NCBI GenBank assembly: GCA_037783545.1
Contig: JBBELK010000064.1
Coordinates: forward strand, 1,178,001-1,242,000
Direction: 5' to 3'
DNA: 64,000 bases
Source: Henricia sp. BOLD:AAB3569
Taxonomy: Eukaryota > Echinodermata > Asteroidea > Spinulosida > Echinasteridae
The notes beneath the pieces are model-generated. The model was given only the letters and a program-made list of their open reading frames with translations, searched no databases and was not told where the DNA came from. The position numbers were made by a program, and so were the translations under genes. This document shows, piece by piece, positions 1 through 64,000 of this stretch (position 1 is its first letter; each line of letters opens with the position of its first letter).

Positions 1-103
1 TAAAAGAACATCGGTATTCTGTCGACAACAACAGCATGATAAATGACTGTCATATGGAGGGCGAGACAAGACACGGATCTTTGGCCAGCTTTTGGAGTTG
101 TTA

Positions 104-861
104 AGCCCTTTTCACACGACATCAAAAAACCTTGCAAGGTTTGAGACAGAATTTGCGAGCGGGGATTGTTTACTTTACGATTACACGGTAGGGCGATTTT
201 GCATGCTTTCACACGACACAGCAAAACCGTCACTGGCAGACCATCGTTTATGCACATAAGTGCAGCAGCGCTCCGAGGCCAACTACCACTTGGAATTTTT
301 TTTTAAATCAGCCGAGGAGACGGATTTTTCAAACAAGAAGTCATGCATGGGGCTACGATGAGACTGCCTCATCGAAGTTATGGAGTCGTCCACCATCCAA
401 TCAAAAATGGATGGCATGGTCAAAAATTGCTGGGAGTATCAAGGAGCGGAACGGTGATTAGAGCCATGACCGGTGGACGTATACTTGCCGAGTACATTCG
501 CTTTAAATTTTGCGGGGCAAGGGCACGTGCATATTATCACAAAGGTCGTGTATGTATGATATTTACAGATGTGCATTGCATTTGCTATCACACAGGACGT
601 TGTACAAACCATTTCACATACTGTAGTTCTCAAAGATACCTTGAGAAATTTTTCGCTAGCGGAAGATTTTGTTGTACATGTACCTATAGGTCTGGACCTC
701 CTCCAAAATCTCTCAAGGAATGAGAACATTTCACCAAGAATACTTGTCACTCCCAAGCATTGGTGATGTCCTTTCACATGATGCCACTTTTGTAAGATTT
801 TCTCTAGCTTGCGAAAATATCTGAAACCTTGCGAGTCTTCCGGCCTTATGTGAAAAGGGCT
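104..861. mobile_element. MITE with 13-bp TIR and TTA target duplication
   Basis: The ends are a perfect 13-bp inverted repeat, AGCCCTTTTCACA at the left and its complement at 849-861. A weaker match continues for roughly 65 bp and shares a GCAAGGTTT core. TTA flanks both sides (101-103 and 862-864). A 3-bp TTA/TAA duplication is typical of PIF/Harbinger elements, so this is probably a non-autonomous member. The interior has short frames on both strands (343-723 plus, 439-777 minus) that resemble no known protein, and no transposase is visible. Confidence 0.75.
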
Positions 862-864
862 TTA

Positions 865-1395
865 GACGTAGATGAAGAAACTTACAATGTAGAGCATGTC
901 TCTATTTTCTACTGATTACCGTTTCAGAAATGTTATCCACCGAGTAGAAGCAGCCTGAAGCGGTCATTTGCTGATGTGCGCAACAGAACATTGGCTGATG
1001 TGCGCAATAGCGAGTTGCTCCGAGAAGGTTTTTGCCAATGAGCACAATTGTATTTTGGCAAACGTACTGTATGTAGAAACGGCCGACTTTTTAAAAATAA
1101 AACACATTAACTGCTGCTAGCACATGCGCCAAACGCTGGTATTTTGTCTGCAATGGAAATGTGTATACAGAACAATAGTGCTTAAAGCTAGTTTTGCCAA
1201 TCGCATCGCCAAAAACCGTCAAATGCCGATGCCTGCAGTATACACACTCTACATGTAAATGACACGTGCATGTGTGCAACTTTAGCCGTGCCCACATTGG
1301 ACTTATTTTTGTGAAATGTTATTGCGAGTCACTGTTATAGGAGAAATATACCCAAGAAACAAAGGACATTGCTCTAAACAAGTGTAACTCATACA
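865..1395. other. Unassigned AT-rich sequence
   Basis: No convincing gene or repeat is seen. A short stretch near 1288-1305 (CCACATTGGACTT) resembles the end of the CATTGGAC-type MITEs found elsewhere in the window and may be a relic. Confidence 0.4.
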
Positions 1396-1400
1396 ATGTA

Positions 1401-1750
1401 CAGGGTTCTCCCCACGTGCGTATCGGCCCGATACGCTGAAATTCCGGGCCGATACGCAGGAAACATTGCCGATCAAAAAAATCAGCTCCCGTTACGCACA
1501 ACAAAAAATCAAAAATATCACACATGGTGCTGCTAAAGAATACAATAAAATTACCATACATAAATTTTCTCTCGTGAAAAAAGAACAGAGAATTCATGGC
1601 AAACAATCATTAATTCTAATTTTAATAATCATTAATTCTAAATAACTGCCCTTAAGCGGGCCCCGGACCCCACGCCGTGGCTTCGCAGGTTATTGAGTCG
1701 TTACAGAATTGGGCCCCCACACATTTTCAAACAACCTGGGGAGAACCCTG
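1401..1750. mobile_element. CAGGG-ended DNA transposon remnant, 5-bp duplication
   Basis: The left end CAGGGTTCTCCCCA (1401-1414) is matched by its complement at 1737-1750. ATGTA occurs directly outside both ends (1396-1400 and 1751-1755). Ends of this type are common in hAT elements, but those make 8-bp duplications, and here only 5 bp match. A GCGTATCGG/CCGATACGC palindrome lies near 1419-1455. No transposase is present, so this is a short non-autonomous copy. Confidence 0.6.
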
Positions 1751-1755
1751 ATGTA

Positions 1756-2964
1756 CATTGTTATACAAAAACAAAATTATATATATGACGGATAGAAATG
1801 TCACAAAAAAATGGCAATTGCAGCAATGCCTTATACCGGTAGTATGGGCACTGCCATTTTGTCCGAAAAACTTGTTTGTGTCTTGCCACATTGGGTCGGC
1901 CGGCAATCCTGTTGAAAGTTTTGTGTGAGTTGCGTTCATGTTAATGCGCTAGTGATGGATAAGTGATCCTATTCAAGTTTGCCATCATTCAGGCACTAGA
2001 ACGAGTTATTACCGTCTCAAAAACAGACTACCCAAGAACTTTGCCAGGGACAGCAAGAATGATGACACAAGAGGGTGTGCTACATGTATGAGAATCTTTT
2101 TTTCCATTTAAAAGCAAACAAAGATACAAAGCGACAATAGAAACTGGCGTGCCATCTCACTGTTGACGTAAAACTTGCCGCTGTGCAGTGTCAAGCCATC
2201 CCAAGCCAACACATCTTCGTACCATGTGAAGATCCCTTTGGTATCTTTCCCACACCATCAAATCAATTGTGCTTTTGTTGCTGGAGTAAAAGGAATGTGA
2301 GGAACAACTTTTTCTTTTGCCTGTCATCAAAATACACTGCCGAAAATCTTGGTTTCCATTTCACACCCAATGTGTATTCTTCTCACTGTACGCACTCTTT
2401 GACAGACCGCAACGTACGTGTCTGGACTGTTAAATTCTTGTCAGTTAAAAAAATATGAAAAACAACAATGCAGCTGCATGTTTCGATTTCAAGTCCATCG
2501 GATCACGCCTGATTATGTCTCCCCAATACCATTTTTGGTGGTGACAATTGGAAGAGAAAATGTGTATTGTGGTTACGTGTCCTTGCAGGTGTGTGGTGAG
2601 AAATTTTCCACATCTCCACTGAATGGACTGCACATCCTTTGTGTCTGTTCATTCTGAGTGATGATACCACCACTGCCGTGTCCTTGGCATTGGCTCAGTG
2701 AGGCTTGTTGGCTTAGGCCTAAGGAATCATTCACGCACCATGTTAAATTTGCTTGAAGCACTGATTGAACTAGTTTCTGTTCAACTTTTCGACTAACACG
2801 GTGTGTAAATGGTTTTAATATTTTAATTAATAAATTATTTATTTATATAATTACACTTTTTGGCCCACAAGCCAAAATGCATGTGCATGTAATTTACAAA
2901 GTTTAAATGCACTCTGAAACATTCACATAAAATACATGTAGTTACACATCAAAATTACTACGTA
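1756..2964. other. Unassigned sequence, no gene recognised
   Basis: Short frames occur on both strands but none resembles a known protein. The 2820-2870 stretch is very AT-rich. No inverted-repeat ends were found. Confidence 0.4.
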
Positions 2965-3160
2965 AGAGCGTTAGCGGTAGCATGCGGTCGCGGTGCGCAT
3001 GCCACCCGTAACTACGCCGCTCGCTGTGCATGCAGCGCCCTCAACGGGTGAACACAATCGCCACTTGAGGGCGCTGTTCGAAAGATTTCCATTCAACTGT
3101 CATGGCCGTTAATTTTATCGACACGGATTTGGGTCTCTGATCGGATAGATATGCGTGGTA
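2965..3160 (+). promoter_or_regulatory. CpG-rich patch ending at a GT donor, possible first exon
   Basis: This patch is clearly richer in CG dinucleotides than its AT-rich neighbours. It contains a short hairpin, CAGCGCCCTCAA paired with TTGAGGGCGCTG (about 3032-3079). It ends in a good splice-donor match, GCGTG|GTAAGTG, near 3155. An ATG in fair context lies just upstream (about 3102) but its frame closes after 13 codons, so any exon here would be mainly untranslated. Promoter or first exon is inference only, and a GC-rich repeat fragment is an equal alternative. Confidence 0.2.
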
Positions 3161-3289
3161 AGTGAACGATAATCATGATAATGACACCAGTGGCTAGCGA
3201 ATCGCGTTGTAGAATTTGAACCCTAACTTTGAAATCACATGGCTGTACTTTCATAGTGTTTTAGAGGGGAAAATTGATTTTTTTTTTTG

Positions 3290-3415
3290 TCTGGGCGGCC
3301 GAGTTTTTGGTCCGGGCGGCAAATTTTGGTCCAGTCGCTAACGGTACCTGTGATGATTTTGTCCGGGCGGCGCCCCCGGACAAGACCGGCAGTGGAGAAC
3401 ACTGGGTCAGTTAAA
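3290..3415 (-). mobile_element. GC-rich CAGTGTTCTCC-ended fragment
   Basis: On the minus strand this starts with CAGTGTTCTCCACTG (about 3390-3404) and continues with repeated GTCCGGGCGGC motifs. The terminus resembles hAT-type ends. The other end was not found, so it is treated as a fragment that replaced the left part of the neighbouring element. Confidence 0.3.
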
Positions 3416-3424
3416 TCTGCTACA

Positions 3425-3710
3425 CGGCAGGTACCACCCCAAGGACACCTAAATTGCCGAATCTGTATTCGGGTAGCGTTTACACTACAAGCGACCGTGA
3501 CGATTGCGGGGTTGAACCCTGCAATTGCGGGGTTCAACCCTACCCCAAAGGTGACTTGAAAAGGGCGAATTAGACCCGGGTCTGATCCGCCTTTTTTAAC
3601 TCACCTTTTGCGTTTACACTTATAGTGCCTACCCGGCTTCAACTCCCCTTTTTGGAAATTGCGGAGTTTGATTCGGCAAAGGCGAATTGAGTGTAAACGG
3701 GCCTATAGTG
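3425..3710. mobile_element. GTTTACACT-type MITE, family D, left-truncated
   Basis: This matches the element at 23529-23940 in inverted orientation. Shared parts are the CTGTATTCGGGTAGC segment, the GGGGTTCAACCC repeat and the terminal GAGTGTAAACGGGCC. The copy at 23.5 kb extends further, and here homology stops near 3425, where a GC-rich fragment begins. GGGGTTGAACCC occurs twice in tandem inside (about 3507-3542). Confidence 0.65.
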
Positions 3711-4608
3711 CCATTTCCCATCTTGGTGTCATCCTTTGATGTTGTTTATGAGTACAGCATCTGTTTTTGCAAAGCACTAGGATGCTTCATAATTTACGAC
3801 GAATGATGGATTGCAACTTCACAACTGGATGCACCAACAAATTTAGGAAGTGTACAAGGGCATTGCATGTTCCTTCATAACACTGTTAAACATATCGTAA
3901 ATTATAACCTGATTCAAAGTCATCGTCAATTCCAAATAAAGTGTCCAGTTTGCAATCTGGGCCCATGCAATTTCATAAGGGGTGCTAAGTGGCAAATACT
4001 GCTTAGCAAATTGTTGTGTTTAGACAAAAATGGCAGAGTAGTAGTCAAAAGTAATGGTCCAAAGTAGGCCTAATGGTCCGAAGTATAAGCCTAATGGGCC
4101 GAAAGGGGGTGATTACCGAAACCATCCAGGTTGAACTCATTTATGACAAAAATGTCCCATTAAGGGGAAAGGCCAAAAAGAAAGAAGCCGCCCATTGAGC
4201 CTGAGCTTGGAATTATAAACATCGGCTGCCAAAACTGATAACTCTGAAACTATTTCTGTCTGCCCCAGTAGTGATAATTTCCATTTGTCTACAAGCCAAT
4301 TTCATGATGTTAACAAATCACAAGTGACAAGGAGTCTTAACACACCAGGCCACTGTTTCTTCTTCTTTGGCATGAGTTGATAGACCAGTTTACAAGGGGA
4401 ATGTCTGCAATGCATAAACAAGTTGTGGCTGAGCTGAGACTGTTTATTTTTTCATTTGGGTGCAAAGATGTCCTGGTTGCTGATGGAAACTACTTGGGAG
4501 CAGTACCATTTGGAATATTGTCATGAGTCTGCCAAATGACGGGTTTTTTTGAAGAAAATAATTGATTTAAAAAACTAATTCTATTAGCTTATTGTAGGAA
4601 TACTGTCT
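3711..4608. other. Unassigned sequence with a short tandem motif
   Basis: No gene is recognised. AATGGTCC followed by AAGTA and AGCCT/GGCCT recurs about three times at 4050-4102. The rest is AT-rich. Confidence 0.35.
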
Positions 4609-4610
4609 TT

Positions 4611-4996
4611 AGGGCTGTCCGCATTGGACTTTTTTTGGGAAAACTTATCGTGACGATGGGTACTTTTCCCATTTTAAGCCTAGGACGTTTCCTCTCAGTA
4701 ACTTTTCCCCGAGTCCAGCGGTTACTTTTCCTGGCCAACTGCTGCCCACGAAAATTGACCAGGGAACTTTTCCTGAGACGATAAGTACAGTGTGGACACA
4801 TCGAGTCGGTAAAAGCGCTCTGGAAGCGTACGTCAGGGCCGTGAAGGTCAAACTGCGAAGGGCCACTGCGCATGCTCTTCCACGGTCTCAATAAAATGTT
4901 ACTGTGTCAAAAAGTCCAAATGCGTACAGCAGTAAAATTTAGCAATTTTTAATTTTACCATCGGCTCGGTAACACCTTCCAATGCGGACACAGCTT
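4611..4996. mobile_element. CATTGGAC-type MITE, family G copy 1
   Basis: The ends are GGGCTGTCCGCATTGGACT at the left and TCCAATGCGGACACAGC at the right, an imperfect inverted repeat, with TTA flanking both sides. The body holds repeated ACTTTTCC words and a GACGATAAG inverted pair, typical of subterminal repeats. Related copies lie at 27.7, 57.9 and 62.3 kb. Confidence 0.65.
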
Positions 4997-5257
4997 TTAT
5001 CTCTATCTAGCTATTTATATAGGAGCGAGGTTTTGATATCTTGTCAAAATTTATAGAACATATTTACCAGAAATAGAAACTTGTTAATAGCCCAGAATAA
5101 AGGGGAGTTTGTAGTTTACATTCCATTATTTTATTTTATTAAAGTTTTGGTTAAGAATCTCTTTAAACAACTGTCAAAAGGATGTAAAACCTTAATTTTT
5201 TTATTAATTTAAACATATTTCAGTATGTCATGCTTTAACTACTTATTGGCTTTCCGT

Positions 5258-5353
5258 GGCTTTCCGCACTTCTGCGGAAAGCCTTTGAAACTGTTCTGAT
5301 TTTTTGGCTTTCCGCACTCCTGCGGAAAGCCTTTGAAACTGTTCTGATTTTTT
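5258..5353. repeat. Two 48-bp tandem repeats with hairpins at the array edge
   Basis: Two copies of a 48-bp unit each start with the hairpin GGCTTTCCGCA/TGCGGAAAGCC and run on through TTTGAAACTGTTCTGATTTT. The same GCGGAAAGCC word occurs in the linkers inside the adjacent array (for example near 7397, 9270 and 14041), so the 5' boundary of the array and its linkers share sequence. Confidence 0.75.
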
Positions 5354-5390
5354 TTTTTTTTTTTAGCTTTTTTTATTCTTCTCCCAAAAC

Positions 5391-6378
5391 CCCATAGACA
5401 AAGCGCATGGTCTTTCGGCCTGGCAAAATGGTCACTTGCAAAGCTCGGATCATCATCAAACTTGGTCACAACAATCACCTCATAATGAAGTACTGCACAA
5501 ATGTGTTTACATTTTGATGACGTCATCAGGTGTCAGATTACAAGCGTTTGAAATATATGGCCTTCAAATTGAAACTTCTGTAAAAATTCAACCGTTTGAG
5601 ATACAAACTTTATTATTTCGGCAATGGTCATGACTATCCAAGGTCTAAATTTCATACACAGACATTGACCTTGAATCTTGCTTCCTATTGGTCGAAAACG
5701 AGGCTGCCCTGTCATTTAAAACTGGTAGCAGATACAGAGATCGGGTCAAAAGTGTTAGTCTCAAGACCTCTTGGGCATTCCAAAAATACCAAAAGTTAAG
5801 TCGTGCCACAAAAGAGCGCCCTCTAGCGGCAAGTTGAAAAATGGCCAAAACCTATTTTGAAGAGATGTCTGTGGCGAAGTTTTTGCAAATTGGCCAAAAA
5901 TTGGTGCATATGTTCACTGAGGGTCAGTGAACATGCCCATACCTTCAAAAGTTTGATGACGTCACCAGGTGTCAAATTACACTCAGTTGAACATGCGTTC
6001 TTCTAACGGTTATATATAGAGAACGAAAAGGCCGATGGAGGTTAAATTTTGTGTTTTAGGTTTGTTGTGACTTAGTCTAATGCATATTAGCAGCAAAATT
6101 TGGTGGCGTAACGATGACGTCATCAAATAAGCCCGTTTGTGCAGCATACATTTGCCAAGGTCGTTCACTTCCTCTAATGGGCGTATGACCTTGAAACCTA
6201 GCAGGGACGTAGACGTGGTCATTAACATATAACATACCAAGTTACATTAGTGTGACGTCCTTTGTTGATTTGTTATGAATTTTTGAATCTGGCAACCTAT
6301 ACCACAGCATACACACAGTGCAGTATATACGGTGTACATAAGCATGAACAATATGCATACATCTGCACTACCCAATTT
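5391..6378. repeat. Array unit 1, type A
   Basis: Contains three TGACGTCA palindromes (near 5517, 5954 and 6114), TGACCTTGA at 5666 and 6186, and the GCGCCCTCTAGCGGC word at 5816-5830. Its 3' half is almost identical to that of unit 7, 5.86 kb downstream. Confidence 0.85.
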
Positions 6379-7468
6379 CCCATAGACAAAGCACATAGTC
6401 TATCTCGCTGCTAGAAGGGTCGCTTGCAAAGCTTGGATCATCATCAAACTTGGTCACAATAAGGAACCCATACTAAAGTACTATACCAAAGAGGTTACAT
6501 CTTGATGACGTCACCAGGGGTCAGATTACATGTGTCTGAAATTTAATGCCTTAAAAATTCAAAAATCTGTAAAAATTCAACCGTTTGAGATACAAACATT
6601 TTTGTTTCGGCAATGGTCATGACTATCCAATGTCTAAATTTCATACACAGACATTGACCTTGAATCTTGCTTCCTATTGGTCGAAAACGAGGCTGCGTTA
6701 TCATTTAAAATTGGTAGCAGATACCGAGATTGGGTCAACGTTGTTAGTCTCGGGACCCCTTGGGCATTACAAAAATACCAAAAGTTAAGTCGTCACACGA
6801 AAGAGCGCCCTCTAGCGGCGAGTTGAAAAATGGCCAAAACTTATTTTGAAGAGATGTTTGCGGCGAAGTTTTTGCTAATTGGCCCAAAATTGGTGCATAT
6901 GGTCACTCAGGGTCAGTGAACATGCCCATACCTTCAAAAGTTTGATGACGTCACCAGGTGTCAAATTACACTCAGTTGAACATGCGTTCTTCTAACGGTT
7001 ATATCTAGAGAACAAAAAGGCCGATAGAGGTCAAATTTTGTGTTTTAGGCTTGTTGTGACTTGTTCGAATGCATATTTTCAGCAAAATCTTGTGACGTCA
7101 CGATGACGTCAACAAATAAGCGCGTTTGTGCAGCATACATTAGCTAAGGTCGTTCACTTCCTCTATTGGTCATATGACCTTGAAACCTAGCAGGGACGTA
7201 GACCTGGTCATTAACATGTAACATATCAAGTTACATTAGTATGACATGCATGATTTGTTGATTTATTATGAATTTGTGAATCTTTTCACTGTGCATGTAC
7301 ATGTACACGTAGGGTATGCATTTACATTGTACAAAGTGTACGTAGTATTATACAGCATGCAGTTTTACATGCATACAAACATACAAAAAAAGAAAAGCGG
7401 AAAGCCATATGCTCTGTTATCAACAGACATACCTCTAGTTTTAGCTTTTTTTATTCTTCCGTCAAAAC
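6379..7468. repeat. Array unit 2, type B, full length
   Basis: The longest unit. It has four TGACGTCA palindromes, two of them almost adjacent near 7084-7100, TGACCTTGA at 6655 and 7175, and the GCGCCCTCTAGCGGC word at 6805-6819. Its first half is closest to unit 8. Confidence 0.85.
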
Positions 7469-8458
7469 CCCATAGACAAAGCGCATGGTCTTTCTACCTG
7501 GCAAAACGGTCACTTGCAAAGCTCGGATCATCATCAAACTTGGTCACAACAATCACCTCATAGTGAAGTACTGCACAAATGTGTTTACATTTTGATGACG
7601 TCATCAGGTGTCAGATTACAAGCGTTTGAAATATATGGCCTTCAAATTGAAACTTCTGTAAAAATTCAACCGTTTCAGATACAAACTTTATTTTTTCGGC
7701 AATGGTCATGACTATCCAAGGTCTAAATTTCATACACAGACATTGACCTTGAATCTTGCTTGCTATTGGTCGAAAACGAGGCTGCCCTGTCATTTAAAAC
7801 TGGTAGCAGATACAGAGATCGGGTCAAAAGTGTTAGACTCAAGACCTCTTGGGCATTCCAAAAATACCAAAAGTTAAGTCGTGACACGAAAGAGCGCCCT
7901 CTAGCGGCAAGTTGAAAAATGGCCAAAACCTATTTTGAAGAGATGTCTGTGGCGAAGTTTTTGCAAATTGGCCCAAAATTGGTGCATATGTTCACTGAGG
8001 GTCAGTGAACACGCCCATACCTTCAAAAGTTTGATGACGTCACCAGGTGTCAAATTACACTCAGTTGAACATGCGTTCTTCTAACGGTTATATCTAGAGA
8101 ACGAAAAGGCCAATGGAGGTCAAATTTTGTGTTTTAGGTTTGTTGTGACTTGGTCTAATGCATATTAGCAGCAAAATTTGGTGGTGTAACGATGACGTCA
8201 TCAAATAAGCCCGTTTGTGCAGCATACATTAGCCAAGGTCGTTCACTGTCTCTAATGGGCGTATGACCTTGAAACCTAGCAGGGACGTAGACTTGGTCAT
8301 TAACATATAACATACTAAGTTACATTAGTGTGACGTCATTTGTTGATTTGTTATGAATTTTTGAATCTTGCAACCTATACTACAGCATACACACAGTGCA
8401 GTATATACATGTATACGAGTGTACATAAGCATGTACAATATGCATACATCTGCACTAT
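7469..8458. repeat. Array unit 3, type A
   Basis: Four TGACGTCA palindromes. The middle part (about 7500-7940) appears identical to unit 7 at a spacing of 3780 bp, pointing to recent exchange. The GCGCCCTCTAGCGGC word is at 7894-7908. Confidence 0.85.
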
Positions 8459-9356
8459 CCCATAGACAAAGCACACAGTCTGTCTCGGTGCTAGAAGAGT
8501 CGCTTGCAAAGCTTGGATCATCATCAAACTTGGTCACAATAAGGAACCCATAGTAAAGTACTATACCAAAGAGGTTAGATCTTGATGACGTCACCAGGTG
8601 TCAGATTACATGTGTCTGAAATTTAATGCCTTACAAATTGAAAAATCTGTAAAAATTCAACCGTTTGAGATACAATCTTTATTCTTTCGGCACTGGTCAT
8701 GACTATCCAAGGTCTAAATTTCATGCAGAGACATTGACCTTGAATCTTGTTTCCTATTGGTCGAAAACGAGGCTGCCTTGTCATTTAAAACTGGTAAGCG
8801 ATGCCGAGATCGTGTCAACGGTGTTAGTCTCAGGACCCCTTGGGCATTCAAAAAATACAAAAAGTTAAGTCGTCACACGAAACAGCGCCCTCTAGTGACG
8901 AGTTGAAAAAGGAACTAAAACGTATTTTGAATTGGTCAAATGTATATTATCAGCTAAATATTGTGACGTCACGATGACGTAATCAAATAAGCGTTCCTCA
9001 AGTATACATTAACCAAGGTCGTTTACTTTCTCCATTGGTCGTATGACCTTGAAAACTATCAGGTGCCTGGACCTGGTCATTAACATGTAACATACCAAGT
9101 TACATTAGTATGACATGCATGATTTGTTGATTTATTATGAATTTTTGAATCTTGTCACTGTGCATACTGTACATGTATATGTACGGTATGTATTTATATT
9201 GTACAAAGTGTACATGTAGTATTAAACAGCATGCAGTTTTACATGCATACAAACATACAAAAAAAGAAAAGCGGAAAGCCATATGCTCTGTTATCAACAG
9301 ACATACCTCTAGTTTTTTTTTTTTTTTTTTAGCTTTTTTTATTCTTCCGTCAAAAC
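8459..9356. repeat. Array unit 4, type B with internal deletion
   Basis: Lacks about 190 bp that unit 2 has between the GCGCCCTCTAG word (8885) and the GTGACGTCACGATGACG block (8963). The same deletion is found in unit 9, so one derives from the other or both from a common parent. The word here reads GCGCCCTCTAGTGAC. A 20-base T tract near 9315-9333 sits in the linker to unit 5. Confidence 0.85.
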
Positions 9357-10349
9357 CCCATAGACAAAGCGCATGGTCTTTCGGCCTGGCAAAATGGTCA
9401 CTTGCAAAGCTCGGATCATCATCAAACTTGGTCACAACAATCACCTCATAGTGAAGTACTGCACAAATGTGTTTACATCTTGATGACGTCACCAGGTGTC
9501 AGATTACAAGCGTTTGAAATATATGGCCTTCAATATTGAAACATCTGTAAAAATTCAACCGTTTGAGATACAAACTTTATTCCTTCGGCAATGTTCATGA
9601 CTATCCAAGGTCTAACTTTCGTACACAAACATTGACCTTGAATCTTGCTTCCTATTGGTCGAAAACGAGGCTGGCTTGTCATTTAAAACTGGTAGCAGAT
9701 ACCAAGATGGAATCAACGGTGTTAGTCTCAAGACCCCTTGGGCATTCAAACAATACCAAAAGTTAAGTCGTGACACGAAAGAGCGCCCTCTAGCGGCAAG
9801 TTGAAAAATGGCCAAAACGCGTTTTGAACAGATGTCTGTGGCGAAGTTTTTGCAAATTGGCCCAAAATTGGTGCATATGTTGACTGAGGGTCAGTGAACA
9901 TGCCCATACCTTCAAAAGTTTGATGACGTCACCAGGTGTCAAATTACACTCAGTTGAACATGCGTTCTTATAACGGTTATATCTAGAGAACGAAAAGGCC
10001 GATGGAGGTCAACTTGTGTGTTTTAGGTTTGTTGTGACTTGGTCTAATGCATATTAGCAGCAAAATTTGGTGGCGTAACGATGACGTCATCAAATAAGCC
10101 CGTTTGTGCAGCATACATTAGCCAAGGTCGTTCACTTCCTCTATTGGGCGTATGACCTTGAAACCTAGCAGGGACGTAGACTTGGTCATTAACATATAAC
10201 ATACCAAGTTACATTAGTGTGACGTCATTTGTTGATTTGTTATGAATTTTTGAATCTGGCAACCTATACCACAGCATACACACAGTGCAGTATATACGAG
10301 TGTACATAAGCATGTACAATATGCATACATCTCTGCACTTCCCCCATAT
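9357..10349. repeat. Array unit 5, type A
   Basis: Four TGACGTCA palindromes (near 9484, 9925, 10082 and 10220) and the GCGCCCTCTAGCGGC word at 9783-9797. More diverged from units 1, 3 and 7 than they are from each other. Confidence 0.85.
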
Positions 10350-11248
10350 CCCATAGACAAAGCACACAGTCTGTCTCGCTGCTAGAAGGGTCGCTTGCAA
10401 AGCTTGGATCATCATCAAACTTGGTCACAATAAGGAACCCATAGTAAAGTACTATACCAAAGAGGTTACATCTTGATGACGTCACCAGGTGTCAGATTAC
10501 ATGTGTCTGAAATTTAATGACTTAAACATTCAAAAATTTGTAAAAATTTAACCGTTTGAGATACAAACTTTATTCTTTCGGCAATGGTCATGACTATCGA
10601 AGGTCTAAATTTCATACAGAGACATTGACCTTGAATCTTGCTTCCTATTGGTCGAAATCGAGGCTGCCCTGTCATTTAAAACTGGTAGCAGATACCGAGA
10701 TCGGGTCAAAAGTGTTAGTCTCAGGACCCCTTGGGCACCCCAAAAATACAACAGGTTAAGTCGTCACACGAAACAGCGCCCTCTAGTGACGAGTTGAAAA
10801 ATGGCCAAAACGTATTTTGAACAGATGTCTGTGGATACGTTTTAGCAAATTGGCCCAAGATGGGTGCATGTGTACTTTGAGGGTCAGTGAATATGCCCAT
10901 ACCTTCGAAAGATTACACTCAGTTGAAAATCATCCACTCTTTAAACGGCTATATGGCCTTGAAACCTAGCTGGTGCTTGGACCTGGTCATTAACATGTAA
11001 CATACCAAGTTACATTAGTATGACATGCATGATTTGTTGATTTATTATTAATTTTTGAATCTTGTCACTGTGCATGTACATGTACACGTACTGTATGTAT
11101 TTACATTGTACAAAATGTACATGTAGTTTTATACAGCATGCAGTTTTACATGCATACAAACATACTAAAAAAGAAAAGCGGAAAGCCATATGCTCTGTTA
11201 TCAACAGACATACTTCTAGTTTAGCTTTTTTTATTCTTCTCCCAAAAC
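10350..11248. repeat. Array unit 6, type B with a different deletion
   Basis: Only one TGACGTCA palindrome remains (near 10478). The second block and the GATGACGTCATCAAAT segment are missing, a deletion distinct from that of units 4 and 9. The GCGCCCTCTAGTGAC word is at 10776-10790. Confidence 0.85.
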
Positions 11249-12237
11249 CCCATAGACAAAGCGCATGGTCTTTCGGCCTGGCAAAACGGTCACTTGCAAA
11301 GCTCGGATCATCATCAAACTTGGTCACAACAATCACCTCATAGTGAAGTACTGCACAAATGTGTTTACATTTTGATGACGTCATCAGGTGTCAGATTACA
11401 AGCGTTTGAAATATATGGCCTTCAAATTGAAACTTCTGTAAAAATTCAACCGTTTCAGATACAAACTTTATTTTTTCGGCAATGGTCATGACTATCCAAG
11501 GTCTAAATTTCATACACAGACATTGACCTTGAATCTTGCTTGCTATTGGTCGAAAACGAGGCTGCCCTGTCATTTAAAACTGGTAGCAGATACAGAGATC
11601 GGGTCAAAAGTGTTAGACTCAAGACCTCTTGGGCATTCCAAAAATACCAAAAGTTAAGTCGTGACACGAAAGAGCGCCCTCTAGCGGCAAGTTGAAAAAT
11701 GGCCAAAACCTATTTTGAAGAGATGTTTGTTGCGAAGTTTTTGCAAATTGGCCCAAAATTGGTGCATATGTTCACTGAGGGTCAGTGAACATGCCCATAC
11801 CTTCAAAAGTTTGATGACGTCACCAGGTGTCAAATTACACTCAGTTGAACATGCGTTCTTCTAACGGTTATATATATAGAACGAAAAGGCCGATGGAGGT
11901 CAAATTTTGTGTTTTAGGTTTGTTGTGACTTGGTCTAATGCATATAAGCAGCAAAATTTGGTGGCGTAACGATGACGTCATCAAATAAGCCCGTTTGTGC
12001 AGCATACATTTGCCAAGGTCGTTCACTTCCTCTAATGGGAGTATGACCTTGAAACCTAGCAGGGTTGTAGACGTGGTCATTAACATATAACATACCAAGT
12101 TACATTAGTGTGACGTCCTTTGTTGATTTGTTATGAATTTTTGAATCTGGAAACCTATACCACAGCATACACACAGTGCAGTATATACGGGTGTACATAA
12201 GCATGAACAATCGCCATACATCTGCACTACCCCATTT
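11249..12237. repeat. Array unit 7, type A mosaic
   Basis: The leader (CTCCCAAAACCCC) and the 3' half match unit 1, while the central ~430 bp match unit 3 without visible differences. This looks like a conversion tract or double exchange. Three TGACGTCA palindromes. Confidence 0.85.
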
Positions 12238-13230
12238 CCCATAGACAAAGCACATAGTCTATCTCGCTGCTAGAAGGGTCGCTTGCAAAGCTTGGATCAT
12301 CATCAAACTTGGTCACAATAAGGAACCCATACTAAAGTACTATACCAAAGAGGTTACATCTTGATGACGTCACCAGGGGTCAGATTACATGTGTCTGAAA
12401 TTTAATGCCTTAAAAATTAAAAAAATTGTAAAAATTCAACCGTTTGAGATACAAACATTTTTGTTTCGGCAATGGTCATGACTATCCAATGTCTAAATTT
12501 CATGCAGAGACAATGACCTTGAATCTTGCTTCCTATTGGTCGAAAACGAGGCTGCGTTGTCATTTAAAACTGGTAGCAGATACCGAAATTGGGTCAACGT
12601 TGTTAGTCTCGGGACCCCTTGGGCATTACAAAAATACCAAAAGTTAAGTCGTCACACACGAAAAACCCCCCTTTAGCGGCAAGTTGAAAAATGGCCAAAA
12701 CGCATTTTGAAGAGATGTCTGTGGCGAAGTTTTTGCAAATTGGCCCAAAATTGGTGCATATGTTCACTGAGGGTCAGTGAATACGCCCATACTTTCAAAA
12801 GTTTGATGACGTCACCAGGTGTCAAATTACACTCGCTTGAACGTGCATCTTTTTAACAGCTATATCTAGAGAACGAAACGGCCGATGAAGGTCAAATATT
12901 TTGTTTCAGGTTTGTTGTGACTTGGTCTGACGCATATTAGCAGCAAAATTTGGTGGCGTAACGATGACGTCATCAAATAAGCCCGTTTGTACAGCATACA
13001 TTAGCCAAGGTCGTTCACTTCCTCTAATGGTCGTATGACCTTGAAACCAAGCAGGGACGTAGACTTGGTCATTAACATATAACATACCAAGTTACATTAG
13101 TGTGACGTCATTTGTTGATTTGTTATGAATTTTTGAATCTGGCAACCTATACTACAGCATACACACAGTGCAGTATATACATGTATACGAGTGTACATAA
13201 GCATGTACAATATGCATACATCTGCACTAT
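12238..13230. repeat. Array unit 8, B-start and A-end chimera
   Basis: Begins like unit 2 (type B) but ends with the A-type linker, so another B unit follows directly. The GCGCCCTCTAG word is degraded here (ACCCCCCTTTAGCGGC, about 12665-12680), the only unit in which this site is clearly lost. Four TGACGTCA palindromes. Confidence 0.85.
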
Positions 13231-14083
13231 CCCATAGACAAAGCACACAGTCTGTCTCGGTGCTAGAAGAGTCGCTTGCAAAGCTTGGATCATCATCAAA
13301 CTTAGTCACAATAAGGAACCCATAGTAAAGTACTATACCAAAGAGGTTAGATCTTGATGACGTCACCAGGTGTCAGATTACATGTGTCTGAAATTTAATG
13401 CCTTGCAAATTGAAAAATCTGTAAAAATCGAACCGTTTGAGATACAATCTTTATTCTTTCGGCACTGGTCATGACTATCCAAGGTCTAAATTTCATGCAG
13501 AGACATTGACCTTGAATCTTGTTTCCTATTGGTCGAAAACGAGGCTGCCTTGTCATTAAAAACCGGTAAGCGATGCCGAGATCGTGTCAACGGTGTTAGT
13601 CTCAGGACCCCTTGGGCATTCAAAAAATACAAAAAGTTAAGTCGTCACACGAAACAGCCCCCTCTAGTGACGAGTTGAAAAAAGACCAAAACGTATTTTG
13701 AATTGGTCAAATGTATATTATCAGCTAAATATTGTGACGTCACGATGACGTAATCAAATAAGAGTTCCTCAAGTATACATTAACCAAGGTCGTTTACTTT
13801 CTCCATTGGTCGTATGACCTTGAAAACTATCAGGTGCCTGGACCTGGTCATTAACATGTAACATACCAAGTTACATTAGTATGACATGCATGATTTGTTG
13901 ATTTATTATGAATTTTTGAATCTTGTCACTGTGCATACTGTACATGTACATGTACAGTATGTATTTATATTGTACAAAGTGTACATGTAGTATTATACAG
14001 CATGCAGTTTTACATGCATACAAACATACAAAAAAAGAAAAGCGGAAAGCCATATGCTCTGTTATCAACAGACATACCTCTAG
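13231..14083. repeat. Array unit 9, type B, last unit
   Basis: Nearly identical to unit 4 at a spacing of about 4.77 kb, including the shared deletion. The array stops at the end of the B-type linker, where the usual TTTAGCTTTTTTTATT start of the next A unit is replaced by a TTTCTTTCTTTTTC tract. Confidence 0.85.
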
Positions 14084-14129
14084 TTTTCTTTCTTTTTCTT
14101 TCTTCGTTCATGTACTTGTTCATGTTTGA

Positions 14130-14168
14130 TCATCTCTCCTTTTTCTACTGTGGAAAACAGGTAAGTTT
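14130..14168 (+). other. Possible recursive (ratchet) splice site
   Basis: CTCTCCTTTTTCTACTG is followed by GGAAAACAG|GTAAGT, with the junction between 14160 and 14161. No AG dinucleotide occurs in the preceding ~70 bases. Acceptor and strong donor directly abutting is the form of recursive splice points in long introns. It could equally be an ordinary acceptor or chance. Confidence 0.2.
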
Positions 14169-14308
14169 ATCAAATGATTAATTTACTATTAACTTTTGTT
14201 GTTTGAAATGAGATATCCAAAAAGTCAACTGATGGTCTGAAAGGTTTTTATTCGAACTTATTCACATTTATTTGTCTAAATAAAATCTGCCCTCGGCCAC
14301 GCTTTAAT

Positions 14309-14967
14309 GAGTCACTTATTTTTACGACTCAAGTTCTTTTGTAGACTTGTCATTTTGTAGTACGACTTGAGTCGAGTCATTGGATCAAGAAGGTCACTGC
14401 AAAGAAAAGTCACTGCATTTGCTCAAGTTGAGTCAAATTTTTTCCCCTCAAGTCATTTGGTGTCACTGATTATCTAAAACCCGACAGTCACATAAGATGA
14501 GGACACCGAGTTGGCATTAATGGATGCAGGCTGGCACACCCATATTTACTTGATGTGATGGTAATGTGAGGGTTCTGTTGTAACTGTTCGAAGTACATAC
14601 ATGTAGATTTACCAAAGTGTGTCACGTTAACACGCGTTAAATTTTTGCATAGATTTCTGTGGTGATCAGGCACCATAGCAGATGTTGTGTTCGTTACTAG
14701 TATACTTTGCCCAGTTGCGCCTCCATGCAACACCGAGAGAAGAATTGGGTCTTTAGGGAAAACCTGAGGGAGTATACCAACTGTGCCTTATAGCTCAGCT
14801 GGTAGAGCATCTGCCTAGTGATGAGTCGGAGGTCTCAAGTTCAAATCCCAATAAGGCCCTTACTATTTTTCTCTCATCCCAAGTTTGCTTGCATAGATTG
14901 TGGAGGACTCAAGTTTTTCTGGTCTATGATTTGAGTTGCCTTTTGAAGAAAGACTCGCATCAAGTCA
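14309..14967. repeat. GAGTC/CAAGTC-rich cluster, interrupted
   Basis: Words of the type GACTTGAGTCGAGTCA and CTCAAGTCA recur from about 14309 to 14470 and again at about 14906-14967. The SINE at 14706-14888 lies between them, so it probably inserted into one original cluster. A larger cluster of the same kind is at 19.7-20.15 kb. Confidence 0.5.
14706..14888 (+). mobile_element. tRNA-derived SINE, intact copy
   Basis: A 73-nt tRNA-like segment at 14785-14857 has a closed acceptor pair (GCCTTAT/ATAAGGC), an A box in TAGCTCAGCTGGTAGAGC (14791-14808) and a B box in GTTCAAATCCC. The anticodon and T stems do not pair properly, so it is not a functional tRNA gene. The flanks on both sides, including TTTGCCCAGTTGC and CTCTCATCCCAAGTTTG, are shared with the copy at 63.4-63.8 kb and belong to the repeat. 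Confidence 0.75.
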
Positions 14968-15721
14968 CCCAAAACCATTCACCAAAGGTCATTGGTCTTA
15001 AGTATGGTCTTTGAATTCTCATTTAATAGTTGGAGGTTATCACAGTTGTTTGGTGCCAGTTATCCTCCATCCCAGAGTGTGATAGAGGACATGGCCTCAG
15101 ACAGATCATCAAGCCATTGTTTGTACAGGAATTAAGGGACTCCAATTAAATTACTCACAGACAGACCACATGGGAAATGTATGTGTGACTTGTACAGTGT
15201 AGAGTTCATGGAAATTTAAGTAACATGAAATGTGTTGACCTTCAAAGCAGTGCATCTCATTTTTTGGTTATTTCATATACCACGCCAAATATTGTTTGCA
15301 GCTTTGTTCAGTTGCATGTTAATTGTTATGAGAAATGTTTGGTGGGGAGGTAAACCTACACGAAAGTGCATGGTATCATTGTGGTTGCGTCAGCCGAGTG
15401 AAAAGTATGCCTACACCAAAATAATAAATGCTTGGTTTAAAGTAAAACAAAAACAATAGAAACATAAATAAGGCTTCTAAATAGCATATTCCATGTTTTG
15501 AGAAGGTCCCTATGTATTTAGACTTTCTTGGAAGCTGGTGTTGTCAAATGCAGTCAATAGTATTCTGTCGGTCGCCGCAACGCTTCCGGTAGGACTGGAG
15601 GGAAAACAACGGTGTGCCAATGGTGACAAGCGAAGTAACAAAGCCGTTGTCTACGCAACATGTACACGTATCTAAGCATGAACGAATTTGTTTTCACTCC
15701 AGTCACAAAGGCATATGAAAC
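14889..15721. other. Unassigned sequence with a weak exon-like frame
   Basis: No repeat ends found. A plus-strand open frame at 15046-15135 follows a CACAG acceptor-like site and reads partly as YPPSQSVIEDMASDRSSS before a stop. It has no clear donor and is noted only as a weak candidate. Confidence 0.25.
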
Positions 15722-16104
15722 CGGATCACAAACTGAGTGCAAACGCTCTCGGAACCAAATTGGCCCCGGATCAGACCCCGAGATTTTGGTCTCGCGTTGG
15801 CGGAGGGTTCGATCCCGAGCTCAGGATCAGTTTGCGGTTAGATAAGCAATTAAGTTTTACCGCATCCGCTTAACAGCCGTAACGGGGGAAAAGTGGCCTT
15901 GTACACTGTACATGCACAACCCATGCAGACATTGATCAGTACATACACACATAGAGCATGACCTTTGACTGCAACTTCTGGCACCACGCTCAAGATCAAC
16001 AACAGAATGTAAACGCGGCACTCAGAATCATTGCGGTTAACACTAGCTGACGCATTCTTATCAGGGGATCAATCTTGATCCCGAGCTCGGGATCAGTGTA
16101 AACG
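15722..16104. mobile_element. GTTTACACT-type MITE, family E copy 1, left-truncated
   Basis: Matches 38628-39063 along its length: GGATCACAAACTGAG, GTTTGCGGTTAGATAAGCAA, AGAGCATGACCTTTGACTG, and an end with CCCGAGCTCGGGATCAGTGTAAACG. The terminal TGTTTACACTTGATTCC part present in copy 2 is missing here. Confidence 0.7.
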
Positions 16105-16904
16105 TAACAAAAAGTGCCAGGATGTGCGCCCAACAGAATTACACAGAAGCCCCAACTAATTAACCCCAGTGACCTTACAAATTACAGCTTAATGACCAAG
16201 TTTGTGCAGTATGTCTTGCCAGGTTGTCAACTCAATGGGGCAACCTTCCCCCAAACAGGGCCTGAGTTTGTCTGGCCTCCCTGTATAGCACTGTAGGCTG
16301 CAACCACAAGGAGTTTTCTACGAACTTCAGTTGTTGGCTGTAGGCCTTGTTGGACTTAATAGACTTACTGAAGTGTGAGGTCTGTTACCAAGGTAACTGG
16401 GTCTAAACATTCACTGGTAATCTGAAACGTCCATTACTGAGGTGCAGGGAAACAGTTCACTGGTTTTAGTGTACAGACCCTGTAACCTTGGCAGCACATA
16501 AAGGGTGCTAATTTTAGTACTCATCTTACTGAACAACCACAGTAGTTCAACAGGAAAAAAAAGTCCAATGGGAATACCACTTTAATTTTAGTGAAAGTCT
16601 GTAAACAACTACAGGATTGCATCTAGCTGTCACCTGACAATGCATTAACAGAAGGACAAAGCAGTTAATGGTTTAAGTTTCATTAATTGTTTGATTAACC
16701 CTGTTGGCTCTCATATGATGTCCAGCTGTGGTGGTGTTTTGCTTTGAGGTTTGTAAGAGGGGAATTGTGTTTTCTTTGGAAGGGCTGTGCAAGATGTTTT
16801 TTAACCTTGACCGCTGGCAGCCTTTGGTCAGGATTGAGGCTTGAGGTTTGGCGTTGAACTTAAGACCCTGTTTAATTGTATACTGGTTGTGGGCTGGAGA
16901 CTTG
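16105..16904. other. Unassigned sequence with one MITE end
   Basis: AAGTCCAATGGGAATACCACT at 16561-16581 matches the right end of the family G element at 62.3-63.0 kb, but no partner end is nearby. Nothing else is recognised. Confidence 0.4.
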
Positions 16905-18074
16905 AGGCCTTTTCCCACTACCCACCTCCGACCCGGGTAACTTTTCTACCCGGGTAGCGGTAAATAACCCGGGTAACATTTAACCCGGAGTGTCTTTTCA
17001 CACGACAAGCGTTAACCCGGAGAAACACTTACACGGGTCGTCTCTTACACGGGTACAAAAGCGACCCTTTTCCCATGGCATTTTTGCATGCGCACGTACC
17101 CGGGTACACCAATCAGCACAATACCCAGAAACCATTGCGTGTGGAAAATCGATCGATCGATCAGGCTGCGCGTGCACACACAAACATGGCGGACGACACA
17201 GCAACATCGCTGGCAATTTTTGCTGTTAATATTTCGCATGTTTACTCAACAGGTCGAGTCGGGTGTTCATGAATGAATAACGCGCGCGATCGATAATATT
17301 TATTAATGTGTGCTTTGTCACTGGCCCCACGCGTATTTTGTGTACACTATCTTCAGAAGAGTACCAGTTTGACAGTGCCATTCAAGCGCGGGCGCACTTA
17401 GACTGGTTCCATCTACATATTCCACATAGGAGAATATAAGGACAGGTAAAGGGCACTTCATTTTGATCTGTGATTGATCGTCTTTGCGCGTGCGCATTGT
17501 ATGCTTTATATTTAAAAATTGGCGAAGCCCTTTGCTTCATGCAATGTACTTTATTTACATTTGGATATGTTCGACACGCACGGCAGGGTTACAATTGTCA
17601 ATGCAAAATATACGCACTTACTAAAAAAAGTATAATAATAACCACGTGACCACGGGCAGATTTCTGCCCGTCATGGCCGCCCTTTACCGATCCTTATATT
17701 TTTTTGCAATAAGCAATAGGATCGGGAAATAATCTAGGGCGCACTTGTAACCTTTGACCCAATAATTATTGCGGCAAGAATTTAACTCGCTAAATAGCAT
17801 ACCCGGGTAGGCTATTGTCGTCGTTTACCACGACAAACGTTAACCCGGAAAATCGTCTCAAGGTCGCCGTTAACCCCGAGATTGGTGGGTTAACCCACCT
17901 CCCGAGCAGGGCTAGAAATTATCCGGGTTAAGTGGCATTTTTGGCCAGATAACCCGGGTAATACGTAACCCCGATATTTGCCGTGGGAAACGAACCCTTA
18001 ACCCGGGTAATCTCGGGGTAAAATTTTTCTGTTACCCGGGTTATCTCGGGTTAAAGTGCCGTGGGAAAAGGCCT
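16905..18074. mobile_element. Family F MITE copy 1, 1170 bp, with nested element
   Basis: The termini are AGGCCTTTTCCCAC and its complement, flanked by TTG on both sides (16902-16904 and 18075-18077). Both arms are built from repeated TTACCCGGGT, GTTAACCCG and CCGTGGGAAA modules. A second copy lies inverted at 46611-48113. Relative to that copy this one carries an extra 338-bp insertion (17399-17736) and a 36-bp segment near 17349. A 3-bp duplication suggests a PIF/Harbinger-like origin. No transposase is seen. Confidence 0.85.
17399..17736. mobile_element. Nested 338-bp element with 9-bp target duplication
   Basis: GGGCGCACT occurs directly before (17390-17398) and after (17737-17745) this segment, and the inverted family F copy has a single uninterrupted GGGCGAACT at the same place. 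The ends form an imperfect inverted repeat: TAGACTGGTTCC against TAGATTATTTCC, then ATATAAGGA and GGTAAAGGGC in both arms. A 9-bp duplication fits Mutator-like elements. Confidence 0.75.
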
Positions 18075-18077
18075 TTG

Positions 18078-19374
18078 GATGTATCTGTTTGGCATGTGCC
18101 CTTGAGCATAACATTTTTCTCTCCTTCCAGCAGTAAATGTGTACCTGCAAGGGTTGCCCCCCTTAGGGCGCAAACATGTACCTTCAAGAAGTTGTGCCCA
18201 TTGTCCTGGGTAGTAATGTTAAACACTGTATTATTATAACTACAAGGTAGATGCACTATAAAGCCCATAAAAGTACAATTGTAAATTGCATTAATCCTTT
18301 TTTTTTATAGATAAAACTCATTGTGGACATCGCAACAACAAAAATTCCTGTCAAGTACACATATGCATGTACTTTTCCTGAGTCATGGCTAGTTTTACCA
18401 TGTGAAAAAAAACCCTGTGCAGACAACTGAACTCTCATTCAAAGTTTTGATGAGCGAATAAATTTACTTTGAACATGGTCACTAGGCCAAACTGTGTCAA
18501 ATGAATGCAACTGCAGATGTTGGGAAAACAGTTTTCAACCTTTTAACTTTTGTTGACGGAACACACAAAATAGCACTAAATTTTGTCATTCCTCTTCAGG
18601 TCACCATAGTTTTGCTGAAAAGTTAGGTAGGGCTGCAGACTGTGTAAAATGTAGCATTGCACCTTCCTGTGGTACATACATGTAGTAAACCTTTCTGTCT
18701 TGGGGGAAGGGGACAATGACGAGGAGAGCCTTAGGGGACAGCATTGGGAGGGATGGTTAATTCATTTTGTCCATTATGCAATTTGAGTTGAGAACTCTGT
18801 CAATGTGTAGAATCGGACCAAGTGTGCACATTATTCAAATGAATTATCACAATTGCATTTTTTCCCTAGCATTTGAAAGGGTCTCCAAGACATTTTAAAG
18901 TCTGAGTGGTTGTGCCTTGGGGGCAAACTTGCATGGCTGCCCGCATCAAATGTAAAAAATCTTGATGTCGATTCATCATCCAGCAAATGTTTCCAAAAAT
19001 GTACTTAGTCATCATGCCTCCCCACGGTCAAATTTCAGAGCTGCCACTCAAAATTGGGGATGTAAGCGCACAACTGTTGGCGACTCGGTAATTGAAGAAG
19101 AGCAATGAATTTGCCAAACACAAACATTTTCGTTATTAATTTCTGAAAATAATACCACTTGAAAGTTGAAATGCTGTCTGGCCTGTCTGATTTCACCAAG
19201 CATTTCATGATTTGAGGTACCTACATGTACTAATGTTGGTTGGCTCAAGTTACACAGAGTAGTGTGCACAATTTTGTGAAGCTATTTGAAACAATAGGGG
19301 TGACTCATCTTCTGAAGCAAATTTTAGATTTTAAATTAATTTCCTTAACCCTGGTATCTTTCCCATTTTGCATT
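18078..19374. other. Unassigned sequence
   Basis: No gene, inverted-repeat ends or tandem repeat recognised. Short frames on both strands look like chance openings. Confidence 0.4.
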
Positions 19375-19379
19375 TTGTA

Positions 19380-19692
19380 CACTGTAAAAAAACTTGTGTT
19401 TTTACAGGAAATTCCTGGCAGCCAGTATGCCAGGAATTTCCTGTAAAATGACAGTAAGGGTAATATTACCATAACAAACCCAAGCTGTTCTTTAACAGCC
19501 TCCCCGTCATTCTACAACACAGTCCTGTAAAAGTACAGTATCAGAAACCCGTCATTCCAGAACACAATCCCATAAAAAAGCAGCCATCATTTTACTGCAC
19601 AGTCCTGTAAAAGAACAGTATCAGCAACCCTGCAAAATCTCGGGTGTTAGAATTAACACCCTTGGTGTTAAATTTGATTCTTTTTCGCAGTG
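19380..19692. mobile_element. CACTG-ended element, 5-bp TTGTA duplication
   Basis: CACTGTAAAAAAA at the left and CTTTTTCGCAGTG at the right form an imperfect inverted repeat, with TTGTA on both sides (19375-19379 and 19693-19697). Inside is a palindrome near 19395-19447 (TTTTACAGGAAATTCCTGG against CCAGGAATTTCCTGTAAAA) and repeated CAGTCCTGTAAAAG words. CACTG termini occur in Chapaev and Transib-type elements, and the family is undecided. Confidence 0.65.
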
Positions 19693-19696
19693 TTGT

Positions 19697-20150
19697 AGTC
19701 GAGTCACCAAAATCGAGTCCGAGTCTCAAGTCACTAGAATCAAGTCCGAGTCACAGTCTTCAGTCATTAGCCCCGAGTCTTAGTCAAGAGTCACTTTCCT
19801 CAAGTCCGAGTCCGAGTCACGAGTCACGAGTCACTTGTTCGCAAGCCCGAGTCCGAGTCACGAGTCACTTGTTCGCCATATTAATGAAACTGAATCTGCT
19901 ATAGTTTCGTTCACACAATGTGAAATTATGACGTGCTCATGCGCTCCTTGCCGGCCTGGTGGGGCAATGTACGGTACATGTACATAATCACGCATGTAGT
20001 GTTTTCTTCCAAAGAAGCCTGCATTAAGCGCGTGAATATATATCTTTTTTCTTTTTTGAAATATGTGACTCGTGAGTCCGAGTCATCATGGTCGAGTCTG
20101 AGTCCGAGTCATTTTCCAATGCGACTCGAGTAGAGTCAAGTCCGAGTTAG
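19697..20150. repeat. GAGTC-rich cluster
   Basis: GAGTCCGAGTCACGAGTCAC-type motifs are dense at 19697-19884 and 20068-20148, separated by ordinary sequence. The overall pattern is a degenerate pentamer (GAGTC and its complement) rather than an exact tandem repeat. Confidence 0.65.
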
Positions 20151-20432
20151 GAAAATTTTAAATAATTTTTGATAAAGATAGCGGTAAAAAATTGTTTGGG
20201 ATGTCTGCAGCATTATGTAATTTTAATGATCTATGCACTTGAACCAATCATGCCGAGACCACAGATAAATGTAATACTGGCACACGACCAACAATTTTCA
20301 AAAAATTTATCAGATTTGATAAACATAAGTCTCGAGTCCATTTAGAGAAAAAGAAAAGATCTTCAAATAACTACAATTTCAAAAACTGTGGTGTATGATG
20401 TGGTGGGACGGCTTGTTGTTAAAACACCTTTA

Positions 20433-20571
20433 AGCGGGCCTCCCACTGCGATTTTTGCCACGAATTTCCTACGAATTGGTACGATTATCGGAGACTGCCT
20501 ATAGACTCTACACACAATCGTACCCAATCGTAGCTAATTCGTGGCAAAAATCGCACAGTGGGAGGCCCGCT
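20433..20571. mobile_element. 139-bp MITE, long TIR, TTA duplication
   Basis: The two arms, starting AGCGGGCCTCCCACTG, pair for about 36 bp including ATTTTTGCCACGAATT. TTA flanks both ends (20430-20432 and 20572-20574). The remainder also folds (GTACGATTATCG against the ACAATCGTAC region). PIF/Harbinger-like by duplication length. Confidence 0.85.
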
Positions 20572-20574
20572 TTA

Positions 20575-23528
20575 TAAAAACACTACATTATACAAGGATT
20601 GGTTCTTCTATCCTAACAATACCAAATCCTAATTAAATGATTTTTCATAAACCTGAAGAAGTTCCTACCGGTATGTTTTGCCCCAAACTTGCTTTAAAAT
20701 CTAAACATAGCAATTAACCAACACCTGTCCCCCAAAACCTGGAGAACCATAATCTATGAGTTTGAAGTTCAGTCCCATTGTCTTTTATCATGTAAAATTG
20801 TGTACATTTTAGCTGCTGTGTGGTTATTGTCTCCAAGTAAGTAATCACATCAAAGTGTGTACTCGTGTCGTTGTAATAATTGCAAATACTAAATGTAGTA
20901 AATGCTTAGAATGAGTTGAAGATGAGAGACTGCTGGAATGAAATTACAGTATGTCTGTCAGGACGAAGTAAAGTATGAATGAGAAAGTCAACTTGACCAT
21001 ATTTGCATGCTGAAAGCCGATATGGAATCACCCAGGGTGAAACGAAACAAGGTGCTAATGCACCATGATTGGGAGGTAACATCACAAGAGACTGGATATT
21101 ACCAGAGACAAGCGAGCCACGCTGTGCCCCCAGGCCACGAAAACCCAAGCAGCTCGCTATGGCAAACATTCCCTGCCTGTTGTGCTAGCAATTTACCCTC
21201 TTGAACCAATTTGGGTATCTGGGAATTGGGGAATTGCCCACGGGGTTGGCACAACCCATTTATGCATCAATTTACTGTGCTAGAAAAGGCCCCACTTTGG
21301 GCCAAATTTAATTTCAGCATGATGGGATGATTTGAAAGGAGATGCCCTGTACACGAGGTAAAATGCAGCAGATGGCTCTCCACCAGTATTTTGCATCTTT
21401 CATTAGGCCTTTCCAAGGTATCAGTTGCAGGCCGTAAGTTATGCTGAAGAGTAACAGAAACCCTCTCCTTGCACAAATAATTCCCATAGGTTATTAACCC
21501 TAACCTTTCCTGATCCTCAAAAGATTTTTTATTTTTGAAAGTTTTTAAAGGATGGAGGCAACTTGCATGTCTTGCATGTACATGGTGTGACTGTGAGACA
21601 TATCCAAAATTGTACCATAAAGATTTTGACACAAAACACAGTAAATCGGCCAAATTGAGGTGGGTTAGGCTTTTTATCATTACACCAATGTAACCTCACA
21701 TAATACTTGATAACAACTGAAGTAAGGAGTACTTAATTTCTATAGACCTTGGTGCTTCACACCAACACACGTGTGTACTGGTACTATACATGTACATGTA
21801 TGTTGTCCCATAAGCATTCAGGGTAAAATATAGAATATTGTAAATGTACATGTAGTGCATCTGCACCCCCATACCACAAGACGCAAACTGGGCATTATTT
21901 GGGATGCAGACGTATCACCCATATAATAATGTTCCAGTGCCCTGAGAACCTTTTGTGGTGGATGTGTGCACCATAATATTAGAGTTCATTATATTCACTG
22001 ATGTAGGCCTACATAATAAAAGTAAACTACTACTACTACTAGGTTATCTTCCGTAACTTTTGTTGCCCTTCTCAAGCAATTTGGTCCACGTATCTGACAG
22101 TCCAGGAAAGGTGTGTACATGTAGTACCCTTGCACAACTGTTGTGTAGCCAGGAGCTATTTCCCTGCTGGAGACCAAATGTCTGGAGAATCTGGCGTCTT
22201 AAAGGTGCAGCCTTTGGGCGGAGTCAAACTTAAAAGATGTGGTCACCTCCTACAGAGGGAGGTCTTGACATTCAAAGTTTAACACCTGTGGGTTTTGTAA
22301 CCCTATTAGGAAAAATAATTTCTATAAGAAAGCTCAAGTTTGTGAAAAGCATTTTCCCCTTCAACTTGAATTTTGTAGTCTGATGCATATAAGGGGTGAG
22401 AGTTGTTGCAGAAGAGGCGCAAGCCGTTATGTTTTTTTCTGAAATTAGGACTCAAAAAGTGACGTTTCAGTTTTTTTTTTTTTTACCAATTTAAAATATT
22501 TATTGAGTTGCAAGTTCATCTGTATATTGTCAAATTGTACTTAATATTTTCCAGATGTAAATGGACGCACCAATTGTAAATTCAACCAAGCAGCTTACAC
22601 TGTCGGACAAAAATTTTAGGCCTATTCAATGATCACGCAACAAATCATATGCTGGTTTGCTGCAAAATATTAGGCAAAAATACCAGCACAAATTATTTCA
22701 AACCTGAAAAGATGACTATTCTCAATCAGTAGGCCAACACAAATTACCTGTAACTAATTAGTATTATTAGTGTACATGTAGGATATTAAGACACTCAAAT
22801 ATCACATGGTACATGTACGGTAGGCCTATGTTTCAAATAGGGCCTGATTTCAGAAATGTTCCTATTGTTAAGTAAAGTCCGGCAAATTTAAGTGTGGGAC
22901 TTTCCCCACTAGAAATCATGGAATAATTTTTTGCTGTGCGCATTTGGTATTGTGAAAATAGAGCCCACAAAGAAACGCACTTCCCTAAATGCTACTTAGA
23001 TAAGGAAAAATAGACATATTTTCTCTGTACTCTTTGAAAACTCAAATGAAGTTGCATGCTTTTGGGCAGCTTTGCACCACCCTGTCTTTCATTCGTAGAC
23101 CTTCTGTTGGTCTTTCACACAGGTTCAAATGCCAACCTGTCCCAACAGTCAAGCCGACCTCACAATCACAAAGTAATGGCTTCAAGTGATTGACATGCAG
23201 CCATCAGTGTACTTTTGGATCCTAATCTATTTTGTTAGTGAACTGGGTATTTTCAGTGCTTCACCCTTGGGAATTTAATCTCACTTTCCTCCAACCTGGA
23301 CTATGCTTCCAGGCGCTTGTGCAAGATTGTCTGGCACATGATGCTGGAGGGACACATTGCAAGCGATCAAAGAAAGTGTGGTCTAGAGAGCATTGCTGTT
23401 CTAAAGAGTTGTGGTAAAAATACAATTTGGCTTGGCAACAACTACGGGCTGGTCTTCAGGAAATCCAAGTACATGTAGGCCTTATATAAAGATGGCATTG
23501 GTAGATCTACGAAAGTGGTCTCCAGACA
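20575..23528. other. Unassigned sequence, intron-like
   Basis: No repeat ends or recognisable protein. The longest ATG frame outside repeats is on the minus strand at 21267-21680 (137 codons), with no recognisable motif. A TACATGTACATGTA run lies near 21787-21800. Confidence 0.35.
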
Positions 23529-23940
23529 GGACTAGTTTACATTTGATTCGCCTTTGCCGAATCAAACTCCGCAATTTCCAAAAAGCCGAGTTGAAGCTGG
23601 GTAGGCACTAAATGTAAACGCAAAAGGTGAATTGAAAAAGGCGAATCGGACCCGGGTCCGATTCACCTTTTTCAAGTCATCTTTTTGGTAGGGTTGAACC
23701 CCGCAATTGTCAAGGTCGCCGGTAGTGTAAATGCTACCCGAATACAGATTTGGCAATTTGAGCATCCTTGGGGCGGTGCCCACTGTTGTGGTAGGTATTT
23801 AATCGATGAATCCACGCATGCGCTGCGGTCACGAATTGAAGCCGAGTTGTAGTGTAAATGCGGCAAATGTTCAGTTTTGAGGTCGCAATAAAAATGCCGG
23901 GTCTCTATCTATCTTTGCCGGTTTGAGTGTAAACACGGTG
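23529..23940. mobile_element. GTTTACACT-type MITE, family D copy 2
   Basis: The left end GGACTAGTTTACATTTGATT and the right end GGTTTGAGTGTAAACACGG are diverged inverted repeats. The left 270 bp match the partial copy at 3425-3710 in reverse orientation. Inside are CCGGGTCCGATTC and GGGTTGAACCCCGC segments. Confidence 0.65.
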
Positions 23941-24172
23941 TCATATTACTCCGGGTCAATGCCCTGGCTTTAAAAACTGAAAGCTACCCAGGAAGGGTTA
24001 TAGCTAAAACTATTCCTACATCCTACTAACATAGGTACCGGTAACCATTCTCGTTCAAATGACGCAATAATTATAGCCGAACATCCGAGGTGAATTAAAT
24101 TACTGTTTTAGAGGTAAAATAAACCTGGTATGGTGCAACTTTTAAAACAGTTCACACACCGTATAGACCTAG

Positions 24173-25741
24173 TTAAAGAGCACCACTAAGAAAACATCAA
24201 TTTCGACAGTTCTTTGGGTTTAGGATAGAATACATACCCTCCAATAACCTACTTGATATCGTTCAATTTTATAAGTACAAGTTTTAGCGAATAAAACGCG
24301 ATCAAAATATCCCACTTTGAGACTCGCTTTGCCCAAAATTCTGACAACGCTTAATGTATGATAATCATATGCGTGTGACCCCCAAACGTCAGTGTGTTAA
24401 ACTGCCACATGTGGGCGGCCGTGCCGTGCCACACAACATGCATACACATGTAGCGCTACACAGCCAGTCGGCCGTACAAAATGTACACGTGGCTCATCAG
24501 TCACGGAAACTGTTTTGTCGGTTTGTTTGTGTTTGTTCACCCTAAATTTCTCACTGTTTTTCACTCTACTTTTGCAATTTGCCTCGATAAACCAACGATC
24601 CCGAAGTCAGTTGTAGTCGGTGGCTGCTGGATGAAATAAAAAACGACTTTTCTGGACTAACGTGATAGCGCTGGGGCGAATGACGAGAGGTAAACAAGCT
24701 GACCGAGTATGCGCCTATTTTCATGTCGAATTTACCTTTTTTTCAATCCCAGTTTTTGAGACTTTGAGTTCACAAATTTGCACAATTTTTCCCTTTCTGT
24801 ATTCTCAGATAGAACTTACTTTGTGTGTACTGCTCAGTAGAGATCCAGGAGCGCCGACAATTAAAGCAAAATCCTAGGAAAATGACCTCAACAAGAAGCA
24901 TTTTTCGTCCCGTTTCGACGCGTACCAGTCAGCCTGAGTGCAGTGTCTCTTGCCCCATCGCTACTCGCCAAATGTCTAACAATCACCACTATTCCTTACC
25001 CCGTCCATGGAGCTATAATGCTCCGTCCAACTTCTGAATCTAATCATTCAGATTAGCAACATTCTTCACCGTCTTTCTGATCCTTGCTAGCGTAGACAAC
25101 TGTTCCCCGATCGAATCACTGGCAATGTAATGTCATGACTGTGAGAATCGAACATGACATTTCACTCGGACATTTCCCGGCACACAATAAACACCGCGTG
25201 CGTGGGAAATAGTACGGCCGTGTGCGGGCCGTTTTCTACCGATAGCCTTCACAGCATGCAGGCTGGTCGGAACGATCGGACTCGTACATGTACTCGTCGG
25301 ACTGATTACATGAACACACATACTTTCGCTAATCCAGTTGTTTAAACTGAAAAATAAATCCCACAAATAACCAGCTCAAATATTCTACAAAATTTGTTCA
25401 TCATGTCATGTCAGTTCACTTCACTTTTTTGGAGGAAAAGCCAACCGGGAAAAAGCTACGTGGACAGTTTGTATGGCCATGCGCTATGCATTGTATGTAC
25501 ACAGTGCACGTGTAGGCGTCTCCTCAGTTTTTGTTTTCCCCTCAATTGCGTGTACAAACAAAAGCGTGACCTCTGGGTGTTTCAGAAATCGAGCGGAGCG
25601 GGTTTTGACAAAAGTGTTTTAAAAGCAACTTTTTTGTGAGATTTCAACACTAACTTGGTTACATAGTGTTTCGATATTGTTTGATGTGTATATAAATGGA
25701 GGAAAGATAAAATCTGCTTTTTCATTAGAGGTGCTCTTTAA
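24173..25741. mobile_element. 1.57-kb TTAA-flanked element
   Basis: The ends TTAAAGAGCACC and GGTGCTCTTTAA are inverted repeats, and TTAA (24173-24176, 25738-25741) would be the target duplication, as in piggyBac-type elements. The inner parts of the arms (CACTAAGAAAACATC against the CTTTTTCATTAGAG region) are diverged. The interior is GC-richer than its flanks and has short frames, for example 25403-25639 plus, but no recognisable transposase. Confidence 0.65.
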
Positions 25742-27688
25742 GTGTTGAATGAGTTGTGGCTACCTGTTTTGCCAAGGAACAAGTCAACTCCATCTGGTGC
25801 GCAGTTTGTGAAAGAAGAGAGCCCCTATTCATTGTGTTCCCATTGTCCGGCTGTGTGTCAACAGGTCTACCAAGTAGGCCTGTCAATTTTGTTATGTCTG
25901 TCCATCCCCTTTCGCTTTTTTTCTTTTATTGGACAAATGCAACACTTCATTGCCACAACCATTTCCTACAAAAATACATTTGTAATATGGAATTTGATTG
26001 TTATAGGAAAAGTGGGTCACCCTAGTATAAGAGTGAATGGCAGCTTCCAGTATGTGTCCCCATTATATCACTAACGAAGTTGATGACCCAAATAACTTTC
26101 TACTTTGAAGACCGCTCCATTGTTTCATCACCTAAATTATTAATTCATATGAATGCCAAAGAAATCTGAGTACTTTAGCAAAATAATTTCTGCCTTGCAG
26201 ACCCCCTGCAGCCCACTTGAAAAACCTGACCAACAATGCCATACACCAAAAGTGTCTACTTCATTGGGGCGTCTGCGGCCAATGCCCTGCCGCCCAAAAC
26301 CCCAGTCTTGCAAACACACACTACTATAGACACAATAGATCCCTCCCATGCACCTAGGGCTTTACTTTTGTTCAGGTAGAATTCCCTGATGATTTCACTA
26401 AAAGTTTAAGAGCAGAGGATAAAAATCCGAGCTCTGAAAGCCGTCTTCTCTCGAGACTTGCATGTAGTTCAACAGTCACTTGTTTTTCACCCTCCCATGT
26501 GAGTTTAACAAAACGTGCATTTCCCCCCAACCTGCCAGACAACAAATCCAAATTGTACACAGTCTTTATTGAATGAACCTCAGTGCAAGGAGGGCCATAC
26601 TTGGCTAACACAAAGTCAGGACATTGCCCTCAGGATGGAAAAAACCCAAAACAGAAGTACAGCAATGTGTTCATCTTTCCTCTTGAAGTCTGCCAAAAAG
26701 CATTTGTTCATGCCAAGTAGCTTACATGTAGAGCTATGTATGATTTGGAGCCACCAGTGCACAACATACTAGTAATTAAACTTTTAATCAAAACAAAGAC
26801 CTGCATTTTAGTGTGTACAAATTGTGATCAAAAAATAGCGCAACACTATCTTCTATGCATGGTATTTTATCTTTTAGGTCCTAATTCCTTTTTAATTGTT
26901 AAAGTATCACTGTGTCATTCGCAGTGATCTGAAATCTTACTTATTGAGTTGTATCAAAATCAAACTTCATAGAAAGTGGCAACAGAAATGGGGCAAAATT
27001 TAGCCATTATTTTCTTGTTTGAATGTTAGCTATAGTGATGTATAATTTATATGTATAGGCTACCCTTTAACGTACAGCCAAGAATTTCATGGTAATCGGC
27101 AAGGCGCATTTTCTGACAGACTAGACATGCAGTCAAGTCTGTAAACATCAGATGCCCAGTAGACATGCACTAATACTCTGTCTTCCTTAAAACAATGCAG
27201 CGTGGCTTGCCCCATCAGATATTGTGTCAGCTGCCTCTCACTTTCTGTGTGTATTTGCAAGGGGCATGATCCGGGCAATGATTTAGTAATTTTGCCATCG
27301 CATCAATCTACCGCTGGATGGAAACAAAGCTGTCAAGGGCCGTGACTCATCACAACTCGCACGCACCAGACAACGGTGTATGTTGCTCTTCTGGAATTTG
27401 TAAAATACTACCAGTTATGTTAGGTTTTCTCACTGCAAACACGTCATGACTAAAACACACACTACATACACTTGTGTAAACACCCACATGTCCGCACTTA
27501 TTTTTTGGTAAATCTTGCTAATTTGACAAAACTATGGTAAGTCTAAAAATGTGGTGGCTGGTAAACACCAAAAATTAAGTGTTAACTGTTGATTGTTTTA
27601 CAGAGCAAGCTAAATGTAGGCTGCACAAAAACTACATTGTCAATTTTACATCACTGGAAAGTCCTTTGTAGAAGGGCAGCTTTTTAAA
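25742..27688. other. Unassigned sequence
   Basis: No repeat ends, tandem repeats or recognisable protein found. Confidence 0.4.
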
Positions 27689-27870
27689 AGCCGTGTCCGC
27701 ATTGGACTTGTTTTTTGGGAGGTATTACCGAGACGATGGTAAAATGAAAAATTGCTAAATTTTGCTGCTGTCAGGATTTTGACTTTTTGACACATTAAAA
27801 TTTTACTGAGACCGTGGGAGAGCATGCGTAAACTTACTGTAAGTTTTTACCATGGTTTTAGACAACAAAG
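27689..27870. mobile_element. Family G MITE copy 2, partial
   Basis: Starts with AGCCGTGTCCGCATTGGACTT. GAGACGATGGTAAAA and ACTGAGACCGTGG segments follow, shared with the copy at 4611-4996. The right terminus is missing, so this is a truncated copy. Confidence 0.55.
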
Positions 27871-28249
27871 GACATTTTAAGGGCTGAAAGTAAATCCAAG
27901 CGTAGACGCATGACAAAAATGATGCAATAAAATGTTAACTTCTAAAAAAAAATATGCCAAACTTCAGCTTTTTGCAATCAGCTTCCATTTAAATTGTACC
28001 ATTGGAGGGGGGAGTACCTTGTTGCAGTCACAACACTATCATCAGGAATTGTATAGGGTTCTCAATTTAAATGCACCCACACAATCACAACCACACATTG
28101 TCTATTTTGCTCAAGATAGGCAATATCAGGTGATGAGAACTACCACCCCACAAAACAAATAAAGTGCTTGAAAACATGGTCTAAAAGTAAATTCAATGAT
28201 TTACAAGTAGGCCTATCCCTTGTTTTTATTTGCCAGCTTGCTGAAGATA

Positions 28250-28475
28250 TAACACGGCCAGTTTAGACATTGCACTAACGGTGGTCTATTTTCAGTTCAA
28301 CTGAAAATGCTCTATCTTCGTAGGGTCTGAACGGTTCAAACCTGTTCAATCATTTTTACGAATTGACAGTGCTATTAAGATGGCCTGTGATGCATTGTTG
28401 GAGGGAGAGGGCGGGGGAGGGGCAGAATAGAAAAGACATAAAATAGACAATTTTTAGTCTAACCCGGCTGTGTTA
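28250..28475. mobile_element. Possible MITE with TAACACGGCC ends and a G-rich tract
   Basis: TAACACGGCC at the left is matched by GGCTGTGTTA at the right, with weaker similarity continuing inwards (GTTTAGAC against TTAGACTAAA). A G-rich tract of four runs of three or more G (28403-28422) could form a quadruplex. Confidence 0.35.
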
Positions 28476-29882
28476 CGTCACATATGCTCAATATTTAGAG
28501 CTAATTACAATGGCAACCTATTCACACGTTGGCCCCTAGAAAAGACCTCACAGACTTGATTGTGCCTGAATGCTCAGTTTTGCAAAAAAATAAAAGTCCT
28601 GTGCAGCTTCCACAAAAGTTTTATAGACATTTTGTTGGCCTCGTAGTCCGGTGCCTGAATGTAAACCACCGTTGCTGAGAAAATATTTGAATAATTGCAA
28701 AATCGCAGGTCAACAGTGTAAATAAAAATCACCCTAGTTTCCAAGATTGACAAGTTTGTCTTTGGCAGTTGTGACAAAGCTGACTGACACTTGTGACGAA
28801 AACCGATGTCTCAGACTTTCTCATTTGTTGAGTTCACACAAGCCCAAATGGATGCATTGTAGCACTAGAGGCATTCTTTTTCTGCAAAATGTAGTTTGCC
28901 CCAAAAGATTTCAGTAAGTATTCAGCAATCACTCTCTACAAGACTGACATTTATCTTTGACAGATTTTTTCCCCACAAGTTCACATATGCCAATGATTGA
29001 AATACAGCGAGTTACATCATATCTTGCTGTCATCTGCAACTCCTACAAACGTTCTTTTCATCTGTGACAACTCTGACTGCATTATGAACTTGTCATTTGG
29101 CACTTGTCACAAGATGCATTGAGCTGAATAATTTCATTGCTGCATTTCCTTGAGGTTATTCAATTTGTCTGTCATGTACATTGTTTGGGAAAGTACTGCT
29201 TTCACTAAGAACCTGCATTGAAAAAACACCCTTGGTGTCAGTGGACAAGAGAGTGACATAAAGGGTAAAGGTCAATCAAATAAAGGGCCTAGTAACCTAC
29301 ATATATACCAACATGCAGTGACCCAGATTGTCATTCAGAAGAGAGCAAAACTAGGGCACTGTTTTTGTTTTGGGTTGGTTCTCTCTTGGCCCTGATACAA
29401 AGATATAAAAACTTCTAGACTAAATAATTGTCGATATCAACACAAGCAGAGCAGGAGGGTGAGTTCATTACTCCCCCTCTTGTTCCTCACTCCCCAAGCT
29501 CCTTCCATCAAAGACATGTTCATATGCAGGTTCAATTGAATGTCTGCACACTTCTGAGGCTGGTAACATTTGCATAATGGTTGGTACCCTGAATTCTTCA
29601 CTTTAAAATGGAGGCGCAGTTTAGAAAGTCACATACAATGCTGTTGTTGCTTTGTGGTGCACGCCATTGCCTAGCAGCCAGCAGTCTGGTTGCTTTACCC
29701 CATTCTCTCCTGCGGTGAACACGGTACTGATTCTGCACTTTACAGTAATCATAGCAGTAGCACAAAGATATTTTAGCCTCAAATTTTGCCACTGAATGGG
29801 ATTTCAAATGTACGGGCGCTGCGCGTGCATGTACCGGTACATGTAGTGTTTGTAAAGGCAATTCCATTTCAAAATGAAAAGG
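28476..29882. other. Unassigned sequence
   Basis: AT-rich, with no repeat ends or recognisable protein. Confidence 0.35.
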
Positions 29883-30127
29883 CATATGGGTCTTTCTATA
29901 AATTAGGGGTCCAATGTTGGTGTCCCCCTTTACATTTTACATCTCGTTTTTGTAAATTCAGGACACATTCTTTAAATACTTTCCATCTCAAGAGTCAAAG
30001 AGTGAGTACATAAAGTACAATTCATAAAAAATGGTTTAAAAGCCATTTTAATGATTTTTGTACGAAAAATAACACACATCAGGTGTAATGGGGGACACTA
30101 AATGTCACACTCTTGGACCCCTAATTT
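29883..30127. mobile_element. CATATGGGTC MITE, family N copy 1, right-truncated
   Basis: Nearly identical to 32495-32749 from CATATGGGTCTTTCTATAAA through the matching GGACCCCTAATTT, but the final GAAAGACCCATATG is missing. Both copies have the same orientation, 2.6 kb apart. Confidence 0.75.
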
Positions 30128-30477
30128 GAAGACTGCAACAGGGCATAAAAGCCAAGATCAAAGGCAATGGAGGCAATGCCATTACTCCTCACTAAAATGT
30201 GACCTCTTGATTCCTTCCACTTCAAGAACTTACTGTTACTCGGCAAATATTTACCTACCTTTGGGCAAAGGAAGTTACCTGTTTTTCTGCCAGTGTGTTT
30301 TCTTTTTACTTTGCCAAACAAACAACCCAGCTAGTTTGCCATAATTTCTTGGGGACAATCTCATCTCCAAAATCTACTTTTTGAAGGCCGCTATATTTTC
30401 TAGGTGGGTGACTGGTTGTTTGTGTTAGGATGTTTGCTTGTTAAGGCTCCACCTCCGGGTGTTAGTGTGAATATTAC

Positions 30478-30691
30478 CTTCGGCAGTCGGCAAGCCTTTT
30501 CCCAAAAATCTGATGCTGTCTTGGATTTTTTTCTTAAAGCCCGGAAGTGACTCTGATTTGCTTGTAGAAAAATCTTGAGAATCACAAGACATGTTTTGTT
30601 CATTGATTCTAATTTCAGTAGAAGAACCAAAGACATTTTCAGAGTGGAGCAAGTTGGTCTACCTTGTCCAGTCTCCAGGGCCTCCAGTATT
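30478..30691 (-). CDS. Candidate exon of an unrecognised protein (minus strand)
   Basis: On the minus strand a long pyrimidine run ends in TTTTTTTTTAG just before 30691, a strong acceptor, and a GAAG|GTAATA donor follows 30478. From an ATG at 30592-30590 with A at -3, the frame reads MSCDSQDFSTSKSESLPG and then FKKKIQDSIRFLGKG. This is a polar Ser/Glu/Lys-rich composition unlike the random frames around it. The same frame is open upstream of the ATG but meets a TAG near the 5' edge of the exon, so it is either a start-containing exon or uses a second acceptor at that TAG. One possible next acceptor (CACCCACCTAG, about 30395-30410) would add a few codons before a stop. No family is recognised. 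Chance openness cannot be excluded. Confidence 0.3.
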
Positions 30692-31147
30692 CTAAAAAAA
30701 AAGAAACGCACATTTTCAGTTTAATCAAAACTTGAAAATTTCTTTTGCAATTAATTTTCACATCGAAAATTTGCATAACAGCTTCCTCTTACATGACTGC
30801 ATAAAGCTTTTGTGTGCTGACAATTCTCACTCTCAGATTTATTGCAATTTTCAATAAAAAAAACTGGAGAACAGTTTTGCATTTCTTTTGTTGCTTGGTA
30901 TACAAAAAGTACTGTTTTGTAATCGGCCACACAACTGCCATTGGTGTAGTCATATTGGCATTGCCATATTTAAGCACATAGGACTGCATTTTGAGCAAAA
31001 TATCTGGAATACTTTTGAGCAAAATATCTGGAATTGTTTTTAACATGTAGGTACTTCAACAACAATTTCAGAGGAACTTTGTTCAAGATGTTCACTGTTA
31101 CTGCCTGGTACTTACAGTAATACTGAACACCCAAAAACCGGATATGT
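30692..31147. other. Unassigned sequence with a small tandem duplication
   Basis: A 23-bp unit containing GAGCAAAATATCTGGAAT is duplicated in tandem at about 30991-31035. Nothing else is recognised. Confidence 0.4.
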
Positions 31148-31548
31148 GTCTGTTTTCAATACTAGAGAGACCTTTTCATCCAGGATTATATCACTGTACA
31201 ATGTCATTCATCTTCTCTCAAAACAAAAGAAATATCTTAAGATAGATCTAAGGAGATAACTTCAGCTTAAAAACTGCAAAGAATAGTGCCACAACATACC
31301 TTTCTGAAACCCTCTGTGCAAATTTCCAATATACCGTATGTAACAAGGACACCAAAAAATGTCACAAAGTATGTGTCCTATATTACATACGTTAAATAGG
31401 AAATTTGTACACAAAGGTATGTTGTTGCATGCACTATTTGTTGCTTACGTTATCTCCTTAGATCTGTCTTAAGATATTTCTTTTGTTTTGAGAGAAGATA
31501 ACTGGCTTTGCACAGAGTGAAAAAGTCTCTCCAGTATTGAAAACAGAC
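31148..31548. mobile_element. 401-bp foldback element
   Basis: The two halves are inverted copies over almost the whole length. The left arm runs from GTCTGTTTTCAATACT through CTCTCAAAACAAAAGAAA, TCTTAAGATAGATCTAAGG, ACATACCTTT and ATACCGTATGTAA. Each of these has its complement in reverse order on the right. Small indels separate the arms. A transcript would form a long hairpin. Confidence 0.85.
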
Positions 31549-31810
31549 TTATTTATAGTAAACCTTTAAAATTCCCCAACGAACCCCCACAAGTCCTGAA
31601 ACTCAGCATGATTATGGCTCGTGTTTACATACAAACCTCATACCTGCTGTCATATCACAACTGTACAAACAATGACATAACCATCTTGGATTGCCAGTAA
31701 TACCCTCTGGTCATATTACTTAGCTGGATTTCCTGTGTACTGTGTGGAGTAAGCAAACAGTTTTTCTTTTTTTTTCAAATGGGAGGAAACAAATGCATTG
31801 AAATATACAG

Positions 31811-31935
31811 ATTGCAGTTCAACTTGTCAAAAGTGTCTATGGGATTGTAGATTCTAAGCCTGAAAACAAAAACTTGAATACTTCTGTAGAGATTCAGAAG
31901 ATGGTGAATTTCGAACCGGGCCACAGAGGTGGACG
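31811..31935 (+). CDS. Candidate exon of an unrecognised protein (plus strand)
   Basis: A pyrimidine tract (TTTTTCTTTTTTTTTC, about 31763-31777) precedes the acceptor-like ATATACAG at 31803-31810, and a GGACG|GTGAGA donor follows 31935. The frame reads VQLVKSVYGIVDSKPENKNL and then SVEIQKMVNFEPGHRGG. The composition looks protein-like, with no stops. Without splicing the frame would end at a TGA right after the donor (31937-31939), so this could also be a last exon. AG dinucleotides between the tract and the acceptor weaken the call. No family recognised, and the strand is opposite to the candidate exon at 30.5 kb. Confidence 0.25.
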
Positions 31936-32494
31936 GTGAGAATAACTTACTTTGCCAACATAATTATAACTCACCATAGCCCTTTTGCTCATATTGATTC
32001 AATTTAAAGTTAAAGGGCCTGTCCATAAGGTAAATTTCACAGTGTAAAAAGTAAATTTGAAGTAACTTTTAATACCGCAGTTCTCTCAGTTTACCTGTGT
32101 TTTTGAACGAGCCATATATTGGTTAACAAAATTGTCAGCAGATAGTCTTGGAGTGAAAGTGACGATTTGTAAAACTTTCAATACCTGAAAGCTTGAATTG
32201 CATCATTTTGTTCCCAAACTGTCCGTTATTGGGTTTCTTTGCATCTGTTACTTAATTCAGTTGCATACCCATATATGTGTAACACTGAGAGAAATGTTGG
32301 GTTTCTAGGAACTACCAGAGTGGGTATTGGGATATGAATTTTGTCACTGAAGGGCCACTGCCATTTTTGTGTTTAAAAAGGGCACTCTCATTAGAAAATC
32401 CAAAAGTCTTTGGGAGGATTGCAAAAGGGGCACCAAGGCCAAGACCTCTGTGAAATTCCCACATCGTTGTACGTGGTGCCATCCCGGCATGGTA

Positions 32495-32749
32495 CATATG
32501 GGTCTTTCTATAAATTAGGGGTCCAGTGTTGGTGTCCCCCGTTACATTTTACATCTTGTTTTTGTAAATTCAGGACACATTCTTTAAATACTTTCCATCT
32601 CAAAGAGTGAGTACATAAAGTACAATTCATAGAAAATGGTTTAAAAGCCATTTTAATGATTTTTGTACGAAAAATAACACATATCAGGTGTAACGGGGGA
32701 CACTAAATGTCACACTTTTGGACCCCTAATTTATAGAAAGACCCATATG
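32495..32749. mobile_element. CATATGGGTC MITE, family N copy 2, complete
   Basis: Perfect outer inverted repeats of more than 30 bp start CATATGGGTCTTTCTATAAA, with inner GTGTCCCCC/GGGGGACAC pairs. If TA is the target duplication the element is TGGGTC...GACCCA, which would fit a Tc1/mariner-like MITE. Confidence 0.8.
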
Positions 32750-32888
32750 CACAGAAAGGGGGAAAGGGGGAATCAGAGCCAATGTGTACGCCATTGTTAC
32801 TGTACCTTAAATAGATGGGATCACAAAGTTTGCAAAAATGTTGCATACTGGGGCATCTTAAAGGTCGGTATTTCGTGCGTACGTACTT

Positions 32889-32953
32889 TGTGGATAGCTC
32901 AGCTGATAGAGTATCGTCTGCCCATTGTATCAGAGGTCTCGAGTGTGAATCCC
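32889..32953 (+). mobile_element. tRNA-like SINE fragment
   Basis: An A-box match, ATAGCTCAGCTGATAGAGTA, is followed by GTCTGCCC and AGAGGTCTCGAGTGTGAATCCC, the same layout as the SINE at 14.7 kb. The B box is degraded and the acceptor stem is not closed. Confidence 0.55.
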
Positions 32954-34309
32954 ATTGATGAATCCCACATCCAATTTGACAAACTAAATGTTTTGAATGA
33001 CTAAATCCTTTTTCCCAAGTCATACCCGTAAGACTACCTTTGCATGCACACCATGCACCAGCCAGTTGTTGAAAGCTTTTGCCCCTGGTGAAAAACCAAA
33101 TCGTTGAATCGGTTATCTCTACAATACCCTAAAAATATCTCCCCAGCCTTGGGACTTCATAAATACCACAGTAAGAATGTGAAATGAAAATGCGGGTGGA
33201 AACGAAAGGTTTCTAAGACTGATATTCTGGCTGGGAGTGTTGCTTGGTCAAATGACATGATTAAAGCAAACTGTTATGTTACTGGTACAATCACAATCCA
33301 CCAAGTATTATTTGATGCGGTTTAAGTACTGATCTGTGTGGTGAGCTTTAGGGAAAAATAGTCGAAATGGAACACAACTTAAGTCTAAATGGGAGTTTCC
33401 TTTCAAAACTGAACTTTCATCAAATTCGAAAGCACTGCTGGCACAACAATGTGTCATGTTACACATAATGGGTGTATCGCTAGTGTTGTGCCTTCTCTTG
33501 CCTTCAGCGTGAATTCTTTGAGGTGGGGTACCTGTCCTAATAAAGACACTAAGCTGCGGTTTTGGCTATGCGGTGTCAGTTACAGTTAGAAAAACATGAT
33601 AGAAAATGAACTGGCAGAGGTTACTACAGATGTGTTTATAGTATGACTGGATGGCCATTTTTGTTCACAGGTACATGTAGATGTGATCATTTAAGGAAAT
33701 TGATATATTTATAAACAACTGTTTCAGTTTACCAAGAGGTCTGAACAGAGTTTAAATAGATGGTGCTTTTCTAGCACAACATCATACCTTGAAACTAAAT
33801 ATTTTAAGCTGTAGTCGCACATTCCCGGTTTTGCCGGTGATGCTATGATTGGACTTCGTAGTTGCATGTAATCCATAGTTGATTCAAGTTAGACCGTACT
33901 CGAACCTAGTGATCCGTAGTCAGTCCTTGCCAACCGTCTTCAATCGGCAACATTTTCCTGTGGGGTTTTGCATGCAATACTTTGCCGGGATCAACCGAGA
34001 AGAAATTGAAATTGTAGTAAAACCTAGCAGGACCCTTTCTAGAGCCATAGTGGCCTGTTGGGGGAGGGGAGCGGGCTAGTGCCACATGTGCTGCCCTAGT
34101 GCCGCCCTAATGCCGCCTTGCGCAATTCTATTGAACCCAGGACACTGCTGTTGCTTCATGGGGGCATTGGACTTGTCCTTAGAGTTCTCGGCTCCCTTCC
34201 CACCTTTCCTTGGTAAGATAGAGAGATCAGAAAATCTTTACCATGTAAAGTCAGCCCTGTCCACTGCCATGGTGCCTACTATAACGGCCACGGGGCTACC
34301 CTCATGAGG
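32954..34309. other. Unassigned sequence
   Basis: No gene recognised. Around 34080-34130 GTGCCGCCCTA-like words repeat three times. The part from 33810 to 34340 is less AT-rich than its surroundings. Confidence 0.35.
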
Positions 34310-34740
34310 GCCACGTAATACGTTGCACTGCATGGCACTGCGTGGCAATTGCGGGGATGTCTGCAGTCTTTGTCTTCTTAGTACTCTCATGGTGGAGTTG
34401 CTTTCTTGAAGGTCAAGATGCTGAATGACTGGAAGGGGTTGAGGACCCCCCCTTTTGGATTTTTGTTGACTTTATGTGACTCTTTTAAGTGCGTCTTACG
34501 GGACACGTGGCAGTACGAGTTATGTGGTTCGTATGTGGCGTTACGTGGCCATTACATGGAAATCACGTGGCCTTATGGGGGTCTGATGTGGCAAGTATGT
34601 GGCTATCTCATGGCTCACAGGCAGCTACGTGGTCCCTACGCAACCCGCGGTTTATGAGGTCTGGTGTTTACAGTGCCGTAAAAACAAATTTTTAAAATTG
34701 CATGGCTCTACGTGGTACTTACAGCTAGGCTTTACGTGAT
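34310..34740. repeat. TACGTGGC-rich cluster
   Basis: The word ACGTGG or a one-base variant (ATGTGG, CACGTGGC, TACGTGGCC) recurs about ten times from 34503 to 34740, at irregular spacing, with GGCCACGTAATACG at 34309-34322 as a possible inverted partner. It could be the degenerate body of a MITE or a binding-site cluster. Confidence 0.4.
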
Positions 34741-34809
34741 AGTGTGCAATAGACAGCACACTCAAGGAGTCAAGTACAAAACTCCACTTTTGTACCAACG
34801 TACATGTAA

Positions 34810-34978
34810 GGCCTGTTTACACTCCATTTGCTTGCACAAATGACTTTTGAAGTAATGGAAATGTGGATTGAACTCGATCGCATCGAAATGTACATGTAGT
34901 AAACATTTTCAGATTTGCTGTTCCAACAAAAGTACCGCTTGTGAATCCACCTTTGCTGGTTTGAGTGTATAAACGCAA
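34810..34978. mobile_element. GTTTACACT-type element, related to family D
   Basis: The left GGCCTGTTTACACTCC and the right TTTGCTGGTTTGAGTGTATAAACGC resemble the two ends of the element at 23.5 kb, with a much shorter body. Confidence 0.45.
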
Positions 34979-35477
34979 CAGTATATAATCCTGGGTTTGT
35001 CTACATTTTCTGTGAATCTCAAAGGGCCTCACTGCCTGCATACCATCTGTGGGTCATTGACAACTCAAATTTGGCTGGTAGCCTGGAGCAGTCATGCCAT
35101 CCAAGCACTTGAGATAAAGAAAATCGGTTTGTGGTGAACTGATAAGTGACCTCACAGTGACATGATTTTAAGGATAAAGGCTTGGCAGTGACATCTTTGT
35201 GTTAATAAACATCACAAGGCTAAAATAAGAACTTGAGTGGAATTTTCCCAGCTGGCATGCAGCTGCATTTGTTTTGTGCTTGGATTTTATTCAAGAAAAA
35301 AAAGCAACACCAGTTAATTTATAGTGGGTTTATTTTGGGGCTTTTCATTGTCAATTGTATCAAGGGCAATGAACAACTTTTAGTAAATGCATAAATATCT
35401 ACTTTAATGTTAATCTTTGTAATTTAATTGCCCTTACACTATGCAGTATGCTTTTTTCCCAAGAACACATTAAAAAC
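34979..35477. other. Unassigned AT-rich sequence
   Basis: Nothing recognised. Confidence 0.35.
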
Positions 35478-35555
35478 TTGGCGTGCTTGCGTGGGGCTCA
35501 AACCTATGGAATACTAGGCAGAAGTCTCAACCATTTCACCACCAAGCTTGCTGGT
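35478..35555 (-). mobile_element. tRNA-like SINE fragment (minus strand)
   Basis: Read on the minus strand it has TTGGTGGTGAAATGGTTGAG (A-box-like), TTCTGCC and a B-box-like GGTTTGAGCCCC in the spacing of a tRNA-derived promoter. Confidence 0.4.
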
Positions 35556-35941
35556 GCTCAATATGAAATAAGGTAATTATGGCATCAGTCCATATGATGA
35601 TCTGTTTACTTTAACATATATTGAATGCTTGAAAAAAATAGGATTGATTAAAACATTAAATTCAACATTTATTGTGGTTGTATTTAACACAATTTCTTAA
35701 ATCTAGCAATTCTCATGCAAATTTTAACCACAATTTTAACTACAAATTTTACATACTTTGAGAAAATAATAAATTAAAATTTTGTTTAATTACGATCAAT
35801 ATGCAAGAGTAAAAAATACAAAATTATTTTGTTGAAAATCAAAAGCTTTTTATACAGAAATATAATATTTTACTTTATTTTAATGGTGGACACTTTTTGT
35901 GGTGCTGCCTTTCCCTTTGTTTTTACTCCTTGGGTAATCTT

Positions 35942-35944
<3 letters not shown>

Positions 35945-35982
<38 letters not shown>

Positions 35983-36338
35983 CACGGCTTAAACCTGAAT
36001 AGGAAGACCGATTTGGGGTTAAACAATAGTGTTGGGACGACCGGTCGCGTTAGGACGACCGATCGCCGGTCGTCCTAACAACAATGGCTCCAAAAAGTAT
36101 GTTAACCTGGTCAAAGAGCATTTTTATTAGGTTTGTAACCATTTCTATTAGGGTACGCACCATTTTCGTCTAGATTGCAAAAAATGTTTTTATAGAGATT
36201 TTGAGGAGAAAATTAGTGTCAATTTATGATCTTTTTACCGAGAATTTTGTGGTTTTAGTGGTCACCGGGAGCATTCTAGCCAAAAGTGTCGTCCTATTCG
36301 GGGATCGGCAGTTATATATATATATATATATATATATA
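35945..36338. mobile_element. Element inserted in a TA microsatellite
   Basis: (TA)n tracts flank the segment on both sides (35945-35981 and 36312-36338). Between them diverged inverted ends include GAATAGGAAGACCGAT at the left and GTCGTCCTATTCGGGGATCGG at the right. A palindrome with GGACGACCG and CGGTCGTCC is at about 36052-36079. TA-specific insertion followed by slippage of the duplicated TA would explain the tracts. Confidence 0.5.
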
Positions 36339-36836
36339 GTTATATATACACATGTAGGCCTGTAGTGTTTGATTTGCCATATTTACCTTTCAGTGCCATA
36401 GATTGAAGATTATGGACATTGCGGACATGGTTAATGAAGCAATTGAGTCTTCTATTACAGAATCTGACCTCTTGCACTATGTTTAAGAGACTGGGAATTA
36501 ATAAGTTACTATTACTGGCTTACTCATGAAACAATTACTTATGCTGCATTTACAATGCAGAGTGTTTCCAGAAAAAAAGTACCCTGCCTGTCACAGGGTC
36601 AGTGTGAAAGTAAAGAGGTCCTAGACTTAATGTCTGCCAGAAATTACTCTTGATGGTTCCCCCAGAGGTATACCCATACAACATCACCCCCAGCAGCACA
36701 GCCTCTTGTCATTTGCTGGCTCTGACAGGTTTAGTTCCAATTTGATTTCCATCGTAATACTAATTTGAAAAGCATGATATATTGTATGAATACTGTGTTT
36801 TATAGATGGGGCACTCCTTGTGCATGTGTATTTGGA
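36339..36836. other. Unassigned sequence
   Basis: No gene or repeat recognised. Confidence 0.35.
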
Positions 36837-36849
36837 ATAACCCATTCAA

Positions 36850-37038
36850 AGCGTGGACCCTCGACAACCGTGGGTTGTAAAACTGTGGTTCTCAAACATA
36901 TACATGTAGGTTTGAGAAAAAAATTTCTCAAACCTATATATATGGTTCACAAACCTATATAGGTTTGAGAACCAACTATAATTATTGGTTCTCAAACCTA
37001 TATAGGTTTGAGAACCAACTTATAATTATTGGTTCTCA
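36850..37038. repeat. Cluster of GGTTCTCAAACC palindromes
   Basis: GGTTCTCAAACC or its complement occurs repeatedly. A 34-bp perfect palindrome at 36985-37018 is centred on TATA, and a one-mismatch copy lies just upstream (about 36943-36976). Confidence 0.75.
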
Positions 37039-37043
37039 AGCTT

Positions 37044-37947
37044 TAGGTAAAATTAAGTTGGGTGTCACTGAAAAAATTCCTCCCTAAGGTCCACGATTGC
37101 CGGGGAATACAAGTATGCGTGTGTGTGTGATAGTGGATGCTGCTATTTGGAAAATTTAAAATGGGGAAGCAGATTTCTTTTGGAGCAAAGGTGCACACAC
37201 GTATACCCTTTGCTCCAAATAGAATGCACTTTACCTGACAAAGACATAAACTACCGGTACTTGAATGAACTTTAACCTGTAAAGTTCGGTTAAAGCTAAA
37301 TCCTTGTGTTCAAAGCGGTTACCGTCTAACTTCAGTTTAACCGAAAATGGTCTAGGCCTAGGCATATTTCAGTTGTATAAATTTGCAGAATTTTACAGCA
37401 CTGTGGCCACAGATAAACCCGGCCGTGTCCGAATGCTTCATTTTTCGAGTGGAAAGTATCCCCTGTAGTGACCGCAGAAGTTCTATTTTGGTCTTCATAG
37501 TAGGGTGTCCTGACATGTAACCTCCAATGCACTAAACTGTCCTAAATTGCCCACAGTTTAGTAAAAATTGTCCACAACCTTGACTGGTCATTATTGAATT
37601 GGCCCTATAAATTCCATCAAAAACAATTTTGCTGTGTGTTGACCATTGACCCCAGAGGGCCTGAACTTGAGTATGGTTTGATCTCCTTGGGAGGCATTTC
37701 ATTGTAGGGAGCTTGATTCTCCATCATCTCAATTGGGGTTGAGGTTAACCACTTGTCAACTTGAAGTCAATTCAGTGCTATTTCACTCGGAAATTAGTCT
37801 GTGGAGGTAGTTTTTCACATTTTCTTGTTGATTTAGCAAACAAATTGAATTTGTGCCCAATTGGTGGACCCTGCTGTTGCCCCCAACCTGTTAGGTGTTC
37901 TGTGGTGTGTTCCCATGTTTGCCTTGTACTTGTACTTTTAAACTGCA
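37044..37947. other. Unassigned sequence
   Basis: A weak inverted pair AAGTTCGGTTAAAG / CAGTTTAACCG lies near 37280-37345. Nothing else is recognised. Confidence 0.35.
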
Positions 37948-37948
37948 C

Positions 37949-38089
37949 TTAAAGGCACTGGCTTGTCAGCAATGCGCGTGTGCCAAATTCGTGCCATGAG
38001 ATACGCAGCTCCATGCCTTTGCTACACGGAGCTGCATATTTCGTGGCACAAATTTGGCGCGCGCATTGCTGACGAGCCTGTGCTTTTAA
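37949..38089. mobile_element. TTAA hairpin MITE, family H copy 1
   Basis: TTAA flanks a near-complete hairpin: AGGCACTGGCTTGTCAGCA, CAAATTCGTGCCATGAGATA and GCAGCTCCATG pair with the right arm. TTAA duplication is the hallmark of piggyBac-type insertion. Four copies lie in the window. Confidence 0.85.
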
Positions 38090-38572
38090 GGAAATCTGTG
38101 CAGATGAAAGGATCATTTCTAAAGAAAAAAATGCTGATTAATTTTTGTTCAGACAGAAAATTGATTTGGTTCATCCAATTTGTTATATTAATGGGCCTAC
38201 GTACAGTTCACTGAGGAAAAATTTGGAACATTCATACATGGTTGCACAAACTGACTATACTGGTTTTAACCAAAGTGTGCACCAGTTGGATGCTGGTATA
38301 CCAACACTGTACATGTAATTAATGTGCCAACCGCAGACCAGGTGGCTGAAACTGAATGAAATACTATTGGCTAAAACATTGGCCTAATTTTTAAAAAACA
38401 GTACTGTGCAGTGCTTAACCCAGTCCTTCCAGGCAGTATAATCTTCAGCAAGTTGAACCAGATCTGATTTAAATATAAAACAGACCGGCACTTTATCTGG
38501 AAAGCTGCAACGGTATAATAGTTTATCCGAACATATCCGTAATTAATATTAATTTGTTGGTTCCTCAACTAG

Positions 38573-39063
38573 CATGTTTACACTTGATTCCGAGCACGGG
38601 GTCAAACACCGAGCTTGGGATCAGCCTGGATCACAAACTGAGCATAAACGCTCTCGGGACCAAAATTTGCCCGGGATCAGACCCCCGAGATTTGGTCTCG
38701 GGTTGGCGGAGGGTCGAACCCCGAACTCCGGATCAGTTTGCGGTTAGATAAGCAATTAAATTTTCCCACATCCACTCCATGCACAGCCATTGAGGGGAAA
38801 GGCGCGCGAAATTTAAATGGGCTTATTACACACTAGCGTAGTACATTGTACGCTACATGTATATGCACACATTGTTCTGTACATGCACACATTGTTCTGT
38901 ACATGCACACATAGAGCATGACCTTTGACTGCAACTCCTGGCGCCACGCTCGAGATCAATGACACAGTGTAAACGTGGCACTCAGAATCACTGCGGTTAA
39001 CACCGACGCATTCTTATCAGGGGGATCAATCTTGATCCCGAGCTCGGGAACAGTGTAAACATG
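38573..39063. mobile_element. GTTTACACT-type MITE, family E copy 2, complete
   Basis: CATGTTTACACT and AGTGTAAACATG form the termini. Inside are repeated CCGAGCTCGGGATCA-like modules and a 20-bp tandem (GCACACATTGTTCTGTACAT, about 38866-38910) absent from the copy at 15.7 kb. Confidence 0.75.
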
Positions 39064-39263
39064 GTGAACGGTGAAACCCCAAAGTGAAAAATCTGGGGGG
39101 AAAAACCATTTTGTCACATAGTGATCAGAGAATTTTTTTCATATCTGTAGAGATACGAAAAACCTAAAAGGTAAAGGTTCCAAACGCTGATCAGTTGGCC
39201 AGAACATTCAGTACAACATGGAGCTCATCAAATGCACTATTATGACCATGGAGATCCATGTTA

Positions 39264-39355
39264 CACTATGAACATCTAACAATGGAAATTGGGCACACAC
39301 CATTGTTACTAACAATGGGGTTACAATGAACATGTACATGTTTTTGCTCATAGTG
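39264..39355. mobile_element. 92-bp CACTAT MITE, family P copy 1
   Basis: CACTATGAAC and TGCTCATAGTG ends, flanked by TTA on both sides. It shares CTAACAATGGAAATTGGGCA with the copy at 55.3 kb but has lost the right-hand complement of that segment. Confidence 0.7.
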
Positions 39356-42193
39356 TTATGACCAAGTAAAAGTAGTCTGCCGCCCTCAACATAGTGGCTT
39401 CACTTGCAGTCACTCCTGAATGGAAAATGAGTTGACTTAATGATGATTGCTCATCAGTCATTATTAGTCCTCAAACTTGACTTTCTAGATTTAACATTTT
39501 CCCCCAAACTTTTTTTTGGTTGCCATGATTGTAAATTTCAGGGCTGATAATTTGATTTCTGAAAATCTGTTTTCTTCTTAAAATCGAGAGTACTATATTG
39601 TTACATTTTGTTACAGTCTATGTCCAAAAAGAGTTTCATTATAGTTGAAAATTCAGAAACGCTAGCATAAATATGGAGTCTTATAGATTGATTACTTACA
39701 CCTTGTAAATGTTGCTGCATGGGCATCATGCTCCTTGATGGGGTGGGCCAAACGTGCCAAAAAACTTAACTCACTTTAGCCAATGGACATAGGCTATTCT
39801 GGTTTTAAAGAGATGATTTATGGTTTTGATTTTCAAAATTGTCGTACTTTAGTTCGCTTGGCCGTCATTAAATCGACGAATTAGCAAATTGTTCTGTTAA
39901 AGATCGGTGCATGCCACAAAGTCATGCATCACCAAGTCAAATGCCACCAAGTCAGTGCATGAGAAGCAAGGACAACCTACATAAAATGTTTGAGGAATAC
40001 TTAACATTATAAAAAGCCCTTTTCAGATTTGACTGACAGCCCAGCCTGAAAATAGTTTCATGCACTGTAAAGCCAACCTACTTCACCTAACTCCATTTGT
40101 TAGGCCTCATTCATCGACAGGAATTTAACAGAGATAACACACATTTGATCTGTCTATCTCATATCAATGGTATTGCTCTTTACAAAGGAACATTTGCTGT
40201 ATGGTAGGCCTTCCAAGCATTTTCAATTCACACGTGCTCAAGCCATCACTTGTCACTGCATGTCGGGCGAACCAATTCATCTCTGGCAATGGGGTTTATG
40301 CCATGCTAGACATAATGTATTGCATGAATGGTAGCCACCCTTTAGTGAAAAAGTAATTTACACTAATACAGTGATGACATTTCCATTTGTTAATGGTCAC
40401 CTTCCATCCCTTGATAGCATTTCCATGGGCAGCCGGTTGGTGCAACTCTAGCAGACCAGCGGCATACCAAAGTGGTCATACTTATCTTCAAACGGTGCCG
40501 AACTTGGTGTGGAGTTACTCCTGGTTTGTCATTGTTTGTACAGTTGCTCATTGTGGACAAAACTCACAAAGTAGGTGAACAAATACCGATTTCAAGAATC
40601 ACCCATGAATTGATCTTAAAGTCAGTACACTAAATTCTTCGGAATCCTTCCTGTGTTATTTTAATCCAGTTTCTGCAAAATACGAAAAGAAATCTTCCTG
40701 TCAACTCAAAAACAGGTTACCATCGGGTTCCCTGTGAATCTATGAATGTGTGACAGGGCCGGTAAACGGAAGGGGCAGGTTTTGACCAAAGTCTGTATAC
40801 CCATTTGTTTATATTGCCACCAAGAACAAAATTTGCACATGCCTGCAGTGTGGAGATCATGCATTTTTTACTCTTTTTAAAATGGTTAGGTTCATTGTTA
40901 TTATCTTTGATATATGGTATATTTTCCAGAGTAAATTAACATAAATTAGCATGAATTAGCATAAATTTCTCAGTGTTGTAGCTCTCTACACAAAATGGTA
41001 ACACTGGCATTTTACTGGAGGCCAACAGTCTTTATTTCCTTAGAAAAATGTATAAAGTTGAGACTTGAGTATACTGAGTGAACTCTTTACATAGTGGCCA
41101 TCTTAGGGTACAAGACATTTTGTGTTTACATTGTCTCATCAATGAAGTACGAAAACCTACCCACAAACATGGCTTCTGACACAAAGGTTCTATACCATGG
41201 TTGAGCTTTTTGGATCAAACAAAATTCCTGATTGCACCTGATTGCAACAGGGATTCTGCAATATTGACACATTTCGGTATTGATAACGTGGCCAGAATGT
41301 TACGCATTTTGTCCTTTGCGGCCGACACGGTTACATGTCTACCTCTTAGCCTCTCCGTTAGCTCAGGTGGTGTTTTGTTGGTATCGGTGAACTCAAAGGG
41401 TATCGTATCAGTGAATAGCCATGATCGGCACACACATTAGGTTGGTTACCTGTGAGGTTTGACACATTGTTAGGGCTTTTGGAGTGTTTGCTTCAGACAA
41501 GGACCAATTCTATTTATGACGTGCAAGGTGTGAAGTGCACTCTGCCCAACAGCTGTTCAAGTTTACCTGTTGAAAGTACATTGTACTTCAGTGTCAAGAT
41601 GGGCTCAAACAAACACAGCTTGGTAGGAATGCCTCATTACTTTGAAATTACCTGCAATTAGATCATATGTTACTGCATGCAGCGTGTTATTTTATTTCCT
41701 CTGTGTATTTGCACTTAATTTCAGCCTGCAGAAAGTCATTCAACTGCCTTCATTCTTATTCCTGCATGCCTACATGTATGTAGAGTTATTAAGGTGCACA
41801 TCATTGGTTAAATAATATTTGGCAAGAATTAATGAATTCCAATACTGACACCATGAACTGTCATACTTGATACAGTGTACTATACTGGAATTATAATGTG
41901 GATTATTGGCTATTACTACATGTATATAGCCACCATAAAAGGCATTTTAGCATGACATTTTAACCCAAAGATGTCCCAGTTTTATAGGAGTTGGGGTTAG
42001 AAATTACCTGGGGCCAATTTAATAAAGATCTTTAGCATCAACAATTTGTCTGCCTTATAAAAATAGGTTAATAGTCAAAATTATATGTCAAATTGTGTTC
42101 TTACCAAGAATAGCAGAACAACAGTCGATTGCAACACACATCACATTGATTTTGACTGCTAACTCATTTTTATAAAGCACACAAATGTTGGAC
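39356..42193. other. Unassigned sequence, intron-like
   Basis: About 2.8 kb with no repeat ends and no recognisable protein. TAAATTAGCATGAATTAGCA repeats near 40937-40967 are the only visible low-complexity feature. Confidence 0.35.
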
Positions 42194-42291
42194 TGCACAG
42201 GCTCGTCAGCAATGCGCGCGACAAATTGGTGCCACGAAATACGCAGCTTCATGCAAAGGCGCGCGCATTGCTGACGAGCCTGTGCCTTTAA
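42194..42291. mobile_element. TTAA hairpin MITE, family H copy 2
   Basis: GCACAGGCTCGTCAGCAATG pairs with CATTGCTGACGAGCCTGTGC. The right TTAA is present (42288-42291), and the left one is missing. The loop part is shorter than in copy 1. Confidence 0.75.
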
Positions 42292-42844
42292 CACCGTTAA
42301 TTACTTTCAGCCGTGGTCCAGATGTGTGTTAAGGCTCCAATCTTGGGGTTAACGGCAGCTAGCAGACAATTTCCCGGGTTAAGTTTAACATGGGAATGCT
42401 CATTGAGGATTAGTGTGTTCTTAAAGTTTAATTATAAGCACAACGTATTCATAAAATGTGGTTGAATTAAAAGTATGCCATAAGATTTTCCACAGCACAT
42501 TGACAGTGCATGAGTTGACATGCATGCAGTGGAAAAAGGATCCCTGTTGTACCTGTATGAAATCAAGGCTACATGTATCACGAATTGACTGTTTAATGAT
42601 GACTTTAGATGCTGGTAGATCTGGACCATTATGCTTCTGTGCATTGATCACGTTCACAGATGCCATCTTCGTAGGAAGAAATGCTACTGCGTATTAAACG
42701 CTATCAAGTACGCGCATGCACACGCTGTTGCTAGAAATTTGTTCGAAATACCGCTCACAATTCTGATGCAAGTGGTGATTTGTAGGAAGTGACGACATTT
42801 GAACGTGTTCAATTGGGCTGGGGCGTGGGAGTGCAGATCTCCCT

Positions 42845-42870
42845 CCCCCCCCCCCCCCCCCCCCCCCCCC
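42845..42870. repeat. Poly-C tract
   Basis: An uninterrupted run of about 26 C. It is a likely length-polymorphic site. Confidence 0.9.
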
Positions 42871-43133
42871 AACAAGGTCTCACTAACACAGGTGTAAAGA
42901 TAAGGCACTTGAAAAGGCTGAACTGACTGCACTTCCATTTTCTGTCACAATAAGTGCTAACATGAACCCATAGGTGTGAACATGTACTTTCAAACATGGG
43001 ACATGTATAGGGCTATGTGCATTGAACTGTCAAACAAATCCAGAAAAATGCTATACAGTGGAAAGCAAACACCATTATCATGAACATATCATTTACAGCT
43101 GGTGCATTGGTACCTTTTTTGCAATAAAGAAAG

Positions 43134-44117
43134 TTAAAGAGGAAGAATCCCCTTGACGAAAATCCAGCATTTAGGCTTTTTTCGATAGTCCAAACATCCC
43201 TCTTGCCGACGTGGATATTTATTATTTTTTAATTGTCGGTTTTAAGTAGATAAATTGCAAGCAAAAGTGCGCTTTTCGAAAATGAGATTTTCGCGATTTC
43301 TGAAACGCTCATTAGGTATTCATGATATGCGCGTGACCCCGTGACGCAATCCTGAGAAAGAAAAGTCAACACGATTGTTAGCTCCATACGTTTACACGCA
43401 AAAAACTTGGAAAACCGTCTCTGTTAGATGGTGTTTTTTGAAGAATTTTGTTGGTCCAAAAAGCCAGAGATATGCCCAGTAGCTGCGTGATTGTATGTTT
43501 TACCAGACACTATGAAAAAAAAAGAGCAGAAAGATTTTCTTTTCTATTACCAAGCAAGAGAAAAATGAGTCGCTCATTCTATAACTTGTACGGCCGATGT
43601 TCAAACACGTGGGAACTACGCCCGCAGGGGACCGTACCATGCTGTACACAGACCCGCTGTGAATGCCGTTCGTTCCGTGACAAAACCACCCGTCGCAATG
43701 CACCAGTATTTACTTCAAAAGAGCTTCATTGTGAGCCACAATTGCATCGTTTTTTCACAAAACAGGTAATAGTAGATTGTTGTCATATTACATGAAGTGT
43801 TTTTCACGTTTGTATTTTGAATTACAAGGACAAAACAGGCATGATAAACATTCACTTCGTGTATTTTCCATTCAATACTGCACAGACCGTTTTGTATGTT
43901 TCTCAGGATGACTGTCAAAACCCTGTTGATAAACAAGCCAAGTGACCTCGAGCGTTTCAGAATTTCGGGTGAAGAGGGTCGGAACTGCTTTACGTTTTAA
44001 GCAAAAGCCTGTCGATTTTTTGTGAAAAACAAGTTGTGATGGTGTTGTAGACACATACACCTCCATGATAAACAGAAAAACTAAAAAAATGTGGAAGGGG
44101 GGATTCTAGCTGTTTAA
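43134..44117. mobile_element. 984-bp TTAA-flanked element with a Cys-rich frame
   Basis: TTAA bounds both ends, and the inner ends are diverged inverted repeats (AGAATCCCCTTGAC against the complement of GGAAGGGGGGATTCT). A plus-strand frame from an ATG at 43472 to 43795 starts MPSSCVIVCFTRH and has eleven Cys. A CAG|GTAATA donor-like site lies near 43765. No known transposase motif is visible. Confidence 0.5.
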
Positions 44118-44339
44118 GATGCCTTAACTCCTAAGGTGTCTTAACTAAGACATCACAGGTCAATTTTGTTCTTGAGACATATGAAATTTATATTGCAATC
44201 CACCCCAGGTTTGAATTCTATATTTCTTAAATGAAAGTTTATGGTTATGGTTGGCATCAGTTGTGTACATACTCTTCCCATCCTCCCTACACTACACTGA
44301 AAAATCCCAGGAATTAAGGTCCATAAAAGCATTTGTGAT

Positions 44340-44571
44340 CAGGGGCGATCCAGGATTTTCCAAGGGGGAGGGGGGGCGTGTGTGAAATGTTTAAGCATGA
44401 AATGGTAAAAACAATAAAATGGCAAACGCGTAGCGCGAAGCCCTAACGGCATGGGGCGAAAAATGTTGGATTCTAGATGTTCTGTCTTGCGATTTCAGGC
44501 AATATTTAACCACTTTAAGCAGGCAAAAGTGTGATACCCTGCGCACCTCCCCTCTCCCCCCTCATATATAA
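44340..44571. mobile_element. CAGGGGCGGATCC-type hAT-like fragment
   Basis: Starts CAGGGGCGATCCAGGATTTT and shares TGAAATGTTTAAG, AGCGCGAAGCCCT, TCTAGATG and CAATATTTAACCACTTTAAG with the complete copy at 63467-63725. The right terminus is missing. Confidence 0.65.
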
Positions 44572-45313
44572 TGGTTATTTCTTATACCAGCAGTGAAAGG
44601 AAAATGTAGGCATAAATATCCGAGGTGATAAATAATTACTTGTGCTGTGAGCTACATGTAACTAAAAATACCAAAAAGAGGTCAGTGTGACTTCCCCTTT
44701 TTGACATGTTAGACCTTGGCCATCTAGCAACCCCAGTGTTTGAAATGTCTGGCTAGTCCAGGGGGAAATAAGGTATTGGAAAAAGGGTCCCAGTTTTCTT
44801 TCAAAAAGAAAATATTCCCCCACCCTCTTGCCACTGAAGTTTTCCAGAAGTGTCTTTTGGGTAAAGGAGAATTCCTGACAAGCTGCAGGAACTTGGCCTA
44901 GCATCAACATCAGTAATCATCAACTGCTAGGAATGTGGTGTATTTTGTTGTGTTTCCAAGAGTGCTCGTAAATCTGCCTGGTCCGGAGTATTGAGGGAAA
45001 ACAAACTGGAGATGCTGTGGTCAGTTAAGGTGTAAAAAAAATAGTATGCTTGGTTTTCAGTGTGGAAAGCAGCATTGTGGTCTGTATGGACTGAGGACTT
45101 GGTAAAATTAACCTGTCTGGACTTGGGAAACGTTTCTGACATCAGGAAAGTTTCCTGGGCTGTCCACACTGAACAAACTTACCAATCGACTCATGTAGAA
45201 TTTCACAAAAAAAGTGCAGTTTTATTTCGTTTAATTGACCAAGTTTTACCAATCAAGTTCAGTGTGAACACATCTTTTGTAGCATGAAGGACACAATTTT
45301 CTGCTTGCCATCA
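44572..45313. other. Unassigned sequence with a weak inverted pair
   Basis: TTCAGTGTGGA (45056-45066) and TCCACACTGAA (about 45160-45171) form a short inverted pair and may be a decayed MITE. Confidence 0.35.
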
Positions 45314-45552
45314 CATACCTGCCAATAGTCCGATTTTACTGTATTTGTTCTGATTTTTAAATGTTAACATTTTTGAAAGTCGGAACAGTTGCTAAACGGT
45401 CGACTTGACCTGACTCCCCGAGCGCGCCGCATGTGTTGTGTAGCCTATATGAAAACGGGTGCAGTACTAGGTCAACTTGACCGTTGTACCAACTCGACCG
45501 TTGCAAGTTTCACTGCAGTCCGATTTTTTACTTGGCAATGTTGGCAGGTATG
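45314..45552. mobile_element. CATACCTGCCAA-ended element
   Basis: CATACCTGCCAA at the left and TTGGCAGGTATG at the right are perfect inverted repeats. GTCCGATTTT follows inside in direct orientation on both sides. hAT-like by appearance, but the duplication is not clear. Confidence 0.6.
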
Positions 45553-45968
45553 CCATCGTCCTCAGTCTGTCAAGTAGTATGGTAGACCCATTTTGCAGGC
45601 CATATTTTTATGATTTGTTGGCCAAGAACATTGATGGAAGATAGCAGGCTCTAATTTCAAAACTACTCCCCCTCATCTATGACATTCTTGGCAGAGATAT
45701 AAGAAGCACTCCATAAGAATTCCGTATGAAAGTGATACCATTCGGAAACCATCAAAAGGACTGCTGGCCAGCATGTTTTTTTTATCTGTAATCAACATTG
45801 TTTCCATGTTTACTTTCTAACTTGGAAAACACTGGGGTCTGAGGTTTTTTCCGTACCTCAGTTGCCATTTTTAGCTGCCTCCCAATTTGTCTTTTTGGGG
45901 TAAAAGATATGAAACCACATTAGCAAACTGGAAGGTAGTACTCGATTTCACATTTAACCAAACTGCTA

Positions 45969-46396
45969 AGGCTGTGCCTAACGAATCAAATATTCGAATA
46001 TTCGATTGTCCATCGAATATTCAAATAGAATTTTACAGAATTTAATATTCGGTATTTGCTTTTCCACTCAAAACCTAACATGTCATTAAGTTAAGAAGAG
46101 GTGAAAATCCTTTGTCTGTCGCTGAAACGGCCGCTTTGATGTCACATTTGCGTCCAAATATAGATACAATACATTGAACACAAGGTCTATGGTGAGAGCC
46201 GACGACAATTTTTGCAAAAACTCTTTGGGCGAGAGACCATTATGCATGTTACAACTTAAAGTCTATAGTTTGAGCAGGGATAAATTTTTGCAAAAACTGT
46301 GAATGGGCGAGATAATTTCACGCATCGAATATCGAATATTCTATCGAAAAATAAAGCCCAATTTACGAATAGTAAATTATTCGAAAATGCACAGGC
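45969..46396. mobile_element. TATTCGAATATTCG-type element, hAT-like
   Basis: GGCTGTGC at the left and GCACAGGCC at the right bound a body with ATTCGAATATTCG words near both ends. Two similar inner segments (TTTTTGCAAAAACT, GGGCGAGA) are repeated at 46208-46231 and 46286-46312. Confidence 0.55.
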
Positions 46397-47062
46397 CTAC
46401 AAACTGTTCTTTGTGTATAATATCATAGGTTGTTTCTGCAATCTGTTCAGTTGCATTTTACAAAACACATCCAGACAGAAAGTGTTACATTTGTAACTTT
46501 CACTTTTTGAGCTTGAGAAAACCAGTGCAAGGTATTAAGACAAAAAACTGCTTGTTCCATTAAGATCAAAATTATATTTCGTATGAGATGCGACATTACA
46601 CTGCCTTCTAAGGCCTTTTCCCACGGCACTTTAACCCCGAGATAACCCGGGTAACAGAAAAATTTAACCCCGAGATTACCCGGGTTAAGGGTTCGTTTCC
46701 CACGGCAAATCTCGGTGTTACGAATTACCCGGGTTATCTGGCCAAAAATGCCACTTAACCCGGGTAATTTCTAGCCCTGCTCGGGAGGTGGGTTAACCCA
46801 CCAATCTCGGGGTTAACGGTGACCTTGAGACGATTCTCCGGGTTAACGTTTGTCGTGGGAAACGACGACAATAGCCTACCCGGGTAGGCTATTTAGCGAG
46901 TTAAATTCTTGCCGCAATAATGATTGAGTCAAAGGTTGCAAGTACAAAAGTTCGCCCGCGCTTGTGTACAACCAAATACGCGTGGGGCCAGTGACAAAGC
47001 ACACATCGATAAATATTATCAATCGCGCCCGTTATTCATTCATGAACTCCCGACTCGACCTG

Positions 47063-47299
47063 GGGCCAATTTCATGGCGCTGCTAAGCATAAAAATTTGC
47101 TTAGCACAGGATTTGTTTGCTTTATTTTGTAAAAATGGATTGCCAGCTAAAATCGTAAGTGATGTGTATTGAAAGGTATTCTCCTACTCTTGCGAAGAAC
47201 ACAAGTTGGCGAATATTTTGGCTTGTAATCTATTTTATAGGGCAAATCAATCCTGTGCTAAGCAAATTGTTGTGCTTAGCAGCGCCATGAAATTGGCCC
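47063..47299. mobile_element. Nested 237-bp MITE, CTG duplication
   Basis: The ends GGGCCAATTTCATGGCGCTG and its complement extend to GCTAAGCA, and CTG occurs directly on both sides (47060-47062, 47300-47302). The inner part repeats GTGCTAAGCAAAT in inverted form. A CTG duplication of 3 bp fits PIF/Harbinger-like insertion. Confidence 0.85.
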
Positions 47300-47306
47300 C
47301 TGGGCC

Positions 47307-47745
47307 GGCTGCGTTCAAAATAAGCGAACGGTTTGTTAACGTTGGCGCCAACGTTTGCTCAATGTGGAATGGATCGTTTGCCAAAATACATTTTCAAGAT
47401 GGCGGCGCCCACAGTCACAGCAGTCGTATCGATGTTGTAATGTGGCTGTCTGCTGCTTACCAATTTTTTAAGGAAATGTGACACGTTGCTATTGATTGTG
47501 TACCGCCAGCGATAAGGGAGAAAACCACGAAAGGTCCAATTTATTTGTTATTTTCCAAACTACAAACCATCGTCTGTCATCTTTCATGTCGCGCACGCCA
47601 TTTTGAAATCACTCGCGAACATCGCGAACAATCCAAAAGTTCGTTGGCCAACATATGCGGACGTTGGCGGCGCACAATTCGTTCCACTCAAAAATTTTGC
47701 GGACGTTACCAACGTTTGCAAAAGTTCGCGTGTTTGGAAGCAGCC
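47307..47745. mobile_element. Nested 439-bp MITE with GGCTGC ends
   Basis: GGCTGCGTTCAAAA and TTTGGAAGCAGCC are imperfect inverted ends. Inner GCGAAC, CAACGTTTGC and GTTGGCGCC words recur in both arms. It abuts the previous element and is absent from family F copy 1. The exact duplication is unclear. Confidence 0.65.
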
Positions 47746-48113
47746 ATGTTGAACCAAGAAAACACGATGGAAACACTTCATCAGCTGCATGCAGCAAAGG
47801 CCTCTTGTGTGTGCGCGCCATGTTTGTGTGTGCGCGCCATGTTTGTGTGTGCGCGCGCGCAGCCTGATCGATCCACACGCAATGGTTTCTGAGTATTTGT
47901 GCTAATTGGTGTACCCGGGTACGTGCGCATGCAGAAATGCCGTGGGAAAAGGGTCGCTGTTGTACCCGTGTAAGAGACGACCCGGGTAAGTGCTTCTCCG
48001 GGTTAACGCTTGTCGTGTGAAAAGAAACTCCGGGTTAAATGTAACCCGGGTTATTTACCGCTACCCGGGTAGAAAAGTTACCCGGGTCGGAGGTGGGTAG
48101 TGGGAAAAGGCCT

Positions 48114-48701
48114 CTAGTGTCCCATGGAAGATGGATTGAACAATTCAGTTGAGCTGAGGATTTTCTACACTACATGTAGCTGTCTTTGGGGACTACAGTG
48201 ACATATACCATAGACTCAAGGAAATGGCGCTTTGATGAGTGAACCTGAAGGTTTAATACCTTGCATACTAGTATTGAGAAAAAATTATATCTAGTGACCA
48301 CTTCAGTGCCCTAAAATGCCAAACGATCAGCCCAGTAGCCCAGATGCTGGTGAACCTTCTATTGAACTTTTCACTCACAATTCAGCTGCTAGCATCCTTT
48401 GGGGCAGTTTTAATGACCAAACGTTGAACGCTGGCATCCAACATCCATTAAGCATGGTCTAGATGGGCCCTCTGGGCTCCATAAGTAGTCTCCAGGCTTC
48501 AGGCCAGCACTTGCCTTCCATCACTCAAAATAAAAATGAAAAATTTATGAAAAACTCTAGGGAAAATAATTTCGCAGTGTGGCACACATTACCAGTTTGG
48601 TTATTATGGGGAGAGAATTTTATTACACACAAGCAACAGGGGTTATGTGTATTGGTCTTTTTATGATCATTTAAAATTATTCCTGCATCTGTAGGTTGAT
48701 T
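48114..48701. other. Unassigned sequence
   Basis: No gene or repeat recognised. Confidence 0.35.
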
Positions 48702-48702
48702 C

Positions 48703-48783
48703 TTAAAGGCACAGGCATGGAGCTGCGTATTTCGTGGCACGAATTTGGCGCGCGTGCATTGCTGACAATGCCTGTGCCTTTAA
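48703..48783. mobile_element. TTAA hairpin MITE, family H copy 3, one arm deleted
   Basis: TTAA bounds AGGCACAGGC and GCCTGTGCCT, but most of the left arm is gone, leaving the right arm GGAGCTGCGTATTTCGTGGC through GCATTGCTGAC. Confidence 0.75.
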
Positions 48784-49316
48784 GGGTACAAAAATTACCT
48801 GTATCTGTCATAACCATACGAAGGTAAAAACTGTTGTTCCAGATACTGAAAAATGTGCAGAAATCAACCTGTATGACATTTTGCACTAGCAAACAGCATG
48901 TTGTGGGTCTGTATGACTTTAAACGTATAATTAAATATTAAACAGCAAGTCTTGTTGTACTGAAAAAGTAGGCCTAATCATCGCAACCACAACTCTGGTT
49001 TGAGTACATAGGCTTAATATATGTAGTAAACAATATTCCTCAAAATATTGTTGGCAGTTCTGAAAGTGAAAGGGCGTTGGCCCTGGAGTTAGTAAAGTTT
49101 TGTGGCCATTCAGTTCAAAGCATTGGCTAATTTACAACAGAATGGACCAACGGCTTTACATTCCTTAAAGATAGTATACATGATTGGTAAACTGTTACAA
49201 ATAGTTTTACCCCCCTGTGTGATTGAAGATATGCATGATTAAAACCAACCTGAGCAAAAACTAGCTCCGTACTTCGTCTAACTTTTGAGAAAACAGTCAA
49301 AAAAGGGTTTGCAGTC
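48784..49316. other. Unassigned AT-rich sequence
   Basis: Nothing recognised. Confidence 0.35.
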
Positions 49317-49505
49317 ATTTTGCCCCAAAACCACTTCGCCCTGAACCATTTTGCCCTGAACCACGGCCTGCGCACGAAGTGGATTTGGGCGAAGTGGCAT
49401 TTGGGCGAAGTGGCATTTGGGCGATGTAGTGTTTGGACGAAGTAGTGTTTGGACGAAGTAATTTGGGGCGAAATGGCACTTGGGCGAAATGGTTTTGGGG
49501 CGAAT
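49317..49505. repeat. GGGCGAAGTGG minisatellite-like inverted repeat
   Basis: About eight degenerate copies of TTTGGGCGAAGTGGCA run from 49376 to 49505. The first 60 bp contain the same motif on the other strand (CCACTTCGCCC, CCATTTTGCCC), so the whole forms a repeat-rich hairpin. Confidence 0.7.
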
Positions 49506-49689
49506 TGAATTTTCGTCTCATGAGACAAAAACTAATTGTTTTACTCATTTCTCAAAGACTATAGCACTTCAGACAACCATTTCAGGGAAAGTTTTCTATG
49601 GTCATCACGTTTATATTGTGTAAGTTAGGCGTAAATCTGTGAACATTTCTGATTTTCGAGATTACCAATGATGTATACTGCCTTTAATG

Positions 49690-49827
49690 CGAAGGATGGG
49701 GCAAGTGTGTTTAAGTGCCTTGCTCAAGGGCACAGGTATCCCAGCCGGGTATTGAACCTGCAACCCCAGGTTTTCACTGGAGTATTGTGAGTCAGTGACC
49801 TAAACCACTTGGCCATGGTATACCCCA
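49690..49827 (-). mobile_element. tRNA-derived SINE (minus strand)
   Basis: On the minus strand TGGCCAAGTGGTTTAGG (A box), GCAGGTTCAATACC (B box) and TGCCCTTGAGCAAGGCACTT occur in order, the typical head and early body of tRNA-derived SINEs. Confidence 0.65.
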
Positions 49828-49947
49828 CATTAGTAAATAGTAATTAGTACCACTAATGTTCTTCAATGCTTTGGGGGGAACCATGCAAACCTTCGTGCCA
49901 CAATACTACTACTACTCCCATACACAAAGTCAGGGGAAGTTTTACCA

Positions 49948-50088
49948 TTAAGGGCAGAGGCTCGTCAATGCGCGCGTGAGGCCAAATTCGTGCCTCACAA
50001 TACGCAGCTCCATAGCAAAAGCATGGAGCTGCGTATTTCGTGGTACGAATTTGGCCTCACGTGCACATTGACGAGCCTGTTCCTTTAA
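49948..50088. mobile_element. TTAA hairpin MITE, family H copy 4
   Basis: TTAA at both ends and long paired arms: GAGGCTCGTCAATG against CATTGACGAGCCTG and CGCAGCTCCAT against ATGGAGCTGCG. About 60 bp pair on each side. Confidence 0.85.
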
Positions 50089-53000
50089 AAGGTCCAGTTG
50101 CAACACATCTGGAGAGTTATGAGCACGAGACAGTGTTGAGTTGATGAATGCAGCAATGCACTGACCACCAACAGCTTTGTTGGGGCATGGTTTGGGCAAT
50201 CAAAAAACATGAAGGGTTGCAGTGGTGTAAACTTCCAGCAATATTTAACCTTCTCCCACCATCAATATTTAGCAGCCACAAAGCCCTTGGCTAGACTAAA
50301 CAATCCCCAGCAGCCTCCCATTAACCACACAATCATAATGTGATTTTCAACAAGTCTATAATTGGTCTCTCTGTAAGATTTAAAACAGAAGGGGGCCACC
50401 TGTTTTTCCTCAGTTCCTTCCTCCATGGTTTTCTATTTTGTTCTGACCCATTTACTGGATTGACACCCATTTTGCTGTCAACTGTCCCACAAATTTATAA
50501 CAATAGGCCTACATTCTGTTTTATGCAACTTGCCTCCTTTATTAGTTACTTGTTTTTGAAGGTTGTCCAAGAAGATGTAGGCCACTGCGCACCCTAAGGA
50601 ATACAAAATTGGTCCCATGGCATTCATTCATCTGGAGCTGGGTTGAACTTGAGCAGGATAGATATTTGGGTGGCACAGAGTTGGGGATAGTAAATCATGA
50701 ACAGGGTCCCGTCCAGAATGAGAAGACGTTTGCATTGTTTTTGGGCTATAGGCAAATGTTAAAGATTTTTCAATCCCTTCTGTTTGCATTATTCTAACAA
50801 TTCTAACAAATTTCTCTTTTTCTTTCTTTTCATACTCGACCTCCAAAATTGTTTGCAATCATCTGCTCTACATTATACTTCAACACATATTCAGGTAAGC
50901 AATATATTCATTGTTCTGTCTTGCATTGCCACACCCAGTGCCTACCAAAACCATGTCTGCACTACAGTTTTTTCCGACAGATTACCGAGATGATACTTGT
51001 CTGCAATAGATTTGTGGTTGGAGTATATAACCCAATGAGAAAAGAGGCATGCTTCAGCATTTACTACTGTATACCTACATGTACATTGCACACTTGTCAC
51101 CATTCGAAGTGGTGCCATCAAGCTTTATTGGCGACTAAAGGAGCTGTTGTATAGATGCTTAAACTCTGAACAAACCCAGGTTTATAAATGATAGTTCTAA
51201 TTGAGTCATACTGTTTGTAACAATCACACAAGGCATTGTTACATTATTCACTGGTACTGTAGCCATGGTATCTCAAGAGTTCTACAGCTTGAACAAAATC
51301 AAACCATAGCACGCATGTGACAAAATGCCAAAGGTGGCTCTTGGTGGTTGCTGATTGAACTTGCCCATGGTTTAGACTAGAATCTGCCATAGGCGAATGT
51401 GTATGTCATTCTACGTCTGTTTAATAACAAAAGTCATTTTATTTGGAGGCCACAAGTACATCTAGCTGATGTGTACAGCGCCCTCTTGTGTCTGCTGTAA
51501 AGATTTGGAGAATGCTATAAAAACCTCCACAAAGATGATAGAAGTCTGATCTAAAAGATCATGTCAAGTTTTTTAAATGAAGCCTCGGTCACTTTATACA
51601 TGTACATTCTCCGTCTTAAATAGAGGAAGTGCTGTTTTTAGCTCAGGGGAAAAAAAGGTTCGGCGGAATGGCGTCCTCTACACTAAGACATTGAACTCCA
51701 GAACAAATAAACATGTGCGTTTCATAAAAATAGTAGAGAGCATCAGCTGGTAAAAGTGTATAGGGTGTATTCTCTTGGGCCTGAACCAAGACTTGAAGTG
51801 TGCCATCGAGGAATTTGCAATCAGACAGTTAGGATTATTTCAACATGCTAACAGAGCCAGCAGCTCCATGGACCTGGCCATGTACCATGCCTTGGGTTTT
51901 AGAGGTAGGATTACATGTGTAAACTTGGCGACCTCTCCATGATGCTTACTAGACTTGGAGCGGTCACTGACATTTTCAGGTTTTGAAGGGGGAATTTGTT
52001 GATGTATGGAAGAATGGGAAGACACTTGACAGGCTTACAAGCTTTTTTAATGTCTATTCAACTTGCTCCTCAGGGTGTAGGTGTCCGCTTCCTTTAATGT
52101 ACAGTTAAAGGACCTGTGCATTGTGTTTGATGCTATGCAAGCTATGCTGCATGCTAAAAAAAAGAGTGAAACAAAACTTTGGCGAAATATTCAATTTTTA
52201 GGTGCCTTGATGAGTTCATGTTATCACTCATCAAGTATGCCTTATTTATCATTATTTTAGCCTATTGCAAAAACAATTTTAAAAATCAGGGCCAAAATAA
52301 ATTTTGGCAAACTTTGTGAAAACTTTGATTGTTTTTTCCCCTCTGTGAGCAGTGTAGTTTCCATAACACTACAGTGGAGCTGTATTTTCCTTTGTTGTAA
52401 AAAATGTTCAAACCACTTGCAAAATGTAAACATTCTGGGTTTTTTTTTTTTTTTCCAAATCGGAAACAGTTAAACTTTACCCACTTTATCCGGTTCATTT
52501 CTAATAATTCTGTTCCATTGTTAAGATTAATGCTGTAACCGAACAGACGAACCGAACGGGAATTTACCGCGAACTTGGCACTCTGAACCGAACCGGATCA
52601 AACCGAACATTTCACTCATTTCGCACAGAATTGTGAAAAGCATTTTGATGGAAATCAATAAGCCCTCTTCCAGAAACACAGCGATACTTGCGGGTACTAC
52701 AAACAATCGTGATAAAATTAACCCCATCTCACGCAGTCCCACGATGGTTTGCACGTGGTACAAATCACAAAATGCATGCACACCGCATTGAAATAAGTGA
52801 TTTAAAAAGGTTTGGTCACACCGTTTTCTCTGTCCACACCACTTTTACTAACCTTTCCACAAGATTGTATATCAGCCATCCTGGACTGATTGGTTGTTGG
52901 ACTATACTGACACAAATTTCCACAGTGATTCCCAGTGTTTTCTGCTGCAGCTTACCCCTGACCATTCATGACCAGAGGCAGTTTTTTTATGTAGAAGGGG

Positions 53001-53224
53001 AAGACCCAGGAAGTTTTGTCCTCATTTGTTGATCTTTGTTCCTGGCCAGGGTTGTCTCAACATAGTATGGTAGATCAGTACAATGAGGTTCCTGTGTATG
53101 TTCAGTCTATCTGTCTGGAGGGTATGGTTAGAACATACAGGTACATTGTACAAGCTCCGTAATTGTTTATGTTGGCAATATAAAGCCACTTTCTATTTGA
53201 AATTCTGGTCGCATGTGGTCTAGT
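50089..53224. other. Unassigned sequence, intron-like
   Basis: About 3.1 kb without repeat ends or recognisable protein. CAGCGCCCTCTTGTG at 51476-51490 resembles the word repeated in the 5-14 kb array. An AACCGAAC-rich stretch lies at 52538-52600. Confidence 0.35.
50792..50900 (+). other. Possible recursive splice site or acceptor
   Basis: Two TTCTAAC branch-point matches (50792 and 50801) and a TTTCTCTTTTTCTTTC tract are followed by about 70 bases without any AG, then ATTCAG|GTAAGC (junction 50894/50895). This is the layout of a recursive splice point or an ordinary distant-branch acceptor. No exon was identified beside it. Confidence 0.25.
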
Positions 53225-53560
53225 TGAAGCGCGTGTGGTTAATAGTGGGTATGAAGCAGGACTCCCAATCAGAGGTTGTGGGTTCAAGCCCAACTTTGAC
53301 CAACAGGTCTGTGTCCCTGGATAAGGCACCTAATCCCAGTTGCCTCATCAACCCAAGCGATATTTGGGAAGTTGTTAGGGGAATGCCACAATCTAACTGC
53401 TGATAGGGTTGAGCGCCTGGCCAACAGCCACCCATAGTTGAATCGAAATGGTTCTGGTGATTCCCTGATGGCAGCGGTAATAATGGCAACAGTACCAGGA
53501 GCACCCCTGCAGGGTGGACATGTGCGCTATATAAGAATCCAACATTATTAAAGCAAATTA
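53225..53560 (+). mobile_element. tRNA-derived SINE with long body
   Basis: A tRNA-like head (GTGGTTAATAGTGGG, then GGTTCAAGCCC as B box at 53281-53291) is followed by TGTGTCCCTGGATAAGGCAC and a 3' part ending GCGCTATATAAGAATCC, with a TTATTAAA-type tail. The minus-strand frame across it is a by-product. Confidence 0.75.
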
Positions 53561-53581
53561 TTAAACATATATATAAAATAA

Positions 53582-54081
53582 GGCCCGCTTCAAATGTACA
53601 CGGCACAAGCACGACGTTTGAAGCCATTTGGCTCGGCAAAATGAATTCAGCACGGCAGAAAAATTTAGCTTAATAGGGTCTGCCGTGCTAACTCAATTTA
53701 GTGCGGCACAAGCACGGCTTGGCTTCAAACGTCGTGCTTCTGCCATGTCGAATTTCATTCCAGTTTGAAGTTGGTCCGCAATTTTGTTCACAACTAGGAA
53801 TGCGCATACTCGCAGCGCGTATGTGAGTAAAGAAATAACCAACAAACAAGTGCATCGAAATAATAAATATGGCGACGTACAATGGACAGAATGGAAAACG
53901 CACGTGTACAACGTCCATGACGTGCACAATACTCATCCGCCATGTAGGATGTATTTAAGCTCGACTGGGAGTTTGCAATTAAGTTCGACGTTTGAAGCCA
54001 CTGCCGTGCTAACGTCGTGCCAACGTCGTGCCAAGTTGAATTTAATTCGACACGGCATAAGCGCGACGTTTGAAGCGGGCC
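53582..54081. mobile_element. 500-bp MITE, TAA duplication, repeated GACGTTTGAAGCC
   Basis: Ends GGCCCGCTTCAAA and TTTGAAGCGGGCC, with TAA on both sides (53579-53581, 54082-54084). CACGACGTTTGAAGCC and CACGGCA/TGCCGTGC words recur throughout both arms. PIF/Harbinger-like by duplication. Confidence 0.85.
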
Positions 54082-54357
54082 TAACTCTGCTTCAGAAACA
54101 GTTCAACAAATGAATGAAAAAGTCAGTCAAACATGCCTAAATACAGTATGCTGCTTTACCGCTATGTTTATGTGGCGCCCTCTGTTGACAACTGTATAAG
54201 AAGAGGGAGAGACTGTGTCTCGGCAATAATGTTGCCAAGTCTTGAATTTACACACAAGTTAATGTGTGTAAATTGAGTTTTAAAGTATCAAACTGATAAT
54301 TTTAAATTATCAATGTTTTGTTCAAATTTTTCTCAAAGTAGGATCATCATTGAGCAC

Positions 54358-55134
54358 TTAAAGGGACACACACCGGCTTACTGTTTACATACTGTAGCAA
54401 TCTAGCATCCTTGACAATAATATTTCGATGGTCGTTGTGAAAAAATATCAAAATGTCACGTAATTTGTCTCTTTAAAAAAGAGACAAATGTTGGGCTATA
54501 CGCTTTACCAACCGTGGCGATGTGTTATGTATCATGTGTTTGTAAATAAAGGTGGCATTCGATATGGGTCGACACGTGTTTAACCTTGATTCTTTGTTTT
54601 CCCTGACTCATCACACCTTGCATGATCCCTCAGGTCAGCGCTGACTCGAGGAAGCACATCGAACGCAACGTTTTGGTGTCTTTAGGGCCCTCAATAGGCC
54701 TATGCTGTTTTTTCTTCGGATATTATTTATTGCCGCGAACGCGAAGCGAAGACACGAAAATCTGAGAGATTCTTGTGTCCATATTATTATTAACACCCAG
54801 AAACCGTTCTTATGAAATATGTTGGCAGATTTGTGTACAAATTGGAAAATACGGTATGTACATAGTGTTCGTAGGACATTATTTTGACAAAAGCAACTTG
54901 CACTTCGCGCTAGTTTCTACGGCTGGAAATACAACTAACTCACAAGACCACGTGACTTTTCGGAACCAGAATCTGGTTCCGAAAAGTCACGTGACCTTGA
55001 ATTTTTGGAAAATGCTAAAAAAACGGCCAAATGTGACGGCGTCTTTTCAGGATATATCTAATTTACTCTGGAAAGCGCTTCAGAATAATGTATGGGTCTA
55101 TTTCGAGCCCAACAAAGCCGGTATGTCCCTTTAA
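54358..55134. mobile_element. 777-bp TTAA-flanked element with internal palindrome
   Basis: TTAAAGGGACACACACCGGCTT and AAGCCGGTATGTCCCTTTAA pair with a small indel, and TTAA is the duplication. A short hairpin with GAGACAAAT is at 54463-54490 and a 45-bp palindrome at 54949-54993. The interior frame 54775-55134 begins with a non-ATG codon and resembles nothing known. Confidence 0.75.
54949..54993. repeat. 45-bp near-perfect palindrome with CACGTG tips
   Basis: Two 22-bp arms (CACGTGACTTTTCGGAACCAGA and its complement) are separated by a single A. Both tips are CACGTG E-boxes. Confidence 0.9.
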
Positions 55135-55262
55135 CTTAAAGTTTTTAATAAAATGGAAAAATGCAATCAAAATCAATTTCTCATATTACTGCACATGGTC
55201 CTTTATTAATTTTCTTGAGTGGTGCTGGTATAGGGGGAACGTTTGATAATTTTAGGGGTACA

Positions 55263-55353
55263 CACTATAAACAACTAACAATGGAAATTGGGCACACACC
55301 ATTGTTAATAACAATGGTTTGTGCCCAATTTCCATTGTTAGTTGCTCATAGTG
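55263..55353. mobile_element. 91-bp hairpin MITE, family P copy 2
   Basis: CACTATAAACAACTAACAAT and its imperfect complement close a hairpin over the whole length. ACA flanks both sides. It shares its left arm with 39264-39355. Confidence 0.8.
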
Positions 55354-56804
55354 ACATGCACAGACCTAATTATATTCTTTGATGCAAATACCTACAGTCA
55401 GACACATACAAGTGGAGCCCTCATGATTATTGCCAGTAGAAAACAGATGGTTCTCTGCAAACAAATGTGAATCACATTTTCCAAAGCATTGTTGTAATTC
55501 TCCAAACATTGTCCAAATTAGTATGCATAATGGCTATTCACTTCCTATAATCCGTGCGCATACCAGGGCCAGCTACTGTCACGGAGCATGTCCACTATGC
55601 AATTAAGCGTAATCACGCAGCACTGCAAGACATACAAGTGCGTAACTCAAGCCGCGAGATACACTTGAAGATGTGTCATTGTCCGGAGACAAAAGATTGC
55701 TTCCAAATATTGGGCAAACACCTGGGGATCGTGTTTCTTGGGGCCAGAGCGAGAGAGGAAAGAGAGACATGAGGCTGGTCCTGGAGGAAGGACGACTGAA
55801 TGGTACTTGTAGTATTTGTTGGGTGCTCTCGCTGGGAATAAATTGTCTTTTGTGAATTTCCTAAGTAGCTCAGGAATGGAGACTCCCATTCTTGTGGAAG
55901 TAGGGATATATTCTACTTGGCTTAAATTTGCATGGATTCACAGAGGGCAGCCAGTGAATGGGAGATAATTGGCTATAAGGAAAACATTCATGAGAGCTTT
56001 TGTGTGACCAGCTTCTGCATAATTTATGCACTCTGAATATGATAAGCTGCATCAGAATAGTTAGAGATCATAGGGTAGTGTTTGATAAGTTTTAACAAAA
56101 ATTTTGTACAAACAATTGTTTGGTAAGCTACAAAAATGGAAAACAGAATTAAGTAACCACATTAGAGCTTTATGCAAGTGCATGTATAGTGAAACACATC
56201 AGTCCACGTTTGTGTAAATACAAGCGAAGGTGAGAGTCACATGATCAATTTGCTGAGCAGTGATTGGTCTGAACACAGCCAGAAGCATTCTGCTGTGCAT
56301 GTGTCATTCGTGTTATAGATGATCCAGGTTAAAGCAGTGTTTATTGTTAGCAAAGTTGATTTGATCATTTGATTTCGGTTCATTTCTAACATGCAAACAT
56401 TTTATTTTGAGAACCAATTTTTGTTTCACTTTAACTGTCATATTTTGTCTAAATGCCTAAATTTATGGTACAAATGTTTACGTTTGATGGTTACTTTTTA
56501 AATAAAAAAACAAAACAATATCTGCACTTTCAAACTGATATGAAGAAAGCAACTTTTCATCGTTGCATTTGTCAGTTATGCTGTAATGTTTAAAGTATGT
56601 TTACTGCTCAGTTTTTTATCTTTGAAGATTTTGTAAATCTCAATTAAATTACATTTCATCATAATTCCTCTGTTAAAAAAAAGTTAATATTTCTCACCCA
56701 TTAATGTTTATTGTAAACAATTAATAAAAAGAAAGAAAAGGGCTGCTTCAGGGTGAGTCACAACATTGCAATAGGTGAGCCAAAAAACTAATCTTTTTGG
56801 TCAA
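55354..56804. other. Unassigned sequence with a GC-richer patch
   Basis: A less AT-rich patch at about 55550-55790 contains AATTAAGCGTAATCACGC and TATGCATAATG words and has no repeat signature. It could be a conserved non-coding element, but this is speculation. Confidence 0.25.
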
Positions 56805-56880
56805 CTTCGGATTTTTAACCCATGACTGCTGACACACTGGGCAGATGCCCTACCATCAGTTGAGCCAATTTTAACAAGGC
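56805..56880 (-). mobile_element. tRNA-like SINE fragment (minus strand)
   Basis: On the minus strand TTGGCTCAACTGATGG, GGGCATCTGCCC and GGGTTAAAAATCC follow the order of the 14.7-kb SINE, with a degraded B box. Confidence 0.5.
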
Positions 56881-57850
56881 CCCCTTTTTAATAATTTCTG
56901 CACCCTGTTTTTGGTTTAGAAATCAATTTTAGGGAGCTTCATTTACATATTTCATTTCATGAGTACCTGTATGCAGACAGCCTTTCAATCAAAAGCAATT
57001 TTCTGTGATTTTAAATGAAATAGATTTTGAGGAGGCAGAAAATAATTGGCTCAAACTGTTACCCATTACAACTGGGAAATGTACTTGAAATGATTGAAAT
57101 GATTGAATTGTATTAAAATTTTACACACGGGGAAATAGCTGTGTTTTGCAGTTACGCATGTATGCACGTTGTTTAATACGTATTCCCACTCGGGAGAAAA
57201 GTGCAAAGTTATTAAAAAAACGTCAGCTTGAATCAACTGCACTAATTAAATAAGAGTTAACTAGTAATGTACACAATACTGAGAAATGACGGATCACCTG
57301 TCTTGCCGAGTGTTGTACTGAAAGCTGTTAAATTCACCAGCAGGGAATATTATAAGCCGATGATGACAACTGACGTACCCTAAGGGTAGGTATAGTTATC
57401 GCACCCAGTATCAGTGTACCTTGCATTCTAATTTAAACCGGAATGGTTCTACACCTTCGTGCGGTGGCATTTAGCCTGGGTTTGGGTAATGTGGAAACTG
57501 CAGCCAATTTTCTATTCTCTGGCCCGTATGCACTCTATATCACCTTGTATATTGGAGGAGAGAGTAATGCATTTTGTTGCCTTTGGCAGAGTTCAGTATT
57601 AGCCGGATTAGCGGCATTATGGGGCTTGGACTAAGCTTACAGATGCTACATGCACGTCACAAAGAGATATTGATCGTATTCTTAATGTCCTGAATCGACA
57701 GGTTTGAAGATATTTTGCCCCCAAGTATTGTAGGAGGACGTGCAGTGTTGCTACATGTACCCAATCATAAGGTTTTTACTGGAAAAGCAATCAGTGAATT
57801 TTTAAAATGTAATTTATTTGCTCTTACACGACACACTGCAAAATGTAGTC
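56881..57850. other. Unassigned sequence with one hydrophobic small frame
   Basis: A 63-codon ATG frame at 57443-57634 (good start context, hydrophobic, for example SLGLGNVETAANFLFSG) is the only item of note. It has no recognisable family. Confidence 0.25.
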
Positions 57851-57854
57851 TTTA

Positions 57855-58346
57855 GCCGCGTCCGCATTGGACTAAATTTTGTAAAAGGTTTCCGCGGGCC
57901 GCTGTAATCATTTCATCGTGGTAATTATTCCGTGCGTCCGTACGTGGATTTATTTCAGGCTTTCCGCCGCGTAATCTTTTACAATGCTGTCGCCCCTAAA
58001 ACTAATGAGGGCGTCCTACAAACGATCGCGTAACGTGACACCGGATGTTCTGCTGTCTTGTCTGTGTGAAGAAAGCGCGCGTATTCACTCACATGACCGT
58101 AAAGATCGTTTTACATTACAATGCCTGTCCGCACGGGACTTTCCAGTGCTATAAAATCTACAATGTAATTCTTACGCGACCCAGCTCGCCCCGTAAGAAT
58201 TACAACGACGTAGCGGAACAATTACAATCGACAGTCGACACATTACAATTTCGGGTGTTTTCCGGCCGTCCGCATTGGACTAAATTTGGTAGAATTTACG
58301 GAGCTCTCCGTAAGTTTTACCAAAATTAGTCCAATACGGACACGGC
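57855..58346. mobile_element. Family G MITE copy 3, complete, TTA duplication
   Basis: GCCGCGTCCGCATTGGACTA and TAGTCCAATACGGACACGGC are the ends, TTA flanks both sides (57852-57854, 58347-58349). A second internal GTCCGCATTGGACTAAATTT (58268-58287) makes an inner hairpin with the right end, so one end is duplicated. Confidence 0.85.
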
Positions 58347-58409
58347 TTATGTGCTATATCCTACATTGTGTTACAAGTGGTTTTCCCACAAGATGCCCTA
58401 AAAAGAACT

Positions 58410-58475
58410 TGCTCGGGTGGGAATCAAACCCACATCTTGTATATGAGAGCAGATGTCTAGTATTGTGGATGCAGT
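58410..58475 (-). mobile_element. tRNA-like SINE fragment (minus strand)
   Basis: The minus strand contains TAGACATCTGCTCTCATATAC followed by a B-box-like GGGTTTGATTCCCACCCGAG, a closed T arm. The A-box half is weak. Confidence 0.4.
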
Positions 58476-58549
58476 GCGTATATGCAGGCATTCAATGGTT
58501 AGGCCCCAACCAAAAATACCTTGAGGATTTTAATGTGTCTAGCCGGTAA

Positions 58550-59023
58550 AGGCGGGTTCCCACTGCACTATTTTCATCCGTCAGATGTACGTTACATCCG
58601 TTACATCACGTCAAAACGGATGAGTTGAATTTGTTCCAGAATCTGTCCGTTTACGTACGTCTTCACCAGCGGTTCACACTATCGACGCATCCAACCGCAT
58701 GCGGAGCTGAACAAAACACACGGGAAGCACGCATCGCGCCATTTTCATCCTTCTGTGAGCAAAGCTAGCTCAGCTATCCAGCCGCCTGAGTTCAGCCACA
58801 TACATTCGAAAACAAAGAATACATCTACCACAGGATTTTTAAAAACATAATCATCCTGTGGTGGATGTATTTTAGTCCCACTGTTGTATGTACAACGGAC
58901 TCGACGGATGAAAAATCGACGAACAAGTATGACATATGAAACCAAAAACTGACAGACCGGAGACGACGTACGTCTATTTTACGTACGTCAGACGGATGAA
59001 AATCGTGCAGTGGGAACCCGGCT
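58550..59023. mobile_element. 474-bp MITE, CCCACTGCAC ends, TAA duplication
   Basis: AGGCGGGTTCCCACTGCAC and GTGCAGTGGGAACCCGGCT are the ends, TAA flanks both sides. ATTTTCATCCGTC and GTACGTC words are repeated in both arms. A hairpin with ATCCTGTGG and CCACAGGAT is in the middle (58834-58862). Confidence 0.85.
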
Positions 59024-59483
59024 TAAAGGGGAGAAGGACAGGGATACTGCAAATAAGGGCAAATAAAGTCCATTTAAAAGGTCGTATGAACCCATGTAAT
59101 AATTACATTACATGTACTTCACATTTAGTGAATTATTAACGGCTTGTCTGCATTGGAAGTAGTCTGTACTTCATTTAATTTCCGACTATATTAAATCCGA
59201 AAGTTTCATTTTATACAGTTTTCTGACACAAAATAATTTACTTATATGTCAGTTACATCACAATTAATTCTGCCGTGGTTATATGCAGATTCACAGAATG
59301 ATTTCTTACATTGGTACTTAAATACATACTTATGTATAAATAAAAATGACTTGATGCCTCACAAAGATTTCCCCCCAATCATTAAAGCTTTAACCTGAAA
59401 AGCCAGCTTTAATGTAATCTTAAAGTGTTGCAACGTTTGCCCAAGTGGATCACAGTTCTGTTTGGCGTTACCATGCTGTTTAG
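59024..59483. other. Unassigned sequence
   Basis: GGCTTGTCTGCATTGGAAGTA at 59142-59162 may be a solo family G end. Otherwise nothing is recognised. Confidence 0.35.
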
Positions 59484-59639
59484 ACTATTGTCCATCCTCC
59501 TGTTGGAAAAAGTAAAGGGAGCCCTCTTGTGATGATCTGCAGAGAGGAGCATCTTGAGCAGTTACTCTGTGGTTTAGGCCCTCTATCGAAAGAAACATCA
59601 CTAAGGAGCTCCAGCAGGAAATCTGTGCAAGAGGAGGAG
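59484..59639 (+). CDS. Candidate 52-codon coding exon of an unrecognised protein
   Basis: An acceptor-like CATGCTGTTTAG ends at 59483 and a GAGGAG|GTGAGG donor follows 59639. The interval is 156 nt, exactly 52 codons with the same phase at both ends, and one frame is open throughout. It reads VGKSKGSPLVMICREEHLEQ, continues LLCGLGPLSKETSLRSSSRK and ends SVQEEE. The segment is purine-rich on this strand and less AT-rich than its surroundings, as expected for coding sequence. No repeat ends surround it. No domain is recognised, and the Ser/Lys/Glu tail suggests a disordered region. The frame also stays open beyond the donor to a stop at 59684 across two copies of GATGAGGTGCCTAGATG-like sequence. 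Confidence 0.4.
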
Positions 59640-59699
59640 GTGAGGTGCCTAGATGAGGATGAGGTGCCTAGATGCCCTCGGTGATTCAAGCAGCACTAG

Positions 59700-60405
59700 C
59701 TGAATGGCCCCACATTTCCAGATGAGGCAAACTATGGTTTTCATCGATTTAGGTGCACATTTGTGCTGAGGGAGCCTCAGGTACCCGCTTTTGCAACGGG
59801 CCAATTCATCTAAATGTAATGATTGTCAAACATTGCTATCCTGATCGTGAGCTTTTTCCTCTTTTTCATTTGTAGGACAAACTGATTAAGAACAAATAAA
59901 CAATCAAATTTTAGTAATATGATTTAAACCCAAATCAACCTAATTTTTACAGGTGATTATAAACCCAAACTTCCCAGGGTGTATGAAAAATCATTTCATG
60001 AGCATTAGAAAGAATAGGCCTACCCAGTATATTAGTATCGTTCATGAAAAAGGGGCTTCCCCTATTTGCAGAATTTTTGAATCTGATTTTGATTGCTACA
60101 TTAGATCAGTGATTATATAGATGGCAGTCGTCCTTCCCATCTCCTAAATTGGCTGTATTGCCTGAGCCGGCTGCATCAATTCAATGCAACATCTCTCAAA
60201 TGAAATGCTTAATAGAAGTGCATGGCTTAAAAAAATTACCAGGGATTATTCCAGTTCTACGTTTATTAAAGTTTAAAAATAGGTTACAGTTCAGGACAGA
60301 GTCCAAAAAGCATGGTGTGGAAAATTTGGCAATTTGTAATAAAACGGTCACAAGAAGACGGCCGTGTTTCCCAGGTGGATATTTATCAAAGCAAGTAGGC
60401 CACCT
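59700..60405. other. Unassigned sequence
   Basis: AT-rich, no gene or repeat recognised. Confidence 0.35.
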
Positions 60406-60624
60406 ATGACTAGCGTTTTAACTCAGCGGGCAATTTTTTCCAGCACAGTGTTTTCACCTGCGCTCCGAAGTTGCGTTTTAATTGGGATGGGAAACAATCC
60501 AATAAGGTTTGTCATCGGCTGTGTCAACGTGGCTCGGGGCATTGCGGAGCGACTTGGGGCATCGGTTTGGAAAGAGGACTATCTGCTGCCACGCCTGGTT
60601 AAGTGGAAATCCGAACTTGCTTGA
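60406..60624 (+). CDS. Possible 72-residue open frame, function unknown
   Basis: From the ATG at 60406 to the TGA at 60622-60624 the frame is open for 72 codons. The second half is the GC- and CpG-richest part of this neighbourhood and reads CVNVARGIAERLGASVWKED followed by YLLPRLVKWKSELA, which is amphipathic and protein-like. The first half is less convincing. Start context is moderate. It could be the last exon of a longer gene, a microprotein, or a chance frame in a GC-rich patch. No family recognised and no repeat signature found. Confidence 0.25.
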   Translation: MTSVLTQRAIFSSTVFSPALRSCVLIGMGNNPIRFVIGCVNVARGIAERLGASVWKEDYLLPRLVKWKSELA

Positions 60625-61933
60625 CTTTGGGGAAAGGGGGGAGGGAGGGTGTTAAGTGATAAAGGGGTCGAAATCAGTGATTGTCTTAAATTGGAAAGGT
60701 AACTCTGACTTTAAATCCACTGCCTGCAGGTTGAGGAAGTGGCCGTGAGAGTCAGCTCCCATGGATTGTAAAATGCAGTGAGGCTAACATAGTAATCAAA
60801 TTTACGAGGGGGAAGTTGATTTTTTTTATTCTGCAACAAATTTGAGCACAGTATTAGCACACAATTATAAGAGTAATTGATATTAATGAAATAAATTTTC
60901 CTGTAGCTACTCTTTTAGTACCTGGGTATGGACAACTACCCAGGTTATCAATTACTCGGGTAAGTCAAGGGTAGTGTGAACCCCATCAAAAAGTGCCAGT
61001 CAGAAGCCATAGCCTAGTGTTGTCAAAATGGTTCCAGCTTTGTCTTGGGCTTGTGGCTGAGTTCACCTCAGCCATTCCATAATAAATAGTACCACTCCAT
61101 AGAGGTCGACCTGCGATTCCCTTGAGCCACGACAGAACACTCGGCATCAAGCAAAAGTTACACTCGGGTCACAAAACTTTAACAAATCGTGTGAGCATAG
61201 CTGAATAAGCGGCAACTCGACACAATAATCGCGAACACTCTCAGATTTATGTATTGCCACATGGTATGCCCTGATTTCTCCACTCCCCTCCCCCCCCAAG
61301 CAATTTAGATTCTATAAACTGTAACAACAGCAGAGTCAAATCAGGCATGCAGTTATTATAACATTCAATGTATCCTTTGCCACAATAGCAGCTCTAAATT
61401 TAGGGCACGAATTTAGGCCTTAAACATGTAATTGAATCAGGAGACCGCCATAACCAGGACAGACGTAGAGATAGCGAACTGTTTGTTCACCTTGTGGACT
61501 ATAAGCGCACATGCCATAATTGTTTTCAAGTATTTGGGCATAATTGACGATGCACGGTCATACCACGTGCATGCTTTGTGTTTGCTGGGCCATTTGAATT
61601 TTATATAAGGCCACCAGTATCATAACCAGTAATTTGTTCCATATGTTGATAATCCACCATATGTAATTAAAATAGCCGAACCGCATGTGAAGTAACTCCG
61701 GGATTGTAATTTAAACTGTAGGCCTAATCATATTTTGTATCTTATTGAGGGCCAGCAGATAAAGAATATCCAAAATTGCAAAACTTGTAATGCTGTAAAA
61801 ACTAGGCCATGGCTATATAATTACAGACGCAATACAAGGGACACTGAAAAGGGTTTAACATTTTTTAGGTTGCAAGGTATAGGGGATTTTTTTTCCAGAT
61901 ACATTTAAGCAACTGAAATTATTTCCAAAAGCC
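60625..61933. other. Unassigned sequence with family F-like words
   Basis: TACCTGGGTATGG, CTACCCAGGTTA and TACTCGGGTAAG at 60920-60965 resemble degraded family F modules. Otherwise nothing is recognised. Confidence 0.35.
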
Positions 61934-62270
61934 ATGTTCACAGTGGGATTTTCTCTTTTTGCTACCTCACAGAAAGTTACCGTGGCCACGGGACTAAATA
62001 CAGCCTTGTAAAACGGTAAAACGCGGCTGAGCAAGAAGTTTTCAGGTCCTCGTTTGTCCTACGTTCCCAAGGGATTTTCTCTTCCCCAACCTCACACGAA
62101 ATTTACCGCAACCTGCAGAAACATTCCTGCGTGTAATTTTACCATTTGGATTTTTCTGCGGAATGTTACCGTGACTTGACTGAAAAGCTACCATGGCTGA
62201 GGGGGAAAATCTCAGCTTCCTTTCTCAACCTGTAAATTTTACATCACGGTTGCAATATCTTGACAGAGGT
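61934..62270. mobile_element. Decayed family G-like sequence
   Basis: CACAGTGGGATTTTCTC and CCCAAGGGATTTTCTC repeat at an interval of about 120 bp, with TTACCGTGGCC, TTTACCGCAACC and TTACCGTGAC words, the texture of the family G arms. Boundaries are not defined. Confidence 0.35.
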
Positions 62271-62274
62271 GTTA

Positions 62275-62979
62275 AGGCGTGTTCCCATGGGACTTTTTTT
62301 TTCGCGCCCTCGCAGGAACTTTCCCTGACTCTCTGTAAACATTCCTTCCTGTAAATCTCCCTTCCTGTAAATCTCCCGTGCGTTCCCACTTTGACTTACC
62401 ATATATTTTACACGACGCGAGCGGGAAATTTAGCTACTTGGCTGGCCATATGTGGTCAGTTGAGGGCGTGGTTTACATCACCTTTGACCTAACAGGATAT
62501 TTGACATGCCATGCGATACACATATTGGCGCGAAATTATTAATTGTGTGCATGCTGCACGAAACCCAATCAAATTTCAAACAACTTCGATTAAACTTGCC
62601 ATTATAGTTGCGAAGAAAAGAGCATGAAAAAACACGTGCGTACGTACATACAGGGCCCGTATATAATAACCAGAATCTTTTTGCGCAATGTGTGGTGGGA
62701 TTTCACGATGCAGGAAGTGACGTCATCCATTTGTCATTTTACACAGCGGCAGCAGTAGTTCTACAGGCTGTTCCCATTGGACTTTTCGAGTGCCCTGTAA
62801 AACTCCCGCAGTTGAGCGAAACATTTCCGCGGCCTCTCTCGCCCTGTACGTTTTACATCGTGGTCGCGGTAACTTTACAGGGACGTTAATTCTCCATGCG
62901 TCCCCATTGGGCTAAATTTTGTTACTCTCCCGCACAACCACGGGAGTTTAACCAAAAATAGTCCAATGGGAACACCACT
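62275..62979. mobile_element. Family G-like MITE copy 4, 705 bp, TTA duplication
   Basis: AGGCGTGTTCCCATGGGACTT and AGTCCAATGGGAACACCACT are the ends, TTA flanks both (62272-62274, 62980-62982). Further internal GTTCCCATTGGACTTTT (62770-62786) and GTCCCCATTGGGCTAAA (62901-62917) show repeated end modules. The frame 62608-62889 is spurious. Confidence 0.75.
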
Positions 62980-63063
62980 TTAGTTCTGTGGGTCTCCCCA
63001 TTGATAATCATATCATGAATCATGGTGTAGTTTTAAAAAGTCTAAAGAGAACACCACTAAAGA

Positions 63064-63160
63064 CAGGGGTGGATCCAGGAATTTTTCCAGGAGGGGGTTT
63101 TGCCACCAGGGAGGGGTTTTGCTCATCAGATTATTATGTCGGCTTGTTTCGGACAGTCAG
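63064..63160. mobile_element. hAT-like end fragment
   Basis: CAGGGGTGGATCCAGGAATT matches the terminus of the CAGGGGCGGATCC family. The rest differs and no right end was found. Confidence 0.4.
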
Positions 63161-63387
63161 ACCACTTTAGTATAATAATAATGTGAACATGTGGCTTTCC
63201 AATTAATTCCCTTCCCTCACTTTGGTCTAGTCATTTTTTAGCAATATTAATTTTCCATTGACCACAGACAAGATTTGTTTGAAGGTTACCCAAGTGCTCC
63301 ATCATAAAAACTTTGTACAGCCCCTATTCCCTGCAAAACAGTCACTGTATTGTAACAAAATCCATGCCATGCTCCAGATAACAAAGA

Positions 63388-63827
63388 ACTTTGCCCAGTT
63401 GCACTACCATGCAACGCCAGAAAAATTGTGTCCATAGGGAAAAAGGGAGTATACCAATTATTGTGCCATGGGGCGGATCCCGGATTTTGAAAAGGGGGGG
63501 CGTGAAATGTTTAAGTATGAAATGCTGATGACAATGAAATAGCGAGCGCGTAGCGCGAAGCCCTGAAGGCTTCTAGATGGATTCTAGATGGTCTGTGGTG
63601 CGATCTGAGGCAATATTTAACCACTTTAAGCAGGAAAAGTGTGCACGAAAAGTTGTTTGTTTGTTGTTTTTTTTGGGAAAAGGGGGGTGCGTGCGCCCCC
63701 CACGCCCCCCCTGGATCCGCCCCTGGTGCCTTATAGCTCAGCTGGTAGAGATTCTGCCCGGTGAGTCGGAGGTCTCGGGTTCGGATCCCGATTAGGCCCT
63801 TACGATTTTTCTCTCATCCCAAGTTTG
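63388..63827 (+). mobile_element. tRNA-derived SINE split by a later insertion
   Basis: Shares both flanks with the SINE at 14706-14888. The 70-nt tRNA-like part at 63728-63797 has acceptor pair GCCTTAT/ATTAGGC, A box in TAGCTCAGCTGGTAGAG, B box GGTTCGGATCC and a perfect T stem (TCGGG/CCCGA), better preserved than the other copy. A 259-bp element interrupts it directly upstream of the tRNA part. Confidence 0.75.
63467..63725. mobile_element. CAGGGGCGGATCC-type element inside the SINE
   Basis: CATGGGGCGGATCCCGG and CTGGATCCGCCCCTG are imperfect inverted ends. GTGC occurs on both sides (63463-63466, 63726-63729), where the 14.7-kb copy has it once. Shares its body with 44340-44571. A G-tract hairpin (GGGGGGTGCGTGCGCCCCCC) is near the right end. 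Confidence 0.75.
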
Positions 63828-64000
63828 GATGCTTCAGATAGTAATGGAACATTAGATTTTTCATTTTTATTCAGCATACAAAATTTACCAATAACTGTCA
63901 TTTTGTGCAAGGGCGATTTAGTAAAACTGCAAATTTCATATGTCAAAATTTGACTAGAATATGAAGATAATTGACTAAATTCTTTGATATAAATAACTGA

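Follow-up and report, generated by a model that had tools for sequence, protein, structure and literature searches.

Factor-like words in the tandemly repeated core of a HINE, a non-autonomous Helentron, of Henricia sp.

Canonical Helitrons have a 5′ TC and a 3′ CTRR and insert between A and T. HINEs are defined, in passages of PMC4067079, by palindromic subterminal inverted repeats situated 2–4 nt from the 5′ end and approximately 38–60 bp from the 3′ end, by a palindrome 8–35 bp from the 3′ end, by insertion at a T-rich site without target duplication, as confirmed by an empty site, and by the lack of coding capacity; the autonomous partner of a HINE is recognized there by a shared subterminal repeat of at least 11 bp together with 80 % of the last 60 bp. 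Helitron-labelled monomers of up to 2091 bp are described for Crassostrea gigas in parts of PMC7492417 and PMC8268682, and Caenorhabditis Helitrons with heat-shock elements act, according to passages of PMC6927752, as a mobile response element. HINE arrays have so far been described mostly as satellite carriers.

The array considered here occupies positions 5354–14083 of a 64,000-nucleotide stretch of DNA (the window), to which the coordinates below refer unless a contig is named; its features are on the forward strand. It is the tandem core of a HINE, with T-tracts bounding both ends.

Anatomy and dispersal of the element

The 5′ end of the element (5246–5331) consists of TT and a palindromic subterminal repeat, GGCTTTCCGC-ACTYCT-GCGGAAAGCC, which occurs twice in tandem (5258–5283 and 5306–5331). 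Because these palindromes belong to the element, its left end is placed at approximately 5246, further out than 5354. A partial copy of the subterminal repeat precedes the copy at 5258–5283. A segment composed of TTTGAAACTGTTCTGATT and a T-tract (5332–5364) links the palindromes to the first unit. At the 3′ end, the subterminal repeat GCGGAAAGCC, the inverse of the 5′ GGCTTTCCGC, is found at 14042–14051, spanning 42 to 32 nt before the end; it is followed by the hairpin CTGTT-ATC-AACAG (14059–14071), which stops 12 nt before the end, and by the terminus CATACCTCTAG (14073–14083), after which comes the T-rich TTTTCTTTCTTTTTC. The array end, 14083, is the exact final base of the CTCTAG terminus. 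The subterminal repeats and the 3′ palindrome thus lie where the HINE definition places them. A canonical Helitron was considered and rejected, as its 3′ CTAG fits but the 5′ TT-palindrome and the T-tract flanks do not.

Nine units of approximately 0.85–1.06 kb make up the array, in the order A-B-A-B-A-B-A-B-B. The four A units (A1, 5365–6378; A2, 7443–8458; A3, 9331–10349; A4, 11223–12237) alternate with B1 (6379–7442), B2 (8459–9330), B3 (10350–11222) and B4 (12238–13230), and a fifth B unit, B5 (13231–14083), bears the 3′ end of the element. A1 and B1 are 89 % alike across 902 columns. Unit A1 contains TGACGTCA at 5518, 5957 and 6115, TGACCTTGA at 5666 and 6186, GCGCCCTCTAGCG at 5816 and CCTATTGG at 5684. 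Unit B1 ends with a 3′ terminus, comprising the subterminal repeat (7397), a hairpin (7414–7426) and CATACCTCTAG (7428–7438), and then four T's. Internal deletions are present in B2, B3 and B5; the 3′ terminus of B2 (9271–9312) is followed by an 18-T tract, and that of B3 lies at 11178–11219 (CATACTTCTAG). Unit B4 is B-like with an A-like right end and is without the 3′ terminus. The array escapes Tandem Repeats Finder, which covers periods only up to 500. A protein-coding explanation was set aside, the open frames of the array, listed from 90 aa, measuring only 91–132 aa from stop to stop.

Members of this family (fam1) are dispersed in the 740-Mb genome, where the figures count copies rather than independent events. 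A 29-mer of the core has 1,745 exact copies (883+862; control 0) on many contigs, a 45-mer of the 3′ end has 654+624 (control 0), and a 28-mer of the 5′ palindrome has 483+475 with up to two mismatches (control 0). The best 40 unit matches, among them the window's own, are 99–100 % alike and lie on 28 contigs. One array lies on C3 at about 2128900–2137615. The sequence-only reading had loosely likened the array to a DXZ4-type macrosatellite; a stand-alone macrosatellite of that kind is not supported by these copies, and an isolated satellite was rejected because of the HINE anatomy and the genome-wide dispersal. All 30 loci inspected at a 3′ end had T's at the junction, although T's formed part of the search pattern. 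The sequence runs through the T's into a new unit in 24 of these loci and into a fragment of the 5′ hairpin in one; the remaining five exit fam1, two of them into a second HINE family (fam2), and their flanks differ. At locus L039, the left break falls inside a reversed fam1 unit.

The same genome holds, on contig C741, a 24.6-kb Helentron in tandem, with Rep, PIF1 and endonuclease. Its frame contains DUF6570, Helitron_like_N, PIF1 and a C-terminal Exo_endo_phos, the combination of Rep, PIF1 helicase and C-terminal endonuclease that marks a Helentron; the sequence read comprised the Rep region, the ends and a minor part of the stretch between them. Junctions at 5367, 30000 and 54633 of that contig, and Rep matches at 17082 and 41715, are always spaced by 24,633 bp. 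The junctions are of the same kind as those in the window array, and CATACCTCTAG followed by a T-tract was found at two of the three. The C741 Helentron has, inside its T-tract, an array related to that of the window. This Helentron and fam1 have their last 11 nt, CATACCTCTAG, in common; the hairpin is different, and there is no GGCTTTCCGC in locus L075. The 24,633-bp repeats could represent a segmental duplication, neighbouring junction regions being 97–99 % alike. Mirrored Rep matches on C898 and C1007 suggest that both haplotypes were assembled.

Factor-like words and paired CREs

The sequence-only reading had noted, by eye, about 27 TGACGTCA palindromes in the array. An exact-word count gave 27 within 5354–14083 and 28 in the window, far more than in 100 shuffles of the window (mean 0.74, maximum 3). 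The repeated TGACCTTGA words were likewise confirmed, with 17 in the array, 19 in the window, all on the same strand, and a shuffle mean of 0.76. One GCGCCCTCTAG(C/T)G word had been claimed for every unit; the single strand was upheld, and exact words, all seven of them in the array (shuffle mean 0.00), were found in seven of the nine units, B4 and B5 having altered forms at 12666 and 13657. The words are real and in register across the units. TGACGTCA is the CRE consensus of ATF/CREB factors and TGACCTTGA the ERR/NR5A monomer site, and GCGCCCTCTAG resembles the core of the CTCF consensus. A 25-nt box, TGACGTCA-YCAGG(T/G)GTCA(A/G)ATTACA, is present in 15 copies in the array (the first at 5518–5542), and TGACGTCAYCAGGTGTCAAATTACA has 6,430+5,885 copies genome-wide with up to two mismatches (control 0). 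No exact match to a 27-nt box was found among viral contigs, and an Rfam search gave nothing reaching gathering scores.

The sole exact double CRE in the array, TGACGTCA-CGA-TGACGTCA, with an 11-bp period, lies in unit B1 (7093–7111, the second CRE beginning at 7104). Pairs one letter off are found at 8964 and 13735, and looser ones at 6104, 10071, 11962 and 12954. Genome-wide, pairs of TGACGTCA 11 bp apart (N3) were found at 7,734 sites, with varying spacer letters, compared with 226 for N4 and 12 for N6 (controls 1, 1 and 7, respectively). Four N6 loci were fetched, of which L001 (C93) and L004 (C162) belong to a third family (fam3); L002 and L003 resemble none of the three families at E 1e-6. 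An exact CRE is situated at a fixed distance from 11 of 17 GTGTCAAATTAC-like halves in fam2 and fam3. In fam1, the GTGTCAAATTACA half lies elsewhere than the CRE pair; this and the single exact pair speak against the module proposed below.

A motif list singled out words of the CRE, nuclear-receptor, ETS, CTCF-short and TTACGTAA types in the related arrays: CRE was present in each of the three families, DR1 occurred five times in fam2, and ETS was seen in fam2 and fam3. A control stretch of the window also exceeded its shuffles for CACGTG (16 vs 7.9), SOX (12 vs 4.0), FOX (23 vs 11.8) and CTCF-short (2 vs 0.5).

Conservation of the words and rival explanations

Between the fam1 A units, on the one side, and fam2, on the other, the words are 93 % identical (30 columns) and other positions 63 %, and 5 of 407 shifts of the word mask were as good; taken singly, the two parts of this comparison gave 24/327 and 6/171. 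For the CTCF-like word, the fam2 copy identical at 13/13 positions was used, the other copy being identical at 12/13. Divergence among the A units was 0.011 in words and 0.028 outside them (38/895 shifts as low; 6/895 with one stretch per contig), and their CpG variation was 0.005 in words (6 pairs) vs 0.048 outside (23 pairs; rank test, p 0.008). The word effect was not significant in the B units (69/1005 shifts as low; 151/1005 with one stretch per contig), where CpG variation was 0.055 in words and 0.082 outside (p 0.20), or in the window stretches alone (176/895 for A and 157/1005 for B). The first CRE of fam3 was better conserved (14/343 as good); its second CRE (89/343) and the whole box, compared with other windows (148/314), were not. 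The sequence-only reading had held that words mutating as fast as the rest of the unit would speak against a role for them; such equality is contradicted by the fam1–fam2 comparison and the A units, whereas the B units and window units gave no significant difference and fam3 was mixed. Between two diverged families, the words have been retained better than the sequence around them. They may therefore be functional parts and not words left by chance in a dead repeat, and this excess conservation suggests that they are used.

Alternatively, the words could have been fixed by ancestry in the unit and have spread with the transposon, with no factor using them. The copies are young, so that most letters of the 40 best are conserved anyway, and the results for the B units, the window units and fam3 are consistent with such neutral hitchhiking, as is the conservation of non-word blocks between families: of nine identical runs of at least 8 between fam1 and fam2, several (TCAACCGTTTGA, TTCCAAAAATA and GTGTCAGATTA) match no listed site. 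The fam1–fam2 difference argues against it, as do the lower variation of word CpGs in the A units, though not in the B units, and the extent to which N3 spacing of CREs outnumbers N4 and N6 genome-wide with varying spacers; we consider neutral hitchhiking unlikely.

It is also conceivable, if quite unlikely, that the Helentron's own Rep/helicase recognizes the double TGACGTCA and the GTGTCAAATTACA half as iterons or as single-strand hairpins, their likeness to host sites being coincidental. The 11-bp direct period, the palindromic words, the location of the pair immediately within the C741 Helentron's T-tract and the extension of conservation beyond the CRE all favour that role, but Thomas and others, in passages of PMC4067079, propose that the signatures on which transposition depends are the subterminal repeats and stem-loops rather than repeats in the interior, and the other host-consensus matches (nuclear-receptor, ETS, CTCF-short) would be left unexplained. 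A CTCF-type insulator or DXZ4-like macrosatellite appears very improbable, even with a CTCF-like word of constant orientation in seven of nine units, its identity at 13/13 and 12/13 positions to two fam2 copies, and 3,013+3,045 genome-wide copies of AGCGCCCTCTAGYG (controls 0 and 2). All seven exact words match the CTCF consensus CCASYAGRKGGCRS at 13/14 IUPAC positions and never at more, with 0 full matches in the window; moreover, two of the nine units have lost the word, in the B units the word and the remaining sequence vary to a similar degree (0.045 vs 0.0545), and the arrays are dispersed rather than forming a single large macrosatellite.

Proposed role and comparison with known systems

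The explanation that we favour, with a probability of roughly 0.6, is a HINE array in which the words form a conserved cis module that host bZIP factors probably use. Copies would have reached many loci via rolling-circle transposition, using enzymes from autonomous Helentrons of the same genome, and successive copies would have been joined head to tail either because termination at the 3′ hairpin was missed or because insertion into T-tracts was repeated. The TGACGTCA, TGACCTTGA and GCGCCCTCTAG words belong to the candidate module, which appears to have counterparts in fam2 and, for its CRE part, in the array of the C741 Helentron. Its putative layout consists of CREs, frequently as pairs spaced by one helical turn, with the GTGTCAAATTACA half directly after one CRE, and of nuclear-receptor-like, CCAAT-like and CTCF-like words after the CREs. 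Most likely, host bZIP factors (CREB/ATF) and their partners would bind the words and thereby keep the element DNA accessible or transcribed in the cells in which it is mobile. A by-product of such elements would be thousands of scattered enhancer-like word clusters.

A broader proposal, which is possible but doubtful and is offered tentatively, is that an entire Helentron lineage of this genome, autonomous and non-autonomous, may be built around a conserved host-factor module, with CREs typically paired at exactly one helical turn, then GTGTCAAATTACA, accompanied by words of the nuclear-receptor, ETS and CTCF-like kinds. Such a module would confer cAMP/stress-type responsiveness, and the more than 7,700 double CREs would be scattered as ready-made enhancers. 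If so, rolling-circle elements would have a testable internal control region, the 740-Mb genome would be seeded with thousands of double-CRE clusters, and this would tie the formation of satellites to the control of transposons and to the rewiring of gene regulation, as in the Caenorhabditis heat-shock Helitrons. No earlier description of such a HINE word module was found in the open-access literature of one library; there, Helitron with CTCF and CREB gave no match, and Helitron with TGACGTCA surfaced only Arabidopsis ROS1 work.

DXZ4 is a single X-linked locus with larger units and bona fide CTCF sites. The present array resembles it in having a single CTCF-like word per tandem unit, in constant orientation, and differs in being one of many dispersed mobile arrays with 13/14 matches to the CTCF consensus. 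Closer in anatomy are the Metaseiulus HINE and Drosophila DINE-1, for which passages of PMC4067079 describe a 3′ palindrome, a T-rich target, sometimes central tandem repeats, clusters, and autonomous relatives with Rep/Helicase/Endonuclease, as well as, for Metaseiulus, palindromic subterminal repeats close to both ends. Unlike those elements as described there, the present one has a central unit of approximately 1 kb (a 2-kb A-B dimer) in long arrays, and CRE-based words common to another HINE family and to the array of an autonomous element. The Cg_HINE/Helitron satellites of Crassostrea gigas similarly form dispersed arrays inside non-autonomous Helentrons; passages of PMC7492417 and PMC8268682 mention no factor-like words conserved between families, and the term 'transcription factor' has 0 occurrences in the main text of PMC7492417. 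The heat-shock-element Helitrons of Caenorhabditis, autonomous copies included, resemble the present elements in their dense host-factor sites; those described in passages of PMC6927752 are Helitrons for which binding of HSF-1 was shown, whereas these are Helentrons with CRE, nuclear-receptor and ETS words as candidate sites. Finally, the DINE-1-like element of Drosophila miranda is, in the account given in part of PMC4067079, a Helentron-type element that supplies binding sites for a host protein, although there the sites are for MSL, in dosage compensation, and both protein and motif are other than those considered here.

Element ends and word content of the array

The array at 5354-14083 has the anatomy of a non-autonomous Helentron (HINE). 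Two copies of a 5' palindrome, GGCTTTCCGC-ACTYCT-GCGGAAAGCC after TT, lie at 5246-5331, and to their right, on the left side of the array, TTTGAAACTGTTCTGATT is followed by a T-tract. The right end of the array consists of GCGGAAAGCC, the hairpin CTGTT-ATC-AACAG, CATAC(C/T)TCTAG and then T's, and the same motif set closes three of the four other B units (see below). Thomas and others 2014 (PMC4067079) describe this layout for HINEs, which have T-rich targets, palindromic subterminal repeats and a 3' palindrome and, in some copies, tandem repeats. The 5' palindrome is also found, in two or three copies, upstream of arrays at the genomic loci L006, L012, L035 and L039.

Elsewhere in the window, a 43-bp unit repeated 2.2 times in tandem (36943-37039) carries the palindrome TGGTTCTCAAACC-TATA-TAGGTTTGAGAACCA, which resembles HINE 5' palindromes and may mark another such element. 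One open frame (KLSGLSGIFGQITRVIRN...) occurs in opposite orientations at 17916-18239 (+) and 46447-46770 (-), and is probably a dispersed repeat. A minisatellite with about eight copies of a 16-bp unit (49375-49504) adjoins a 15-bp one.

The array comprises nine units of about 0.85-1.06 kb, in the order A-B-A-B-A-B-A-B-B; the two kinds are ~89% alike, and three B units have internal deletions. The sequence-only reading had described it as dense in factor-like words, and the counts are indeed far above chance. It contains 27 of the 28 copies in the window of the CRE palindrome TGACGTCA (shuffle mean 0.74), 17 of the 19 copies of the nuclear-receptor monomer word TGACCTTGA (0.76) and all seven copies of the CTCF-like word GCGCCCTCTAG(C/T)G (0.00). 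The last had been placed once in every unit; seven of the nine carry it, but two have no exact form. Its resemblance to CTCF extends to 13 positions of the 14-nt consensus in all seven exact copies, but the full consensus is matched nowhere in the window.

Forty-six consensuses were compared with 400 shuffles and reported if no more than 5% of shuffles scored as high, the repeated units of one family not being independent in these counts. Excesses reached by only 0-1 of 400 shuffles were obtained for CRE (7), the nuclear-receptor monomer (4) and CTCF-short (2) in the family of the array (fam1); for CRE (4), DR1 (5), ETS (4), CTCF-short (2) and TTACGTAA (2) in a second HINE family (fam2); and for CRE (6) and ETS (2) in a third family of related arrays (fam3). 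SP1 had one match in fam3 (0/400), and weaker matches (2-14/400) were p53 half and TAACGGTT in fam1 and YY1 and TTACGTAA in fam3. At 14201-64000 (40 shuffles), CACGTG (16 vs 7.9), SOX (12 vs 4.0) and FOX (23 vs 11.8) were raised, as were the array-type motifs CTCF-short and nuclear-receptor monomer (each 2 vs 0.5); TGACGTCA showed no excess there.

Dispersal of the family and an autonomous Helentron

Genome-wide, a fam1 29-mer has 883+862 exact copies, the 3' end 654+624 (≤3 mismatches) and the 5' palindrome 483+475 (≤2 mismatches); each reversed-pattern control gave 0. The best 40 of 1,377 candidate full-unit matches are 99-100% identical and lie on 28 contigs, the window included, and the spread is therefore recent. 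Equal-scoring Rep matches at largely parallel positions on contigs C898 and C1007 suggest that the assembly holds both haplotypes, so that copy counts would be inflated. Copies of the fam1 core are densely clustered, in both orientations, over ~115 kb at C8:1328557-1443883 of the assembly (G000).

Among 30 loci fetched at the fam1 3' end, 24 pass via T's to another unit, one continues to a 5' hairpin fragment and five exit the family: L046, L068 and L069 into unrelated sequence, L065 (1-1500) and L067 (from 1541) into adjoining fam2. This second family, encountered at these two loci, has 414-bp units and a 5' palindrome unlike that of fam1 (GGCTGTTCC..GGAACAGCC in L067, with hairpin TGTTCGTTTTCAACGAACA); it bears CACTTCCGGTCGAAACCGGAAGTG palindromes and TGACCTTTGACCT.

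Helitron_like_N has at least 150 matches in the genome, many within frames of >3,000 aa. On contig C741, the minus-strand frame at 38037-43997, its N-terminal side clipped by the limit of the fetched sequence, contains DUF6570, Helitron_like_N, PIF1 and a C-terminal endonuclease, the arrangement of a Helentron. Further ends were forecast from the spacing of the two Rep matches (17082 and 41715) and then fetched. The 3'-end/T-tract junctions, at 5367, 30000 and 54633, are 24,633 bp apart, exactly as the Rep matches are. At two of these junctions the end is CATACCTCTAG, as in the window element; that of the first is related to it but not the same. Immediately inside each T-tract is an array of ~350-bp units with TGACGTCA pairs. 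Because the spacing is equal, we infer that frame, array and ends form a single element, although the 24,633-bp repeats may represent a segmental duplication. Between the Rep copies, long palindromes of ~780 bp (77%) and 239 bp (90%) at L075 1502-2281 and 3666-3904 are perhaps nested inverted-repeat elements.

Conservation of the words within and between families

Loci retrieved by way of the CTCF-like word were left out when divergence within fam1 was compared under shifts of the word mask. In A stretches (n=105) divergence was 0.0112 in words vs 0.0278 outside (38/895 shifts as low; 6/895 with one stretch per contig). In B stretches (n=143, deleted units counted twice) it was 0.0311 vs 0.0545 (69/1005); with one per contig 151/1005 shifts were as low, and for the window's own units alone 176/895 (A) and 157/1005 (B). 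The slower change of the words that a functional array would predict is thus seen in A, and the signal is weak overall.

Between fam1 and fam2, identity is 93% over 30 word columns and 63% over the remainder (5/407 shifts as good). The first part alone keeps TGACGTCA at 8/8 and TGACCTTGA at 7/9 positions (24/327), and the second TGACCTTGA at 7/9 and GCGCCCTCTAGCG at 13/13 (6/171); substituting B for A gives 20/327 and 6/171. In another fam2 copy the CTCF-like word is 12/13 identical to fam1. AGCGCCCTCTAGCG and TGATGACGTCATCA are the longest stretches shared without a difference; TCAACCGTTTGA, TTCCAAAAATA and GTGTCAGATTA are likewise kept, and match nothing in the site list.

A composite box, TGACGT(C/A)A-N3-TGACGTCATCAG-GTGTCAAATTACA, recurs in fam2 and fam3, where 11 of 17 GTGTCAAATTAC-like halves (≤2 mismatches) have an exact CRE at fixed distance. 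The fam1 array has a single CRE with a GTGTCA(A/G)ATTACA half (15 copies), its CRE pair occupying a separate place in the unit (exact once, degenerate six times). Counted genome-wide as copies over all families rather than independent events, TGACGTCA pairs number 7,734 at N3 (TGACGTCA-N3-TGACGTCA; control 1), 226 at N4 (control 1) and 12 at N6 (control 7), the 25-nt box 6,430+5,885 (≤2 mismatches; control 0) and AGCGCCCTCTAGYG 3,013+3,045 (controls 0 and 2). Within fam3, the first CRE ranked 14/343 and the second 89/343; constraint on the whole box found no support there (148/314).

Array formation, possible use and known elements

The HINE anatomy, the dispersal, the tandem junctions at T-tracts, their recurrence in the C741 Helentrons and the words common to the families are observed. 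The arrays would have arisen by rolling-circle copying that ran past the 3' terminator, and routes of this type are discussed for Helentrons (PMC4067079) and oyster (PMC8268682). The shared module is probably in use, host bZIP proteins and their partner factors being the most likely users. Since the C741 array lies past the C-terminus of the minus-strand frame, there is no obvious case for a simple promoter; a role as an enhancer, in accessibility or in replication is a better fit. The main functional rival to use by host factors is that the module serves as Rep-binding iterons.

In the open-access literature searched, we found no precedent for CRE-based words that HINE families share with a Helentron array and that have a fixed pair spacing. 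HINEs with satellite arrays are already known (PMC4067079, PMC7492417, PMC8268682; reviewed in PMC12628747), and host factor sites, for HSF-1, are known from Caenorhabditis rolling-circle elements (PMC6927752).
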